Below are positions 1-61,573 of a stretch of DNA of 61,573 nt, piece by piece (the first letter of the stretch is position 1; every line of letters starts with the position of its first letter). The position numbers and the translations under genes are program-made. The notes beneath the pieces were generated by a model. It was not told the origin of the DNA, searched no databases, and saw only the letters and a list, made by a program, of their open reading frames with translations. This DNA comes from K189A clade bacterium (lineage in GTDB: Bacteria > Pseudomonadota > Gammaproteobacteria > Pseudomonadales > Azotimanducaceae). The DNA lies in NCBI GenBank assembly GCA_018607725.1, contig JABBAY010000124.1:1-61573 (forward strand). The letters are read 5' to 3'.

Positions 1-841
<841 letters not shown>

Positions 842-946
842 TATTCCTAAGTGCACCAGCGCCTATGCGGCCCTGACTCACATCCTGGCTAATGTCATGG
901 CTACCACCATGATTAATAACATGACAGGGGCAAAAAAGGTAAGGGC

Positions 947-982
947 AAAAAAAAGCCCCGTCACTGACAGGGCTTGTTTTTC
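947..982 (-). terminator. Rho-independent terminator after rpmA
   Basis: Read on the minus strand, a stem AGCCC/GGGCT (954-958 with 970-974) is followed by a run of eight T (947-954). It lies 13-48 bases past the rpmA stop codon and probably ends or attenuates the rplU-rpmA transcript before obgE. Confidence 0.8.
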
Positions 983-994
983 AATCAATCAATG

Positions 995-1255
995 TTAAGC
1001 CTCTGCCACCACATTGACATACTTACGCTGCTTCGGGCCTTTGACTGTAAAGGTGACAACCCCATCAGCCTTAGCGAACAGAGTATGATCCTTTCCACAC
1101 CCAACATTCAATCCCGGGTGGAATCTGGTGCCACGCTGGCGAATGATGATACTGCCAGCACCGGCGACTTGACCACCGAATATTTTGACACCAAGGCGTT
1201 TGCTTTCCGAATCGCGGCCGTTACGTGTACTGCCGCCTGCTTTTTTATGCGCCAT
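995..1255 (-). CDS. rpmA: 50S ribosomal protein L27
   Basis: 86 residues, the usual length of bacterial L27. The N-terminus [16 protein letters not shown] is the lysine/glycine-rich tail that reaches toward the peptidyl-transferase centre, and the body ([28 protein letters not shown]) matches the family throughout. The ATG is at 1253-1255, three bases after the rplU stop, so the two are co-transcribed and probably translationally coupled. There is no N-terminal extension of the kind cleaved in Firmicutes. Confidence 0.98.
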
Positions 1256-1258
1256 TGT

Positions 1259-1573
1259 CTAGCCTCCAGTGATATCGGTAATCTTGATCTCGGTAAAATG
1301 CTGTCTGTGGCCAGCCTGACGTCGATAATGCTTACGACGACGCATCTTGAGGATGGTGATTTTCTTGCCACGACCGTGAGAAATGACTTCTGCCGTCACC
1401 TTGCCACCGACCACAAAGGGCGCGCCGACAGTGACTTTCGAATCATTACCAATCAGCATGACCTCATCAAAATTAATCGTACCACCAGCTTCGACTTTTA
1501 GCTTTTCCAACTTAAGCACTTCACCGGGTTCGACACGATGCTGCTTACCGCCACTTTTAATTACAGCGTACAT
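1259..1573 (-). CDS. rplU: 50S ribosomal protein L21
   Basis: 104 residues, standard for L21. [14 protein letters not shown] at the N-terminus and the basic [14 protein letters not shown] stretch near residues 77-90, which contacts 23S rRNA, are diagnostic. First gene of the rplU-rpmA unit and divergent from ispB, an arrangement common in gammaproteobacteria. The shared 231-base intergenic region should hold both promoters; I see no strong consensus boxes in it. Confidence 0.98.
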
Positions 1574-1804
1574 GATAATTCACTCTATCTATTTGAAGGT
1601 TGAAACCCAGCAACATTAACCTGGCAGCGCGCTATACCTGATTGCCAATAGGTCCCGATTCAGGGTGCGCAATTCTACGGTAAGTTCCCGCACCAATCAA
1701 GCGCGGAATCAGCTCTTTTTCTCATGACCCATCTCTTGACACGTGCGCCGACCATCCCTAGCATTCTCATTCTTCTGGCGCATGTGCGTCCCACCGAGCG
1801 TCAC

Positions 1805-2770
1805 ATGAATTATCCGTTCTATAATGTCGTGAATTCCGACTTCAGCGCCGTGGATCAATTGATCACAAGCAGCCTTGGGTCCGATGTACCCCTGGTGGAA
1901 GAAATATCCACGTATCTGATTGAGGCCGGGGGCAAGCGCCTGCGGCCGCTGCTCGTTCTATTAGCCGCCAATGCCTGCGGCTACCAAGCGGACAAACATA
2001 TTCACCTGGCAACCGTCATCGAATTTCTGCACACCGCGATGTTACTGCACGATGACGTTGTTGACGCGTCTGACCTGCGACGCGGCCGCAAGACTGTTAA
2101 TGCCACTTGGGGGAACCCAGCCAGCGTACTGGTCGGAGATTTCCTCCATTCCCGGGCTTTTGAGATGATGGTCGATATCGGCAACATGCGCGTCATGGAA
2201 ATTCTGTCGAGGGCCACTAACACCATCGCTGAAGGTGAAGTTCAGCAACTCGGCAATATCCGCAATCCAGACACCACCGAAGCCAGCTACTTACAGGTCA
2301 TTCGTCGTAAGACCGCCATGCTATTTGAAGCCGCTTCACACGCGGGCGCAGTTATCGCCGGCGCAAATCAAGCTCAAGAGCAGGCCCTGCGAGGTTATGG
2401 CCTACATCTGGGCCTGGCGTTCCAGCTGATTGACGACATCCTCGATTACGAAGGGACCACCGCAGACCTCGGCAAAAACGTCGGTGACGACTTCGCCGAG
2501 GGCAAAGTCACGCTACCCCTGATTATCGCCATGCGCAACGGCGATGCTGGGCAACGCCAATTTATCCGCAACGCCATCCTCAATGGCGACGTCTCGGACC
2601 TGGATCAATTACTGGCAACGGTAAAAGTCACCGGCGGCTTAGAATACACCAGTGATATGGCTCACGCAGAAATTGCCAAGGCCGTTGACTGCCTGGCGTA
2701 CCTACCCGCTTCCGATTACACCGCTGCGATGCAAAACCTAGCCCAGTTTTCAGTGGCCCGAAGCTACTAG
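1805..2770 (+). CDS. ispB: Octaprenyl (polyprenyl) diphosphate synthase
   Basis: Trans-prenyltransferase that extends farnesyl diphosphate with isopentenyl diphosphate to make the ubiquinone side chain. The two aspartate-rich Mg-diphosphate motifs are intact: first motif DDVVD at residues 83-87 followed by RRG, second motif DDILD at 210-214. EAGGKRLRP (40-48) is the usual IPP-binding start. I chose the ATG at 1805 (MNYPFYNVV), giving 321 residues like other IspB proteins; an in-frame ATG at 1724 would add a 27-residue stretch not typical of the family. Chain length cannot be read from sequence alone; octaprenyl is inferred from synteny next to rplU. Confidence 0.93.
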   Translation: MNYPFYNVVNSDFSAVDQLITSSLGSDVPLVEEISTYLIEAGGKRLRPLLVLLAANACGYQADKHIHLATVIEFLHTAMLLHDDVVDASDLRRGRKTVNATWGNPASVLVGDFLHSRAFEMMVDIGNMRVMEILSRATNTIAEGEVQQLGNIRNPDTTEASYLQVIRRKTAMLFEAASHAGAVIAGANQAQEQALRGYGLHLGLAFQLIDDILDYEGTTADLGKNVGDDFAEGKVTLPLIIAMRNGDAGQRQFIRNAILNGDVSDLDQLLATVKVTGGLEYTSDMAHAEIAKAVDCLAYLPASDYTAAMQNLAQFSVARSY

Positions 2771-2861
2771 CCCAAAGCTGCCTTCAGATCATGGTAAGCG
2801 CCGCCACGTTGACGTCAGCCTGTGACTTTTACGCCTAACTGGCTTACCATTTTGACTTAGT

Positions 2862-2938
2862 CGGGATGTGGCTCAGCCTGGTAGAGCACTGCCTTCGGGA
2901 GGCAGGGGTCGGAGGTTCAAATCCTCCCATCCCGACCA
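2862..2938 (+). tRNA. tRNA-Pro (anticodon CGG)
   Basis: A 77-base cloverleaf with encoded CCA. The acceptor stem CGGGATG pairs with CATCCCG, then discriminator A and CCA. The anticodon stem CTGCC/GGCAG encloses the loop TTCGGGA, giving anticodon CGG, and the T arm carries GGTTCAAATC. It lies 91 bases after ispB in the same direction, a placement also seen in Pseudomonas-like genomes. A visibly more AT-rich gene cluster starts a few hundred bases downstream, so this tRNA is a possible integration point. Confidence 0.97.
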
Positions 2939-3257
2939 CTGATCACCATCGATTACGAGCCGTTAGCCATCCATCGACAGCCTGGAGACTGCACGCACAC
3001 AACAAGCACACCAATTCCTTCGGCTTCTAACACCCTTATCAACAGCAACATCTAGCGGCTGACCAAATCTCAACAATCAACCTAATGATAATTTCTTGAT
3101 ACTTCTTAGCATTTTTTATTTTACTTACATCGATAAATTATGCCGCCTAAGATGTCGGTAAGTGCCACACCTGAGATAGCACATGTGCGCTCCAGGGGGA
3201 CGTGGCATTCGCCAAGCCCGCGCTAACTCACCTCAGAACTACCATGACAACCGATCT
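2939..3257. other. 319-base intergenic stretch after tRNA-Pro
   Basis: No convincing gene. It turns AT-rich from about 3070 (runs such as ATTTTTTATTTTAC near 3110-3125). GCACATGTGC at 3179-3188 is a 10-base palindrome, and TGCCAC/GTGGCA near 3163 and 3203 could pair across it. No T-rich terminator could be tied to either flanking gene. Confidence 0.5.
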
Positions 3258-4310
3258 CTATCCTTTTCCTGCTTCGCGTTTCTCGCCATCGACCTTCTCA
3301 AACAAAAAATGACCTACCATCCATGTCTCGCCACCTTCATAAGCAAACATCTCCTCACAGGCCATCACGAACATACGCCACCGCTGCCATAGAATTTGAG
3401 CCGGATCTGGGTTTTCCGAGGCGTCTAGAATCTTGAATATTTCTGTTTTGTTGTTGTCCAAATTTCGCAACCAAGCGGCACAAGTCCGTGCATAGTGCCG
3501 ACCATTAACCACCCAGCAACGTTGCTGTCGCAGCTCGCCCTCAAACTTTTGTGGCAAATCCAAAGAGGGCATCAAGCCACCCGTGAAAAAGTTTCGGGCC
3601 ATCCAGTCTTCTTCAGAGTCGTCTTCAAAGAAATAAGGCTGATCGCGATGGCAGAAGATATGAAAAAACAATAAGCCATCGGCACTCAGCCATTGAGATA
3701 TCCTATGAAACAATAGTTTATAGTTTCTCATGTGCTCGAACATTTCGATCGACACGACGCGATCAAATTTTTCTACAGGCGCGAAATTATTCATATCTAT
3801 AGTAATTACCGTGATATTCGTCAGTCCGCGGCGAACGGCCTGAGCCTCAATATATAACCGTTGAGAATGAGAATTACTGACGGCCGTAATATGGCTGTCG
3901 GGGTATTCTGCTGCCATAAACAGCGTAAAAGAACCCCAACCGCAACCCAACTCCAAGATTTGTTGCCCAGACCGCAACTGAGCACGTTCAGCCGTCAGCT
4001 TCAACATAGCCAACTCCGCATCAGCGAGGCTTGTGGCACTATCCTCGTAAAATGCGCAACTGTATTTCAGATGTGGCCCCAACATATTCTGAAATACCTC
4101 TGTAGGCACTTCATAATGCTGATGATTTGCATCAGTCGTTGCCACCGCCAATGGTGACGCGGCCATCTGATCGACAAAATTTAATTTACCCGACTCAGTT
4201 GCGTTCGACTGGTCCTGCTGTAATCTTTTAATTAGTAAACGGCGCATACCTACTCGCAGCAGCCTATCTGGAATCCAACCACGCTCTGCCAAATCGACTA
4301 ACTTAATCAT
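3258..4310 (-). CDS. Cyclopropane-synthase-like SAM-dependent methyltransferase
   Basis: 350-residue class I methyltransferase of the cyclopropane-fatty-acid-synthase superfamily, shorter than true Cfa and closer to the coclaurine N-methyltransferase-like branch. The SAM motif ILELGCGWGSF is at about 118-128. The region YEVPTEVF...LKYSCAFYED (66-90) corresponds to the substrate-facing HYD..F..YS segment of Cfa. Last gene of a four-gene minus-strand operon; its ATG overlaps the stop of the Cfa-family gene by 8 bases (ATGATTAA), implying translational coupling. A membrane unsaturated fatty acyl chain is the likely substrate. By family it could resemble UfaM-type enzymes of furan fatty acid synthesis, but this is inference. 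Confidence 0.75.
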   Translation of the reverse strand: MIKLVDLAERGWIPDRLLRVGMRRLLIKRLQQDQSNATESGKLNFVDQMAASPLAVATTDANHQHYEVPTEVFQNMLGPHLKYSCAFYEDSATSLADAELAMLKLTAERAQLRSGQQILELGCGWGSFTLFMAAEYPDSHITAVSNSHSQRLYIEAQAVRRGLTNITVITIDMNNFAPVEKFDRVVSIEMFEHMRNYKLLFHRISQWLSADGLLFFHIFCHRDQPYFFEDDSEEDWMARNFFTGGLMPSLDLPQKFEGELRQQRCWVVNGRHYARTCAAWLRNLDNNKTEIFKILDASENPDPAQILWQRWRMFVMACEEMFAYEGGETWMVGHFLFEKVDGEKREAGKG

Positions 4311-5568
4311 GCGCGGGGACCTCTAACTTAAATGCTGGTAAATGCAACTGCATATGAACGCACCCAATGGCCCGCTGACTAAATCCTGCTTCGCAATAGC
4401 AAAAGTAATATCGCCACATCCTAAGGAACGTTTCAGACAAACCTAATAGCCGAATTTGACTCAGATTATCTTCGAAAGCTTCGCGCCATTTTGCTAGCGT
4501 TAGCGCATAATGGGGCGTCAAGTCTTCAAGCGCATATAGCCTGAACCCCGCTTGCTTGGAGGCACTCACTTCAACTAATTCTTTGACACTCGCCAGCGCG
4601 CCCCCCGGAAAAATATAGCGCTGAATGAAATCCACCGATCGTTTCGCAGAATCAAACTGCTCCTCGGCAATCGTAATCGCTTGAATTAGCATACTCCCAC
4701 CAGGTTTAAGTAGACCCGCGCAGGTTTGAAAAAATTGAGGTAAATATGCCAAACCGACGGCTTCAATCATCTCTATAGAAACAATTTTATCGAATTGGCC
4801 TTCAAGATCTCGATAGTCCGACCTGAGCAAAGTGACGCGATCCTGAAGACCTTTGGCAGCCACACGCTCTTGAGCTTTCTCATATTGCGCCTCAGAGATG
4901 GTTGTGGTGGTCACCTGACACCCATAGTTGCGAGCTGCAAAACAGGCGAAACCGCCCCAGCCAGTACCGATCTCTAAAATATGATCCGATGGACGAAGTT
5001 TCATTTTCTGACAAATCAAATCCATCTTTTGCTCTGACGCCTTATGCATAGATTGATGCGAGGCACGAAAATAACCAGAAGAGTACATCATTGTCTCATC
5101 TAGAAACTGCTCGAAGAACGAGTTACCTAGATCATAATGGGCGGCAATATTGCGCTTACTCTGCGCCACCGTATCGCGATTAAGCCAATGCTGAATTCGC
5201 GCTAACGGTTTTTTCAAGATTGACCAACCGCCGTTTAGGGTGCCGAGAACCTGTCTGTTTTTTAAAAAAAGTATCAAAACTGCTAGTAGGTCGTCACAAT
5301 CCCAAAGGCCATCCATGTAAGCCTCTGCTGCACCCAAGGATCCTCCCAGGGCCATCGATTGGTAGGCGTTGACCGATTTGATATTGACGGTGACGGCTTC
5401 AGAACACGGCGCGCTCCCCACATCCAGAAGCAACTCGTCAGCTTCATAAAGCTTTAACCGACCGACAGTGATTTTTGAAAAAGCCATCACTATGCGTTGC
5501 CGCCAAAAACTTGGCTGCATCGGAATCTTACCCATCTCGTTGCCGTCATTTTCACTTTTTATTATCAT
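4303..5568 (-). CDS. Cyclopropane-fatty-acyl-phospholipid synthase family protein
   Basis: 421 residues. Members methylate cis double bonds of phospholipid acyl chains at the inner membrane with SAM. The N-terminal lipid-binding region is present (LGGSLGAAEAYMDGLWD, 75-90), then HYDLGNSFFEQFLD (144-157) and the SAM site ILEIGTGWGGFACF (197-210), in the order seen in E. coli Cfa. The ATG at 5568 overlaps the DUF1365 stop (ATGA); an internal Met at residue 12 is an alternative start. In FAD oxidase-DUF1365-Cfa clusters this protein need not make cyclopropanes. Related operons are linked to stress-induced lipid changes, including furan fatty acids, in alphaproteobacteria. The exact product is unknown. 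Confidence 0.8.
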   Translation of the reverse strand: MIIKSENDGNEMGKIPMQPSFWRQRIVMAFSKITVGRLKLYEADELLLDVGSAPCSEAVTVNIKSVNAYQSMALGGSLGAAEAYMDGLWDCDDLLAVLILFLKNRQVLGTLNGGWSILKKPLARIQHWLNRDTVAQSKRNIAAHYDLGNSFFEQFLDETMMYSSGYFRASHQSMHKASEQKMDLICQKMKLRPSDHILEIGTGWGGFACFAARNYGCQVTTTTISEAQYEKAQERVAAKGLQDRVTLLRSDYRDLEGQFDKIVSIEMIEAVGLAYLPQFFQTCAGLLKPGGSMLIQAITIAEEQFDSAKRSVDFIQRYIFPGGALASVKELVEVSASKQAGFRLYALEDLTPHYALTLAKWREAFEDNLSQIRLLGLSETFLRMWRYYFCYCEAGFSQRAIGCVHMQLHLPAFKLEVPAHD

Positions 5569-6302
5569 TTTTTTGTATTTCTACCTCGGTCGGGATGGGT
5601 ATAAATCGGCATCCTCTTTAGATAGAGCATCAATGCCTGCCAGTAAATCCTATACATGACTTGAACTGCTTGAAACGGGTAGTTCAAACAATATTTTCTC
5701 AGGTTTTTTGTCGTAAACGATCGGGCTCGAAGCCTAAAACCGGCACCAAATATTGCTTTTCCAGCGCGGCTAATGGAAATATTTACCGTGCAAAACTCCC
5801 CCGGGGTTGGCAAAAGCCAGTGGTATTGTGTATCCATTGGCATAAATGGCGAAACATGAAATTGTTTTTGTGACGTCATACCGCTATTAAGTGATACGAC
5901 ATAAACATGTCGATCATTCCACGGCGTGTTATGAACTTCCACGACAACATGGCGCAGCTCCTCATCGTCATAGCAATAAAACAGACTAATTGGGTTCATG
6001 ATCAGACCGAAGGACCGCCAATTAGCAAGCAAACAAATTTTCCCTGAAAAGACGACACCGACACTCTGTTCTATTTGATGAACGACCTCTTCTTGAAGGG
6101 TTCGGTGGGATGGCAGGTAGTCTTGCCGATGAAAACTTACCCAATTAAAACCTTCATACGACAATAATTTGGAGCGCTGGCAAAGCATGGGAATCAAATC
6201 TAAATCACAATATAAATTCGCGATCTGATATTCAAACTGATGTGATGTCGGCGCATTACGGGCGTGATTTAATTGACCTTCATAGATCGCCGCATCAATC
6301 AT
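5565..6302 (-). CDS. DUF1365 family protein
   Basis: 245 residues from the ATG at 6300-6302 (MIDAAIYEGQLNHAR). A longer reading to 6515 overlaps the upstream gene and lacks family similarity. Characteristic DUF1365 stretches are the opening YEGQLNHAR..P..H.F.Y, a middle NPISLFYCYD, and VEVHNTPWNDRHVYV. The biochemical role is not established; the family travels with flavin amine-oxidase-like and Cfa-like genes, as here. The start overlaps the flavin oxidase stop by 8 bases (ATGATTGA) and the stop overlaps the Cfa-family start by 4, so the operon is tightly coupled. Confidence 0.85.
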   Translation of the reverse strand: MIDAAIYEGQLNHARNAPTSHQFEYQIANLYCDLDLIPMLCQRSKLLSYEGFNWVSFHRQDYLPSHRTLQEEVVHQIEQSVGVVFSGKICLLANWRSFGLIMNPISLFYCYDDEELRHVVVEVHNTPWNDRHVYVVSLNSGMTSQKQFHVSPFMPMDTQYHWLLPTPGEFCTVNISISRAGKAIFGAGFRLRARSFTTKNLRKYCLNYPFQAVQVMYRIYWQALMLYLKRMPIYTHPDRGRNTKK

Positions 6303-7524
6303 ACTTGGCCGCCAACTCGCTTGCCACGCGTAGCGCACTGACCACGCCATCCTCGTGAAAACCATAGCGCCAGTATGCGCCGCAATAATACGTACGATTG
6401 ACCCCGGAAATTTCCGAATGACGTCGCTGTGCAGCCAACATTGCGACATCAAAAACTGGATGTTCATACTGCAGACGCTTGAGCACGAGATTTGCGTCGA
6501 CATTACCCGTGTCATTAAGTGTCACTAGAACTGGTTGAGAAGACTCAAAATTTTGCAGTCTGTTCATGTAGTAAGTCAGACTGGCCTTCTTCGAATCGGC
6601 CTGGGCATGGTAATTCCAGCTTGCCCAGGCAGCTAACCGGCGCGGCATGACGGTCGCATCCTGGTGCAGCAAGACCTCATTTTTAGAATAGCGAATTGCA
6701 CCAAGCACCTCACGCTCTGCCGTTGATGCATCAGCCAAAATTGTTAATGCCTGACCCGAGTGACAAGCCATGACAACCTCATCAAACATTTCAGTCTGCG
6801 TCCCCGCAGTTACCAAAACGCCATGAGAACTGCGCGCTATCAAAGTCACCGTACTAGCCAAGCGAACGCGACCTAAACGATGGCGCATGGCCTTAATATA
6901 TTGGTTTGACCCACCTTTGACCACATACCATTGCGGTCGATTTTTGACGTCCAATAATCCGTGATGGTTGAAGAACTGACACAACATGCCCATTGGAAAC
7001 GCGAGTATTTCATCATCACCAGTCGACCAAATAGCAGCCGCCATTGGTACCAAGTAATCGAAAATGAACGCCTCACCAAAGCGTTGTCGCCGACAAAATT
7101 GGATAAGGGTTTCTATATTGTCGGCGTCTAACTGGCGGGCAGCTTCATTAAATTTCAAAATATCCCGAAGCATCTGCCAAAACTTAGGCCGGAACAAATT
7201 AGACTTCTGCGCAAACAAGGTCTTAAGACTATGGCCATTATATTCCAAGTTTTTGCGCTTGAGGCTGAAGCTCATTTCCGTCGGCTCGCCATCGCAGCCA
7301 AGCTCTTTGAGTAATGCCATGAACTGTGGGTAAGTACGGTCGTTATAAACAATAAACCCGCTATCTATCGCTCTTTTTTGACCGTCTATTTCAAGCTGAT
7401 GAGTGTGCACGTGCCCACCCAAATAACTGGCTTTTTCAAACAAGGTAACATCGAACTTATCCGCCAGACGATAGGCTGTTGTCAGACCTGACACACCTGC
7501 GCCTACAACAGCGATCCTCTTCAT
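6295..7524 (-). CDS. FAD-dependent amine-oxidase-like oxidoreductase
   Basis: 409 residues. The Rossmann FAD motif GAGVSG is at residues 8-13, followed by the acidic ribose-binding residue in VTLFEKASYLGGHVHT. DSGFIVYNDRTYP is typical of the NAD(P)/FAD proteins encoded next to DUF1365, and the C-terminal FAD-contacting part runs to about 400 (YYCGAYWRYGFHEDGV). Likely a desaturase or oxidase acting on membrane acyl chains or their methylated products. First gene of the four-gene operon; the 433-base region upstream should hold the promoter, but no clear -35/-10 pair was found. Confidence 0.82.
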   Translation of the reverse strand: MKRIAVVGAGVSGLTTAYRLADKFDVTLFEKASYLGGHVHTHQLEIDGQKRAIDSGFIVYNDRTYPQFMALLKELGCDGEPTEMSFSLKRKNLEYNGHSLKTLFAQKSNLFRPKFWQMLRDILKFNEAARQLDADNIETLIQFCRRQRFGEAFIFDYLVPMAAAIWSTGDDEILAFPMGMLCQFFNHHGLLDVKNRPQWYVVKGGSNQYIKAMRHRLGRVRLASTVTLIARSSHGVLVTAGTQTEMFDEVVMACHSGQALTILADASTAEREVLGAIRYSKNEVLLHQDATVMPRRLAAWASWNYHAQADSKKASLTYYMNRLQNFESSQPVLVTLNDTGNVDANLVLKRLQYEHPVFDVAMLAAQRRHSEISGVNRTYYCGAYWRYGFHEDGVVSALRVASELAAKYD

Positions 7525-7957
7525 CTATAGCAAACCTCGATCGACGCAATCTTGTTATTTCAGCCTTACACTGAAGCCATGAGCGATATTATTTTGGCTA
7601 TCACTTCAGCTTAGGGGCTACTATCCCTCGATTCACCATAACCTTAATAACAAAGGCGATTCAACCTTAAACGCGATTTTTGCTGTCAACATCAAATCGA
7701 TTAACGCAAAAATACCGTCAACAGCGACGCTCAGGCATCGAACCGAATAATGTTTCCAACGGGGGCATGGGATATGATTTTTGATAATTTGAGGCAATTC
7801 GACACGCAAAATAGAAGCCCATTATCGAAATCAAAATCTCTTCGACAATTAACCTGCAGTAAAGCGTGAAGTTCCGGCAGATTGCCCAGCGAACTATCGG
7901 CTGCTATTAACTCGACGCAGAGTAGGCACTATCAATGCTTAGTTCATGGCCGCCGCT
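7525..7957. other. 433-base intergenic region upstream of the lipid operon
   Basis: No gene supported. It should carry the promoter of the minus-strand flavin-oxidase operon and the 3' end of the M48 transcript. On the minus strand TTGACA occurs (near 7683-7688) without a good -10 at 16-18 bases, and GGAAAC (near 7751-7756) resembles an extracytoplasmic-sigma -35 but lacks a convincing partner. The region is AT-rich. Confidence 0.4.
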
Positions 7958-9121
7958 TCAGCCACCATGCTCTGCCTTCCACTGCATTGCCATTAACACT
8001 CGCCGCTCGACAGATGGGTGGGTATAAAACAAAAACTCCTGCAGGGGATGAGGCCTTGGATCACGATACTCTGCTGTCTTCACCAGCGCCCCGGCCATGG
8101 CATCAGGCAGTCCTACCGCCTCCAAAGAATAGCGATCCGCTGCTAGCTCGTTAGTGCGAATCAGACTATTGATAACTGGCTCTCCCAGAAAACCAAGCAG
8201 CGAGATGATGAACATCAGCACCGGTAATCCGACGGCGCTCTCAAGCGGCGCTTGCAAGCCAAATAGGCGCGCGAACAATCCAAATGACCGCGCACTGATA
8301 AAGAAAAACATAATCGCCAACAGCGCATACAAGCCCACGATGTACCAGATATGGCCCAGGACAAAATGACCCACTTCATGTGCCGTTACCGCTTTAACCT
8401 CGTCCAGCGTGGCGCTGCTCAAGGCAACATCGGAGATCGCGATTCTCGCCGACGAGCCGACGCCGGAAACATTAGCAGTGAAGTTATTCGATTGGCGAGA
8501 TCCATCATAAGTAAAAATACGATCGACAGGGATTTGCGCACGAGTTGCTAATTTGCGCAATTCGTCTTGCACCTGGCCCGCCGGCACGGGCTGATACTGG
8601 TTAAATAATGGCTCAATCAGAATGGGGGAAATCAGCAACAGGATCGACAATGCCAGCGCCGTCATCACCCCGGACCAAACCCACCAGCGCTGACCCACTC
8701 GGCGCATCAGCTCATAGAGCAATAGAAAAAACAGCCCACCTAGTACGGCGGAGATAGCCGTACCGAGCAGCGTTTGACTGAGAAAGTCACCGAACAACTG
8801 ACTAGTGCGATTGTAGTCCGCCTCCCGCCACCAGCCCGCATAAATTGCTAAAGGCATGGTCACAATCGACGTCACAAGGAAGTAGGTGCCACAGACGAGA
8901 AATACTCTCAACGCACGCATTCTCGGAGCGAGCAGGTGATTGAGTCGCCCCAAAATATCTAGACGAACAAACAACCAGCAATTAACACCAGCAACCAATA
9001 AACTGACCAGCAACAACCAGTGATTACCCAGTGTATAGGCCGCCGCCTGCGCCAGCGCATCGGCGCCGAGGCTGTCAATATAGGCTGCCGTGGCAGTCTG
9101 AGGATCTGCTGACCTCAGCAT
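7958..9121 (-). CDS. Membrane M48 (Ste24-like) zinc metallopeptidase
   Basis: 387 residues with several hydrophobic helices (about 33-53, 72-93, 118-137, 150-170, then 257-275 and 298-316) and an M48 core: HEVGH at 248-252 as zinc ligands and general base, with third ligand in ELAAD at 325-329. The layout follows the CAAX prenyl protease/Ste24 branch (N-terminal CAAX-protease-like region) rather than short HtpX. In bacteria such enzymes take part in membrane-protein quality control; no prenylated substrate is expected. Start ATG at 9119-9121. It sits alone between the lipid operon and a MAPEG gene. Confidence 0.88.
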   Translation of the reverse strand: MLRSADPQTATAAYIDSLGADALAQAAAYTLGNHWLLLVSLLVAGVNCWLFVRLDILGRLNHLLAPRMRALRVFLVCGTYFLVTSIVTMPLAIYAGWWREADYNRTSQLFGDFLSQTLLGTAISAVLGGLFFLLLYELMRRVGQRWWVWSGVMTALALSILLLISPILIEPLFNQYQPVPAGQVQDELRKLATRAQIPVDRIFTYDGSRQSNNFTANVSGVGSSARIAISDVALSSATLDEVKAVTAHEVGHFVLGHIWYIVGLYALLAIMFFFISARSFGLFARLFGLQAPLESAVGLPVLMFIISLLGFLGEPVINSLIRTNELAADRYSLEAVGLPDAMAGALVKTAEYRDPRPHPLQEFLFYTHPSVERRVLMAMQWKAEHGG

Positions 9122-9175
9122 TTTGTCATCCCTTTCAGCTTGCTGAATAACACCTTGGCCAACTGAACACTAGCG

Positions 9176-9565
9176 TTAGCCAAACAACTGACTCGCGATC
9201 ATCAGGGTACCCGCCAGAGCCACAGCAAACGCGGCGGGACGAATCCAAGGCAAGCCCACCATGTATATAACGGCATGTGCAAGGCGTGCACCGAAGAACA
9301 GTTGAGCACCCAAAATAGTGATTTCGTTGGAAACGCCGATGACATGAGCAACCAGCACAATCGGCGCAAACAACAGTAAATTTTCAATCATATTTGCTCG
9401 CAGGCGGGTCACTCTCGCATGCACAATGCTGGGCTCTGGCAAGCGATCTCGAGGCCCGGCCTGAGCGGCCAACCCATTCGAAAGTACGCCAAACGTACCC
9501 TGCATCAACAAGATCACTAACAGCAAGCCTACGCTGAAGACCAACATCGTCAATTCTACAGTCAT
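9176..9565 (-). CDS. MAPEG family membrane protein
   Basis: 129 residues from the ATG at 9563-9565, preceded by AGAGG eight bases away; a GTG one codon upstream is a weaker choice. Four hydrophobic segments and the MAPEG signature R..N..EN (RLRANMIENLLLFAP, near 52-66) followed by FFGARLAHAVIY identify the family of glutathione-linked and eicosanoid-type membrane enzymes. Bacterial members are mostly uncharacterised, and glutathione S-transferase or peroxidase activity is only a family-level guess. It follows the M28 peptidase gene by about 100 bases and may be monocistronic. Confidence 0.85.
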   Translation of the reverse strand: MTVELTMLVFSVGLLLVILLMQGTFGVLSNGLAAQAGPRDRLPEPSIVHARVTRLRANMIENLLLFAPIVLVAHVIGVSNEITILGAQLFFGARLAHAVIYMVGLPWIRPAAFAVALAGTLMIASQLFG

Positions 9566-9665
9566 CACATCTACCTCTTATTATTGATTGTCATCTTAAC
9601 GTCACCTCAACTCACCTCGACTCACATTAACCGTGACCTAGGGTGGGTGCCATAGCTGGCCGCAG

Positions 9666-11330
9666 CTACCGTCGCTGATCGGCTGTGATCGCGCGAATGG
9701 CTTTAAACTCAGAACCCGGGCGCCACTGCGGCCAACGGCGCGAATTGCCCAGGTCTTCAATGATCAGCTGGTATAGCGCGATATCCTGGGCAGCTCCACG
9801 CAGGTCCCAGGCGGGACTCCAAGCATCACAGGTCTGATGGTAACAATGGCCAATATAGTCCTTGATCCACTGATCACCGGCGGCACGTCCGCCATCAATC
9901 AAATCTGCACCGCCGGCAATACCCATCAACAACAGTACCGGCACACCCTGGCGTGCCATGGAAAAATGGTCGGCTCGAAAAAATAGACCATTCTCCGGCA
10001 AGCTCTCGGGAGTCAGCACCCTGCCTTGAGCTGCCGCGGCTCGCCACAGGTCATCTTCCAAGTCACTCTGACCTTCGCCGATTAGAATCACATCACGTGC
10101 CAGGCCCGCGGTTTGGAGTATATCCAGAGTGAAATTCGCGACCGTGGTCGCCACTGGGTAAATTGGATTTGCGGCATAGGCCGCAGAACCCAGCAACCCA
10201 CTCTCTTCTGCTGTCCACACGGCGAAAACGACACTGCGGGCCATGGGTGCCGAAGACTTGAGAACACGGGCCAATTCAACAACCCCCGCGGTACCGAGCG
10301 CGTCGTCATTGGCACCGGGCCGAACCGTGCGTCCCATAGCATCAGGCTCACCCTGACCGTAGGCATCCCAGTGAGAAGACACCATGATGGTCTCCTCGGG
10401 GTGGGTCGTCCCTGGCAGCAAGGCCAATAGGTTCTGACTTTCAATGCGCTCAACATGCACCTTCAGGTCTGCGCTAAAGCTGACATGCTGCAATTCAAAT
10501 GCCCGAAAATTTGGGCTTCGCGCCAACCGGCGCTGCTCCACCAGATCTAGTCCGGCACCGGCAAACAATTGCACCGCGGCCTCACCCTGCAGCCAACCCT
10601 GCAATGCTAACGGCGCTAGCGCACCCTCACCCGGCACGATTGAATAATTTTCACCCGGCGAGGAAGCTGCCACATTCCAACCGTAGCCCGCGGCTTGATC
10701 TTCATGAATGACCAGCGCGGCGATAGCTCCTCGTCGCGTAGCCTCCTCGAACTTGTAAGTCCAACGACCGTAATAAGTCATACGCTTAGCGCCGAATCGA
10801 TCAGCTACCGCCTCATTCTGAGTCGCAGCGAAATCCGGATCGTTAACGAGAAAAACCGCAACCTTGCCGGTGAGATCAATATCACCAAAGTCATCCCAAT
10901 CTCTCTCTGGCGCACTGACGCCAAAGCCAACAAACACGACCGGCGCTGCTTCGATCTGGAGATGTTCAATGGGCTGAACGGTACTCACCTCGATATCGAT
11001 AGACTGCACCAATAATTGCTCGCGATCACCATAGCGCAAAGCTAGCTTCGGTAAGCCTTGAATTTGCGTGTGATTCAGAGGCACCGCTTGAGTCCAGCTA
11101 GCGTCTTTACCACCCGGCACCAAACCCAGCGCCGCAAATCGTGAAGTGAGATAAGCGATCGTTTTTGCCTCGCCGGGACCACCAGGTGCACGTCCCTCAA
11201 ACTCATCGGACGCAAGCACCTTAACCATCTCGACCAGACGCTCGGTGTCAATCTGTGCCGCTGACGCATTCGCCAGCGCTAAAGCCAGCGATAGGCCCGC
11301 CAGCATCGATAGAACCCTAGAATTAACCAT
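9666..11330 (-). CDS. Secreted M28 family zinc aminopeptidase with PA domain
   Basis: 554 residues from the ATG at 11328-11330; two codons upstream is only a TTG. A signal peptide ends near ANASAA (about residue 25), so the enzyme is periplasmic or exported. A PA-type insert lies at roughly 130-225, and the catalytic M28 domain begins near 300. Metal ligands and catalytic residues are visible as SHWDAYG, GANDDALG and TAEESG, with further expected His/Asp residues toward the C-terminus. Likely removes N-terminal residues from peptides. In a genome with a peptide importer it would supply scavenged amino acids, but no operon link exists. Confidence 0.88.
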   Translation of the reverse strand: MVNSRVLSMLAGLSLALALANASAAQIDTERLVEMVKVLASDEFEGRAPGGPGEAKTIAYLTSRFAALGLVPGGKDASWTQAVPLNHTQIQGLPKLALRYGDREQLLVQSIDIEVSTVQPIEHLQIEAAPVVFVGFGVSAPERDWDDFGDIDLTGKVAVFLVNDPDFAATQNEAVADRFGAKRMTYYGRWTYKFEEATRRGAIAALVIHEDQAAGYGWNVAASSPGENYSIVPGEGALAPLALQGWLQGEAAVQLFAGAGLDLVEQRRLARSPNFRAFELQHVSFSADLKVHVERIESQNLLALLPGTTHPEETIMVSSHWDAYGQGEPDAMGRTVRPGANDDALGTAGVVELARVLKSSAPMARSVVFAVWTAEESGLLGSAAYAANPIYPVATTVANFTLDILQTAGLARDVILIGEGQSDLEDDLWRAAAAQGRVLTPESLPENGLFFRADHFSMARQGVPVLLLMGIAGGADLIDGGRAAGDQWIKDYIGHCYHQTCDAWSPAWDLRGAAQDIALYQLIIEDLGNSRRWPQWRPGSEFKAIRAITADQRR

Positions 11331-11475
11331 TATCAAAAACTCTCAGTCGTCGCAGAAATACCCGTCGTTGAGTATACACAGCTGAGCCAACGAGACTTAC
11401 TTCGAAACGACTCGACTCCTGTTGGTCTTTTGTCACCTCCGAGCCGCACTTATTTCGCGCACCTGCCGCTAGCAA

Positions 11476-12408
11476 CTAGGTTCTGTCCTTAACGGGCTTA
11501 TCCACCAGGCTGTCGAGCTCAAGATTTCCAAGCCAGGCTCGGTACTCCATAATATTCGCCGGCAAGATGATCCTGGCGTCTTCCAGGCCCTTGATAGCCT
11601 CGATATACCGCTCACTCAATTGCAACTTCAGCGCAGCACTACCGCCTGGGCGGTTGACGACCTCCGCCACTTTTTGTATTGACTCTGCCGTGGCTGCTGC
11701 AATCGACAATATTTCCTGCCCATAGCCTTGCGCTTCATTGATTCGCCGCTGCCTCTCACCTTCAGAGACGTTGATCAATTCAGTCTTCACGCCCTCGGAA
11801 CGATTGATGCGGCTCTGTTTGTCACCCTCACTCGTTGCCATAATGGCACGGCGTTCACGCTCGGCACTAACCTGCTTTTCCATCGCATCACGCACCGTAC
11901 TAGGTGGCGTAATATTCTTAATTTCATATCGGTGTACTCTGATCCCCCAAGCCTTGCCAGCCTGATCCAGCACCTCGACAACCTTGGCGCTGATGACGTC
12001 CCGTTCTTCAAACGTCCGATCAAGATCCAGAGTGCCTATCACCGAGCGCGTGGTGGTTTTCGCCAGCTGCACGGCCGCATTACGATAATCTACAATTCCG
12101 TAACTGGCCTTCACCGGATCCCAGATCGACATATAGATCACGCCATCGACGATCACCTTAACCTCATCGCCGGTGAAGCAATCCTGGGGTGGCACATCAA
12201 TCGCTTCCTCGCGCAGATCCTGCACAAAGGTCACCTTGTCAATAAATGGGATCAGGGCATGAAAGCCAGCATCCAGGGTTTTATGATATTGACCCAGGCG
12301 TTCGACAATATGCGCTGTCTGCGTGGACACCAGGCGTATCGACTGGAATAGTTTAACGATCAGAATCAGGAATATTGTCGCCCATATTCCCAAGATAAAT
12401 AGGTCCAT
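11476..12408 (-). CDS. SPFH/Band 7 membrane protein (paraslipin, QmcA-like)
   Basis: 310 residues. One N-terminal membrane helix (about 4-24) is followed by an SPFH domain starting VSTQTAHIVERLGQYHKTLDAG and a C-terminal coiled coil rich in Ala, Glu and Arg (about 170-260, with repeated S-E-G-x-(K/R)-(Q/T) steps). Such proteins oligomerise at the membrane and scaffold proteases or lipid domains. It lies 3 bases after a second SPFH gene and downstream of NfeD; SPFH-NfeD pairing is well known. Having two adjacent paralogues suggests a hetero-oligomer like HflK/HflC, though the sequences are of the paraslipin type. Confidence 0.88.
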   Translation of the reverse strand: MDLFILGIWATIFLILIVKLFQSIRLVSTQTAHIVERLGQYHKTLDAGFHALIPFIDKVTFVQDLREEAIDVPPQDCFTGDEVKVIVDGVIYMSIWDPVKASYGIVDYRNAAVQLAKTTTRSVIGTLDLDRTFEERDVISAKVVEVLDQAGKAWGIRVHRYEIKNITPPSTVRDAMEKQVSAERERRAIMATSEGDKQSRINRSEGVKTELINVSEGERQRRINEAQGYGQEILSIAAATAESIQKVAEVVNRPGGSAALKLQLSERYIEAIKGLEDARIILPANIMEYRAWLGNLELDSLVDKPVKDRT

Positions 12409-12411
12409 GAT

Positions 12412-13338
12412 TTAGCTCCTGTCCGTCGAGGCGTTAACCGTTTTTGACACAGTTTCAATGCCTTCAAAAAATCCCTGCATTTTTGCCAACTCAGACGGCA
12501 CGATGGAAACATCAGCCTGTTTAAACAGATCTGCAACTCGATCAATATAACTTTGCACCAATCGCACATTCATTGCCTGTTCGCCACCCGGCATCTCAAT
12601 CGCATCAGCAATTGCTTTCATGCCTTCAGCGGTCGCCGTTGCCAGTATCGATATTTCCTGGGCGCGCCCATCTGCTTCATTGATCCGCTTCTGGCGGCGC
12701 CCCTCTGAGATATTGATTGCCTCTTGGCGCTCACCCTCTGACAGGTTGATGGTAGAGTCCCGCTCGGCATTGGCCAGGGTAATCTCAGCTCGCTTCTGCC
12801 GCTCGGCTTCCATTTGTTTTTCCAGCACATCAATCACATTGTTTGACGGTGTAATGTTCATAACCTCATAACGCATTACCTTGATACCCCAGGGCTCAGA
12901 GGCTCGATCAATCTCTTTCACAATGGTCTCATTGAGGCGCTCGCGTTCCGAAAATGTTTCGGTCAGAGACAGCTTTCCGACCTCTGAGCGGACCGTTGTT
13001 TGCGCCAGGTTTTGCGCCGCGAACAAGAAGTTTTCGATCCCGTAGCTGGCCTTGTAGGCATCCATCATTTTGATATACAGCAGACCGTCAACATCGATCT
13101 GGATGTTGTCGCGGGAAATACAACTCTGATGTGGAATCTCCAAACATTGCTCACGGGTTTCATGCCGATAGGCGACGCGATCAACAAAAGGAATCAGGAA
13201 GTGAAATCCAGGGCCCATGACCTGCTTGAACTTGCCTAGGCGTTCGATGACACACGCCTCTCGCATAGGAACAATCAAAATCAGCTTGTAAATAATAAAG
13301 CCAACACCTAGAAGCAAAAATGTCAGTATTGCGAGCAT
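12412..13338 (-). CDS. SPFH/Band 7 membrane protein (paraslipin)
   Basis: 308 residues with an N-terminal membrane helix (about 2-22), an SPFH domain opening REACVIERLGKFKQVMGPG, and a charged coiled coil at about 170-245 where short S-E-G-x-R-Q-x-(A/K) steps repeat. It is a paralogue of the next gene, with shared motifs such as RLGQY/RLGKF and KxxRYE(I/V)xNITP, and is separated from it by only 3 bases. The ATG at 13336-13338 lies 22 bases after the nfeD stop. A scaffold role is expected at the inner membrane. Confidence 0.88.
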   Translation of the reverse strand: MLAILTFLLLGVGFIIYKLILIVPMREACVIERLGKFKQVMGPGFHFLIPFVDRVAYRHETREQCLEIPHQSCISRDNIQIDVDGLLYIKMMDAYKASYGIENFLFAAQNLAQTTVRSEVGKLSLTETFSERERLNETIVKEIDRASEPWGIKVMRYEVMNITPSNNVIDVLEKQMEAERQKRAEITLANAERDSTINLSEGERQEAINISEGRRQKRINEADGRAQEISILATATAEGMKAIADAIEMPGGEQAMNVRLVQSYIDRVADLFKQADVSIVPSELAKMQGFFEGIETVSKTVNASTDRS

Positions 13339-13360
13339 CGTAGGTAAATCCTTTTTTATA

Positions 13361-13834
13361 TTATGTGCGCAGCGATTCTTGTGTCGCCAGGGGAATCACG
13401 ATGATGGTGGTATTTTCACGGGCCACAATTTTGACCTTCTCGCCAACCGATATTCTTGCACCATCACTCAGCGCTCGCCATCGTATTCCACGAAAGTTGA
13501 CAGCACCAGCTTGTTGCCCTGGGCCGATCGTTTCGATAACGCTGACAACCTGGTCAACGTCATCAAGTATTTCTTCTGTGTTGGCGACAGTGAAGTCGCC
13601 TTCAACGAAACGTGAAAACAGGCTGCGAAGTAAGAAAATAAGCGCCAACGAGGCCATGAAGAATAAGATCAGACTGGCGTCCCAGGTCGTGATTAAACCG
13701 AGCCATAATGCGCCGGCGACGGTTAGGCAGGCTGCTCCCAAGAAAAACACGATGCCGCCGGGGACTATGAGTTCGGCTAGCATCAGGATGCCACCAGCGA
13801 CTGCCCAATAAACTGGATCAATGAGAATATTCAT
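13361..13834 (-). CDS. NfeD family protein
   Basis: 157 residues from the ATG at 13832-13834 (MNILIDPVYWAVAGG); the reading frame extends to 13948 but those residues do not look like NfeD. Three hydrophobic helices occupy about residues 7-27, 30-50 and 55-75, followed by a C-terminal OB-fold-like domain (GPGQQAGAVNFRGIRWRALSDG, VGEKVKIVARENTTI, about 100-150). This short form lacks the ClpP-like protease domain. NfeD proteins pair with SPFH proteins, and here it leads a three-gene operon with two of them. Confidence 0.88.
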   Translation of the reverse strand: MNILIDPVYWAVAGGILMLAELIVPGGIVFFLGAACLTVAGALWLGLITTWDASLILFFMASLALIFLLRSLFSRFVEGDFTVANTEEILDDVDQVVSVIETIGPGQQAGAVNFRGIRWRALSDGARISVGEKVKIVARENTTIIVIPLATQESLRT

Positions 13835-13940
13835 TGCCCGATTGGAACCTTCTCGACATATTATGTCAATCAAAATCTCGCACGGGCATTGAGCCACAGC
13901 TTCACACCGGTGGGAACTAACGCACAAGGGGTTGATACAG

Positions 13941-13990
13941 CCCGACAAACGAAAATGGCCCTCGCGCTCGCGAGGGCCATTTTTGTCGGG
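13941..13990. terminator. Strong two-part inverted repeat, bidirectional terminator
   Basis: A perfect 15-base-pair stem (13952-13966 with 13969-13983, loop CT) has A-runs and T-runs at its feet, so it can terminate in both directions. Outside it CCCGACA (13941-13947) pairs with TGTCGGG (13984-13990), extending the structure past a small bulge. On the minus strand it follows the 68-residue gene at 14079-14285 and separates it from nfeD. Confidence 0.85.
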
Positions 13991-14078
13991 GCAATTTACC
14001 CTGCCGTAAATTAAAGCTACGTTGAGCGTTGCACCTTTAAGTGCGCGAATTGCGCGCCTTAGCCCAACATTTCAGGGT

Positions 14079-14285
14079 TCAAGCCAGAGACAATTCTTGA
14101 GCCTGTTGGCCGAACAAACGACGACAGGCTGACGCATAGTCAGAGTCGTTGATCCAGTTACTGGGGCGACCCTGGGCTGGGCTGCCTTGATGGGAAAGGA
14201 AATCCGGGTTGAAAGGCACCAAATCAGCTGACAGCTCACCTTTTTCATCGACGATTTGATCTGACATGGGAATAAATATTTTCAT
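14079..14285 (-). CDS. Small protein of unknown function
   Basis: 68 residues, not recognised. It starts MKIFIPMSDQIVDEKG and contains PFNPDFLSHQG and a C-terminal ACRRLFGQQ. It has no signal peptide or membrane helix; the first half is acidic and the end mildly basic. GAG sits about ten bases before the ATG, and a strong terminator lies about 90 bases past the stop, which together support a real monocistronic gene. It is divergent from pdsR, 297 bases away. I cannot assign a function. Confidence 0.6.
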   Translation of the reverse strand: MKIFIPMSDQIVDEKGELSADLVPFNPDFLSHQGSPAQGRPSNWINDSDYASACRRLFGQQAQELSLA

Positions 14286-14516
14286 AGAATATCTCGTCTT
14301 CTCACATTGTGATGATTAGTCGATAACGCCTAGTCTCCTCGACTTACTGGCGTCTATTCAAACACAAAAGGAACTGAGTAGTGCGGAAGAAAAAATGAAA
14401 GACCGGCCGAATATCATGGAGAAGCGGTGAACGCACGCCGCGCAGTCACCTGAACAATTCCTGGCTAATCACGAGAATCAACCCTGTTTCACTCGAACTT
14501 CGGGGCAACGGAGACA

Positions 14517-14576
14517 ATCAGGGAAATACTTCCTGATTTTGATGTCATACAATGCGAATAACATCTACTTTAAGGA
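14517..14576 (+). promoter_or_regulatory. Putative pdsR promoter/operator region and RBS
   Basis: An imperfect inverted repeat ATCAGG-N9-CCTGAT (14517-14537) lies just upstream of a -10-like TACAAT (14548-14553). The RBS AAGGA (14572-14576) is six bases from the ATG. No good -35 is visible, so activation at the repeat, possibly by PdsR itself, is conceivable. The repeat plus TTTT could instead be a weak terminator. Confidence 0.35.
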
Positions 14577-14582
14577 ACACTC

Positions 14583-15281
14583 ATGGCCAAGCGCATCGTC
14601 ATAGTCGAGGATGATCCTGACCAACGCAGCAATTATGTCGATGCCATCACCAAAAAAGGCTACGAGGTCACGGCATACAGCAACCGGCGAGAAGCCTTAA
14701 GCGGCTTTGAGCGCGAGCTACCCGATCTTGCCATCCTCGACATCATCCTTGGTGATGAAGTGGATGCCGGCTTTGAAATTTGCCGCGACCTGCTCTCGCG
14801 ATCAGCGTCATTACCCGTCATCTTCCTGACCGAAAGAATCGACGAAATCGATAAAATCAGTGGCCTACGCCTTGGCGCATGGGACTATTTGCCGAAACCT
14901 ATCTCCTTGGACTATCTTGCAGAGCGCATCAGCTCGCTACTTCGCATCCACGAAGCCAGGGGGCAATCGAGCCAGGGCTCTTCCACCGCGAAGATGGTCG
15001 GCGACATGTCTATTGACCAGGAAGCGCTCCTCGTGTCCTGGAAAGATCAGCTCATCAATCTTTCAGGCACTGAATTTCGAATGCTCGCCAAACTCGTTCG
15101 AGTTCCGGGTCACGCCGTGTCGTACGATACATTGATGAATGCGACAATGCAGAGCCTGGTTACCAACAACACGATCAATACGCATATGCGCAATATCCGC
15201 AAGAAGTTCGAAAACATTGATCCTGAATTTAATTGCATCAAAAGCGAGTATGGCTTCGGCTATCGCTGGTCTGCAAAATAG
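14583..15281 (+). CDS. pdsR: Response regulator, proteobacterial dedicated sortase system type
   Basis: 232-residue OmpR-class regulator. The receiver domain spans about 1-120, with acidic pocket E9-D10-D11, phospho-acceptor D53 (in LAILDIILG) and K105 (YLPKPIS). A winged-helix DNA-binding domain covers about 135-230 (GTEFRMLAKLV, NTINTHMRNIRKKF). The receiver pattern ILDIILG(D/E)E.D.GFEICRDL is typical of the PdsR family that accompanies marine sortase systems. It is followed 34 bases later by its histidine kinase. No sortase, PdsO or VIT/VWA target is encoded within 14 kb upstream or 44 kb downstream, so its target here may differ. Confidence 0.8.
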   Translation: MAKRIVIVEDDPDQRSNYVDAITKKGYEVTAYSNRREALSGFERELPDLAILDIILGDEVDAGFEICRDLLSRSASLPVIFLTERIDEIDKISGLRLGAWDYLPKPISLDYLAERISSLLRIHEARGQSSQGSSTAKMVGDMSIDQEALLVSWKDQLINLSGTEFRMLAKLVRVPGHAVSYDTLMNATMQSLVTNNTINTHMRNIRKKFENIDPEFNCIKSEYGFGYRWSAK

Positions 15282-15315
15282 CCACCGTGCTGTGTGAATT
15301 CGTGAGAGACCAGAG

Positions 15316-17484
15316 ATGACGGTGACAGTATTCCGCGGGCCAAGGCTGGCGACAAAACTATTTTTCTTGATGAGCATGGCGCTGGTGATCATTCCCTGGT
15401 TCAGCTATTTGTATCTGAAAGAAATGGAAGGTTTTTTGGTCGATGGTCAGGCCAATGCCCAGCTACTGACTGCCGAGGGCATTTCGACATTACTCAATGG
15501 CCGACCCGACCTGTTCTACGAACTGCCGCTCTCGCCTGAAGGCTACGAGCAACTTTACGCCCACCCCCTAACCACACTCATCCGTATCGACGGCAAGAAT
15601 AATGATTGGGCGGAGGTACTCGATTACAACGTCAGCTTCGGCTCTCAAGAGCCAGCCGGCAGCAGCGCCGCCGGACCTAATCAATTTCATTTAGTGCTTG
15701 GCGAACACAACGACCAAGTCTATGCATTGATACAGGTGAAAGACGACAAGTTGGTATTTCGTGACCGCAACATCCTTCGTCTCGATCTCTCCGATCATAT
15801 TCGCATTACGTTTACCGGCCAGACCGGCGAGATCAAAAATCTCGTCATTACGATGACAGAGCCTGGGGTAACGACGGCCTATACCATGGATGACGACTGG
15901 CGCTATGCGATTCAAGGCGTCGCCGAAAATCGAGTCCAGGGTTTCATGACAGAGACGCCCGATGGCTACGCTGTTGAATTCAGAATGCCGCTAGTGCTAC
16001 TTGGCTCGACCAAACACTTCGGCCTCGCTGTCGTTGACGTTGACAGTACCGAAACACGCGCGATCCAATCTATCACCGGCACGCTGCCGTCGGCCGGTCG
16101 CGAAGCGTTCGGCCTGGTCTTGCTCAAGTCACCGGAAGTCTTGCGGATTATCGAAGGACTCGGCTACTCCGGCGCTAATATCCAGGTGATTGATGCTCAA
16201 CGCCGAGTCAGAGCCGAGGTCGGCTCCTATAGCGCGCAATCCAACCAGGAACCCACACCCATGCCCCGCGCCTGGTATTCGACAGTCTCCGCGGCGATGA
16301 GCCAGATACCCGACAGACTCTATGGCTGGATCGACATTGGCCTGCGAGATGAACCCGACATCCCCGAAGACGGTGTGATTCGCGAATCGCTGGCAGGCAG
16401 ACCCAGCTTTCAACGCCACTACACTCAGGAAGAAGGTGAGACTATCATCGCCGCCTACCCGATTATTGCCCAGGACACAACCATCGGCACTGTCGTATTA
16501 AAACAAAATACGGACCGCATTCTTGAGTTACGCCGGGACGGACTGGGCCGTATCGTCAACTTTTCAGTCATCTCCCTCTTTATTTTCGCCGCCTTGATTC
16601 TCGCGTTCTCTGTACGCCTGGCAAGACGGATTCGCAAACTCGGCGCCGAGGCCACCAGCGCAATCGATAAATACGGGCGCTTAAAAACCAACCAATTACG
16701 CAGTGAAACCAATGCTGGTGACGAAATAGGCGATCTGGCCCGAGGCATTTCCAGCATGTTGGCCCGCTTACACCAGCACAATCAATTTCTCGAGAACATG
16801 CCGCGAACCTTGCGCCACGAGATCAACAATCCTTTAAATACTCTGAGTACATCACTACAGAATCTGGAATCGGAAACCTCTGAGTCCGGCAGGCAAAAGT
16901 ATTTAGAGAGCGCCAAACGGGGAGTCCAGCGCATTAGCATGATCGTCCAGAACTTAGCCGATGCAGCGAGCCTTGAGGATGCCTTGGACGCCGAGGAGTT
17001 TGAGGTGATTGACATCCACCAACTCGTTGAGAGCTATCTGAGCAATTGCCGGACCTCTCACCCTGACAGAGTCTTCGAGTATCGTGGCACCCAGCGCGAG
17101 GTGTTGAGCGAAGTATCTGATTACCGTATTGAGCAACTTCTAGACAAACTGATCGACAATGCCATCGACTTCTCAGCAGTCGATAGTACGATCATGGTTG
17201 GCATGACCACCGATGCCACCTCTTTGACGCTGTTTGTCACCAATCATGGGCCACTGATCCCGACCAATATGCTCGACAATATCTTTGACTCTATGGTGTC
17301 TGCACGTGTGTCAAACTCAGACAATCGACTCCATTTCGGTATCGGTTTGTATGTGGTCAGAATCATCGCGGAACACCATGGCGGCACCGTCAGCGCTGCC
17401 AACCTGCAGAACGGTGATGGCGTCACCATTCAAGTGACTCTGCCACTTTACAAGCGCCACAGTCACGCTGACACACCTCTATAA
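15316..17484 (+). CDS. pdsS: Sensor histidine kinase, proteobacterial dedicated sortase system type
   Basis: 722 residues. Membrane helix 1 is at about 14-34. A long periplasmic region (about 35-410) includes YAHPLTTLIRIDGKNNDW and a beta-rich part resembling the carbohydrate-binding/DOMON-like module of PdsS kinases. Helix 2 is at 413-435, then HAMP, a HisKA box with H501 (TLRHEINNPLNTL), an N box near 600-612 (LLDKLIDNAIDFS) and a G box (GIGLYVVRIIAEHHGG). All catalytic elements are present. ATG at 15316, 34 bases after pdsR, so it is an operon. The ligand is unknown; the family normally monitors a sortase-linked surface system, which is not found here. Confidence 0.8.
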   Translation: MTVTVFRGPRLATKLFFLMSMALVIIPWFSYLYLKEMEGFLVDGQANAQLLTAEGISTLLNGRPDLFYELPLSPEGYEQLYAHPLTTLIRIDGKNNDWAEVLDYNVSFGSQEPAGSSAAGPNQFHLVLGEHNDQVYALIQVKDDKLVFRDRNILRLDLSDHIRITFTGQTGEIKNLVITMTEPGVTTAYTMDDDWRYAIQGVAENRVQGFMTETPDGYAVEFRMPLVLLGSTKHFGLAVVDVDSTETRAIQSITGTLPSAGREAFGLVLLKSPEVLRIIEGLGYSGANIQVIDAQRRVRAEVGSYSAQSNQEPTPMPRAWYSTVSAAMSQIPDRLYGWIDIGLRDEPDIPEDGVIRESLAGRPSFQRHYTQEEGETIIAAYPIIAQDTTIGTVVLKQNTDRILELRRDGLGRIVNFSVISLFIFAALILAFSVRLARRIRKLGAEATSAIDKYGRLKTNQLRSETNAGDEIGDLARGISSMLARLHQHNQFLENMPRTLRHEINNPLNTLSTSLQNLESETSESGRQKYLESAKRGVQRISMIVQNLADAASLEDALDAEEFEVIDIHQLVESYLSNCRTSHPDRVFEYRGTQREVLSEVSDYRIEQLLDKLIDNAIDFSAVDSTIMVGMTTDATSLTLFVTNHGPLIPTNMLDNIFDSMVSARVSNSDNRLHFGIGLYVVRIIAEHHGGTVSAANLQNGDGVTIQVTLPLYKRHSHADTPL

Positions 17485-17561
17485 GTGTCGAATTGAGGGA
17501 TACGAGCCGCTCGGCTTAGCATTCGACGCATCTGTCCTCGCTGCAAGAACACCACCTAACC

Positions 17562-17589
17562 CCATCCATCTAACGCCATCCGCCTAACG
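17562..17589. repeat. Two-copy 14-bp tandem repeat
   Basis: Copies at 17562-17575 and 17576-17589 differ at two positions and each contains CTAACG. A degenerate third copy may precede them (CACCTAACC near 17553). It lies between the pdsS stop and the operator region of the ArsR fusion gene. Probably replication slippage; no function is evident. Confidence 0.5.
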
Positions 17590-17610
17590 CCGAACAAGCA
17601 ACAAAAAATT

Positions 17611-17634
17611 CTATATCGATATTTTTCAATATAG
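17611..17634 (+). promoter_or_regulatory. Candidate ArsR-family operator 1
   Basis: Inverted repeat CTATAT-N12-ATATAG. Inner bases also match (GA and TC flank a six-base centre). It shares identical half sites and spacer length with a second repeat exactly 50 bases downstream, about five helical turns, so both face the same side of DNA. It lies in the only promoter region of the ArsR fusion-ahcY operon, suggesting autoregulation. Confidence 0.65.
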
Positions 17635-17660
17635 GTTTAATTGATTTTAGATTCTTGCTA

Positions 17661-17684
17661 CTATATCCATCTAATTTGATATAG
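17661..17684 (+). promoter_or_regulatory. Candidate ArsR-family operator 2
   Basis: Inverted repeat CTATAT-N12-ATATAG (CTATATC at one end, GATATAG at the other), ending seven bases before the ATG at 17692. It would cover the promoter -10 or the ribosome-binding region, so occupancy should repress. No clear Shine-Dalgarno sequence is visible. A weak -35-like TTGATT lies at 17641-17646. Confidence 0.65.
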
Positions 17685-17691
17685 ATATCCC

Positions 17692-18717
17692 ATGAGCGCC
17701 CTGACGCCAACTCACACCCATGTTGATTCCACCTTGCTGCTGAGCTTTTGCAAAGCAACTGCGGACGGTCTGCGCCTGGATATTCTCAGAGTGTTGAGCG
17801 CCGAGTCATTTGGCGTGCTAGAGCTCTGCCATATCTTTGCCACCCCGCAGTCGGGCATGAGCCATCATCTTAAAGTGCTCGCCAATGCCGGTCTGGTCGC
17901 TACCCGACGTGAAGGCAACTCAATTTTCTACCGCCGCGCAATTATCGCCAATGACAACCCTTTGAGCGACATGACGAGCACGCTATACACCACCATCGAC
18001 CAGATCGCACTGTCAGCAGAGGTCTTTGATCGAGCAGTAGAGATCCATACTGAGCGCGCCCGTCGATCTCGTGAGTTTTTCAGCCGCAACGCCGAAGGGC
18101 TACGCCAGCATCAGAACCAGATTGCTGAATTTGAACACTATGCCAGCAGCATCGGCGACCTGCTCGACAACGAGCATATCCGCAAGTCCAGCCGCGTGCT
18201 TGAGGTCGGGCCTGGCGATTCCGAATTGATCAACTCCCTCGCGACCCGTTTCGAGCACATCACAGCGATTGATAATTCGGCAAACATGCTGGACCGCGCT
18301 CAAGCCGTGATCAAAAAGAAGCTACGCGACAAGGTAACGTTTTTACACGCCGACATCGATCAGATTACCCAGGCCAATACACAGAGCAAACACTTTGAGC
18401 TGATAGTGCTGAACATGGTGCTACACCATATGGCTTCGCCTGCCACGCTATTTGCCAGTGCGCGCAAATTACTCGCGCCTGGCGGCTGCCTGCTGATCGT
18501 AGACTTATGTCCGCACGATCAGGACTGGGCGCGAAACACCTGCGGCGACCTTTGGCTCGGCTTCGAACCAAGCGATCTCGACGCCTGGGCCCAGGACGTG
18601 AATCTTACCCGAGGCCAAGGCATTTACCTTGGCCTTAAAAACGGTTTTCAAATACAGGCTCGCCTGTTCCATCAACCCACAACTCCAGTGACTCTAACCA
18701 ACAGTGAGGCAATATGA
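17692..18717 (+). CDS. ArsR-family regulator fused to a SAM-dependent methyltransferase
   Basis: 341 residues in two domains. Residues about 12-85 form an ArsR-type winged helix ([15 protein letters not shown], recognition helix [16 protein letters not shown], wing [12 protein letters not shown]). Residues about 165-290 form a class I methyltransferase (motif [13 protein letters not shown], later [11 protein letters not shown] and [11 protein letters not shown]). No cysteine pair for metal sensing is seen in the recognition helix. The stop overlaps the ahcY start (ATGA), so the two are translationally coupled. By context it is a SahR-like regulator: the methyltransferase fold may bind S-adenosylhomocysteine as effector and derepress ahcY. 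Whether it still methylates anything is unknown. Confidence 0.82.
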
Positions 18718-20081
18718 CTAACCCTGATTATAAAGTGGCCGACATCGGCCTAGCGGCCTTTGGCCACGCCGAAATCGCCTTGGCCGAGGCGGAAATGCCC
18801 GCGCTGATGACCCTGCGCGAAAAATACAAAGACTCGCAGCCGCTCAAAGATGCCCGCATCATGGGCTGTATTCACATGACCATTCAGACCGCGGTTCTAA
18901 TGGACACTCTGGTAGACCTGGGGGCCGAATTGCGCTGGTCTTCCTGCAACATCTTCTCCACCCAAGACCATGCTGCTGCAGCCATGGCTGACAAGAACAT
19001 ACCCACGTTCGCCTGGAAGGGCGAAACGGAAGAGGAGTTCCTATGGTGTATCGAGCAGACCATCTTAAAAGATGGCAAGCCCTGGAATGCCAACATGATC
19101 CTTGATGATGGCGGCGACCTGACTCAGATGGTCCACGAAAAATACCCAGATATGCTCAAAACGATCCACGGCATCACCGAGGAAACCACCACCGGCGTCC
19201 ATCGCCTGATAGAAATGATGGCCAGTGGCGAACTGAAGGTGCCCGCTATCAATGTTAACGATTCCGTCACCAAGTCCAAAAATGACAACAAATACGGCTG
19301 TCGTCACAGCCTCAATGATGCCATCAAACGTGCAACGGATATGCTCATGGCTGGCAAACGCGCACTGGTTATCGGCTATGGCGACGTGGGCAAGGGTTCT
19401 GCCCAGAGCCTGCGCCAGGAAGGCATGATTGTTCGGGTCGTCGAGATCGACCCTATCTGTGCTATGCAAGCCTGCATGGATGGCTATGAGGTCGTTTCAC
19501 CCTACAAGAACGGCAATAACACAGGCAAACTCGAAGATATCGATGCACGCCTACTGGGCGAGACCGATATGATCGTCACTTGCACCGGCAACGTCAATGT
19601 CTGCGATGAGAACCTGCTGCGCACTGTCAGCAAAAACGCAATCGTGTGTAATATCGGTCACTTTGACACAGAAATCGACACGAAATTCATGCGCGATAAT
19701 TGGCGCTGGGAGACGATCAAGCCTCAGGTAGACAAGATCTATCGCAGCGAAGATCCGAAGGACTATGTGATCCTCCTATCCGAAGGGCGATTGGTGAACC
19801 TGGGCAATGCGACCGGTCACCCGTCACGCATCATGGACGGCTCTTTTGCCAATCAGGTTTTGGCGCAAATGTACCTGTTTGAACGTAAATGGGCTGACCA
19901 TGACCCGCAACAACGTCAGCCTGTTAATGTTGAAGTTCTGCCTAAGGCCCTCGATGAGGAAGTCGCAAGCTATATGGTTAAGGGTTTCGGTGGCGTCATG
20001 ACGCGCTTGACTAACGGCCAAGCTAAATATATCGGTGTCAGCACTGAAGGCCCCTTCAAGCCTGAAGCTTATAAGTACTAG
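18714..20081 (+). CDS. ahcY: Adenosylhomocysteinase
   Basis: 455 residues; cleaves S-adenosylhomocysteine to adenosine and homocysteine with bound NAD, relieving product inhibition of methyltransferases. Visible features: substrate-domain [11 protein letters not shown] and [15 protein letters not shown] (about 50-90), NAD-binding [13 protein letters not shown] (about 218-230) with EIDP after the second strand, [16 protein letters not shown], and the C-terminal FKPEAYKY tail that reaches the neighbouring subunit. The ATG overlaps the stop of the upstream regulator. A hairpin at 20098-20131 probably ends the transcript. Confidence 0.97.
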
Positions 20082-20097
20082 GCCCCACGCCTGGATA

Positions 20098-20131
20098 TAC
20101 TGGCAGGCCAGAATCCCCTGGCCTGTCAGTA
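20098..20131 (+). terminator. Hairpin after ahcY
   Basis: Fourteen-base arms with one mismatch (20098-20111 and 20118-20131, loop AATCCC), 16 bases past the ahcY stop. The following bases are T/C-rich rather than a pure T run, so termination efficiency is uncertain. Confidence 0.55.
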
Positions 20132-20215
20132 TTCTCTCCTCCCGGCTCTATCGACTCGGCTCTACAGATGGGTGACAATGCCCATCCTATTTCGCCAGCA
20201 GTCATTTAATCTAGC

Positions 20216-21082
20216 ATGCGACCAGAACTCACAGACCTTCTTGAACTCCTCGATCTCGAACAGATTGAAGCTAACTTGTTTCGTGGCGTCAGTCCGAGCG
20301 AGGGCTGGCAGCGCGTTTATGGTGGCCAAGTGCTCGGTCAGGCATTGATGGCCGCGTCCCGCACGGTGGAAGATGCCAGCCGCAACGCCCATTCTTTACA
20401 TGGTTATTTCCTCCGACCTGGCGACACGACCATTCCAATTATCTACAAAGTCGATCGTATCCGTGATGGCAAGAGTTTCACGACTCGTCGAGTCGTCGCT
20501 TTGCAGAAGGGTCGCGCCATATTTAACATGGCGGCCTCATTTCAGGTTGCTGAAGCCGGCCTCGAACATCAATTCGACATGCCCAAGGTCAAACCGCCAG
20601 AAGCATGCCAGAGCTTCGCCGAGTTACGCGCCCGGTATGCAGAAGACATTCCGGTTGACTACAAAGCTTCAGTGACTCGGCCCCAGCCCATCGATATGCG
20701 TTTTGCCGAACCCTTCAATGAGTTCAGACCCGAGAAGATGCCGCCGTTCCAGCACTGCTGGATCAAAACCGTCGATACCATGCCTGCAGATGCTCGCCTC
20801 CATCAGTGCCTGTTGGCTTACGCCTCAGATATGACACTGATCGATACCGCCGCGCGGCCCCATGGCGTGGCTTGGACAGACGACAACTTCCAGGTCGCCA
20901 GCCTGGATCATGCCATGTGGTTTCACCGCCCTTTTCGTACCGATGAATGGTTACTCTACGCGCAAGACAGCCCTTTTGCCGGCGGTGGCCGGGGTTTGAG
21001 CCGGGGTAGCTTTTATAGCCAAGCTGGCCAATTGATCGCCTCGGTCGCCCAAGAAGGTTTAATGCGGTTGCATCGAACCTGA
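20216..21082 (+). CDS. tesB: Acyl-CoA thioesterase II
   Basis: 288 residues, the standard size of double-hotdog TesB. It hydrolyses medium- and long-chain acyl-CoA in the cytosol. Family marks are FRGVSPSEGWQRVYGGQVLGQAL (about 22-44), SLHGYFLRPGD, and the C-terminal catalytic half LLYAQDSPFAGGGRGLSRG with DMTLIDTA, supplying the Asp, Thr/Ser and Gln network. ATG at 20216 without a clear Shine-Dalgarno. It stands alone between ahcY and a MoxR gene. Confidence 0.93.
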   Translation: MRPELTDLLELLDLEQIEANLFRGVSPSEGWQRVYGGQVLGQALMAASRTVEDASRNAHSLHGYFLRPGDTTIPIIYKVDRIRDGKSFTTRRVVALQKGRAIFNMAASFQVAEAGLEHQFDMPKVKPPEACQSFAELRARYAEDIPVDYKASVTRPQPIDMRFAEPFNEFRPEKMPPFQHCWIKTVDTMPADARLHQCLLAYASDMTLIDTAARPHGVAWTDDNFQVASLDHAMWFHRPFRTDEWLLYAQDSPFAGGGRGLSRGSFYSQAGQLIASVAQEGLMRLHRT

Positions 21083-21359
21083 CCTTCGCCCCCCAATCCA
21101 CCCCTTGTCACCAGTATCAATCAAACCCGAGATCGAGAAATTATAGGCTCATATCGCCAGCCAGCGCACATCTGTTCTGGTCAGCAGCAATAAGCTGATC
21201 TGATCGACGCCAATAGAAACCCATGATAAAAGTCCATTAGCTGTACAAATGCCAGAGAGCTTTACATAATGCCCCGCTCGCTTTGAACTATGGTAGCGGC
21301 CAAAGAAGGTGCCTTTTCTACGCCCTGGCACACCTATCAGTCCATTTAAGGATTACCCC

Positions 21360-22319
21360 GTGACACTGAAGAATGCAGATAAACTGGCCAGCGTCGAGGT
21401 CATCAAGCACAATTTCGAGCAGCTCAACTACATTTGCAGCCTGCAGATAGCTACCGCTGTGTTTCTGGCCTACCACCTCGGCAAGCCGATCCTGATTGAA
21501 GGCCCCCCCGGTGTCGGCAAAACCGAGTTGGCAAAAACCACTGCGGAGCTGCTCGATATCGAGTGCGTTCGACTCCAGTGTTACGAAGGGTTAGATGAGT
21601 CCAAGGCGATTTACGAGTGGAAATACGGCAAACAGCTGCTTTATACCCAAGTGCTGAAAGAGACCCTGAGTGAAATTTTGGATGGCGCTACCGGTCTTGC
21701 CGAGTCTGTTGGCAAGCTTCACGAATTCGGTGATATCTTTTTCTCGGAAGAATTTCTCGAGCCACGCCCCCTGCTCAAGGCACTCAAAAATGAGACCGGC
21801 TGCGTATTACTGATTGACGAAGTCGACAAGTCAGACCATGAATTTGAGTCGCTGTTGCTAGAAATGCTCTCGGACTTTCAACTCTCTATTCCAGAGATCG
21901 GCACGGTCAAGGCGCATCCAGACAGAAAACCCCTGGTGTTTCTCACCAGCAACAATACTCGCGAAATCAGCGACGCGCTTAAGCGTCGTTGCTTGCACCT
22001 TTATATACCCTTTCCTGACGCCAACCTCGAAAAGCAGATTATTCAGGCGCGGGTACCCGAGCTTGCCGAGAATTTGCGCAACCAACTGGTGACGTTTATT
22101 CAGGAACTCCGGGAAATGGACCTGAAGAAGGTCCCGGCTATCAGCGAGACGATCGACTGGGCACGCACCCTGATTTTGCTCCACTCAGAATCTCTTAGCC
22201 CCGAACTCGTGCGCCAAACTTTGAACGTAATCCTTAAGTTCCAGGAAGATATCGAAGCTGTGGATTCAGAACTGCAGACTATTACCAACAAGGCTTTAAA
22301 GGGCAACCAGGGATCCTAG
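21360..22319 (+). CDS. MoxR-type AAA+ ATPase
   Basis: 319 residues from the GTG at 21360, chosen because AAGGA lies seven bases upstream (21348-21352); another GTG at 21309 would add 17 residues. Walker A is GPPGVGKT (48-55), Walker B CVLLIDEVDKS (about 148-158), sensor 1 FLTSNNTREISDAL, and an arginine finger is present in KRRCLHLYI. MoxR ATPases act with VWA proteins as chaperones that insert metals or mature enzyme complexes. The partner VWA gene starts one base after the stop, so the two are one translational unit. Confidence 0.88.
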   Translation: MTLKNADKLASVEVIKHNFEQLNYICSLQIATAVFLAYHLGKPILIEGPPGVGKTELAKTTAELLDIECVRLQCYEGLDESKAIYEWKYGKQLLYTQVLKETLSEILDGATGLAESVGKLHEFGDIFFSEEFLEPRPLLKALKNETGCVLLIDEVDKSDHEFESLLLEMLSDFQLSIPEIGTVKAHPDRKPLVFLTSNNTREISDALKRRCLHLYIPFPDANLEKQIIQARVPELAENLRNQLVTFIQELREMDLKKVPAISETIDWARTLILLHSESLSPELVRQTLNVILKFQEDIEAVDSELQTITNKALKGNQGS

Positions 22320-22320
22320 C

Positions 22321-23769
22321 GTGGTAGACAAAACCCTAGTGGATTTCGTCAAGGCACTGCGTAACGCGGACCTCAAAGTCTCGCCCGCAGAAACCCTCGA
22401 AGCCATGCAATGTATGAACCTGGTGGGCTATCAAGACCGGCGCTTCCTCAAGGATTCGCTATCCATGGTGTTGGCGAAGACCACCGATGAAAAGGCCGCT
22501 TTCGACACCTGTTTCAATCGATTTTTTACTGCGGACAAATTCCGCCAGGCAATGAACGACGAGCTTGACGATGATGATCAAGGTGGCGACGCTGACGACT
22601 TTGACAGCGACGCTGAAGGCAATCAGCCAGCAGGCAAAGGCGGCCAGAGTGGCGGCAAAGGTGGGGGCGAGAGCGAAGCCAGCGAAGATGTGACCGCCTT
22701 ACCACCCACCTCAGCGCTAGGCAAATTGCTGCTCCAAGGCAGTCGAGCTGAACTGATGATCCAAATCGCCGAAGCGGGCCGCGAGGTGGAGGTCAACAAA
22801 ATTGTCGTGTTTACCCAGAAAGGTCTCTTTACCCGCAAAATTATGGATGCCATGGGCCTCAAGGGCTTGCAGGACGAGATCGGCGAGCTACAAAATCAAA
22901 ACGCCAAACCCGAACAACAGCTTGCTGGCAGACTCAAAGTCGCGCGAGACCAACTCCGCGAGCGAGTGCGAGACCACGTGGAACGACAGTTTTTTCTCCA
23001 CGCAGACGAGCAAGGCAAGCAGCTTCGCGAAGAATTATTGAAAAAGGTCAAACTCTCCAGCCTGGAGAAACGTAATTTCAAGGATGTGCAGGAAATCGTC
23101 CTGAAAATGGCAAAGAAGCTTATCGCCATTCATTCAAAGCGCCGCAAAACCTATAAGCGCGGCCAGCTGGATGTCCGTAAAACCCTGCGGCACAACATGC
23201 AATACGACGGCATGTTTTTCGACCTGCGCTGGAAAGCCAGCAAGGTCGACAGACCTAAAGTGATGTGCATTTGCGATGTTAGCGGGTCAGTGAGCAATTA
23301 CTCACGCTTCTTGCTTATGTTTTTGTACAGCCTCGCCAGCATCTTACCGAAGGCACGCTCATTCGCGTTTTCGTCGGACCTGGGGGAAGTCACCAAGCTG
23401 TTTGAGGAAAGTAGCCTTGAAGATGCTCTCTCCAAGACCATGCGAGACTATGGCAACGGTTCCACTGATTACGGGCGCATGTTCCAAGATTTCAAAAGCC
23501 ATTGCATGGACGACGTAAACAACAAGACCACTATCATTATTTTGGGTGATGCGCGTAACAACTACGGTGATGCGCGCTCAGAAATACTCAGAGAAATGTA
23601 CGACAAGGCCAAACGGGTTATCTGGCTAAATCCAGAACCTCGCTCGAGCTGGGCCGTTGGCGATTCGGAAATGAAAAAATATACCGCAGCTTGCCACCAG
23701 ACCGAAGTGTGCAACTCCTTGCAACACCTGGAACGGGTAGTCTCAAACCTGCTTAAAACCGCGGGCTAG
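22321..23769 (+). CDS. VWA domain protein, CoxE-like
   Basis: 482 residues starting at GTG 22321. An N-terminal alpha-helical part (1-80) is followed by a low-complexity acidic and Gly-rich linker (about 81-122), then another helical part and a C-terminal von Willebrand A domain with the metal-ion-dependent adhesion site DVSGS (319-323) and later conserved TDYGRM and LGDARNN. This layout matches CoxE-like partners of MoxR ATPases, which in CO dehydrogenase systems help install the metal centre. No oxidoreductase is adjacent, so the client here is unknown. Confidence 0.86.
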   Translation: MVDKTLVDFVKALRNADLKVSPAETLEAMQCMNLVGYQDRRFLKDSLSMVLAKTTDEKAAFDTCFNRFFTADKFRQAMNDELDDDDQGGDADDFDSDAEGNQPAGKGGQSGGKGGGESEASEDVTALPPTSALGKLLLQGSRAELMIQIAEAGREVEVNKIVVFTQKGLFTRKIMDAMGLKGLQDEIGELQNQNAKPEQQLAGRLKVARDQLRERVRDHVERQFFLHADEQGKQLREELLKKVKLSSLEKRNFKDVQEIVLKMAKKLIAIHSKRRKTYKRGQLDVRKTLRHNMQYDGMFFDLRWKASKVDRPKVMCICDVSGSVSNYSRFLLMFLYSLASILPKARSFAFSSDLGEVTKLFEESSLEDALSKTMRDYGNGSTDYGRMFQDFKSHCMDDVNNKTTIIILGDARNNYGDARSEILREMYDKAKRVIWLNPEPRSSWAVGDSEMKKYTAACHQTEVCNSLQHLERVVSNLLKTAG

Positions 23770-23865
23770 CTAGACATGCGTCACCTCGAAAAACTCTCCT
23801 GGGGCACGAAAAAGGTCTATTCGGCTCAATGTGCCCTCGATTGACATAGCCCTATTGATTCTCAG

Positions 23866-23887
23866 CTAGAGACAGTGCAGTCTCTAG
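23866..23887. promoter_or_regulatory. Perfect 22-bp inverted repeat upstream of the sigma gene
   Basis: CTAGAGAC (23866-23873) and GTCTCTAG (23880-23887) flank AGTGCA. TTGACA, a perfect -35 hexamer, is at 23841-23846, so the repeat begins about where a -10 would fall. It could be an operator for the sigma gene or the terminator stem of the CoxE-like transcript (no T run). A second palindrome, AGTTCGAACT, overlaps its right end. Confidence 0.4.
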
Positions 23888-24020
23888 TTCGAACTTTCAA
23901 AAGACGCCGCATTGCCGCGCAGCACCGTTGTTGCCAACACATGGTCGAGGTGCATGTCTCCATTGCGTCGTCCAGGAAGCCGTGACCTGTAAACTTCCAG
24001 GGTAATTCGCTAAAGGTTGA

Positions 24021-24560
24021 ATGGCTTATATGGCAATCAATTCGTTAGAAGCTCAAAACTTGCAACTGGCCGCGCTTGTTGAAGAGTTCAGCATACCCCT
24101 AGTCAAGCATCTGGCCAAGAACGGCTGGAGCACCGACGACGCCAACGACCTGGCGCAGGAAGCCTTCTTGCGCATGCACAAATCTCAGCAGTCTCAAGAG
24201 CTGGATAATGCCAGGGCTTTCCTATTTGCCACAGTCAACAACCTTGCCATTGACCAGCTACGGCGCACCAAGCTGCACGATAAATATCTACTTGCAGAGT
24301 CATTACCTGAAACCACTAAAGACGACGATTTTCGCTCTTCGCCATCCGCCGAGCGCACGGTGGCGGCAAAGCAGGAGCTGGACCAAATCTACGCGCTGGT
24401 CGAACGGATGCCAACCAAGGTTAAGGCAGCGTTCCTCTTGCATCGTGACCAAGGATGGAGCTACTCACAGATCGCCGCCGAAATGGGCGTCTCCAGTAGC
24501 ATGGTAGAGAAACATATCACCGAGGCCTTAAAGTTGCTGCGCCGAGAAATGCCCCGCTAG
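24021..24560 (+). CDS. ECF-type RNA polymerase sigma factor (FecI-like)
   Basis: 179 residues with sigma region 2 (about 20-90: DDANDLAQEAFLRMH, ARAFLFATVNNLAIDQLRR) and region 4 (about 125-175: LVERMPTKVKAAFLLHRDQGWSYSQIAAEMGVS, SSMVEKHI), the FecI pattern. FecI-type sigmas usually answer to a FecR anti-sigma and drive TonB-receptor genes. A large receptor follows, but no FecR gene is present, and that receptor lacks an obvious N-terminal signalling domain. ATG at 24021 has AAAGG four bases upstream; a second in-frame ATG at 24030 is possible. Confidence 0.88.
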   Translation: MAYMAINSLEAQNLQLAALVEEFSIPLVKHLAKNGWSTDDANDLAQEAFLRMHKSQQSQELDNARAFLFATVNNLAIDQLRRTKLHDKYLLAESLPETTKDDDFRSSPSAERTVAAKQELDQIYALVERMPTKVKAAFLLHRDQGWSYSQIAAEMGVSSSMVEKHITEALKLLRREMPR

Positions 24561-24773
24561 AATTTAATCGGGTATTCAACAGACTGAATGTCCTGAAGAA
24601 ACAGGCATCAGTGACTCGTTAATCGAAAAATAGTTCCACTTTTCAAAAGTTTTCTGGCAAACTCTTTTACCGTTAAGACACCTTCCTGCTAAGGGCTTAA
24701 AAACTAAGTAATTTTTATCATTACTAATAGCCTTTCCTCGATTTGGCAGGCGTTTCTGCATCAGCACCACAAC

Positions 24774-24819
24774 CTATAATTGGCTATATTTTGATCAATT
24801 ATAGTTTGTTATCTATACT
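24774..24819 (+). promoter_or_regulatory. Promoter of the TonB receptor with overlapping inverted repeat
   Basis: TTGATC (24791-24796), a 17-base spacer and TATACT (24814-24819) form a good housekeeping promoter, placing the transcript start near 24826 and giving a leader of about 175 bases. A perfect inverted repeat, CTATAATTG (24774-24782) with CAATTATAG (24796-24804), has its right arm directly behind and touching the -35 box, so a repressor or activator site is likely. Confidence 0.6.
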
Positions 24820-24891
24820 CATTCACTTTTCTTTAAGATTATATTCCATTTTTATTGGGGTATCTCTCTTCTCATTCGTCTATAGTGTTAC

Positions 24892-24908
24892 CAGTGAATC
24901 TTTCACTG
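24892..24908 (+). other. Small hairpin in the receptor leader
   Basis: CAGTGAA (24892-24898) pairs perfectly with TTCACTG (24902-24908) across a TCT loop. It lies within the predicted 5' untranslated RNA about 90 bases before the start codon. No T-run follows, so it could be an RNA-stabilising or regulatory stem rather than a terminator. Confidence 0.4.
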
Positions 24909-25000
24909 AAGGGATGCCTAATTTTGCAAACGCTCTAATCGGCTTTTGCGTTAACAGGCTTCTCATTCAATTACTATCCAATGAGTTTGGGGGAAGTTAT

Positions 25001-27982
25001 ATGTTGAAAAAGACTCCATTAGCGAGTGCGATTGGCTCTATATCGCTCGCAAGTGCCTTGGCCGCCACAGGCGCAGCCATGCCAGCATTTGCAGCAGATG
25101 ATGAGATGATTGACGAAGTGGTTGTTACGGGTACTCGGATTAAGCGTGCTGACCTAGAAAGCGCCAGCCCGGTCACTGTTATTACCCGTCAGGAAATGGA
25201 AAATAAAGGCTTTACCGATGTCGGCCAGTTGCTGCAGCGTATGCCTTCTATGTCCGGGTCGCCTATCGGCACAACCACCAACAACGGCGGTAACGGTTCT
25301 GTACAGGTCGACCTTCGTGGCCTCGGTGTTGTTCGAACTTTGACCTTGGTTGACGGCAAGCGTACCGTTGACGGTGGCGATTATCAGACTATCCCGGCCA
25401 CTATGATTGAGCGCGTTGAAATCCTGAAGGATGGTGCCTCAGCTGTATACGGTGCGGACGCCGTTGCTGGTGTTGTTAACATCATCACGCGACGTGACTT
25501 TGAAGGCTTCAAAGTCGAAGCATTCACCACCGACTTCTTAGACCTGAAGTCTGGCAAGCAAGACAGCTACAACTTCATTGCGGGCAAATCTTTTGACGGC
25601 GGCAACTTCATGTTCGGCGGCGAGTATGTCAAGCAAGAAGAATCGTACCAGTCTGATGCACCTTGGGACTTCTTTCAGGATTCTTACTACATCTATCCAG
25701 GCGGCTGTGAAGCTCAGCTGACTGCGCCTTACGATGGAACGCCGACAGGCGGTTGCTATACAGCTGGCTCTTCACGTATTCCTGAGAGTCGCTTGAACAG
25801 CACAGAATTGGTTCAGCGTCTTAACGCTGATGGTACTGCCCGATTGTATGACCCGATCAATGATGCCTTGAATGGTACCGATGATTACGTCGCAGCGAAT
25901 GGCGTTCCGACCTTCAGCACATCCAATACGTTCATGAATACAGGTGATGGCAATGGCGTAGTCGCCTACGACGGTCGCTCGTACAACTATGCGCCGGTTA
26001 ACTTTATTCAGACACCCTATGAGCGTACGAACTTGTTCGCTAGCGTGAATTATGCACTGACCGACGATATCAATCTGACAGCGGGCATGCGGTATAATAA
26101 GCGTAAGTCAGCTCAGGAATTGGCACCACAGCCATACAACTCACCGACTGACCCTGCATACAATGGTACTTATATACCACTTGATCCGATCACTGGCTTG
26201 GCATTGCGTGAAGTTGATGCAGTCAATGCTGCAGGCGACGCGATCTCGATTTATACAGGCGACCAGACGTTGGGTAGCGTTGTTGACCCCGTTGCTTACA
26301 GCGGTATCGCCCCAGACAACTTCTACAACACCACAGGCTTTGCGATCCGCGATGCACGTCGTCGTATGGTTGAAACTACTCGTAGCTTCACCCAGGACGT
26401 TGACCAACTACAGGTTGTTTTCGGCCTCGACGGCGAGTTCAACGACATCACTTGGGATGTCTACTTCAACAAGGGATGGCGTGATCGTGCAGACAATGAC
26501 TACGGCCAGTTCTTTGGACCGAATCTTGCCAATGCGATGGGACCTTCAGCGGACCTGGATGCCGACGGTACGCCAGAATGTTATGCGGACGTCACTGATG
26601 CCAGCACCATTATTCAAGGCTGTGTACCGATGAACTTCTTCGGTGGCCCGGGCGCATTGACTCAGGAGATGATTGACTACGTCAACGTTGACTTGGTTGA
26701 TACCTTTGAGCAAGAGACTGATCAGTATGGTTTCAGCCTCTCTGGTAACAATTTCGAATTACCTGCCGGATCACTTGGCTGGGCTGTTGGTTTCGAACAC
26801 CGTGAAGAGCTGTTTATCTACAGCCCAGATGCGACCAAGCAAAAAGACGCTGTTACAGGTAACACTGGCGCCGGAACCAGCGGTAGCTACAAGTCTGACA
26901 GCTTCTTCGGTGAGGTGCTGGTACCTGTGTATGACAATGGTGAGCAATCATTCACCATGACAGCGGGTGTGCGTTGGGACGATTTCAGCACATTTGGCGA
27001 TGACACCACCTATCAGATTGGTCTTGAAGCCAATGTGATCCAGGATCTGAAACTGCGCGCCACTTATGGTGAAGTTTTCCGAGCACCTAACATCGGCGAG
27101 TCTTTCGCGGGTCAGGTAGATGCTTTCCCGACTTATCGTGACCCCTGTGACGTGGCTGTAGCCGACCTGCCAATTGGCTGTGCGCAAGTAGGCGTGCAAC
27201 TTGACTCGCAAGTACTGGCTCGCGTCGGTGGCAACCCGAATTTGACCGCTGAATTTGGTGACACCATCACAGCTGGTGCTGTGTATACCCCTGAGTTCGC
27301 TTTTGGCTCAACATCAATCACGGTTGATTACTGGAAGACTGAACTGGAAGACCTGATCAGCACCCTGGGCGTCAACTATATTCTTGATGATTGCTATAAC
27401 AAAGCTAATGCCAACTCCTGTGCGCTGATTACTCGACGTGGAGACTATAGCATTGCTCAGATTCAGGATGCGCCATTGAACGTTGCATTGGCAACGGCCG
27501 AAGGTGTTGACACTGAAGTTCGGTTTGGCTTTGATACAGAATACGGTCAGATTGACGCGTCTGTGTTGTGGTCGCACATGTTAGAGCGTACACAACAAGC
27601 TTTCGCTGGTGATACCATCGAAGATATCGCAGGTACATTTAATGGCGCTTCGTTTGCTGAAGATAAGGTCAGCTACTCTGTTGACTGGTCAAAGGGTGAT
27701 TTCCGCGCGGCTTACCTCGGTGAGATGATCGGATCTATGACCGCTGGCGATGCGTTCGGTGTGGGCTATACCCAATCGATCGACTCACAGCTTTATCACG
27801 ATATCATTCTTGGTTATTCCTACAAGGATAGCGGTTTGAGTGCGACACTTGGCTTAACCAATGTCACCGATGAAGCGCCACCTTATATCGACCTTGGCTT
27901 TAACGCCAAGACTGATCCATCAACCTACAGATTGTTCGGTCGTGGTTACTACGTCCGTCTGTCTTGGGAAATGGGTGAGTAA
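25001..27982 (+). CDS. TonB-dependent outer-membrane receptor
   Basis: 993 residues from the ATG at 25001, preceded by GGGGGAAG and opening a clear signal peptide (MLKKTPLASAIGS...) that ends near AFA at residue 31. The TonB box DEVVVTG is at 38-44. A plug domain follows (about 50-170: SPVTVITRQEM, VDLRGLG, VEILKDGASAVYGADAVAGVVNI), then a large 22-strand-type barrel with long extracellular loops rich in Asp/Asn/Gly and several Cys pairs. There is no N-terminal secretin-like signalling domain. The type resembles receptors for peptides, glycans or other complex nutrients in marine bacteria rather than classical siderophore receptors; the ligand is unknown. A strong terminator follows. Confidence 0.93.
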   Translation: MLKKTPLASAIGSISLASALAATGAAMPAFAADDEMIDEVVVTGTRIKRADLESASPVTVITRQEMENKGFTDVGQLLQRMPSMSGSPIGTTTNNGGNGSVQVDLRGLGVVRTLTLVDGKRTVDGGDYQTIPATMIERVEILKDGASAVYGADAVAGVVNIITRRDFEGFKVEAFTTDFLDLKSGKQDSYNFIAGKSFDGGNFMFGGEYVKQEESYQSDAPWDFFQDSYYIYPGGCEAQLTAPYDGTPTGGCYTAGSSRIPESRLNSTELVQRLNADGTARLYDPINDALNGTDDYVAANGVPTFSTSNTFMNTGDGNGVVAYDGRSYNYAPVNFIQTPYERTNLFASVNYALTDDINLTAGMRYNKRKSAQELAPQPYNSPTDPAYNGTYIPLDPITGLALREVDAVNAAGDAISIYTGDQTLGSVVDPVAYSGIAPDNFYNTTGFAIRDARRRMVETTRSFTQDVDQLQVVFGLDGEFNDITWDVYFNKGWRDRADNDYGQFFGPNLANAMGPSADLDADGTPECYADVTDASTIIQGCVPMNFFGGPGALTQEMIDYVNVDLVDTFEQETDQYGFSLSGNNFELPAGSLGWAVGFEHREELFIYSPDATKQKDAVTGNTGAGTSGSYKSDSFFGEVLVPVYDNGEQSFTMTAGVRWDDFSTFGDDTTYQIGLEANVIQDLKLRATYGEVFRAPNIGESFAGQVDAFPTYRDPCDVAVADLPIGCAQVGVQLDSQVLARVGGNPNLTAEFGDTITAGAVYTPEFAFGSTSITVDYWKTELEDLISTLGVNYILDDCYNKANANSCALITRRGDYSIAQIQDAPLNVALATAEGVDTEVRFGFDTEYGQIDASVLWSHMLERTQQAFAGDTIEDIAGTFNGASFAEDKVSYSVDWSKGDFRAAYLGEMIGSMTAGDAFGVGYTQSIDSQLYHDIILGYSYKDSGLSATLGLTNVTDEAPPYIDLGFNAKTDPSTYRLFGRGYYVRLSWEMGE

Positions 27983-28016
27983 GGTAGCTTCAGCTAGTAA
28001 CACTTAGCTGAAAACG

Positions 28017-28046
28017 AAAAGGGCCGCGAAAGCGGCCCTTTTTTTT
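28017..28046 (+). terminator. Rho-independent terminator after the TonB receptor
   Basis: A GC-rich stem GGGCCGC/GCGGCCC (28021-28027 with 28032-28038), GAAA tetraloop, flanking A run and a run of eight T form a textbook terminator 35 bases past the stop. Confidence 0.93.
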
Positions 28047-28155
28047 GACTGTTATTTAGTGGCTCTACAGCGCCTTATCTATTCTTCACTTTGATCTGAC
28101 AAATAGGCTAGAAGCGCCGCGCAGCTATAGCAACCGCACTCAATTTGTCTTTAAA

Positions 28156-28194
28156 GGTTTAGGTACCGGTTTAGGTTTAGGTACAGATCTAGGT
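28156..28194. repeat. Degenerate short repeats across a gene end
   Basis: GGTTTAGGTAC occurs at 28156-28166 and 28174-28184 (period 18) with an overlapping partial copy between. TAGGT recurs up to 28194, where its CTAGGT overlaps the TAG stop codon (28189-28191) of the minus-strand gene. Read on the minus strand, the stop-containing ACCTA(G/A) unit is repeated downstream of the gene. Confidence 0.55.
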
Positions 28195-28626
28195 CTTCGG
28201 CCAGAGTGCATCATTTTCTACCAGATCATATAAACGCATGGCCTGATCCGAGAGCGCCTCACTCATCTCCTTCAGATCAAACTTAGGATCGATATTCGCC
28301 CTCGCCCCGGGCGGCAAATCCTGAACTCGCTCTGCACCTAACTGCCATTTCAATGAGAAATGCCGCGCAGCTAGCCTCGGCTGTTTTGCTACTGATGCTG
28401 GCACATGATCGGTAGGATAATCTTCACCCGTGATCAGCCACCGAAAATCTCGCCCATGACCGCCTTCCTGTACCTGCGCCAGCAGCACGTTATCGGTGAT
28501 CCCCCAGACCACGCGCGCCTGAATGGCTGGCGTATCAAAGACTTTATATTGAATCAGCTCCTCCACAGCCTGATCCAACTTTCGCTTTGACCACTGCTGA
28601 AATGCTTCTTCATCAAATGCCGGCAT
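28189..28626 (-). CDS. DUF4826-like hypothetical protein
   Basis: 145 residues from the second of two adjacent ATGs (28624-28626), which lies six bases after AGGAG; using the first adds one Met. It is soluble, with no signal peptide. A central stretch DFRWLITGEDYPTDHVPAS followed by PR.A.R.FS..WQ resembles DUF4826 proteins as I remember them. The N-terminal helix (EEAFQQWSKRKLDQAVEEL) and the C-terminal half are charged. The function is unknown. It is followed by the repeats at 28156-28194 and lies beside the 2OG oxygenase gene, 60 bases downstream of that gene's stop. Confidence 0.6.
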   Translation of the reverse strand: MPAFDEEAFQQWSKRKLDQAVEELIQYKVFDTPAIQARVVWGITDNVLLAQVQEGGHGRDFRWLITGEDYPTDHVPASVAKQPRLAARHFSLKWQLGAERVQDLPPGARANIDPKFDLKEMSEALSDQAMRLYDLVENDALWPKT

Positions 28627-28687
28627 CATGAACTCCTAGAAACGGGGGGACTTTTACCTGTCCAGTTTAAACAAACTCCAAAATCCC

Positions 28688-29434
28688 TTAGTGGGATGTG
28701 ATTGTCGTAGACCAGTCTTTCACTATGGGGGTCTTGCCCAGGAACCAGCCGGTATACGACAGCCGAGGACTCCGCGCAAAGGGCGTCACATAAGTCACAG
28801 CGTGAATATGGGTCGTATCGAATAGCGACAGGGCATTGAACTGTGGCGTCCAGCCGTCTCGCGGAAAACCTTCCTCAGTGTAAAATTGCAACAAACCACC
28901 CCAGTCAGGATGCCAACCTTTGGTGAGATTGAGTACGTACCCAAACCGCCGATTATGCTCGCCAACCTGATCACGATGGCGAGTCAGAAACTGACCTGGG
29001 GTATAACGTGTGTAATGCCCGCTCGCCCCATCGAGACCCGCCTGCCCAGTCACCTGAGCAATAAAATCGCGCATTTCCACGCTGGCAAAAAACTCAGCCA
29101 CCTCTAGCAAAAATGCCAGCGACTCACTATCGCCAATCTCCGGTTGACGCACCGTGTAGCCACAGTAAAGGAAACCGCTACCTTCACTGGCACTTGTCAG
29201 AATCCGCTGGTTCATCAGCTGCTTAGCCTCGTCATCCATCTCCACCATGGCCGCCGGCGTCAAGGTTCGAGTTTGCCCGTCTTCCACAAACAACAAATTA
29301 TAGGGAATATCCTTCAGACAGCACTCGTATAAACGCTCGGCGATCTCGGGCTTGAGCAAATTCAAAATCAGCACGCGCTTATCGATCCGATAGTTCTCTG
29401 CCAAGGCTTCAACATTTAAGTTCGGGTTTAACAA
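28688..29434 (-). CDS. 2-oxoglutarate/Fe(II)-dependent oxygenase
   Basis: 248 residues. Iron ligands H153 and D155 (FLTRHRDQVG) and distal H211 (DTTHIHAVTYV) are in place, with an Arg for 2-oxoglutarate about 10-13 residues later (FARSPRLSYTGWF). The fold matches prolyl-4-hydroxylase/PKHD-type enzymes acting on peptides or proteins. It starts at TTG 29434 with GAGAG about seven bases upstream; no in-frame ATG precedes it, and the next Met is at residue 63. It is one of three tailoring-type enzymes next to the TonB receptor. The substrate is unknown. Confidence 0.85.
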   Translation of the reverse strand: MLNPNLNVEALAENYRIDKRVLILNLLKPEIAERLYECCLKDIPYNLLFVEDGQTRTLTPAAMVEMDDEAKQLMNQRILTSASEGSGFLYCGYTVRQPEIGDSESLAFLLEVAEFFASVEMRDFIAQVTGQAGLDGASGHYTRYTPGQFLTRHRDQVGEHNRRFGYVLNLTKGWHPDWGGLLQFYTEEGFPRDGWTPQFNALSLFDTTHIHAVTYVTPFARSPRLSYTGWFLGKTPIVKDWSTTITSH

Positions 29435-29525
29435 AGCGCATCTCTCTTCTGGTTAGTCTTCTAGGCTAGTCTTCAGGCAAGCATCTATTCAATACAATTG
29501 GGCTGAGCACCCGTGAGCAAACTCA

Positions 29526-30506
29526 CTAGCCCCGCTCTGCCACAATGACCCATGCCAGTGGCGTCTCATTCGGTGATGAGCGCAAAGGCCGCGCTTGCAA
29601 CAGATTAAATCCCGACTCCAGCACTCGAGTACAGAACGCCTTGTATTGAGCGCGACTCAGCGCCGAATGCTGCATACTCTCCATCCGTTCAATATAAGCC
29701 GGCAACTCTGCCTCGAGCCTTACCAGCCAATCTAGAACTTCTGCAGGCTCATAACGAGGCAAATTCTGTTGTATCTCGGCTATAGAAGTATAGAGCGTAA
29801 TGATCGTATCACCCGCCACATGCTCACCGAACTCATCCAGAATACCCTCTATTAGCTTGAAGGCCGGCATGACTCGAAGCGCAGCCGTTCGAAACGCTTC
29901 GGTTTTAACCGGACTGTTCAATTGCTCAAAACCCGCTTTAAACATCTCCACCGATAGCGGGAGCAATTCACTCGCCAAGAGCCGGCGCACCGCTAGCGCA
30001 CTGTGCTCACACTCTCGAAATATCAACCCATCCTGATAGTGAAGCACCAAGGCTAATTGCCCACCTTGACCAGGCAGATCCAACAAACCCTCAAGTGCCT
30101 GCTGCCCCGCGTACTCTGCGCCGAATTGGCTAGTGACAATATCAAACTCACCCAGCGATGCAGGCAAAGAACTGACGTCTGCAACAATACCGCGCACTCG
30201 AGGATATTTCGTCGTCAGCTGCTGAATCGCGTCCACTGATTGATCAACACAAGTCAGCTGTGCCTCCACATTGAATCCCAATGCTGAGAAGCTATCCAAA
30301 ACGGTGCCGCCACCACCACTGGCCACATCCAACAACCTGACAGCAGGGAATTTTTCGCGCACAGAAGTCAGATATTCAAGCCAAAATGAAGCGAGCAACG
30401 GATGCGCCGCTCCACCACTAGTGTAGGCCGACGTCTGTTGACTACCACGCCAATAGTTCGCCCAAGCAGTGGGCGTCAGCGCCGCTTTTTCATCGTGTTC
30501 CGTCAT
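29526..30506 (-). CDS. Class I SAM-dependent methyltransferase
   Basis: 326 residues. Motif I VRLLDVASGGGGTVLDSF lies at about 56-73, preceded by an N-terminal YWRGSQQTSAYTSGGAAHPL segment. FDIVTSQFGAEYAG (about 124-137) corresponds to the motif II region of ubiquinone/menaquinone-type methyltransferases. There is no target-specific domain. It lies 91 bases upstream of the oxygenase gene on the same strand and is divergent from the TPR-sulfotransferase. It may act on a small molecule; the substrate cannot be predicted. Confidence 0.8.
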   Translation of the reverse strand: MTEHDEKAALTPTAWANYWRGSQQTSAYTSGGAAHPLLASFWLEYLTSVREKFPAVRLLDVASGGGGTVLDSFSALGFNVEAQLTCVDQSVDAIQQLTTKYPRVRGIVADVSSLPASLGEFDIVTSQFGAEYAGQQALEGLLDLPGQGGQLALVLHYQDGLIFRECEHSALAVRRLLASELLPLSVEMFKAGFEQLNSPVKTEAFRTAALRVMPAFKLIEGILDEFGEHVAGDTIITLYTSIAEIQQNLPRYEPAEVLDWLVRLEAELPAYIERMESMQHSALSRAQYKAFCTRVLESGFNLLQARPLRSSPNETPLAWVIVAERG

Positions 30507-30661
30507 TCTTTATATCCGCAAAACCTTTAATCAGTGTAACAAAAGCGAGACGCACATGACACTCAGCGGCGTAGCGCTCGCATCGCTGCACTAGTGTCAA
30601 CTAGCCGACAGTCTTGATAGAATCATACTTTAATTGTCATTCACTATGAGGTTTCAGCACC

Positions 30662-32260
30662 ATGACGAGCAGCGCTACGCCAATGACTGACAAGCAGGTC
30701 AGCCTCGTCGGTCGCAAAGCCTACCAGGAAACTGACTGGGACACCGTCAATGCCTGTAGTCAGGAACTATTGCGCAGGTCTAACGACAATCCCGAAGGTT
30801 ACTTCTTGAAAGGCTTGGTCGAAAAAGTGTCTCGCCATCCCGTGCTGGCCAGCGAAGCCTTTGAGCAGGTTCTGCAATTAGATCCATCACGCTATGACGC
30901 TGGGATCGAGCTGGCAAGCCAGTATGTGATTTCACAGCGCAACGCGGAGGCTATTACGTTGCTAGATCGTTACTGCAGTGACTTGGCCAACAGCCCTCGG
31001 TATCTTGACATGGCGGGTACTGCTTTCACCGATATGGGACTGGCCGCCAGAGCCTGGCCATTGTATGCGAAAGCCAATGCCCTACAACCGGAAATTGAGT
31101 TATTTAAAGCTAACCTGGCAGCCTGTTCAGTATTCCTCGGCAAGATTGACGAGGCCCGCCAAGGGTATCTCGATTTGCTGGCAAAAAAACCTCAGCACCA
31201 ACGTAATCACTACCACCTCGCCAGACTTGAAAAAACGCCTGATGATCGCCACATCAACCAGATGAAAGCCGTCCTGGCAAACACAAACTTGCCACCGGAT
31301 CGAAATATTTTCATGTATTACGCCCTCGGCAAAGAACTCGAGGATCTTGCCCGTTGGGATGAGGCTTTTCACTATTTCAAGCTGGCAGGCGATGCGGTAA
31401 GTCTTGTCTCTAATTACGACGTTCAACAAGACGAGACCTTGATCAACAGAATCATTCAAGTCTGTGACAAAGACTGGCTAACTGCTGGCACGCCGGTGAC
31501 AACAACTGAGATTGAAAACAAAACACCTATCTTTATCTTGGGCCTACCGCGAACGGGAACAACCCTGACCGAACGTATCCTGTCCAGTCACTCGCAGGTC
31601 GAGAGCCTGGGTGAAACCAAATTTCTGGAGTCAGTGCTACGTAATTTAAGCGGCGTACCGAGCATTGAGAAGATGACCCCCGAGATGATCAGCGCTCTCG
31701 GCACTGTCGACGCTGGCCTGATTGCTAACGGTTACCTGAATGCCGTGAATTATCTATTCGGCGACAAACCGCTATTTATAGAGAAGCTACCCTACAACTT
31801 CCTATATATGGGTTTTATCGCCAAGGCTTACCCGCAAGCGAGGATCATTCGGCTCAAACGAAACCCGATGGATTCCTGTTTCGCGATCTACAAACAGCCA
31901 TTTACTTGGGCATACAAGTTTTCTTACAACCTTGAGGACCTTGGTCGATATTACATTGCCCAGCAGCGCCTGTTCGATCATTGGCGGGAGGTCCTAGGCG
32001 ATCGCTTGATTGAGGTTGACTACGAAGACCTGGTTGCTGACCAAGAGGTGCAGACCCGGCAATTGCTGGAAAAGGTGGGCCTGGAATTCGAAACAGCCTG
32101 CCTAAATTTCGACCAAAACGCGTCGGCTACTACCACTGCCAGCTCGGTCCAGGTCAGAGAAAAGATTCATAGCCGTTCCGTACAGCGCTGGAGAGAGTTC
32201 GAAACTCAACTTAGCCCTTTACGCCAGATACTGGAAGACGCTGGCATTAACGTAGAATGA
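30662..32260 (+). CDS. TPR-repeat sulfotransferase family protein
   Basis: 532 residues. The N-terminal half (about 15-250) contains tetratricopeptide-like helix pairs (VLASEAFEQVLQLDPSRYDA, AWPLYAKANALQPEIELF, ARWDEAFHYFKLAGDA). The C-terminal half is a PAPS-dependent sulfotransferase: 5'-phosphosulfate loop GLPRTGTT (294-301), then RIIRLKRNPMDSCFAIYK near 393-410 as the 3'-phosphate site, and YEDLV. Bacterial proteins of this type are often beside TonB receptors; some relate distantly to protein-tyrosine sulfotransferases. The TPR part suggests a protein or peptide substrate. Its TGA stop is followed by a 7-base repeat carrying a second TGA. Confidence 0.87.
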   Translation: MTSSATPMTDKQVSLVGRKAYQETDWDTVNACSQELLRRSNDNPEGYFLKGLVEKVSRHPVLASEAFEQVLQLDPSRYDAGIELASQYVISQRNAEAITLLDRYCSDLANSPRYLDMAGTAFTDMGLAARAWPLYAKANALQPEIELFKANLAACSVFLGKIDEARQGYLDLLAKKPQHQRNHYHLARLEKTPDDRHINQMKAVLANTNLPPDRNIFMYYALGKELEDLARWDEAFHYFKLAGDAVSLVSNYDVQQDETLINRIIQVCDKDWLTAGTPVTTTEIENKTPIFILGLPRTGTTLTERILSSHSQVESLGETKFLESVLRNLSGVPSIEKMTPEMISALGTVDAGLIANGYLNAVNYLFGDKPLFIEKLPYNFLYMGFIAKAYPQARIIRLKRNPMDSCFAIYKQPFTWAYKFSYNLEDLGRYYIAQQRLFDHWREVLGDRLIEVDYEDLVADQEVQTRQLLEKVGLEFETACLNFDQNASATTTASSVQVREKIHSRSVQRWREFETQLSPLRQILEDAGINVE

Positions 32261-32373
32261 GCGATGAGCGCGCAAACACTGATCGTTGCCGACAATCCCG
32301 GGCCATGGCCTGAATAAGCCGAATCCTTTGGATATGCTACACTTGCGAACGAACAAACCCTGAAGAGAGATCA

Positions 32374-33996
32374 ATGAAAAATTGCCTGACAGCGTTATTC
32401 CTGCTGAGTTTTACCAGTCTGGGCTGGGCCCAAACACAGGCGACCTCCGTCGATTTCGAAACGCAAACGATCACGCTGGCGATGACTCAGGAACCGCCAC
32501 AGCTCAATGGCATGAAAGCCACAGATCAGGTCAGTATCATGATCTTGAGTCATGTGATGGAAGGCCTCACGCGCTACGATCGTCGGGGCAACATCGTGCC
32601 GGGCGTCGCTGAACGCTGGGAAGTTAGCGACACAGAAGCGACATTCTGGCTACGTGATGACGCTATGTGGAGTGATGGTCAGCCGGTGACTGCCCACGAT
32701 TTTGTGTTCGCCTGGCGCAACGCGCTAAAGCCCCAAACCGCCTCTGAATACGCCTTTATCCTCTACCCGCTGCTGAACGGCGAAGCCATTAACAAGGGCG
32801 AAATGGATCCGGCGGCCCTCGGAGTCGAAGCCCTTGATGACCGCACCTTGCACATACGGTTTGAGCGTCCTACGGGCTATTTCGATAAGCTCACGGCGTT
32901 CGTCACCTACTTTCCAGTCCGCCAGGACTTTTTCGAAACCAAAAATCAACGCTTTGGCGCTGATGCCGAAGACCTGGTGTATAACGGCGCGTTCCAGATC
33001 AGTCAGTGGGTCCATAGTGCCTCATTGCGCATGACCAAGAACCCCTATTATTGGGATAGAGACAACATCCACCTCAATGCCATCAACGCAGACTACATTA
33101 CTGCCGATACCCGCTCTCGTCTGAACCTGTTTATCGACGGCAAAATTGTCAGCACGGCGCTCGATGGTGAGACTTACAAAGACGCCCTAACCCAACGGTT
33201 TCGCATTCGGCGCTTCACCACTGGCACCGTCTTCTTTCTCGAGTATAACCATCGCGAGCAGCGCGTCACCGCCAACTTGAACCTGCGCCGCGCTATCCAA
33301 CATGTCTTTGATCCCGATGAGATGGTCAACAAGGTGCTGGCGACGCCGGGCAACCTGCCCGGCAAGAGTCTGTTTCCGGTCTGGCTGAAAGGCAAGACCG
33401 ACAAATTCCGTCAGGAATACCGCGCACCAGAGGCAGCGTTGGACTTGGGCCTGGCTCGAGAGTATCTGCAGAAAGCCAAGACCGAGTTGGGCTTGACGGC
33501 CATGCCACCCCTCGTGCTACTGGTCGGAGACAGCCCCACCGCCGCCAAACAGGCGGAGTACCTGCAAGGCAAACTTAAATCGACTCTGGGCCTGGATATC
33601 AAAATTGATATTCAAACCTTTAAACAACGCCTGGCCAAGATGACCGCGGGTGACTTTGACATAGTCGCCGCTGGCTGGGGTCCCGACTTTGATGATGTCA
33701 TGACCTTTGGTGACCTACTCAGCTCGTGGAATCTGAACAATCGGGGTCGCTACAATAATCCCGCCTACGATGAGCAGGTTCGAATCGCCATGAACAGCGC
33801 CGACCCGAAGGTACGTATGGATGCCATGGGTAAGCTCCAACAAATAGTATTCGACGATGCGGTTGTCTTGCCCCAATATGAGCAGGGTGTCATTTATCTG
33901 CTGCACCCGGAACTGCGCGGAGTTGTCAGGCGTGTTGTGGGTGCCGACCCGGACTTCACTTATGCACGAGTGGTCAAGCCCAATCAAACAAAATAG
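32374..33996 (+). CDS. Peptide ABC transporter, periplasmic binding protein (OppA-like)
   Basis: 540 residues. A signal peptide of about 19 residues (MKNCLTALFLLSFTSLGWA) leads a family 5 solute-binding protein: EPPQLNGMKATDQV, VMEGLTRYDRRGNIVPGVAERW, FVFAWRNAL and later NLRRAIQHVFDPD are all hallmarks of OppA/MppA-like oligopeptide receptors. It lacks a lipobox cysteine, so it is soluble in the periplasm. Four transporter genes follow, making a complete five-gene importer. AAGAGAG before the ATG is the RBS, and TACACT near 32338 may be the -10. Confidence 0.92.
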   Translation: MKNCLTALFLLSFTSLGWAQTQATSVDFETQTITLAMTQEPPQLNGMKATDQVSIMILSHVMEGLTRYDRRGNIVPGVAERWEVSDTEATFWLRDDAMWSDGQPVTAHDFVFAWRNALKPQTASEYAFILYPLLNGEAINKGEMDPAALGVEALDDRTLHIRFERPTGYFDKLTAFVTYFPVRQDFFETKNQRFGADAEDLVYNGAFQISQWVHSASLRMTKNPYYWDRDNIHLNAINADYITADTRSRLNLFIDGKIVSTALDGETYKDALTQRFRIRRFTTGTVFFLEYNHREQRVTANLNLRRAIQHVFDPDEMVNKVLATPGNLPGKSLFPVWLKGKTDKFRQEYRAPEAALDLGLAREYLQKAKTELGLTAMPPLVLLVGDSPTAAKQAEYLQGKLKSTLGLDIKIDIQTFKQRLAKMTAGDFDIVAAGWGPDFDDVMTFGDLLSSWNLNNRGRYNNPAYDEQVRIAMNSADPKVRMDAMGKLQQIVFDDAVVLPQYEQGVIYLLHPELRGVVRRVVGADPDFTYARVVKPNQTK

Positions 33997-34021
33997 CGGT
34001 CGTTAATCAAAGGTCTGGCTC

Positions 34022-34954
34022 ATGTTAGCGTACACTCTGAAAAGATTGCTGGCAGGTATGATTACTGTCTGGTTTATCGCGACAGCGACATTTATGGCCA
34101 TGCACATGGTACCCGGCGATCCATTGATGAACGACAAAGCCGTGTCCGCTGAAATTCGAAAAAACCTTGAGGTCAAATACGGCTTAGATAAACCTGTTGT
34201 TGAGCAGTACTTCATTTTTATGGGCAATATGCTCCAGGGCGATTTTGGCATCTCTTTCACTCAGCAAAATCGGCGCGTCAACGATATCATTCGCGACCAC
34301 TTTCCGGTCTCTGCGACGCTGGGGCTGCTGGCCATTTTCTTTGCAGCAACCGGTGGTGTCATCTGGGGCGCCTTGACCGCGATTTACCGCAATCGTCTAC
34401 CCGACATCATCATCATGTTTCTGGTCATACTCGGTATCTCCGTACCCAGCTTCGTGTTCGCTGCATTGGGCCAACTGATGCTCGTCAACATCAACAGCCT
34501 ACTTGGATTCTCCCTGATCCCCGTCGCGGGCTGGGGGACTTTCTCTCATATGCTGATGCCATCGATGGTACTGGGACTTGGTACCATGGCACTGCTGACT
34601 CGCCTGATGCGCTCGTCCATGCTCGAAATTGTCAACGAGGACTATATCAAGACCGCCAAGGCCAAGGGTTTGTCGCCCATGCGAATCTTCTTCAAGCACC
34701 AGCTGCGAAATGCCATCTTGCCCGTGATCACCATCCTTGGGCCATCGATCGCGGCCATCACCACGGGCGGTTTCGTGGTTGAACTGGTGTTCGCCATACC
34801 CGGTCTGGGGCGTTACTTCGTGCAAGCGGTGCAACAATTGGACTACACAGTGATCATGGGTACGACGGTGTTTTTCGGTGCCTTCTTGGTTTTGATGGTT
34901 ATCCTGGTTGATATTATTTATGGGTTTGTCGATCCACGAGTGAGGCTGCAATAG
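34022..34954 (+). CDS. Peptide ABC transporter permease 1 (OppB-like)
   Basis: 310 residues with six membrane helices in the DppB/OppB arrangement. The N-terminus MLAYTLKRLLAGMITVWFI is helix 1, HMVPGDP opens the periplasmic loop, and the EAA loop (DYIKTAKAKGLSPMRIFFKHQLRNAILP, about 211-238) contacts the ATPases. It lies 25 bases after the binding-protein gene, and its TAG stop abuts the ATG of the next permease. It forms half of the inner-membrane channel. Confidence 0.93.
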   Translation: MLAYTLKRLLAGMITVWFIATATFMAMHMVPGDPLMNDKAVSAEIRKNLEVKYGLDKPVVEQYFIFMGNMLQGDFGISFTQQNRRVNDIIRDHFPVSATLGLLAIFFAATGGVIWGALTAIYRNRLPDIIIMFLVILGISVPSFVFAALGQLMLVNINSLLGFSLIPVAGWGTFSHMLMPSMVLGLGTMALLTRLMRSSMLEIVNEDYIKTAKAKGLSPMRIFFKHQLRNAILPVITILGPSIAAITTGGFVVELVFAIPGLGRYFVQAVQQLDYTVIMGTTVFFGAFLVLMVILVDIIYGFVDPRVRLQ

Positions 34955-36373
34955 ATGAGTGATAATGTCACCCCAAGCTTCACCCCTGACTACACGCCAG
35001 CCAGCCATGGCCAAAGCGTAGAGCAACTCTCGAGACCGTCGCTATCCTACTGGCAAGACGCCTGGATTCGCCTGAAACAGAATACGCGAGCGATTATCTC
35101 CCTGTATATCGTTGTCAGTCTGGCATTGTTCACCTTGGCGGGACCGCTACTCTGGCAGGTCGACCCCGCACTTCAAGACCTCAACCAAATCTCCCAAGCG
35201 CCGTCCTTGCCCAAGCGCGCCTTGCTCGCAGACCCTTATGAGCGCTGGCAGCCCATCATTCTTGATGACTTCCCCAGCGAACCCGAGACCTACGTGGACG
35301 TCGACATGATGCCAGCACCCACTGGTGTTCAGCCCCTCGGCGAACCGACAACTCAACAGATTCGCCTGCGCTGGGAGCCTGTTGTAGGCGCCGGCGGCTA
35401 CAGCATTTACCGCAACCAGCACGCCCCAGAGGGGCTTAACGATTTGGGCCTACCTTTGGCCACCACCCTGGGTGGCAATGAGATCAGCTATGAAGATCGC
35501 CTGAATCTGGAACAGCGAGACTACTATTATTCCATTGTGCCCACTGATGGTTTTGATGAAGCCGACGTCTACACCACCATTAAGGTGTTACCCACCATTG
35601 CTATCACCCGCGATGAAGCCACACAACGAGGCTTAATTGACGCTGATACTGACATCCAGATTGGCGACTCACTGTCCCTGCGCTTTCACCCATTTGGCAC
35701 CGACTATCTCGGCCGCGACATGTTAGCCCGATTGATGCAGGGCGCCAGGGTTTCACTCTTTATCGGCATCTGCGCGCCATTTCTGTTCGTGATGTTCGGC
35801 ATTCTCTATGGCGGCTTCGCCGGTTATTTCGGCGGCCAGCTTGATTCCCTGCTGATGCGCTTTGCCGACTTTGTCGTGGCGCTGCCATTCCTGCTGTTTA
35901 TGATCTTGTTCAAGATCGCATTTGGCATCGGTCCCGGGGAAAGTGGCGTACTACCCATGTTGATTGCGCTGGTCGTTTTGGGCTGGCCTGGCACCGCGCG
36001 CCTGGTTCGTGGCCAGGTTTTGCAAATTAGAAATAACGGCTACATTGATGCCGCTCGTCTGTTGGGTGCCAAAGACAGCTACCTAATTGTTCGCCATATA
36101 CTACCCAATACCATGGGCGTTATTTTGGTCACGCTAACATTTGCTGTGCCTGGCGCGATCTTTACGGAAGCCTTCCTGTCCTTTATCGGCATGGGCGTTG
36201 CCCCCCCCACCCCTTCATGGGGCTCCATGTGTAACGAGGGGGTCAAGACCATGTTAAGCCATCCCCATGAACTGATTTTTCCTGCGACGTTCATTAGTAT
36301 CACGGTGCTGGCGTTTAATCTTCTCGGGGATGGCCTGACTGAGGCACTCGATTCTCGCATGCGGTCAAGGTAA
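34955..36373 (+). CDS. Peptide ABC transporter permease 2 (OppC-like) with FN3-like periplasmic insertion
   Basis: 472 residues, about 170 more than usual OppC. Helix 1 is at 46-66; the conserved HPFGTDYLGRDMLARLMQGARVSL entry into the channel comes only at 245-268. Between them is an extra periplasmic segment: a Pro-rich link (80-118), then about 119-212 a fibronectin-III-like domain (PTGVQPLG, IRLRWEPVVGAGGYSIYR, and YYYSIVPTDGFDEAD as strands B, C and F/G). The EAA loop and remaining five helices are normal. The start directly follows the OppB-type stop and OppD begins six bases after it. The insertion may dock the binding protein, peptidoglycan or a large substrate; it is in frame and there is no sign of an assembly error. 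Confidence 0.9.
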   Translation: MSDNVTPSFTPDYTPASHGQSVEQLSRPSLSYWQDAWIRLKQNTRAIISLYIVVSLALFTLAGPLLWQVDPALQDLNQISQAPSLPKRALLADPYERWQPIILDDFPSEPETYVDVDMMPAPTGVQPLGEPTTQQIRLRWEPVVGAGGYSIYRNQHAPEGLNDLGLPLATTLGGNEISYEDRLNLEQRDYYYSIVPTDGFDEADVYTTIKVLPTIAITRDEATQRGLIDADTDIQIGDSLSLRFHPFGTDYLGRDMLARLMQGARVSLFIGICAPFLFVMFGILYGGFAGYFGGQLDSLLMRFADFVVALPFLLFMILFKIAFGIGPGESGVLPMLIALVVLGWPGTARLVRGQVLQIRNNGYIDAARLLGAKDSYLIVRHILPNTMGVILVTLTFAVPGAIFTEAFLSFIGMGVAPPTPSWGSMCNEGVKTMLSHPHELIFPATFISITVLAFNLLGDGLTEALDSRMRSR

Positions 36374-36379
36374 GCATAC

Positions 36380-37414
36380 ATGGCAGATAAGATACTGGAA
36401 GTCGAGGATCTCAGCGTTGAATTCGCGACCTATGGCGGTACAGTCAAGGCGGTGCGGGGCGTCAGCTTTGATGTTAATCGCGGCGAAACCCTGGCCATCG
36501 TCGGCGAATCTGGCTGCGGCAAGTCCGTCACTGTACAGGCCATCATGGGCATTATTCCGATGCCACCGGGGAAAATTACGGGTGGCACGGCGAAACTCAA
36601 CGGTGAAAATATTCTGGGCTTACCACCGAAAGAGGCCAACCGGTTTCGAGGCGTTGAAATCGGCATGATCTTTCAGGATCCCATGACCTCTCTCAACCCG
36701 ACCATGACCATTGGCGACCAGATTTCCGAGACGCTGATGGTCCATCGTGGCATGAGTTACACCGATGCCTCACGTCGAGCGGTGGAACTGCTCGATAAGA
36801 CTAAAATAGCCGAGGCCGCCAAACGCGCCAAACAGTACCCCTTTGAATTTTCTGGCGGTATGCTGCAGCGAGCCATGATCGCTCAAAGCCTCGCTTGCAA
36901 CCCGTCGGTGCTGATGGCCGATGAGCCGACTACCGCACTGGATGTGACCATCCAGGCGCAGATTCTCGAATTGATGGCTGAACTCCAGCGGACCGAGAAC
37001 ATGTCGATCATTTTGATTACCCACGATCTGGCAGTCGTCGCTCGAATGGCAGACCAGGTCGCGGTGATGTATGCGGGTCAGATAGTCGAGTCAGGCAGTG
37101 TCGACGATATTTTCTATCGCTCCAGTCATCCTTACACGCTCGGCCTCAAGGAGGCGATGCCCACCAACAAGCGCGACGGCAAGAAGACACTGACGCCGAT
37201 CCTTGGCAGTCCACCCGATCTGTTTCACCCACCCACGGGTTGCGGTTACTTTGCCCGCTGCCCCTACGCGATGGCCGTCTGCGAGCATCATCAGCCGGAG
37301 GAACACCACCTCACTGACAGCGATGCAGAACATCAGGCGCGTTGTTGGCTGCAGCACGAGGGCGCACCACACATCAAGGCGCTGAACCAGCCAGGAGCAG
37401 ATCAACGTGATTGA
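36380..37414 (+). CDS. Peptide ABC transporter ATP-binding protein 1 (OppD/DppD-like)
   Basis: 344 residues. Walker A is GESGCGKSV (42-50), with a Val in place of the usual final Ser/Thr neighbour as in many DppD proteins. The signature is [15 protein letters not shown] and Walker [14 protein letters not shown]. The C-terminal oligopeptide-transporter extension has the cysteine-rich [15 protein letters not shown]. It pairs with the next ATPase to drive import. Its stop overlaps the GTG start of that gene by 8 bases (GTGATTGA). Confidence 0.94.
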
Positions 37415-38360
37415 AACTAAAGATCTGGCGAAACACTTTCAGGTTGGCCGCGGCCAAATACTGCATGCCGTCGACGGCATCAGCATGAAAATTCAAGAGA
37501 ATGAAATTCTTGGTTTGGTGGGCGAAAGTGGTTCGGGCAAATCAACGTTTGGTAAGGCCCTGATCGGTCTGCACCCTCTCACCAGTGGCTCGACGATCTA
37601 TAATGGCCATACTTTACCGACTAAATTCAACGCCGCCGATCACTTGAAGTACTCCAAAGAACTGCAAATGATTTTTCAGGATCCCTACTCATCGTTGAAC
37701 CCGCGCATGACCGTACTGGATATCGTTGGTGAAGGTCTACTGATCCAGGGCAAAGTTTCCCGCAACGACGTCAAGGAGCAGGTCGCCGATTGGCTCGGCA
37801 AGGTCGGACTGAACGCTGATCACATGTCCCGCTACCCTCATGAGTTCTCTGGTGGACAGCGACAGCGGATTGGAATCGCTCGAGCAATGATTATTCAGCC
37901 ACGATTTGTGGTGTGCGATGAGCCTATCTCGGCACTTGATGTCTCGGTTCAGGCACAAGTGGTTAATCTATTAGAGGAGTTGAAAAACGATCTGGGACTC
38001 ACCATGCTATTTATTGCCCACGACTTATCCATGGTGCGCTATGTTTCCGATCGTATGGCAGTGATGTATCTCGGTTCCTTGGTAGAGTCAGGCCCGGCTG
38101 ACGAAGTCTTCTTTCATCCGCAACATCCCTATACAAAGCTACTGGTTGAAGCCAACCCTGAGCCCGACCCGGCCAGCGAGCGCCTACGCCAGCATGTACC
38201 CATCGCCGGTGAAATCACTTCGCCCATGAATCTGGGTGCTGGGTGCCGCTTCGCTGATCGCTGCCCCCAGGCAATGGATCACTGCCGGAACGTGACACCC
38301 AAAATTACATTTATTGCGGAAAATCACACGGTCAGCTGCCACTTATTCGATCAGTCTTGA
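37407..38360 (+). CDS. Peptide ABC transporter ATP-binding protein 2 (OppF/DppF-like)
   Basis: 317 residues from the GTG at 37407, with AGGAG (37392-37396) as RBS. Walker A is GESGSGKST (39-47), Q loop MIFQDPYSSLNPRMTV, signature FSGGQRQRIGIARAM, Walker B FVVCDEPISALDVS, and the C-terminal CRFADRCPQAMDHC extension. Last gene of the five-gene importer; it converges on the NUDIX gene only 23 bases away, with no obvious terminator between. Confidence 0.94.
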   Translation: MIETKDLAKHFQVGRGQILHAVDGISMKIQENEILGLVGESGSGKSTFGKALIGLHPLTSGSTIYNGHTLPTKFNAADHLKYSKELQMIFQDPYSSLNPRMTVLDIVGEGLLIQGKVSRNDVKEQVADWLGKVGLNADHMSRYPHEFSGGQRQRIGIARAMIIQPRFVVCDEPISALDVSVQAQVVNLLEELKNDLGLTMLFIAHDLSMVRYVSDRMAVMYLGSLVESGPADEVFFHPQHPYTKLLVEANPEPDPASERLRQHVPIAGEITSPMNLGAGCRFADRCPQAMDHCRNVTPKITFIAENHTVSCHLFDQS

Positions 38361-38383
38361 CTCAGGCGATATGATATTAAGCG

Positions 38384-38926
38384 CTAGCAAACCGGCGTTT
38401 TGCTGACCATTCGCAGCAGTGAAGCCTCGGCGGATAATTGCTCGACCTCCGCTAGTGGAACCCAAGCTAAGGCATGAGACTCATCGCTGACAACGATCTC
38501 TTGTCCCGGCGCAGCCTGCAGCAAAAATCGGCAATCATAATGCCAGTGGGCGGGTTCGTCGCCGCGGGCCGGTATGGCATGAATATCAATATCAAAAATC
38601 TCCGGCGTCACCAGCCTCAAATTATCAAGTCCTGATTCTTCATGGGCCTCACGCATCGCCACTTGGGCAATATCAGACTCACCGTCGGCGTGACCGCCAA
38701 GCTGTACCCAGATATTGAGCTTTTTATGATGCGTCATTAGCACCGTCATGCCCTGCGCATCCAGCAACCAGGCGGAACCGGTGATGTGCCCCGCGGCCAG
38801 CTGACGCTTGAAGCAATCGGGATTATCCCTAATAAAAACTTGAAGGCGCTCAATCATCTGCACCTCTTCGGGATAGCGCATTTGATATCGATCAACCAGC
38901 TGACTGAGCATCTGACGATGAGGCAT
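38384..38926 (-). CDS. NUDIX hydrolase
   Basis: 180 residues. The Nudix helix REAHEESGL (92-100) is preceded by GGHADGESDIAQVAM (77-91). The first box glutamate is shifted by one place relative to the textbook G-x5-E-x7-REUxEExGU, as in the common GGHADG(D/E) subgroup, while the metal-binding REAHEE is intact. An N-terminal helical part (1-45) precedes the fold. It probably hydrolyses a nucleoside diphosphate derivative; the substrate is unknown. RBS AGGA is five bases from the ATG. It is 33 bases past CobT on the same strand and probably co-transcribed with it. Confidence 0.85.
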   Translation of the reverse strand: MPHRQMLSQLVDRYQMRYPEEVQMIERLQVFIRDNPDCFKRQLAAGHITGSAWLLDAQGMTVLMTHHKKLNIWVQLGGHADGESDIAQVAMREAHEESGLDNLRLVTPEIFDIDIHAIPARGDEPAHWHYDCRFLLQAAPGQEIVVSDESHALAWVPLAEVEQLSAEASLLRMVSKTPVC

Positions 38927-38959
38927 AATATTCCTGTCAGTTAAAAGTCAGGTAGGGTG

Positions 38960-40801
38960 TCACTTGATTTCGCTGGATTTGATGGGCGCTCGCTGACGAT
39001 TCAAATTTTCGTCAAACAAACCCACCAATTGCTCCGTCATGGCATCACCTAACTGTTCCGCATCGGTAATCGTCACGGCTCGGCGATAATGGTGAGTGAC
39101 ATCATGACCGATACCAATAGCCACCAACTCGACCGGCGAGTGATTTTGAATACGGTCGATCGCATACTTCAGGTGCTGTTCCAGATAATTGCTCGGATTC
39201 ACTAGCAAGGTACTGTTATCGACCGGCAAACCATCAGAGATGACCATCAATATCCGTCGGTCCTCTGGGCGGCCAACGATTCGATTGTGAGCCCACAACA
39301 GGGCCTCACCGTCGATATTTTCCTTCAGCAACTCCTCACGCATCATCAACCCGAGATTTCGTCTGGCACGACGCCAGGGCATGTCTGCAGACTTATAGAC
39401 GATATGGCGCAGGTCATTGAGTCTGCCAGGTTGGGTCGGCTTGCCTTGCTGTAACCACTGCTCACGAGACTGACCGCCGCGCCAGGCACGAGTCGTAAAG
39501 CCTAAAATCTCTACCTTCACCGTACAGCGTTCTAGTGTACGGCCCAGGATATCTGCGCACATAGCCGCGATCGTAATAGATCGCCCACGCATGGAACCGG
39601 AACTATCAATCAGCAGAGATACCACCGTATCTCGAAATTTCATGTCCTTTTCTTGCTTAAACGCTAACGGATGAAAAGGGTCGATGATGACGTTGGTTAA
39701 GCGCGAAGTATCAAGCATGCCTTCTTCCTGGTCGAATTCCCAGGTCCGGTTTTGCTGCGCCATCAGCTTCCGCTGCAGGCGATTGGCCAGTTTGCTGATA
39801 ATAACCTGAGAGTTCTGCAGGTGTTTGTCCAGCACCCCGCGGAGGCGATCCAACTCTAGGGGGTCACACAATTCATCGGCGAACACGACCTCATCAAAGG
39901 CCGTGGTATAGGCTTTGTATTCGCTATCTTTGGGTCGTAACCAGCTGGGTTCTGCGCCAGAATCAGGCGGCGCGCCAGCATCATCCTGCTCACCTTCAGC
40001 TTCGGCCATATCCATGGCATCAACATCCATGGGCACCTCGCCTTCAATAGCATCGGCCATGTCGGCATCGCCAGACATTTCCTGTTCCGAGTTGTCATCG
40101 CCGGCTTCAGTCTCCACCTCCTCGGCTTCCTGGCTTTCCTCGTCAGCATTACCCTCGCCGCTGTCTTCACTCCAGTCATCACCCAGCCCCAGGTCATGAA
40201 TCATCTTTCGAGTCAATTTGGTAAACTCTGCCTGGTCGTACATGATGGCATCCAGATCAACGAGCTGGTCACCCAGATGTTGCTCAATATAATCACGCCA
40301 TGGCGCCAACGCCTGATTGGCCACCGGCGGCAGCTCACCGATCATCTTTTCTCGAATCAGCAAGCCAACGGCCTCACCCAGGGGCACATCCTGTTGGGTT
40401 TCTGCTCCGTCATAGCCACGATTAATGCACTGCTGTTCGAGCTCAGCCTCCAGGTTATCTTGCACGCCGCGCATCAAGTAAGAGCCGATCGCGGCAATCC
40501 GCGCCGCTTCCACAGCATCGAAGACTTCCTGGGCGGCGCTGGTGTCAGGCTGATGACGCTGATGATAATCAAGGTCGTGGAATCGCAGGCGCAGGGCAAT
40601 TTCATCTGCCGTACCCCGCAGGGCCGCCAGCTGCTCAGCGCTCAGCGCCTCCTCAGGCAGCGGAATGCGCGCCCGATCACCCTGAATATAGGCTTTACCG
40701 CGGCCAAAACTCACCGTCAGCTCCTGATTACCAGAGATGGCACGCATGGTTGAGGTCACAGCCTCTTTAAATATTTCCGTGGAATCAACATCGTCCGACA
40801 C
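38960..40801 (-). CDS. cobT: Cobaltochelatase subunit CobT-like VWA protein
   Basis: 613 residues from GTG 40799-40801 with a strong GGAGGA Shine-Dalgarno. The N-terminal CobT domain (1-205) is followed by a very acidic linker (about 208-285, runs of E, D and A) and a VWA domain with MIDAS DSSGS (399-403) and conserved [18 protein letters not shown] (about 525-542). With CobS it forms the AAA+/VWA chaperone module of aerobic cobaltochelatase. CobN, the chelatase itself, is not in this window, and stand-alone CobST pairs occur in many marine gammaproteobacteria, so a B12 role is unproven. Confidence 0.88.
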
Positions 40802-40837
40802 GGTCTTCCTCCATCACGACAGGGCGCGGTATAAGGT

Positions 40838-41818
40838 TTAACCGAGAACCAAGCGAGATGCAGATTCAGGCAGCTCCTCGCCCATGCAACGCTGGTAATA
40901 TTCAGCAACAATCGATCGCTCTGTTGCATCACACTTATTCAGAAACGTGAGGCGGAAGGCAAAGCCATAGTCATTGAAAATTTTGGCGTTTTCAGCCCAC
41001 ATAATCACTGTTCTCGGCGACATAACAATGGAGATATCGCCATTCACAAAACCCTGACGAGTCAACTCGGCAACCGATACCATATTCGCCACTAGCTTGC
41101 GCTCGACTTCGGGCAACTTGGCGCAAACGATATCTGTTTCCTTGTCGTGAGACAGGTAATTCAATGTGGTAACGATATTCCAGCGATCCATCTGACCCTG
41201 GTTAATCTGCTGGGTACCATGGTACAAACCACTGGGGTCACCCAGGCCGATGGTATTGGTGGTCGCGAACATTCGGAATGAGGCATGCGGGCTGATGACT
41301 TTGCTCTGATCTAACAGCGTCAGCTTACCTTCGACTTCCAATACGCGCTGAATCACGAACATCACATCTGGGCGACCCGCATCATATTCATCAAAGACCA
41401 AGGCGCAGGCTCGTTGCAGCGCCCAGGGTAAAAGTCCTTCACGAAATTCCGTGATCTGCTTACCGTCCTTAAGGACGATCGCATCCTTGCCGATCAGGTC
41501 CATACGACTCACGTGACTGTCGAGGTTAATCCGGATGCAGGGCCAGTTCAGCCGCGCTGCAACCTGCTCGACGTGGGTGGACTTGCCCGTGCCGTGATAA
41601 CCCTGAATCATGACCCGACGGTTGTACCCAAACCCCGCGAGGATTGCCAGGGTTGTCTCAAGATTAAACAGATAGCTCTTGTCGATCTCTGGCACGTGCT
41701 CACTTTTCTGGGAAAATGCCGGCACCTTTAAGTCGACATCAAGACCAAAAGTCTCACGAACATCTACTTGTATATCGGGTATGCCATTGCCCTCCAGGGC
41801 GTTTCCTTTTACTGTCAT
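40838..41818 (-). CDS. cobS: Cobaltochelatase subunit CobS-like AAA+ ATPase
   Basis: 326 residues. The N-terminal part with [22 protein letters not shown] is typical of CobS. Walker A is GYHGTGKST (73-81), Walker [14 protein letters not shown] (about 138-150), followed by [20 protein letters not shown] as the sensor/insert region. It lies 36 bases upstream of CobT on the same strand. The pair is MoxR-related and parallels the MoxR/CoxE-like pair at 21-24 kb. Confidence 0.9.
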
Positions 41819-41969
41819 GATTACAAATGCCTATTGCTTGTGAATGATCCTCTGCCAGTGCCAGGCAGGAGCCAAAGGATATCTGTAAATCCACCAAAAT
41901 ACCAACCTGAGCGCTCGACCCATTGCTCACTTGGGATGCTATAATTTTATTTTTTCGCAGGAGTTGACC

Positions 41970-42518
41970 ATGGCCCTGATCTACCTGATTCGACACGGCA
42001 AGGCCGCCGCCTCATTCACTGATGATATTGACCCTGGCCTTGACACCCTGGGTGCTCAGCAAGCTATTGATGCCTGCGCTAAGCTCGCCCAACACCTACC
42101 GCTGACATTGAAGACCAGCCCCTTGAAGCGAGCACAAGAGACCGCTCAACCGCTGGTTGACTCAACGGGCCAGACAATCGAGATTGAGCGTCGGGTCGCC
42201 GAGATTCCGTCGCCAGGACTATCTCTTGAGGCTCGCGGCCCCTGGTTGCGCCAGGTCATGAGCGGCCACTGGGGCGAACAGGATGAGGCCTTGCAGACCT
42301 GGCAGCGTGATTTGGCGAGCTGCTTGCTGGCCATCCCAACCGATACCGCTATTTTTTCCCACTATGTGGCGATCAACGCTGCTGTCGGTGCCGCCACTGA
42401 CGATGATCGGGTCCTGATATTTCGGCCCGACAATGGCTCCATTACGATTCTGGAAACTGACGGTGTGTCCTTGAGACTGGTACAACGAGGCGCCGAGGCC
42501 GAGACCCAGGTCAACTAA
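41970..42518 (+). CDS. Histidine phosphatase family protein (SixA-like)
   Basis: 182 residues from the ATG at 41970, which has AGGAG seven bases upstream; the frame stays open back to 41931. The catalytic RHG is at residues 8-10 (LIYLIRHGKAA), then LKTSPLKRAQETAQPL (about 46-61) and FSHYVAINA as the second histidine region. It is longer than E. coli SixA. Substrates of such small RHG phosphatases include phosphohistidine and small phosphoesters. Its TAA stop lies inside a perfect 15-base tandem duplication. Confidence 0.82.
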   Translation: MALIYLIRHGKAAASFTDDIDPGLDTLGAQQAIDACAKLAQHLPLTLKTSPLKRAQETAQPLVDSTGQTIEIERRVAEIPSPGLSLEARGPWLRQVMSGHWGEQDEALQTWQRDLASCLLAIPTDTAIFSHYVAINAAVGAATDDDRVLIFRPDNGSITILETDGVSLRLVQRGAEAETQVN

Positions 42519-42535
42519 ATCCAGGTCAACTAAAT
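42506..42535. repeat. 15-bp perfect tandem duplication over a stop codon
   Basis: CCAGGTCAACTAAAT is present twice back to back (42506-42520, 42521-42535). The first copy contains the TAA stop of the RHG phosphatase (42516-42518). A degraded third copy may follow (CTGGCTTAACT). Confidence 0.85.
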
Positions 42536-42560
42536 CTGGCTTAACTGCACTTAACGACTG

Positions 42561-42659
42561 GAGCCTCAACCCGCTGGTGACCGAGCCTCAGCCTGCTGGT
42601 AACTGAGCCTCAGCCTGCTGGTAACTGAGCCTCAGCCTGCTGGTAACTGAGCCTCAGCT
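42561..42659. repeat. 22-bp tandem repeat array between convergent genes
   Basis: Four units (42561-42582, 42583-42604, 42605-42626, 42627-42648) and a half unit (42649-42659). Units 2-4 are identical; unit 1 differs at four positions. Each unit holds CAGCCTGCTG (a small hairpin), and unit junctions place CTCAG and CTGAG as a longer stem. The half unit includes the holA stop codon (42654-42656). The array fills most of the gap between the convergent phosphatase and holA genes and could act as a double-sided terminator. Confidence 0.9.
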
Positions 42660-43679
42660 TACCCGTCGGGTTATGACGGGCTTGCCGGCCAGTTGCAGCA
42701 TCAGGGTGGTGAGCAGGTCCCAGGTATTGCCTTGACCGATGCCCTTGCTGAGCTTATCCAACTGACTGACCTGCCGTTGCACTGACTCCAGTACTCGGCG
42801 CGGTCTGGCGGCGATGCACTTCGCCACCAATGAGCGGCGATTGGCAAACACATACTGGCTCTGTATGGCAGCGTCGACTCGCTGGCCCTGCTCGACCGCC
42901 CTGGCAATATTGATCAAGGTGCGTAATTCGCGCCCCAGCATGGCAATAATAAAACCCATCTCTGCGCCTTCCTCACGGTTCCCCTGAATAACCTTGAGGG
43001 TTCGCACCGAGTCTTGGCTAACAGCAGCATCAATCAGCGCAAAGACACTATAGCGCGCGCTGTCGCCAACGCCTTCCAGCACCTGCGCCACATCAATGGT
43101 GTCGCCGTCGACAATCAGCTTGAGGCGTTCGATTTCCTGCATGGCGGCCAGTAAATTACCCTCGATACGATCGACCATGGCCGTGACGGCATCATTGCTC
43201 GCCCGCAGGCCAGCCGCCTGAAAACGATTAGCAATCCATTTCGGCAACTGCTCAACGGACACCGGCCAAATCGCTATGTGCACACCCACTTTATCCAGGG
43301 CCTTATACCAGGCGGTACTTTCCGTCTTTTTGTCTAGCTTCGGCAGGACCAGCAACATCGCCGTACCCTGAGGAATATCGGCAACAAAGGTTTTCAACGC
43401 CTCGATGGCAACCTTATCCAGCTTTCCCGGACTGCGAATCTCGATTAATTTTTGTTCAGCAAACAGGCTCATACTATTGGCGCTGAATAGGACTTCCTGC
43501 CAGTCGAATTTTGCCGCGACGTGAAATAATTGACGTTCACTATAACCGGCGCGCCGCAACTCCTGGCGGATCAGATCACAGCTTTCCTGAACGAGCAGCG
43601 GCTCATCACCCGAAACTATATAAAGGGGATCCACGCCTTGCTTGAGTCGAGTGGCGAGCTTTTCGGGATAGACTTTCAT
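42654..43679 (-). CDS. holA: DNA polymerase III subunit delta
   Basis: 341 residues, the usual length. Clamp-loader delta subunit that opens the beta clamp. Typical segments are an N-terminal YIVSGDEPLLVQESCDLIR (about 20-38), AMLLVLPKLDKKTESTAWYKAL (about 107-128), and C-terminal GFIIAMLGRELRTLINIARA. It has no intact P-loop, as expected for delta. The ATG overlaps the lptE stop (ATGA), continuing the leuS-lptE-holA order. The stop lies in a tandem repeat. Confidence 0.95.
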   Translation of the reverse strand: MKVYPEKLATRLKQGVDPLYIVSGDEPLLVQESCDLIRQELRRAGYSERQLFHVAAKFDWQEVLFSANSMSLFAEQKLIEIRSPGKLDKVAIEALKTFVADIPQGTAMLLVLPKLDKKTESTAWYKALDKVGVHIAIWPVSVEQLPKWIANRFQAAGLRASNDAVTAMVDRIEGNLLAAMQEIERLKLIVDGDTIDVAQVLEGVGDSARYSVFALIDAAVSQDSVRTLKVIQGNREEGAEMGFIIAMLGRELRTLINIARAVEQGQRVDAAIQSQYVFANRRSLVAKCIAARPRRVLESVQRQVSQLDKLSKGIGQGNTWDLLTTLMLQLAGKPVITRRVS

Positions 43680-44284
43680 TGGGCAGGCGACACTCTGGCG
43701 GTCGGCGTTGCCCGGCTATCCTTGAGCGTGGCGTCAAGGCGCCGGAGGATTTGCTGAATGATATCTGCTTGCATCTCACGGCCGAGCAGCGCCTCCTCCT
43801 CGTTACTACCAACGAAACTGCCGCGGTCAAAGCTATAGATTCGCTCTGTAATGATGGTCGTCAAGGGCAACAGCCGGTCACCGGCTCTGTCGAACAGCTC
43901 AAAATCAACGGCCAGCAGCAACACATATTCCGCAACGCTAACCTGGTTGGTGGTCGACACTGAGCGCCGAGTCGCGCGCTCACCCAGCAGGTGCAAACGA
44001 TAGTCGGCACCACCTTCGGGATTCACCGCTATACCTTGTTGTGTCAGAGTCCGCTCGACGTTCGTGACCAATTCGCCATAGGTCTGGGTCGCACTGACAT
44101 CCAGCGCGGTCAATACCGTCGCTGAATCGGCGCTGCCCCGCAACTGAAACCCGCAGCCGGCCAACGCACTGACCAAGGCAATCAGCACCAGGTTCCGCAG
44201 TCGCGACAGACCCGTTGCAAACTGGCCGTCTCGACCTGATCGTGCGCGGTTAGATAACAATATTGAGCAGCTTGTTAGGTACAT
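43676..44284 (-). CDS. lptE: LPS assembly lipoprotein LptE
   Basis: Up to 202 residues. An outer-membrane lipoprotein that plugs the LptD barrel. The lipobox LAGC comes at about residue 44 ([20 protein letters not shown]), followed by the LptE domain ([31 protein letters not shown]). The only ATG (44284) lies 35 bases inside leuS and gives a rather long, charged leader before the hydrophobic segment. A TTG at 44260 (residue 9) is an alternative that would leave a more usual signal peptide. It is translationally coupled to holA. Confidence 0.9.
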
Positions 44285-46751
44285 AGATCACCTTTCGAAT
44301 CGGTTTTCCGTCGATGAATCGCTTGACGTTATCATCCTCCAGCGCCTGCGCCTCCACTTCTTCTCGGGGCATATCCACATCCATCTGGAACTTACTGCGG
44401 ACCTTACCGTTAACTTGCACCACGAGCTCGATGCTAGACTTGGTTAACGCCGCCGCATCGACAACCAACCAACGGGCCTTGTCGAAGGATTCGCCGGTGA
44501 TTTTTCGCCACAAAATTTCCGCAATATGGGGCGTGATCGGCGCCATGATCAAAACGGCTGCTCGCAGCGCCTCACGCACCACGGCCCGACCCTGGGGTGA
44601 TTCGTCTGCAAATCGATTAACTTCATTCATCAACGCCATCACCGCAGCGACCACCGTATTAAAGGTCAACCGGCGACCATAATCATCATCTGCCTTGGCC
44701 AGGGTCTCGTGGGTAACACGACGTAAATCTTTTTGTGCTGTCGACAGATTCGTTGTGTCAAGCACAGGCACCTTGCCACCCTGCAGGTGGCGTTCGACGG
44801 CATTCCAGAGTCGGGTTCGCAGCCATCGCTCAGCAGATTCCACGCCTCGTTCTGACCATTCGAAGGACTGTTCCGGTGGCGCCGCGAACATCATTGCCAT
44901 CCTGACCGCGTCGGCGCCATGCTTGTCCATCAAATGTTGAGGGTCACCGGCATCGCCCGCCGACTTCGACATTTTCGCTCCGTCCTTCAACACCATACCC
45001 AGCGACAACAACTTCTTGAACGGTTCGTCGCCTTCCACCAGGCCCGCATCACGCATGACCTTGTAGAAAAATCGCGCATACAACAGATGTAATATGGCGT
45101 GCTCTTCGCCACCGACATAGTGGTCAACCTGGCCCCAGTATTTTGATCTCTCATCCAACATGCCAGTGGTTAAGCCGCTGGATGGGAAGCGCGTGTAATA
45201 CCATGACGATTCCATGAAGGTATCGAAGGTATCCGTTTCACGTTCGGCGGTGGCACCGCACTGAGGACAGGGCACCTGGTACCATTCCGGCATTTTTTTC
45301 AATGGTGAACCCACGCCTTCGAATTCAACTTCAGTGGGTAGCTCGACCGGTAAATCCGCGTCTGGCACGGGCACAGAACCGCATGCTGCGCAGTTAATGA
45401 TCGGAATTGGGCAGCCCCAATAACGTTGCCGAGACACACCCCAGTCACGCAGTCGATAGTTCACCTGACGCTCACCCAGACCCCGCTGAATCAAAGCCTC
45501 GGCTACCGCATCGAACGCCTGCTGAAAACCCATGCCGTCAAATTCTTCAGAATCAATGCACACGCCCTGCTTCGAAGTGAATGCCTGTAGGGTAATATCA
45601 CAGGTCTCTTGGCTTTCACTGCCAGGCGCGATGACTTGTTTGATGGGCAGGTCATATTTAATCGCAAATTCCCAGTCACGTTGGTCGTGTGCTGGCACCG
45701 CCATGACAGCACCCGAGCCATATTCCATCAAAACGAAATTGGCCACCCAGACAGGAATCGGTTCGCCGCTCAAAGGATGGCTGGCCACCACACCAGTGTC
45801 CATACCGCGTTTTTCCATCTTCGCCATGTCTGCTTCAGCGACTTTGCCGCGACTGCACTCATCCAGAAACTGCTGTAACTCGGGATTGTTCGCCGCTGCC
45901 GCCTGCGCCAGGGGGTGCTGGGCCGCAACGGCCAGGTAAGTTGTGCCCATTAAGGTATCAGGCCGTGTGGTGTACACGGTTAAACCCGCTGACTCAAAAA
46001 CCTGGCCGGTCGGCAATGGAAATGTCAGCTCAACACCCTCTGAGCGGCCGATCCAGTTACGCTGCATGGTCTTGATCTTTTCCGGCCAGCCATCCAGCGT
46101 GTCCAAACAATCCAGTAGCTCTTGTGCATAGTCGGTGATTTTCAAAAACCATTGGGCCAGTTCACGCCGCTCTACCAACGCATTTGAGCGCCAGCCGCGA
46201 CCGTCAATGACCTGCTCATTGGCCAACACTGTCTGATCCACTGGGTCCCAGTTCACCATCGCCGCTTTCTTATAAACCAACCCACGGCGGAACATCTGCA
46301 GAAAGAACCATTGTTCCCAGCGATAGTATTCAGGCTCACAAGTTGCCAGCTCACGACTCCAATCATAGGCAAATCCCAGCGCCTGCAGCTGTTGTTTCAT
46401 ATAGGCGATGTTTTCCCGGGTCCATTTCATTGGCGGAGCCTTATGTTTGATCGCGGCATTCTCCGCGGGCAAACCGAAGGCATCCCAGCCCATAGGCTGC
46501 AGGACATTTTTTCCTTGCAGACGCTGGAACCGACCGATGACATCACCAAGAGTGTAATTGCGCACATGTCCCATGTGGAGCTGGCCACTGGGGTAGGGGA
46601 ACATGGACAAGCAATAGAACTTCGACTTGTCGCTGTCTTCCGAGACGACAAAGGTCCCTTGCTTCGCCCAGCGTTGCTGAACCTCTTGCTCAACTGCCCG
46701 AGGGTGGTACCCCTGTGATTCGTCTACCTTGCTGGCGTCTGGCTTACTCAT
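44250..46751 (-). CDS. leuS: Leucyl-tRNA synthetase
   Basis: 833 residues, slightly shorter than the E. coli enzyme. The class I signatures are HMGH (59-62, in [14 protein letters not shown]) and KMSKS near residue 592. The CP1 editing domain is present ([12 protein letters not shown]), the zinc-type region has CAACGS and CPQCG pairs, and a tRNA-binding C-terminal domain ends [16 protein letters not shown] at 46749-46751. Its 3' end overlaps the lptE start. It is separated by 69 bases from lnt on the same strand. Confidence 0.98.
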
Positions 46752-46820
46752 GATGTGCTCGTCACTATCGACTCGAAAAAGGCAGATTCTACCCGATCAT
46801 CGACTCGGATACATTCGGTA

Positions 46821-48371
46821 TCATGAACGGCGCATGACTGGCGCTAACCGCCAAGTCAAAGTGGCGCCGGCGGCGACCAAGGAAACCAACAAAAGGGCCA
46901 GAATTCCGGCGTGACCATAACGTGCAAATGGTGTAATGCCAGTCATCAGAGCTACCTCGGCGCGTAATACGCCAGGCACAAACTGAGGGAGTTGCGCCAC
47001 CAGCTGGCCGCGTTCGTCGATGACCACCGTCACACCATTATTGGTCGCTCGGATCAAAGAACGACCATTCTCCAGCGCTCGCATACGCGCCATCTGCAGG
47101 TGTTGCCAGGGGCCGATGGAGGCACCAAACCAGCTATCGTTACTGATCGTGACGAAAATATCAGGATCAGGCGTCGTTTCCCGCACCAGATTGGGATAAA
47201 TCACCTCATAACAAATCGACAGAGAGATTCTCACGTCACCCACCTGCATGGCGGTCTGATTTTGCGGACCAGATACATTGTGCGACATAGGTAGGTCGAA
47301 CAGCTGGATCAGGCCTCGCAGTTGCGACTCGAGTGGCACATATTCGCCAAACGGCACCAATCGCCGCTTGATGTATGAACCCTCACCGCGCCCCAGAGCG
47401 ATCGCCGTGTTAAGAAAATAGCCCTGCGGATCTCGGTCAGGGATACCCAGAATCAGGGCCGTGCCGCTGGCGCGACCTCGAGCATCCAGCGGCGCCAGAA
47501 AACCTTCGGCGGTCGACCTGAACAGCGTCACTGCCGCCTCTGGCCAGACGATCAAATCTCGCCCCCACTCGGTTTCGGTCAAGCCCATGTAGGTACGCAG
47601 AATCGGCGTCACCATCGCCCGGGTCCATTTACTGTGCTGGTCGACATTACCCTGAATGGCACTGACCGTCAGGCTTCCACCTTGAGGCTCGACAAACCGT
47701 GTCTGTTCCAGCAGCCAACCGCCCAGCCAGATAACCGGCACCAAGGCAGCGGCCAGCAGAACTGGCACCGAAACCTCGCGCCGGCTCAACAGCAACCCCA
47801 GGGCGCAGCCCAGCAGGCTGGTTTGCAGCAATGCCATGTAGCTGACGCCCAGCACACCCAGCACCGGCGCATAGCCAGCCAGCCACGTATCCAGAAACCC
47901 GTAGCCTGCAAACAACCAGGGAAAACCTGTCAAAAACCAGGTCAGCAGCCACTCCCGCAGAACCCAAATCGCTGAAAAGCCCAGAGTCAGGCCCCATATC
48001 GACTGGCGGAAAAATCTTAGATAGATATAACCCTGAGCTAAAAAGAACAGCGCCATGGCCAAAACGAACAACAACACCACCAGACCTGCCAACAAGACCG
48101 AGGCGCCACCGTGTTCATGGATACTGACATAGACCCAGGAAATGCCAACAGCGTAAAAACCGACGCCATAGGCATAAAAGACAGCAAGGCCTTGGCGTAC
48201 TGACACGCCATGGAGCAGCCACTGCAGGAGTAAAATAGAACCGATGAGGCTCGGCCACCAATCAAACGGGGCCAAACCAAAGGAAAAGCCAATGCCAGCT
48301 GCCAGCGCCAACGTCCCCCTTAGCCACATCGACAGGGAGGGCGTGGCACGTCCAGCGACGGCCTCATTCAT
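46821..48371 (-). CDS. lnt: Apolipoprotein N-acyltransferase
   Basis: 516 residues from the ATG at 48369-48371; the codon before is TTG. Several N-terminal membrane helices (to about residue 215) precede the periplasmic carbon-nitrogen hydrolase domain with the catalytic Glu in WPEAAV (about 276), Lys in KRRLVPFGEY, and Cys in SICYEVIYP (about 386), then a last helix near the C-terminus. It N-acylates mature lipoproteins. Its start overlaps the corC stop by 8 bases (ATGAATGA). Confidence 0.95.
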   Translation of the reverse strand: MNEAVAGRATPSLSMWLRGTLALAAGIGFSFGLAPFDWWPSLIGSILLLQWLLHGVSVRQGLAVFYAYGVGFYAVGISWVYVSIHEHGGASVLLAGLVVLLFVLAMALFFLAQGYIYLRFFRQSIWGLTLGFSAIWVLREWLLTWFLTGFPWLFAGYGFLDTWLAGYAPVLGVLGVSYMALLQTSLLGCALGLLLSRREVSVPVLLAAALVPVIWLGGWLLEQTRFVEPQGGSLTVSAIQGNVDQHSKWTRAMVTPILRTYMGLTETEWGRDLIVWPEAAVTLFRSTAEGFLAPLDARGRASGTALILGIPDRDPQGYFLNTAIALGRGEGSYIKRRLVPFGEYVPLESQLRGLIQLFDLPMSHNVSGPQNQTAMQVGDVRISLSICYEVIYPNLVRETTPDPDIFVTISNDSWFGASIGPWQHLQMARMRALENGRSLIRATNNGVTVVIDERGQLVAQLPQFVPGVLRAEVALMTGITPFARYGHAGILALLLVSLVAAGATLTWRLAPVMRRS

Positions 48372-49203
48372 CAAGTGGCAGGGTCAGCTGCAGGAGCCTG
48401 ATGCGGCGGTTGTCGGCATTCAAGACCTTGAATTGAAAACCATCGATGCTCACCTGCTCATCACGTTTGGGCAAGTGACCGAACCGCTGAGTCACAATGC
48501 CACCGATGGTGTCAAAATTAGCTTCGCTGAATTGGGTCTCAAAAAAACTGTTAAAATCTTCGATTGGCGTTAACGCCTTGATCGTAAAAACCCCATCGGC
48601 ATGCGCCTTAATGTAGTCATCATCATTAAAGTCAAACTCGTCCTCGATATCACCGACAATCTGCTCTAGGACATCTTCAATGGTGACAATCCCCGAAACA
48701 CCACCATACTCGTCATAGACTACCGCCAGATGGTTGCGAGTCGCACGAAACTCTTGCAGCAAAACGTTCAGGCGTTTGCTTTCTGGAATCGCCGTGCAAG
48801 GACGCAAAATATCGCGCAAATTAAATTTTTGACGGTGCTCAGCCAAGGCCAAAGGCAGCAGATCTTTAGCCAGCAGGATGCCAACCACGTTGTCGGGACC
48901 ATCGCCCAACACGGGTAGCCGCGAGTGACCGGATTCAATCACCACCGGCAATAGTTCTTCCGGCTTCATGTCCAGTCGCACCACGGCGACTTGAGACCGA
49001 GGAATCATAATCTCGCGGGCTTGCATATCGGAAACCACCAAGGCGCCTTCAATAATGCTTAACACCTCGGCGTCCAACAAATCGCGCTGGTGGGCTGATC
49101 TCAACAGCTCAATCAGTTCGTCTCGAGAAGAGGGCTCTCCGGTGAACGCCTGCGACAGGCGCTCCAGCCAACTCTTCTCGTTACTCGACCCTTCCTCACT
49201 CAT
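48364..49203 (-). CDS. corC: CorC/HlyC family CBS-domain protein
   Basis: 279 residues from the ATG at 49201-49203; a GTG two codons upstream is less likely. Two CBS domains (about 65-125: IMIPRSQVAVV, GHSRLPVLGDG; about 130-190: YDEYGGVSGIVTIEDVLEQI) and a C-terminal CorC_HlyC transporter-associated domain (about 205-279) are present. It lacks the membrane DUF21 part, as in YbeX. It has been linked to magnesium/cobalt efflux and ribosome biogenesis. The start overlaps the ybeY stop (ATGA). Confidence 0.93.
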   Translation of the reverse strand: MSEEGSSNEKSWLERLSQAFTGEPSSRDELIELLRSAHQRDLLDAEVLSIIEGALVVSDMQAREIMIPRSQVAVVRLDMKPEELLPVVIESGHSRLPVLGDGPDNVVGILLAKDLLPLALAEHRQKFNLRDILRPCTAIPESKRLNVLLQEFRATRNHLAVVYDEYGGVSGIVTIEDVLEQIVGDIEDEFDFNDDDYIKAHADGVFTIKALTPIEDFNSFFETQFSEANFDTIGGIVTQRFGHLPKRDEQVSIDGFQFKVLNADNRRIRLLQLTLPLDE

Positions 49204-49724
49204 GTGCACTTGCTCTCTTCACAGTTATTTCCCACTGCAACAGCATAGGGATTGGCATAGCCAAGACTGGCCATCAAGTTAATTTCAATGGACTCCATCT
49301 GATCGGCATCGGCGTCCTCAACGTGATCATGTCCCAGCAGGTGCAAAACCCCATGGAGCACCAGATGGGTCAAGTGCACCAAGGGCAACTTGCCCTGGGC
49401 TGCGGCTTCAGCCTCAACGATCGACAAACAAATGACCACATCGCCCACGAGCATTCGCCCATCTTCCACGAGCGTTTGCGCCGGAAACGATAATACATTG
49501 GTCGCCTTATCTATCTGTCGATACTCACCATTCAGTCGCTGTATGTCACTGACATTGGTAAACAACAACGAAACTTCAACACCCTGGGCTGGCAGCGCCG
49601 CATTGGCACCGGCCACCATCGCCGCCAGCACCCAAGCTTGAATCTGCTCATCAACGGGCGCCCAATCGGGTCTGGCTACAGACCAACAGACATCCAACAG
49701 GCACGGTGTCTGAGCGCCACTCAT
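49200..49724 (-). CDS. ybeY: Endoribonuclease YbeY (16S rRNA maturation)
   Basis: 174 residues from the ATG at 49722-49724 (MSGAQTPCLLDVCW), the start that best lines up with family N-termini. ATGs at 49784 and 49793 inside phoH are alternatives, the latter with a close GAGG. The zinc motif HGVLHLLGHDH (H-G-x-L-H-L-x-G-H-D-H) is complete, and the upstream NVLSFPA is conserved. YbeY processes 16S rRNA 3' ends and takes part in ribosome quality control. It follows phoH and precedes corC in the conserved order. Confidence 0.92.
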   Translation of the reverse strand: MSGAQTPCLLDVCWSVARPDWAPVDEQIQAWVLAAMVAGANAALPAQGVEVSLLFTNVSDIQRLNGEYRQIDKATNVLSFPAQTLVEDGRMLVGDVVICLSIVEAEAAAQGKLPLVHLTHLVLHGVLHLLGHDHVEDADADQMESIEINLMASLGYANPYAVAVGNNCEESKCT

Positions 49725-49758
49725 GGGCAAACCCGCTGACAAAAGTATCCCGTCAACA

Positions 49759-50739
49759 TCAGGATTTACCACCGTCGGCTTCATACTTTTCATAGGCCTC
49801 GACAATCCTCTGCACCAGCGGGTGCCTGACAACATCTCGAGAGCTGAAATGGGTAAACGAGATACCTTCAACGTGGGGTAACACGTCGAGCACATGCCGC
49901 AGTCCAGAGGTCGTTCGATGGGGAAGATCGACCTGCGTAATGTCACCTGTTACCACCACCGTCGAACCAAAACCGACTCGCGTTAGAAACATCTTCATTT
50001 GCTCAGTCGTCGTGTTTTGACTCTCATCGAGAATGATAAAAGACTCGTTCAAAGTTCGGCCACGCATATAAGCCAGGGGCGCAACCTCGATAATATTCTT
50101 TTCGATCAGCTTTTCGACTCGCTCGAAGCCAATCATCTCGTACAGTGCATCGTACAAAGGCCGCAAGTAAGGATCGATTTTTTGACTCAGATCACCGGGT
50201 AGAAAGCCGAGTTTCTCGCCCGCCTCGACGGCGGGTCGAACCAACAGAATACGGCGCACCAATTCCTGGTCCAGCGCCTCAACTGCGCAGGCAACCGCCA
50301 AGTAGGTCTTACCGGTTCCCGCCGGACCCACACCGAAATTGATATCGTGAGCGCGCACGGCTTGCACGTAATCAATCTGATTTTTGCCTCGCGGCTTGAT
50401 CGTCTTCTTACGGGTGGTGATCAGGAAATCATTACCGTCAGCCTCATCACTCAGCAACGCATCGACACCTGAGTCTTGCAGAGACAAGTGGATCATATCT
50501 GCAGTCAGATGAGTGCCTCGCTTCACCTCTTGGTAAAGCTGCTGCAGTAGTTCGCCTGCCGAGCGCACAATACTGCTCTCGCCGATCAGGTGAAAGGCAT
50601 TGCCCCGATTGTTAATGGTGATGCCAAGGCGCTTCTCAATCTGGCGCAAGTGTGCGTCGAAAGGGCCGCATAAATTGGCGAGTTGCTGACTGTCGTTCGG
50701 TTCCAGTTTGACCTGGAACGGCTCGGTATGAATATTCAA
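49759..50739 (-). CDS. PhoH-like P-loop ATPase (YbeZ type)
   Basis: 326 residues. The N-terminal KH-like part (1-110) is followed by a PhoH ATPase domain with Walker A GPAGTGKT (138-145), RPAVEAGEKLGFLPGDL, and Walker B FIILDESQN (about 233-241), then VVVTGDITQVDLP. The start is TTG at 50737-50739: no in-frame ATG or GTG lies upstream, and LNIHTEPFQVKLEP aligns with the normal N-terminus. The TTG overlaps the TGA of a 7-codon upstream reading frame (50736-50759). It partners functionally with YbeY. Confidence 0.92.
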   Translation of the reverse strand: MNIHTEPFQVKLEPNDSQQLANLCGPFDAHLRQIEKRLGITINNRGNAFHLIGESSIVRSAGELLQQLYQEVKRGTHLTADMIHLSLQDSGVDALLSDEADGNDFLITTRKKTIKPRGKNQIDYVQAVRAHDINFGVGPAGTGKTYLAVACAVEALDQELVRRILLVRPAVEAGEKLGFLPGDLSQKIDPYLRPLYDALYEMIGFERVEKLIEKNIIEVAPLAYMRGRTLNESFIILDESQNTTTEQMKMFLTRVGFGSTVVVTGDITQVDLPHRTTSGLRHVLDVLPHVEGISFTHFSSRDVVRHPLVQRIVEAYEKYEADGGKS

Positions 50740-50759
50740 TTTGACTGGCGTAATGACAT
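50736..50759 (-). CDS. Possible 7-codon leader peptide before phoH
   Basis: ATG at 50757-50759 encodes MSLRQSN and stops at TGA 50736-50738. AGGAA lies four or five bases upstream of the ATG. The stop overlaps the TTG start of the PhoH-like gene (TTGA), which itself has no Shine-Dalgarno sequence. It could deliver ribosomes to the weak TTG by translational coupling. This is a pattern seen in sequence only. Confidence 0.35.
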   Translation of the reverse strand: MSLRQSN

Positions 50760-50826
50760 AGGGTTCCTAGAATATACTTTCCATCGCAGGAGGAAAAGAG
50801 AAGAATCAGATCTGCGCCAGGGGCCG

Positions 50827-52161
50827 TTAGCCCCCGGGTGAAACGAGAATCGCGCGCAGTGAATTCGGTAGAGCTTGGGTAATTTCCACATCGACGAGCT
50901 GACCGGTCAGGTCCTTGTCGCTGGCAGAAAAATTGACGACGCGATTGTTCTCGGTACGCCCCTGAAACTGGCCGGGATCTTTACGGGATAAACCGGTGAC
51001 TAAGACTGTCTGCTGGCTACCAACCATACCGCGACTGATGCGCATGGCCTGTTGATTAATTTTATCTTGGAGTGTTTTCAGCCGCGTCTTTTTTACCGCC
51101 ATTGGTGTTGAGTCAGGTAAATCTGCAGCTGGCGTACCTGGCCTGGCACTGTAGATGAAGCTGAAAGACTGATCGAAGCCGATCTCTTCAATCAAGTCCA
51201 TGGTGGCCTGAAAATCTGCGTCTGTCTCACCGGGAAAACCAATAATGAAGTCCGATGACATACTGAGTTCGGGTCTGATTTTCCGCAGGCGGCGAATTTT
51301 CGACTTGTATTCCAGCACGGTATGTCCGCGCTTCATCCGCGCCAGTATCCGGTCAGAACCACTTTGTACGGGCAAATGCAGATGGCTGACCAATTCCGGC
51401 ACCTCGGCGTAGGTGTCGATCAGACTCTCCGAAAATTCCACTGGGTGCGAGGTCGTGTAACGAATCCGGTCAATACCGTCAATTTCGGCCACCAAACTGA
51501 TCAGGTAGGCCAAGTCGGCCTGGCTGCCATCTTCGAGGTCAACCCGGTAGGCGTTGACATTCTGACCTAATAGATTGACCTCACGCACCCCCTTATCGGC
51601 CAACTGAATGACTTCCTGTAAGACATCCACTAGGGGCCGGCTGACCTCTTCGCCGCGGGTATAAGGCACCACGCAAAACGAACAATACTTGCTACAACCC
51701 TCCATAATCGAGACGAATGCCGTGGGACCATCAACGGAAGGTTCCGGCAGACGATCAAACTTTTCAATCTCCGGAAAGCTGATATCGATGACAGCGGTAG
51801 TCGAACCGGCGATACCATCCAGCAACTCTGGCAATCGATGCAAAGTCTGCGGGCCAAAAATCATATCAACGTAGGGCGCTCGTTGACTGATGGCAGCGCC
51901 CTCTTGACTTGCGACACAACCGCCAACGCCAATTTTCAGGTCAGGGTTTTTAAGTTTTAACTTGCGCCACCGACCCAATTGATGAAAAACCTTCTCCTGG
52001 GCCTTTTCTCGAATCGAGCAGGTATTCAACAGCAACAGATCAGCCTCATCTTCTGACTCGGTTACCTCATAGCCATGAGTCTCCTTTAACAGGTCCAACA
52101 TCCTGGATGAATCATACTCATTCATCTGACAGCCGTGGGTCTTGATAAATACTTTGTTCAC
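50827..52161 (-). CDS. miaB: tRNA-2-methylthio-N6-dimethylallyladenosine synthase MiaB
   Basis: 444 residues from the GTG at 52159-52161, which begins [19 protein letters not shown] like other MiaB proteins and has AAAGAAG five bases upstream; an ATG at 52212 would add 17 unrelated residues. An N-terminal MTTase domain with three cluster cysteines (THGC, NTC, GGC), a radical-SAM motif CSKYCSFC and a C-terminal TRAM domain (about 375-440) are all present. It methylthiolates i6A37 in tRNAs using two [4Fe-4S] clusters. First of the miaB-phoH-ybeY-corC-lnt series and divergent from the DUF1820 gene. Confidence 0.95.
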
Positions 52162-52262
52162 TGAAACTTCTTTGCCTTGGCGCGCATCGCGCCCGATAAA
52201 GCGGAGAGCCATTATAGACACTAGTGAGAGACGAAAGAACCTGAAATTTAACCCGTATTTAC

Positions 52263-52284
52263 CCTTGAATTCGATAATTCAAGG
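52263..52284. promoter_or_regulatory. 22-bp near-perfect palindrome between divergent genes
   Basis: CCTTGAATT (52263-52271) and AATTCAAGG (52276-52284) flank CGAT. It lies in the 199-base region shared by miaB (minus) and the DUF1820 gene (plus). A perfect -35 TTGACA for the plus gene is at 52303-52308 but lacks a good -10. A shared operator is possible. Confidence 0.4.
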
Positions 52285-52360
52285 ACCATATCAACATCTC
52301 GGTTGACATTAGGTCAGCCAGCACCAAAACTGAATCAACACCACTGAGTATTTAGACGCG

Positions 52361-52702
52361 ATGTCGAACGAACCTATATTCAAAATCATCTTCTATAATC
52401 AGGGCGAGATCTTTGAAGTTTATGCTCGCCAGATTTATCAAAGTGACCTTTACGGCTTTATCGAGATAGAGGAGCTGGTCTTCGGCGAGAAATCAAAGCT
52501 GGTGGTAGATCCTAGCGAAGAAAAGCTGAAAGCCGAATTCGAGGGCGTGGCCAGAACTTACGTGCCGATGCACTCGATCGTGAGGATTGATGAGGTTGCC
52601 AAGGAAGGAACCGGCAAAATCAGTGAAGCCAAGTCGAGCAATATTGCGCACTTCCCGGTATCTGCATTCAACCCGAAAAATCGTCCTCCTAAGCCTGAGT
52701 AA
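52361..52702 (+). CDS. DUF1820 family protein
   Basis: 113 residues. The conserved body FKIIFYNQGEIFEVYARQ, YQSDLYGFIEIEELVFGE, VVDPSEEKLKAEFEGV and YVPMHSIVRIDEV is diagnostic. It is a small soluble protein of unknown function found beside miaB in Pseudomonas-like genomes, as here. The variable tail ends NPKNRPPKPE. The TAA stop lies inside a four-copy 14-base tandem repeat. Confidence 0.92.
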   Translation: MSNEPIFKIIFYNQGEIFEVYARQIYQSDLYGFIEIEELVFGEKSKLVVDPSEEKLKAEFEGVARTYVPMHSIVRIDEVAKEGTGKISEAKSSNIAHFPVSAFNPKNRPPKPE

Positions 52703-52747
52703 GTCAGCCTGAGTAAATAAGCCTGAATAAATAAGCCTGCGTAAATC
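52692..52747. repeat. Four-copy 14-bp tandem repeat over a stop codon
   Basis: Units at 52692-52705, 52706-52719, 52720-52733 and 52734-52747 share AGCCTG(A/C)(G/A)TAA(A/G)T(A/C). The first contains the last codons and TAA stop of the DUF1820 gene; each later copy carries another TAA. Units diverge by one to three bases, so the expansion is not brand new. Confidence 0.85.
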
Positions 52748-52790
52748 ACCGGCTACGGCCTACTCGGCTTAACCAAGCCAGCCTGACACC

Positions 52791-53303
52791 TCATTCTTCA
52801 GCAGCCGACCAGCGGCTTAGGGTGTCTGCGGGTAGGTCGGCGATCAAGGCAGCCAGCGGCCGCGTCTGTCCTGGCAGCATCAAGTTCGGCATTAATTCCC
52901 ACATAGGCACGAGCACAAACCCTCGCTCCAGGGCTCTTACGTGCGGAATCACCAGCTCCGGCAATTCGATAGTCAGACCCGCATACCAAATAATGTCCAA
53001 ATCCAGGATCCGGCTTTCATTAAAACCATGCTCCTGGGGCCGACCTGAGTCGCGCTCTATGCGCTGCAAAGCCCGCAGCAGCGCCAAAGGCGTCAACAGG
53101 GTGTCCAGGGCCACAACACCGTTAATGAATTGACCTGCTCCAGCCGCCATCTGCGCCGGCGCAGACCGCCACCAGGAAGAACAGGCAAAATATCCAGTAC
53201 TCAGACGCTCAAGTCCCAGCAACGCAGAATTGATCGCGCGCTCACGATCACCCAAATTCGATCCGAAGGCGACAAGTACACGATTGGGGGTGATATCTGA
53301 CAT
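52791..53303 (-). CDS. folK: HPPK: 6-hydroxymethyl-dihydropterin pyrophosphokinase
   Basis: 170 residues, standard length. The folate-pathway kinase signature RILDLDIIWYAG (about 106-117) follows RDSGRPQEHGFNESR. The N-terminus RVLVAFGSNLGDRERAI and the ending of the fold VIPHVRALERGFVLVPM are typical. ATG at 53301-53303 with no clear Shine-Dalgarno. It is convergent with the DUF1820 gene and divergent from the alcohol dehydrogenase. folB, folP or panB are not adjacent. Confidence 0.94.
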   Translation of the reverse strand: MSDITPNRVLVAFGSNLGDRERAINSALLGLERLSTGYFACSSWWRSAPAQMAAGAGQFINGVVALDTLLTPLALLRALQRIERDSGRPQEHGFNESRILDLDIIWYAGLTIELPELVIPHVRALERGFVLVPMWELMPNLMLPGQTRPLAALIADLPADTLSRWSAAEE

Positions 53304-53417
53304 AAGGACATTCTACCTGCGTTTTGCCGCACGTCACGCATAGCATTTGGATTCACAATCATGCTACTTTTAGGCAGGTTTATTTGTGTCACTCTCAGTC
53401 TCTAACAAGGATTAGCC

Positions 53418-54503
53418 ATGAAAGCTGCGGTATTACGTGAAACCAACCGACCCTTAGAAATCGAAGAAGTTCAGGTCTCCAAGCCCGGGCCCCGTGAGGT
53501 CCTGATCCGCACGCTGGCGGCCGGCGTGTGTCATAGCGATCTGCACTTCATGGACGGCTCGTATCCTTACATGTTGCCGACGATCCTCGGCCATGAAAGC
53601 GCTGGCATCGTTGAACAGGTCGGCTCGGATGTCACCTATGTTAAGAAAGGCGACCACGTGATCACTTGTCTGTCGGCATTTTGCGGCCATTGCCACAAGT
53701 GCCTGACAGGCCATTTGTCGCTCTGCCAGAGTCCGGAGGTCTCTCGCAAGGCTGAAGAAGAGAGTCGACTGATTCAGAACAGTCAACCCATCCACCAGTT
53801 TCTCAACCTGTCTTCCTTCGCCGAGATGATGCTGATCCACGAGCATGCCTTGGTTAAGGTTCGAGAGGATATGCCCATGGACCGTGCCGCCTTAATCGGC
53901 TGTTCAACCACCACCGGCGTCGGTGCCGTTTTCCATACCGCCGGGGTTGAGCCAGGCTCAACCGTCGCGGTCATTGGCTGCGGTGGCGTGGGCCTCGCCG
54001 CCATCAATGGGGCCGCCATTGCCGGCGCTGGTATTATTATCGCCGTCGACATGGTGGAATCGAAACTAGAACTGGCCAAGGTTATGGGCGCAACCCATGT
54101 CATTAATGCCAGCAAATGCGATGCGGTTGGCGAGGTGCTTGAGCTGACCCGTGGCGGTTGCGACTACACCTTTGAGGCCATAGGCTTGAAAGCCACTGCC
54201 GAGCAAGCGTTCAAGATGCTCTGTGCCGGCGGCACAGCAACCGTTATCGGCATGATCCCGGTGGGCACCATGCTAGAGCTGCACGGTGTCGACTTTCTCT
54301 CTGAGAAGAAAATCCAGGGCTCGAATATGGGATCCAATCGATTCCGTATCGATATGCCTCGCTTCGTCGAATTTTATCTCAACGGCAAGTTGCACCTCGA
54401 CCAGATGATTTCAAAACATATCAAGCTGGCAGAGGTTAACGACGCGCTCGACGCGCTGAAGAGTGGGCAAGAAGCCCGTCACATCATCATGTTTGACCAA
54501 TAA
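53418..54503 (+). CDS. Zinc-dependent medium-chain alcohol dehydrogenase
   Basis: 361 residues. Catalytic zinc ligands C38 and H59-E60 (GVCHSDLH, LGHESAGIV), the structural zinc loop cysteines at 89, 92, 95 and 103 (CGHCHKCLTGHLSLC), and the nucleotide site GCGGVGLAAI (about 188-197) with Asp after the second strand, favouring NAD. It resembles class III-like/aryl or acyl alcohol dehydrogenases in length. RBS AAGGA is six bases before the ATG. An esterase-like gene follows 11 bases later, so the two are probably co-transcribed. The substrate is unknown. Confidence 0.9.
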   Translation: MKAAVLRETNRPLEIEEVQVSKPGPREVLIRTLAAGVCHSDLHFMDGSYPYMLPTILGHESAGIVEQVGSDVTYVKKGDHVITCLSAFCGHCHKCLTGHLSLCQSPEVSRKAEEESRLIQNSQPIHQFLNLSSFAEMMLIHEHALVKVREDMPMDRAALIGCSTTTGVGAVFHTAGVEPGSTVAVIGCGGVGLAAINGAAIAGAGIIIAVDMVESKLELAKVMGATHVINASKCDAVGEVLELTRGGCDYTFEAIGLKATAEQAFKMLCAGGTATVIGMIPVGTMLELHGVDFLSEKKIQGSNMGSNRFRIDMPRFVEFYLNGKLHLDQMISKHIKLAEVNDALDALKSGQEARHIIMFDQ

Positions 54504-54514
54504 GGCGTAAGCAT

Positions 54515-55705
54515 ATGACCCCGGAAGACGTTGGTCTGTCAGCGGCAAGGTTGTATAAGATCGATCATTTGACGCATGACTATATCAAGCGCGGGCGTCT
54601 GCCCGGGACCATCTCCTTGGTGGCAAGAAGAGGTGAAATTGCCCATCTTACTTGTCAGGGAAAAATGGACATCGAGGCCGACAAGGACATGGAGGAAGAT
54701 ACGATATTTCGCATCTACTCCATGTCAAAGCCGGTCACCAGCGTCGCCTTGATGATGCTCTACGAAGACGGGCGTTTTCAACTGGAAAATCCCGTCTCGC
54801 GTTTTATTCCGGCCTTCAAGGACCTCAAAGTGTACAGTGCCGACGGCAACCATACCGCGCCCGAGCGCGAGATGACCATTCGCGATCTGCTGACCCACAC
54901 ATCGGGCCTGACCTACGGCTTTATGCAATCAACGGCGGTCGATGCGATGTATCGTGAGCAAGCTGTCGAGCAATCGAAAAGCCTCGAAGAAATGGTGCAG
55001 AAACTGGCCAAAATCCCGCTGCTGTTTTCCCCTGGGACTCGCTGGAGTTATAGCGTTGCAACGGATGTCTGTGGTTATCTGGTGGAGAAGATTTCCAACA
55101 TACCTTTTGATGACTTTTTGCGCGAGCAAATTTTCGAACCTCTGTCCATGGAGGACACCGGTTTCTTCGTGCCAGACGAGAAAATCCATCGCTTCGCCGC
55201 CAATTACCAGCGAACCGAAAACGATGGCCTGCAACTCTTCGACTCACCAGAGACCAGTCACTATCAACGCAGTCCCGGCTTATTTTCTGGCGGCGGCGGA
55301 CTCGTCTCAACCGTACACGACTACTATAAGTTTGCCAGCATGCTACTGAATCAAGGCGAATATGAAGGCACTCGCCTTCTAGGCCGCAAAACCGTGGAAC
55401 TCATGACGAGCAATCACATGCCCGGTAATGGTGACTTGGCGAGCATGGGCCAGGCTGTCTTCAGCGAGAGCACCTACGACGGCATTGGTTTTGGCCTTGG
55501 GTTTTCCGTTATGCTCGACCCAGCAACCGCCCAAATCCTGGGAACGGAAGGTGAATTTGCCTGGGGCGGCGCCGCCAGCACCTACTTCTTTATTGATCCA
55601 GATGAAGATATGCTGGTGATATTCCTGACCCAGTTAATGCCCTCGTCGGCTTACCCTATTCGGCGAGAACTACGGGTCCTCGCCTACCAATCCATTATCG
55701 ATTAG
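54515..55705 (+). CDS. Serine hydrolase, beta-lactamase fold (family VIII esterase-like)
   Basis: 396 residues without a signal peptide, so cytosolic. SxxK is S69-M-S-K72, and Tyr179 in YSV replaces the YxN of class C beta-lactamases, as in EstB-type family VIII carboxylesterases; WGGAAST near the C-terminus fills the KTG position. Likely hydrolyses short-chain esters or lactones. Its place between an alcohol dehydrogenase and a biotinyl carrier, all spaced by 6-11 bases, suggests a catabolic operon for an ester- or alcohol-containing compound. Confidence 0.87.
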   Translation: MTPEDVGLSAARLYKIDHLTHDYIKRGRLPGTISLVARRGEIAHLTCQGKMDIEADKDMEEDTIFRIYSMSKPVTSVALMMLYEDGRFQLENPVSRFIPAFKDLKVYSADGNHTAPEREMTIRDLLTHTSGLTYGFMQSTAVDAMYREQAVEQSKSLEEMVQKLAKIPLLFSPGTRWSYSVATDVCGYLVEKISNIPFDDFLREQIFEPLSMEDTGFFVPDEKIHRFAANYQRTENDGLQLFDSPETSHYQRSPGLFSGGGGLVSTVHDYYKFASMLLNQGEYEGTRLLGRKTVELMTSNHMPGNGDLASMGQAVFSESTYDGIGFGLGFSVMLDPATAQILGTEGEFAWGGAASTYFFIDPDEDMLVIFLTQLMPSSAYPIRRELRVLAYQSIID

Positions 55706-55711
55706 GACAAC

Positions 55712-55942
55712 ATGATTATGTCTAGCCTGCCCATTGAAGCCGAGGTTACTGGTAACGTCTGGAAAATTGAGAAAAAAATAGGCGACCGAGTCGAAGCTGA
55801 AGACGTTATCATGATCCTTGAATCCATGAAGATGGAGATCCCAGTGGAGGCACCTTGCGCCGGCACTTTAACCGCGTTGTTGGTCAAAGAGGAAGACAGC
55901 GTGAACGAGGATCAAGTCGTCGCGATGATCGACGCAGACTAA
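55712..55942 (+). CDS. Stand-alone biotinyl carrier domain protein
   Basis: 76 residues forming just a biotin/lipoyl attachment domain: biotinylation motif ESMKMEIPV with Lys40, preceded by EAEVTGNVWKIEKKIGDRVE. AGGA precedes two possible ATGs (55712, 55718). It probably serves an acyl-CoA or pyruvate-type carboxylase, but no carboxylase subunit is encoded in this window. It lies six bases after the esterase-like gene and is convergent with an enoyl-CoA hydratase gene. Confidence 0.88.
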   Translation: MIMSSLPIEAEVTGNVWKIEKKIGDRVEAEDVIMILESMKMEIPVEAPCAGTLTALLVKEEDSVNEDQVVAMIDAD

Positions 55943-55989
55943 CCCAGCGGCTTTCTCTCGGCAGCAAGCCTTATCTCGCCAGCCAAGTT

Positions 55990-56802
55990 TCAATTGCCCT
56001 TGAATGTTGCCGGCCGCCTGGCAAAAAAGGCGGCAATACCCTCTGCTCGATCGTCAGTCAAAGTGGTGAGTATATTCTGATCAGCATCCATATGCATCAC
56101 GGCATCATCCATCGACGCGCTCACCGCATTGATACTCTGCTTGATCATTTGCACGGCTACTGGCGGCTGCCCGGCATATTTTTCCGCCATCGTCAGCGCC
56201 GCTGATAGCAATTGCTCTGCGGGGACGACTTGGTCCAGGAAACCCCAGTCCAATAGGGTCTGTGCATCCTCCCGCTCCCCCAGCATGATCATCCGTTTGG
56301 CCCTTGCTGGACCCACCAGACGCACACACAAAGGCAGCGCGTGCCAGGCCAGATTGATGCCTAAATTCACCTCTGGATAACCGCAGAAACAATCTTCTGC
56401 GCCAATTCTAAAGTCGCACGCAGTCGGGATACACACCCCTCCGCCCAGTGCCGCACCTTGTATCGCAGCGATGGTCACCTGGGGAATCTCGATGATCGCA
56501 CGAATCATCCGGGCACCCAGGCCATGCTGGCGCCGCCGCATCACCATGGTTGGCGGTGGTTCGACACTTGGCGCTTTAAGATCTGCGCCCGCGCTGAAAT
56601 GTTTACCATTACCTACGAACACCACCACCCGTGTTTGCTCGTCATCCATGAATCCGCGACTGACCTGTTCAACATCACGCATCAGACCCGTATTCAGGGC
56701 ATTGAGGGCAGCAGGGCGATTGAGTTTAACGAGTGTTACATGACCCCGCCTTTCCACTTCTATGTTTTCATAGGAGATGACTTGCTGATGATTCAAACTC
56801 AT
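55990..56802 (-). CDS. Enoyl-CoA hydratase/isomerase family protein
   Basis: 270 residues of the crotonase fold. The oxyanion-hole segments are HFSAGADLKAP (about 69-79) and IQGAALGGGVCIPTACD (about 113-129); FCGYPEVNLGI (about 138-148) supplies one active-site Glu. The second classic Glu position is not obvious, so hydratase versus isomerase cannot be decided. Likely fatty or branched-chain acyl-CoA metabolism, consistent with the carboxyl carrier next to it. ATG at 56800-56802. Confidence 0.88.
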   Translation of the reverse strand: MSLNHQQVISYENIEVERRGHVTLVKLNRPAALNALNTGLMRDVEQVSRGFMDDEQTRVVVFVGNGKHFSAGADLKAPSVEPPPTMVMRRRQHGLGARMIRAIIEIPQVTIAAIQGAALGGGVCIPTACDFRIGAEDCFCGYPEVNLGINLAWHALPLCVRLVGPARAKRMIMLGEREDAQTLLDWGFLDQVVPAEQLLSAALTMAEKYAGQPPVAVQMIKQSINAVSASMDDAVMHMDADQNILTTLTDDRAEGIAAFFARRPATFKGN

Positions 56803-56862
56803 GGGCGCACCTTGTCGCGTTTTATTGACTCGATTTCTGCTATAAGCGGTCTACTACGATTT

Positions 56863-57879
56863 CTATAATGCCTCAGCTTCTATGAAATCAACCATTTGCC
56901 GGGCTAACAGCTGGTAATTATACTGACTGACTTTATAGGCCCATTGCTCAACGTCATCACCCAGACCATAGATCAGCCGCTCTTGCGGGGAGAAATCTGA
57001 GCCCAGAGAGACCGAAATCCAGCATTCACCAGCCACCATAACCCCCCTGATTAACAGCGTCTTGTTATCAACCAGTTCAAACTGAGCGGCGATAGCGTCC
57101 TGCCAATCGATGTTATTCAAAGCTTGCACGTCTTGAAGCCGGAGATTCACTAGCGCCCGAGTCACCTCGTCAGCAGCACCCGTATAAGTCACCGACACGT
57201 CGCCAGGAAGATTAGTGACTCGCGCATTCTCAATCTCCCCACTCGCAGCACTTATATTGCCGATCTTGACCATACCAGCATTCTGCCGGCTAAGTATCAC
57301 GGTTTTCACCTGTTCGGAGTCAACATTCAAAATGACCGGAGAAAGCCATTGCGCTGGACTCGAGTCAAGCATAAGACGTTGATCAACAAGCCAGGCTTGG
57401 TCCTGCGCAGGTAGCCGAATATATTGACCCCCTCGATTGACCGGCGCGGCTCCTACTAACAATGACCAAAGCTGATTCGGCGCCTGCAATTCCACATAAG
57501 TCGCCGCACCCTGCTGGGCATCTTTATTGGCGAGACTCAAACTTACAAACCGCTCAGGCCTGCTGGTCTTAGGTTCCAGATAAACCATATCTGCCAAACT
57601 TCGCAATAGTCGCGACACTTGTGGCATATCAGCGCTATAGCCTTTGCGGTCGACGACCCGCCACTCACCGGCCTGTTTTTCCAAGCTGACCGCCTGCTGA
57701 CCCAAGTTGATACGGACCTGCGTGACCTGGTCAAGACTGGCGTTGAGATCCGTAAAGACCAGCCGACCTAACTCAGTCTCAACTGAGTCAGTATCTCGGA
57801 CACTGAGGTAGGCGAGCGTCATCAGCACCAGAACCGCGAGGGTGAGCATAACTGCTGAGCGCTTATCCACAGATATCAC
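56863..57879 (-). CDS. DUF4340 domain-containing protein
   Basis: 338 residues with one N-terminal membrane helix (about 9-26) and a periplasmic remainder. The repeated beta-rich pattern (VRINLGQQAVSLEKQAGEWRVVDRKGYSAD, LLRSLADMVYLEPKTS) is typical of DUF4340. The start at 57879 is GTG; a second GTG at 57870 with GAG eight bases upstream is equally plausible. Last of a four-gene Gld-like ABC cluster, where DUF4340 proteins usually occur. Its role in the exporter is unknown. Confidence 0.85.
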   Translation of the reverse strand: MISVDKRSAVMLTLAVLVLMTLAYLSVRDTDSVETELGRLVFTDLNASLDQVTQVRINLGQQAVSLEKQAGEWRVVDRKGYSADMPQVSRLLRSLADMVYLEPKTSRPERFVSLSLANKDAQQGAATYVELQAPNQLWSLLVGAAPVNRGGQYIRLPAQDQAWLVDQRLMLDSSPAQWLSPVILNVDSEQVKTVILSRQNAGMVKIGNISAASGEIENARVTNLPGDVSVTYTGAADEVTRALVNLRLQDVQALNNIDWQDAIAAQFELVDNKTLLIRGVMVAGECWISVSLGSDFSPQERLIYGLGDDVEQWAYKVSQYNYQLLARQMVDFIEAEAL

Positions 57880-57903
57880 TCGTCAGACTTATTCTCTTGC
57901 TAC

Positions 57904-59751
57904 TCATGATTGTCGTCTGCCACTGATCTGATGTAAGCGTAAATACTTCAGCACCAGCAGTATGAAAGTCAGCACCAACGGCATCAGCACGATATTCATG
58001 AATTTCAGGGTTGAGCCCAGCATCTCGATATCCTTATCCAGTTGGTGACGCACATTACGCAAGGCTTTGCGGATTCGCAGTTTCTCTTGCTGAAAGCGCA
58101 CTAAAGTCGCTTCCTGCTCAGGACTCAGACTCAGCAGATTCTGCTCATCTCGGCTCGATTCAAGCTCGCCAAGTTGACGCTCCGTCTCTGCGAGTTGCGA
58201 TTGCAGATCATTGGCACTGTTGAGATAACTGGCTTCAGCTTCCCGCCGCAAATCTTGAACCACCTCGAAGGGGCGACTGAACCGCCCACGACTGCGAATG
58301 CTGATGAGCGCCGAGGAGCCCGTTAAATTATCGACGGCATTCGTGACGAAATCGCCGTTATTCGCCCAAGGACTCACAATTCTCTGACCAAAGAAATCCT
58401 GCAGTTGAACCCACAGGCGGTCAGTCAGGATATCGGTGTCGGCGACGACAATCACGTTTAACTGCCCAGTGCTCAGCACGCTGTCATCGCCATCGACCGT
58501 GACGGGATATTGACTCTTCGCTGCACCCGTAATGCGCACGGCGACTGGATAAACCAGGCCCGTAGCTTGAAAGTCAGGCAGTAATTCGCTCGGATCACCG
58601 AGCATCTTTAAGCGCAAGCGTTCTATGGGCATTGCATATTCACTGGATGCCATCAGCACGTCAACCTGGGTCGAGCGCTGATCAAGCACATCCAGAATAC
58701 CCGCCGTACTGACATTGATAGTTTCAAGGGAGGACAAGATGATATCTTCATTATTAAAATTTTGCGCTTGCAGTCCCAGGATACTCAAATGCCTAACGGG
58801 CTGGCCATCAGCACCACTTACCGTCAGTGCCTGTTGTGCGTCGCCCAGCACCACATCCTTGCGCAGTAGCACGCCCCAGCCAGCCAAAAGAGGAAAGTCG
58901 ATGCTTGTTTCAGCACCGCTCATGCCCATCACGGGGTTAACCTGGGACTGATCCATCTCGGCTAACGGATCGACGAAGACCAAGACACGGCCTCCCGACA
59001 AAGCAAATTGATCAATACTCGACAGCAAACTCTCGGCCAGACCATGGGGTTGAATCAACACTAAAAGGTCAAGGCCAGCAGGTAGAGACTCAGCGTCGGG
59101 GGTGATGGTCTGCAGCTCACTCGCCTGATCGATCTGATCGATAACCACCCAGGCCGGCGTGGTCTGGAAGGTATTCATGTCCATGTCGCCCTGGACTTTG
59201 AGGCTCGACAAAAGGCCGACCTTCGGCTTGTTCTGCACTAGCAGGTTTTGAATTAACTTGCTGATCTCATACTCAAGAAACTCTTCTTTGTCTGGCTGAA
59301 AAAACCCGATGACCTGTTGATCGTCTAGCGCATTAGTCGCTGCCAAACCAAAATACAGCTCGTCGCCGGCACTGTTGACCGGCACACCTTGCAGCCCAAA
59401 GGCAGCCGCACGATCCTCGGCGTCAGAAAAAGGTTCTGGGTCGATTAGCTGCAAATTTATTTTTCCATCTGCCAGCAGGGCATATTCTTGCAATAGCTCG
59501 CGTACGCGATTGGCGTAGGCACGTAACGTCGTCAGATCTTCACTGGCTTTTTCAGAAAAGAAAAAATACAGATTAATCGGCTCGTCAATATCCTCGACGA
59601 TCTCCCGGGTGCCCGCAGCCAAGGTAAACAGCTTATTCTCTGTCAGATCAACTCTGATCCCGCTGAACCATAAATTATTCAACAGGATGACCATGACAAA
59701 AGCCAGCGCTAGCAAGAACAGACCCAGACCCGAAATGAAATTTCTATTCAT
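57904..59751 (-). CDS. GldG-like ABC-type auxiliary membrane protein
   Basis: 615 residues. A membrane helix near 9-27 anchors a large periplasmic domain (NLYFFFSEKASEDLTTLRAYANRV, GGRVLVFVDPLAEMD), then a long coiled coil (about 510-575) and a C-terminal helix (about 583-602). This is the GldG/DUF7088 type named after gliding-motility transporters, but the family is broad and the organism is not a Bacteroidetes. AGGA lies six bases before the ATG. It follows the permease gene by 8 bases. Confidence 0.88.
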   Translation of the reverse strand: MNRNFISGLGLFLLALAFVMVILLNNLWFSGIRVDLTENKLFTLAAGTREIVEDIDEPINLYFFFSEKASEDLTTLRAYANRVRELLQEYALLADGKINLQLIDPEPFSDAEDRAAAFGLQGVPVNSAGDELYFGLAATNALDDQQVIGFFQPDKEEFLEYEISKLIQNLLVQNKPKVGLLSSLKVQGDMDMNTFQTTPAWVVIDQIDQASELQTITPDAESLPAGLDLLVLIQPHGLAESLLSSIDQFALSGGRVLVFVDPLAEMDQSQVNPVMGMSGAETSIDFPLLAGWGVLLRKDVVLGDAQQALTVSGADGQPVRHLSILGLQAQNFNNEDIILSSLETINVSTAGILDVLDQRSTQVDVLMASSEYAMPIERLRLKMLGDPSELLPDFQATGLVYPVAVRITGAAKSQYPVTVDGDDSVLSTGQLNVIVVADTDILTDRLWVQLQDFFGQRIVSPWANNGDFVTNAVDNLTGSSALISIRSRGRFSRPFEVVQDLRREAEASYLNSANDLQSQLAETERQLGELESSRDEQNLLSLSPEQEATLVRFQQEKLRIRKALRNVRHQLDKDIEMLGSTLKFMNIVLMPLVLTFILLVLKYLRLHQISGRRQS

Positions 59752-59759
59752 TGGATTTC

Positions 59760-60494
59760 CTATTGCCCCTGTTTCATTTCAACAACCACCGTGGTCGCCA
59801 GTAACCAGAACAGAATCACGGAGAAGAAGAACACCAGATCCTGCAGGCCCAGAACACCTTTAGCGATGGCACCGAAATGAGTCATGAAGCTTAAGCTCGC
59901 CACGGTATCAACCACAAGCATAGGCAGCCAATCTCTAAACACGTTCAGCACCAGCGGAAATCCCGCCAGCACAAACAGCAGACACACTGTGGCCGTTAGA
60001 ATAAAAGCAATGACCTGACTTTTACTCACCGCAGACATGCATGAGCCAATCGCCAAAAAACCACCTGCCATTAGCCAGCTGCCGAGATAGCTGGAAAATA
60101 TTACGCCGTTATCAGGATCGCCAAGATAATTGACCGTCAACCAGATAGGGAAGGTGAGGAGCAGGGCCAGGCCCGCGAACAGCCAAGCCGCTAGAAATTT
60201 GCCCAAGACAGCCTGAAAACGCGTGATCGGCAAGGTTAAGAGCAATTCAATAGATCCCGACTTTCGCTCCTCGGACCACAATCGCATAGAAATCGCTGGC
60301 ACCAGAAATAAATATAGCCAAGGATGAAAATTAAAAAAAGGTATCAGGTCTGCCTGCTCACGTTCAAATAAATTACCCATGTAAAAAGTAAAGACGCCTG
60401 AGAGCACTAAAAATATCAAAATGAAAACATAGGCCAGTGGTGTTGCAAAATAGCTGCGTATCTCCCGACTGGTAATCACCTTGATTCCATTCAT
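59760..60494 (-). CDS. ABC-2 type permease (GldF-like)
   Basis: 244 residues with six hydrophobic helices. The N-terminus ITSREIRSYFATPLAYVFI and the first loop RLWSEERKSGSIELLLTLPI are diagnostic of GldF-like ABC-2 permeases. It forms the membrane channel of the exporter with the ATPase encoded upstream, whose stop it overlaps (ATGA at 60491-60494). Confidence 0.9.
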   Translation of the reverse strand: MNGIKVITSREIRSYFATPLAYVFILIFLVLSGVFTFYMGNLFEREQADLIPFFNFHPWLYLFLVPAISMRLWSEERKSGSIELLLTLPITRFQAVLGKFLAAWLFAGLALLLTFPIWLTVNYLGDPDNGVIFSSYLGSWLMAGGFLAIGSCMSAVSKSQVIAFILTATVCLLFVLAGFPLVLNVFRDWLPMLVVDTVASLSFMTHFGAIAKGVLGLQDLVFFFSVILFWLLATTVVVEMKQGQ

Positions 60495-61429
60495 GGGTTT
60501 TGCTCCTGAGTCACTGCTCGAAAGACCTCATCGAGCTTGCCCTTCTCCTGATTGATGCTCACGACAGGCAGCTGGCGATCACGGATCAAATGACTCACAT
60601 CCAGCAGAATCGATTGATCTTTATCTCGAGGAAACAAGCTCAGCTGATTACTGTCTTTAATGAATTCAACCAACGCGACCTGTTCCAAGCTGGCGAACTC
60701 CCCAAGAAACCCTTCGGCCGTCACTGACTCATCAAAGTCGAGCGTCAGGGCACCATGATATTTCGAACGCCGCTCAAGCTCATCTGGCCGACAATCCGCG
60801 ACTATCTGGCCTTGGGCAATAATGATTGCGCGGGTGCAAACCGCGGTCACCTCTTCAAGAATATGGGTGGATATAATCACAATTTTATCTTTTGCCAAAC
60901 CGCGAATCATCTCACGCACCTGATGTTTTTGATTCGGGTCTAATCCATCTGTTGGCTCATCAAGGACTAATATTTTTGGGTCGTGAATAATGGCCTGGGC
61001 CAGTCCAACCCGACGCTTGAAACCCTTGGACAAGGTCTCGATGCGTTGATCAAGCACAGCTTGCAGCGACATGGTATCGATAACCTGTTGAAAGCGCTCG
61101 TTGGCGTAAGTCCCCTTCAAACCCCGAGCTGCAGCAATAAAATTCAAAAAGGTTCGCGGCGTCATCTCCTCATAACAAGGGGCGCCTTCTGGCAGATAAC
61201 CCATCTGACGCTGCGCGGCAATTGTGTCTTGCTCAATATCACAGCCAAAAATACTAACTCGGCCGGCACTGGGCTTGAGAAACCCGGTAACGATTTTCAT
61301 GGTCGTCGACTTGCCGGCCCCGTTGGGCCCCAGAAAGCCAAGCACTTCTCCCGGCGCTACCGAAAAGGAGAGATCGTTAACCGCCTGCAGGGTCCCGAAT
61401 TGCTTGACCAAATGACTAATCTCAATCAT
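60491..61429 (-). CDS. ABC transporter ATP-binding protein (GldA-like)
   Basis: 312 residues from the ATG at 61427-61429 (MIEISHLVKQFGTLQAV). The frame extends to 61567, but the extra residues do not resemble the family. Walker A is GPNGAGKST (34-42), signature LSKGFKRRVGLAQA, Walker B ILVLDEPTDGLDP, H-loop ISTHILEEV. The C-terminal extension (about 220-312) is typical of GldA/NatA-type ATPases. First gene of a four-gene export operon. Confidence 0.92.
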   Translation of the reverse strand: MIEISHLVKQFGTLQAVNDLSFSVAPGEVLGFLGPNGAGKSTTMKIVTGFLKPSAGRVSIFGCDIEQDTIAAQRQMGYLPEGAPCYEEMTPRTFLNFIAAARGLKGTYANERFQQVIDTMSLQAVLDQRIETLSKGFKRRVGLAQAIIHDPKILVLDEPTDGLDPNQKHQVREMIRGLAKDKIVIISTHILEEVTAVCTRAIIIAQGQIVADCRPDELERRSKYHGALTLDFDESVTAEGFLGEFASLEQVALVEFIKDSNQLSLFPRDKDQSILLDVSHLIRDRQLPVVSINQEKGKLDEVFRAVTQEQNP

Positions 61430-61550
61430 TTTTCGTCCCATGGAAAAAGACGCCATATTAACCCCATTGCCGCACCTCGCAAAGTAAACACGCATTGGTG
61501 TTGATGTAGCACGGAACAAGTTCCCTGCTGCAGGCTCGGTGAATAGTCGA

Positions 61551-61573
61551 CGCAAGAGTAGGCGCAAGAGTAG
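61551..61573. repeat. 12-bp-period duplication at the window edge
   Basis: CGCAAGAGTAG occurs at 61551-61561 and 61563-61573. It lies upstream of the GldA-like gene and may continue past the window. It is similar in size to the other short duplications noted. Confidence 0.6.

Follow-up and report, generated by a model that had tools for sequence, protein, structure and literature searches.

A predicted fibronectin-III-like domain in the TM1-TM2 loop marks one clade of OppC permeases

An OppC permease of 472 amino acids is encoded at positions 34955-36373 (+ strand) of a 61,573-nucleotide stretch of DNA from a K189A clade bacterium (contig JABBAY010000124.1), the whole of which is referred to as the window. 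The protein departs from the OppC norm of about 300 amino acids with a short periplasmic loop, a norm that is not part of the Pfam definition. What is the additional segment, and what might it do for the importer? The gene lies in an uninterrupted oppA-B-C-D-F operon on the + strand, where OppA, OppB, OppD, and OppF are all encoded with OppC. The OppA-type solute-binding protein (32374-33996, 540 amino acids) is a member of SBP_bac_5 (Pfam PF00496, E = 2.7e-68) with a cleavable-looking signal peptide. OppB (34022-34954, 310 amino acids) is a permease of normal length identified by Pfam and by NCBIfam Opp3B/OppB. The ATPases OppD (36380-37414, 344 amino acids) and OppF (37407-38360, 317 amino acids) both contain the Pfam domains ABC_tran and oligo_HPY. 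The reading frame, its length and coordinates, and the canonical, complete state of the remaining importer agree with an earlier note on this DNA.

Two domains of OppC were detected above the Pfam cut-offs, OppC_N (PF12911, residues 31-83, E = 1.8e-14) and BPD_transp_1 (PF00528, residues 282-470, E = 4.7e-35), and no Pfam domain was found between them in the 472 residues. The protein falls below the equivalog cut-offs of NCBIfam Opp3C (295.8 vs 450) and PRK15406 (218.4 vs 433). In the full-length AlphaFold2 (AF2) model, TM1 spans residues 44-66 (35084-35152), the insert spans residues 88-243, and the next transmembrane helix starts at residue 254. The canonical core (residues 244-472, 35684-36370) contains the FGTDxLGRD segment and five further transmembrane helices. 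Solved OppC/DppC chains share 32-41% identity with this core (best PDB E = 2.6e-58), and E. coli OppC (8z21_B) is the best match, with 41% identity over the aligned region and a corresponding Foldseek match. The loop from TM1 to FGTDxLGRD is about 180 residues long, as the earlier note had claimed, compared with about 30 residues from the end of TM1 to the GTD motif in insert-free OppC-type proteins from the same order (n = 20). Its N-terminal part (residues 84-121, 35204-35317) consists of one strand and a variable linker with a conserved W98. The predicted beta-sandwich follows at residues about 119/122-213 (35318-35593). A C-terminal connector (residues 214-243, 35594-35683), made of an ITxxEAxxRGL helix and a G..v.L strand, leads back to the membrane.

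The insert (residues 85-245) was modeled with AlphaFold2 from an alignment of 39 homologues. The mean pLDDT is 95.8, and strands are predicted at residues 136-139, 148-154, 169-171, 178-181, 190-197, and 207-211. As a predicted fold, the insert is the seven-stranded beta-sandwich characteristic of fibronectin type III (FN3) domains. FN3 domains make up nearly all of the best 50 Foldseek matches in the PDB (E from 2e-4 to 2e-3), with TM-scores of up to about 0.77 when normalized to the small FN3 targets. The full-length model retrieves OppC structures and, separately, FN3 structures. A profile of the insert matched three PDB chains, every one through its FN3 segment; the best of these, 3mpc (E = 0.02), is weak when taken alone. 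The weak profile matches outside the order are in non-permease proteins; fn3 is present in seven of the eight that were scanned with Pfam, and for three of these (L133, L138, and L157) the profile match and the fn3 domain have coinciding coordinates. As candidate FN3 permeases these matches were rejected, being other kinds of FN3-bearing protein.

In single-sequence Pfam scans the window insert gave no match to PF00041, and only one of 17 homologues gave a match (E = 0.16, below the cut-off). Profile and structure methods are needed here because single-sequence scans miss the domain. The W...Y.IYR and YYYS pattern on which the earlier note had based an FN3-like region at about residues 119-212 is present and conserved across the 39 diverse homologues. 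This pattern, together with the beta-sandwich predicted at a pLDDT of about 95, supports the assignment of the insert as a real FN3-like domain instead of a chance pattern.

The insert is under purifying selection, with a dN/dS of about 0.07 against a close relative (dN 0.022, dS 0.33). It is found in frame at 80 loci from independent assemblies. These two results and the pLDDT refute the alternative that the segment is a disordered loop or an artefact of assembly, gene calling, or fusion, to which we attach a negligible probability.

The distribution of the insert was determined by profile search. It is present in all five other genomes sampled from the genus, in 34 of the 36 others sampled from the family, and in the OppC of about 51 of 295 genomes of the order. 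For the contig scan, a 17-row family-wide alignment was too diverse and was replaced by a tighter one. The seven weakest matches in the order fall in other open frames; two of these (G516 and G535) were checked and rejected as FN3-OppC, since they are FN3 lipoproteins. No insert-bearing OppC was found with the insert profile in about 365 Gammaproteobacteria outside the order. The named carriers are Pseudomonadales MAGs and isolates, including OM182, K189A, Pseudohongiella, and LSUCC0112, a defined gammaproteobacterial clade that is largely marine and for the most part uncultured. The insert is retained across many families of marine Pseudomonadales, and this clade-wide conservation bears out the proposal of the earlier note that it is a real elaboration.

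The OppC proteins separate sharply when a core-only query, from which the insert is left out, is used. Cores that are at least 60% identical to the query occur in 36 genomes, all in frames of at least 444 amino acids and all positive with the insert profile. The remaining cores are at most 47% identical, are mostly from proteins of about 290-350 amino acids, and appear to be without the insert; no core falls between 47% and 60%. Among the few longer frames in the latter group, three that were checked contain an insert of a different kind, and one is fused to an ATPase. A tree built from the cores alone places the proteins with the insert on one side of a single branch (support 100/99.9). The FN3 insert was gained once and marks one OppC clade.

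The FN3-OppC unit was also detected in one family from another class of Pseudomonadota and in four of 149 genomes of the class of one Acidobacteriota MAG (L106, L109, and L149-L152). The Acidobacteriota proteins form a single clade nested within the Pseudomonadales sequences in the core-only tree, which suggests horizontal transfer of the unit into Acidobacteriota, with mis-binning of the MAGs as a possible alternative.

Almost all of the 80 loci with enough flanking sequence retain the oppA-B-C-D-F order, and in almost all of them oppA adjoins oppB. The division among OppA proteins matches that of OppC, with identities of at least 45% in insert-bearing genomes and at most 33% elsewhere. One genome (G365) has an OppA of this clade but no insert match among the matches listed; the contig is short. 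The earlier note had raised the question of whether the insertion accompanies a particular binding-protein clade, and the insert and one OppA clade do segregate together. Co-inheritance of the operon is established. Operon linkage alone could give rise to this co-segregation, and co-inheritance does not in itself establish a physical partnership between OppA and the insert.

Known importers provide the frame for a possible function. The E. coli OppC (8z21_B) and DppC (8z1v_B) and the permeases of M. tuberculosis OppABCD and DppABCD share the six-helix OppC fold, the FGTDxLGRD segment, the coupling region, and the Opp/Dpp context with the window protein; unlike it, they have a short TM1-TM2 loop with no FN3 domain. 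The P2 loop of MalF is described as Ig-like and is located between TM3 and TM4. Like the window OppC, MalF is a permease subunit whose large periplasmic insert is folded and rich in beta-strands. It belongs to another permease subfamily, differs in the transmembrane position of the insert, and gave no more than a weak match, over the whole chain, to the full-length model. MalF-P2 of MalFGK2 comprises about 180 residues (about residues 91-271) and contacts MalE (PMC3150292). The OppC insert would be comparable to MalF-P2 in role, as an analogue with no homology seen. The scoop motif of DppB is likewise a TM1-TM2 periplasmic element that binds the solute-binding protein (PMC12136057); it is a helix-loop-helix of about 30 residues and is found in the heterodimer partner, DppB, not in DppC. 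The Fn3-like module 3mpc from Clostridium thermocellum (profile E = 0.021, Foldseek TM-score 0.72 normalized to 3mpc) and bacterial fn3 domains (PF00041) share the fold and core pattern of the insert. These modules occur in secreted proteins, whereas that of OppC sits in a membrane permease loop, is extended at both its N and C termini, has an LGLPL loop, and does not reach the Pfam cut-off.

By analogy with these systems, the most likely role for the insert is to dock or tether OppA in the periplasm, for which we judge the chances to be about even. The earlier note had proposed docking of the binding protein, the cell wall, or an unusual peptide, a plausible suggestion. A module of about 150 residues, built around one FN3-like beta-sandwich in the TM1-TM2 loop of OppC, would lie next to the translocation gate on the periplasmic side, in contact with OppA. 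The docking space would be shared with MalF-P2, since by topology the TM1-TM2 loop of OppC projects there. The domain would dock OppA on the OppBC pair or hold it there, and may couple OppA binding to ATPase activation, as MalF-P2 does for maltose-binding protein. It would complement the scoop motif that OppB/DppB, the partner subunit, has in its TM1-TM2 region. Purifying selection, the restriction to one clade, the matching OppA clade, and the correlation of the insert with OppA given below were counted in favor of docking. Ordinary Opp systems work without an FN3 domain, which counts against docking.

The conserved residues point to a candidate contact site. W140, R153, G165, L166, P167, D181, Y190, and Y192 are invariant in the 39 homologues, and W140, Y190, and Y192 are typical FN3 core positions. 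The nearly invariant LGLPL motif (residues 164-168, 35444-35458) is not generic to FN3 and would be the most likely contact patch. The same loop and the aromatic residues could also indicate that the FN3 domain acts as an accessory receptor and itself binds a substrate (peptide or murein peptide). We consider this very unlikely, for most of the invariant residues look like FN3 core positions, a dedicated OppA is present, and binding of small ligands is rare among FN3 folds. Mean identity to the window proteins is 50% for the insert, 65% for OppA, and 85% for the OppC core. Divergence faster than that of the core is expected for an exposed domain, and it would limit any interface with OppA to a few residues.

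Partial correlations of pairwise distances were calculated for the insert and the other components. The value for insert and OppA is 0.28, higher than those for the insert with the core or with OppB. The value for insert and OppD (0.305) is about the same as that for OppA; OppD is cytoplasmic and cannot touch the insert, and the distance test therefore does not distinguish between the two as partners. The correlations with the OppB regions are about zero. This argues against a structural or assembly role, in which the domain would stabilize the pairing of OppB with OppC, stabilize the scoop region, or seal the outward-facing cavity, with no specific docking. Such a role would be in keeping with the position of the OppC TM1-TM2 segment opposite the scoop region of OppB, and we regard it as improbable.

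Three proteins from the family of the window genome (L211, L212, and L213) belong to a different OppC-type clade and contain an unrelated TM1-TM2 insert of about 95 amino acids (...RFFEHDGTFHLRPFVYGYDLHI...YPIRFFARG...). The TM1-TM2 loop has thus accepted extra sequence more than once, and a site that repeatedly gains mass is in line with the structural role.

The FN3 domain could instead bind a partner other than OppA, such as peptidoglycan, an outer-membrane partner, or another periplasmic protein, and so position the importer, for example, near sites of peptide release or murein turnover. Bacterial FN3 domains are common in extracellular and cell-surface proteins, as among the profile matches, and conservation of the importer as a unit with a fast-evolving exposed domain would suit this alternative. 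No co-conserved extra partner gene was found besides oppABDF, and by topology the insert lies at the OppA docking face; we think a partner of this kind unlikely. Beyond the operon, on the opposite strand (38384-41818), lie a NUDIX gene and a CobT-like/AAA pair. The NUDIX and CobT-like genes hold the same place in many homologous loci, in only part of the clade and on the opposite strand there, which does not favor them as partners.

A second OppA-type protein, 49% identical to the window OppA, is encoded elsewhere in the same genome (G000:C191:1162-2748, L221), with no permease genes beside it within the 8 kb read. It is a possible orphan and could share the FN3-OppC importer. A broader form of the docking proposal is that the FN3 domain would be a permanent receptor or tether for several OppA proteins, including orphan paralogues of this kind, so that the permease gathers several binding proteins and represents a distinct, once-evolved class. 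We offer this as a speculative extension with a rather low probability.

In the prevailing view, contact between importer permeases and their binding proteins is made through short loops, with MalF-P2 as the well-known exception. A different permease subfamily seems to have independently acquired a comparable domain of recognizable fold. FN3-OppC does not amount to a new type of system: the importer is well known, and FN3-OppC is a variant of it that defines a clade. The earlier note had allowed that the segment might be common in related genomes as an already described domain; most close relatives do have it, but Pfam and NCBIfam leave it unflagged in these permeases, and no description of an OppC with FN3 or of permeases with FN3 insertions was found in the literature searched. 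Permeases that share the core but differ in whether they carry the domain offer a natural comparison of how binding-protein docking sets the speed and specificity of an importer.

Four C-terminal cysteines were also seen by eye in the sequence of each of OppD and OppF (36380-38360). The arrangement is similar in E. coli DppD and DppF, which bind [4Fe-4S] clusters (PMC12136057).
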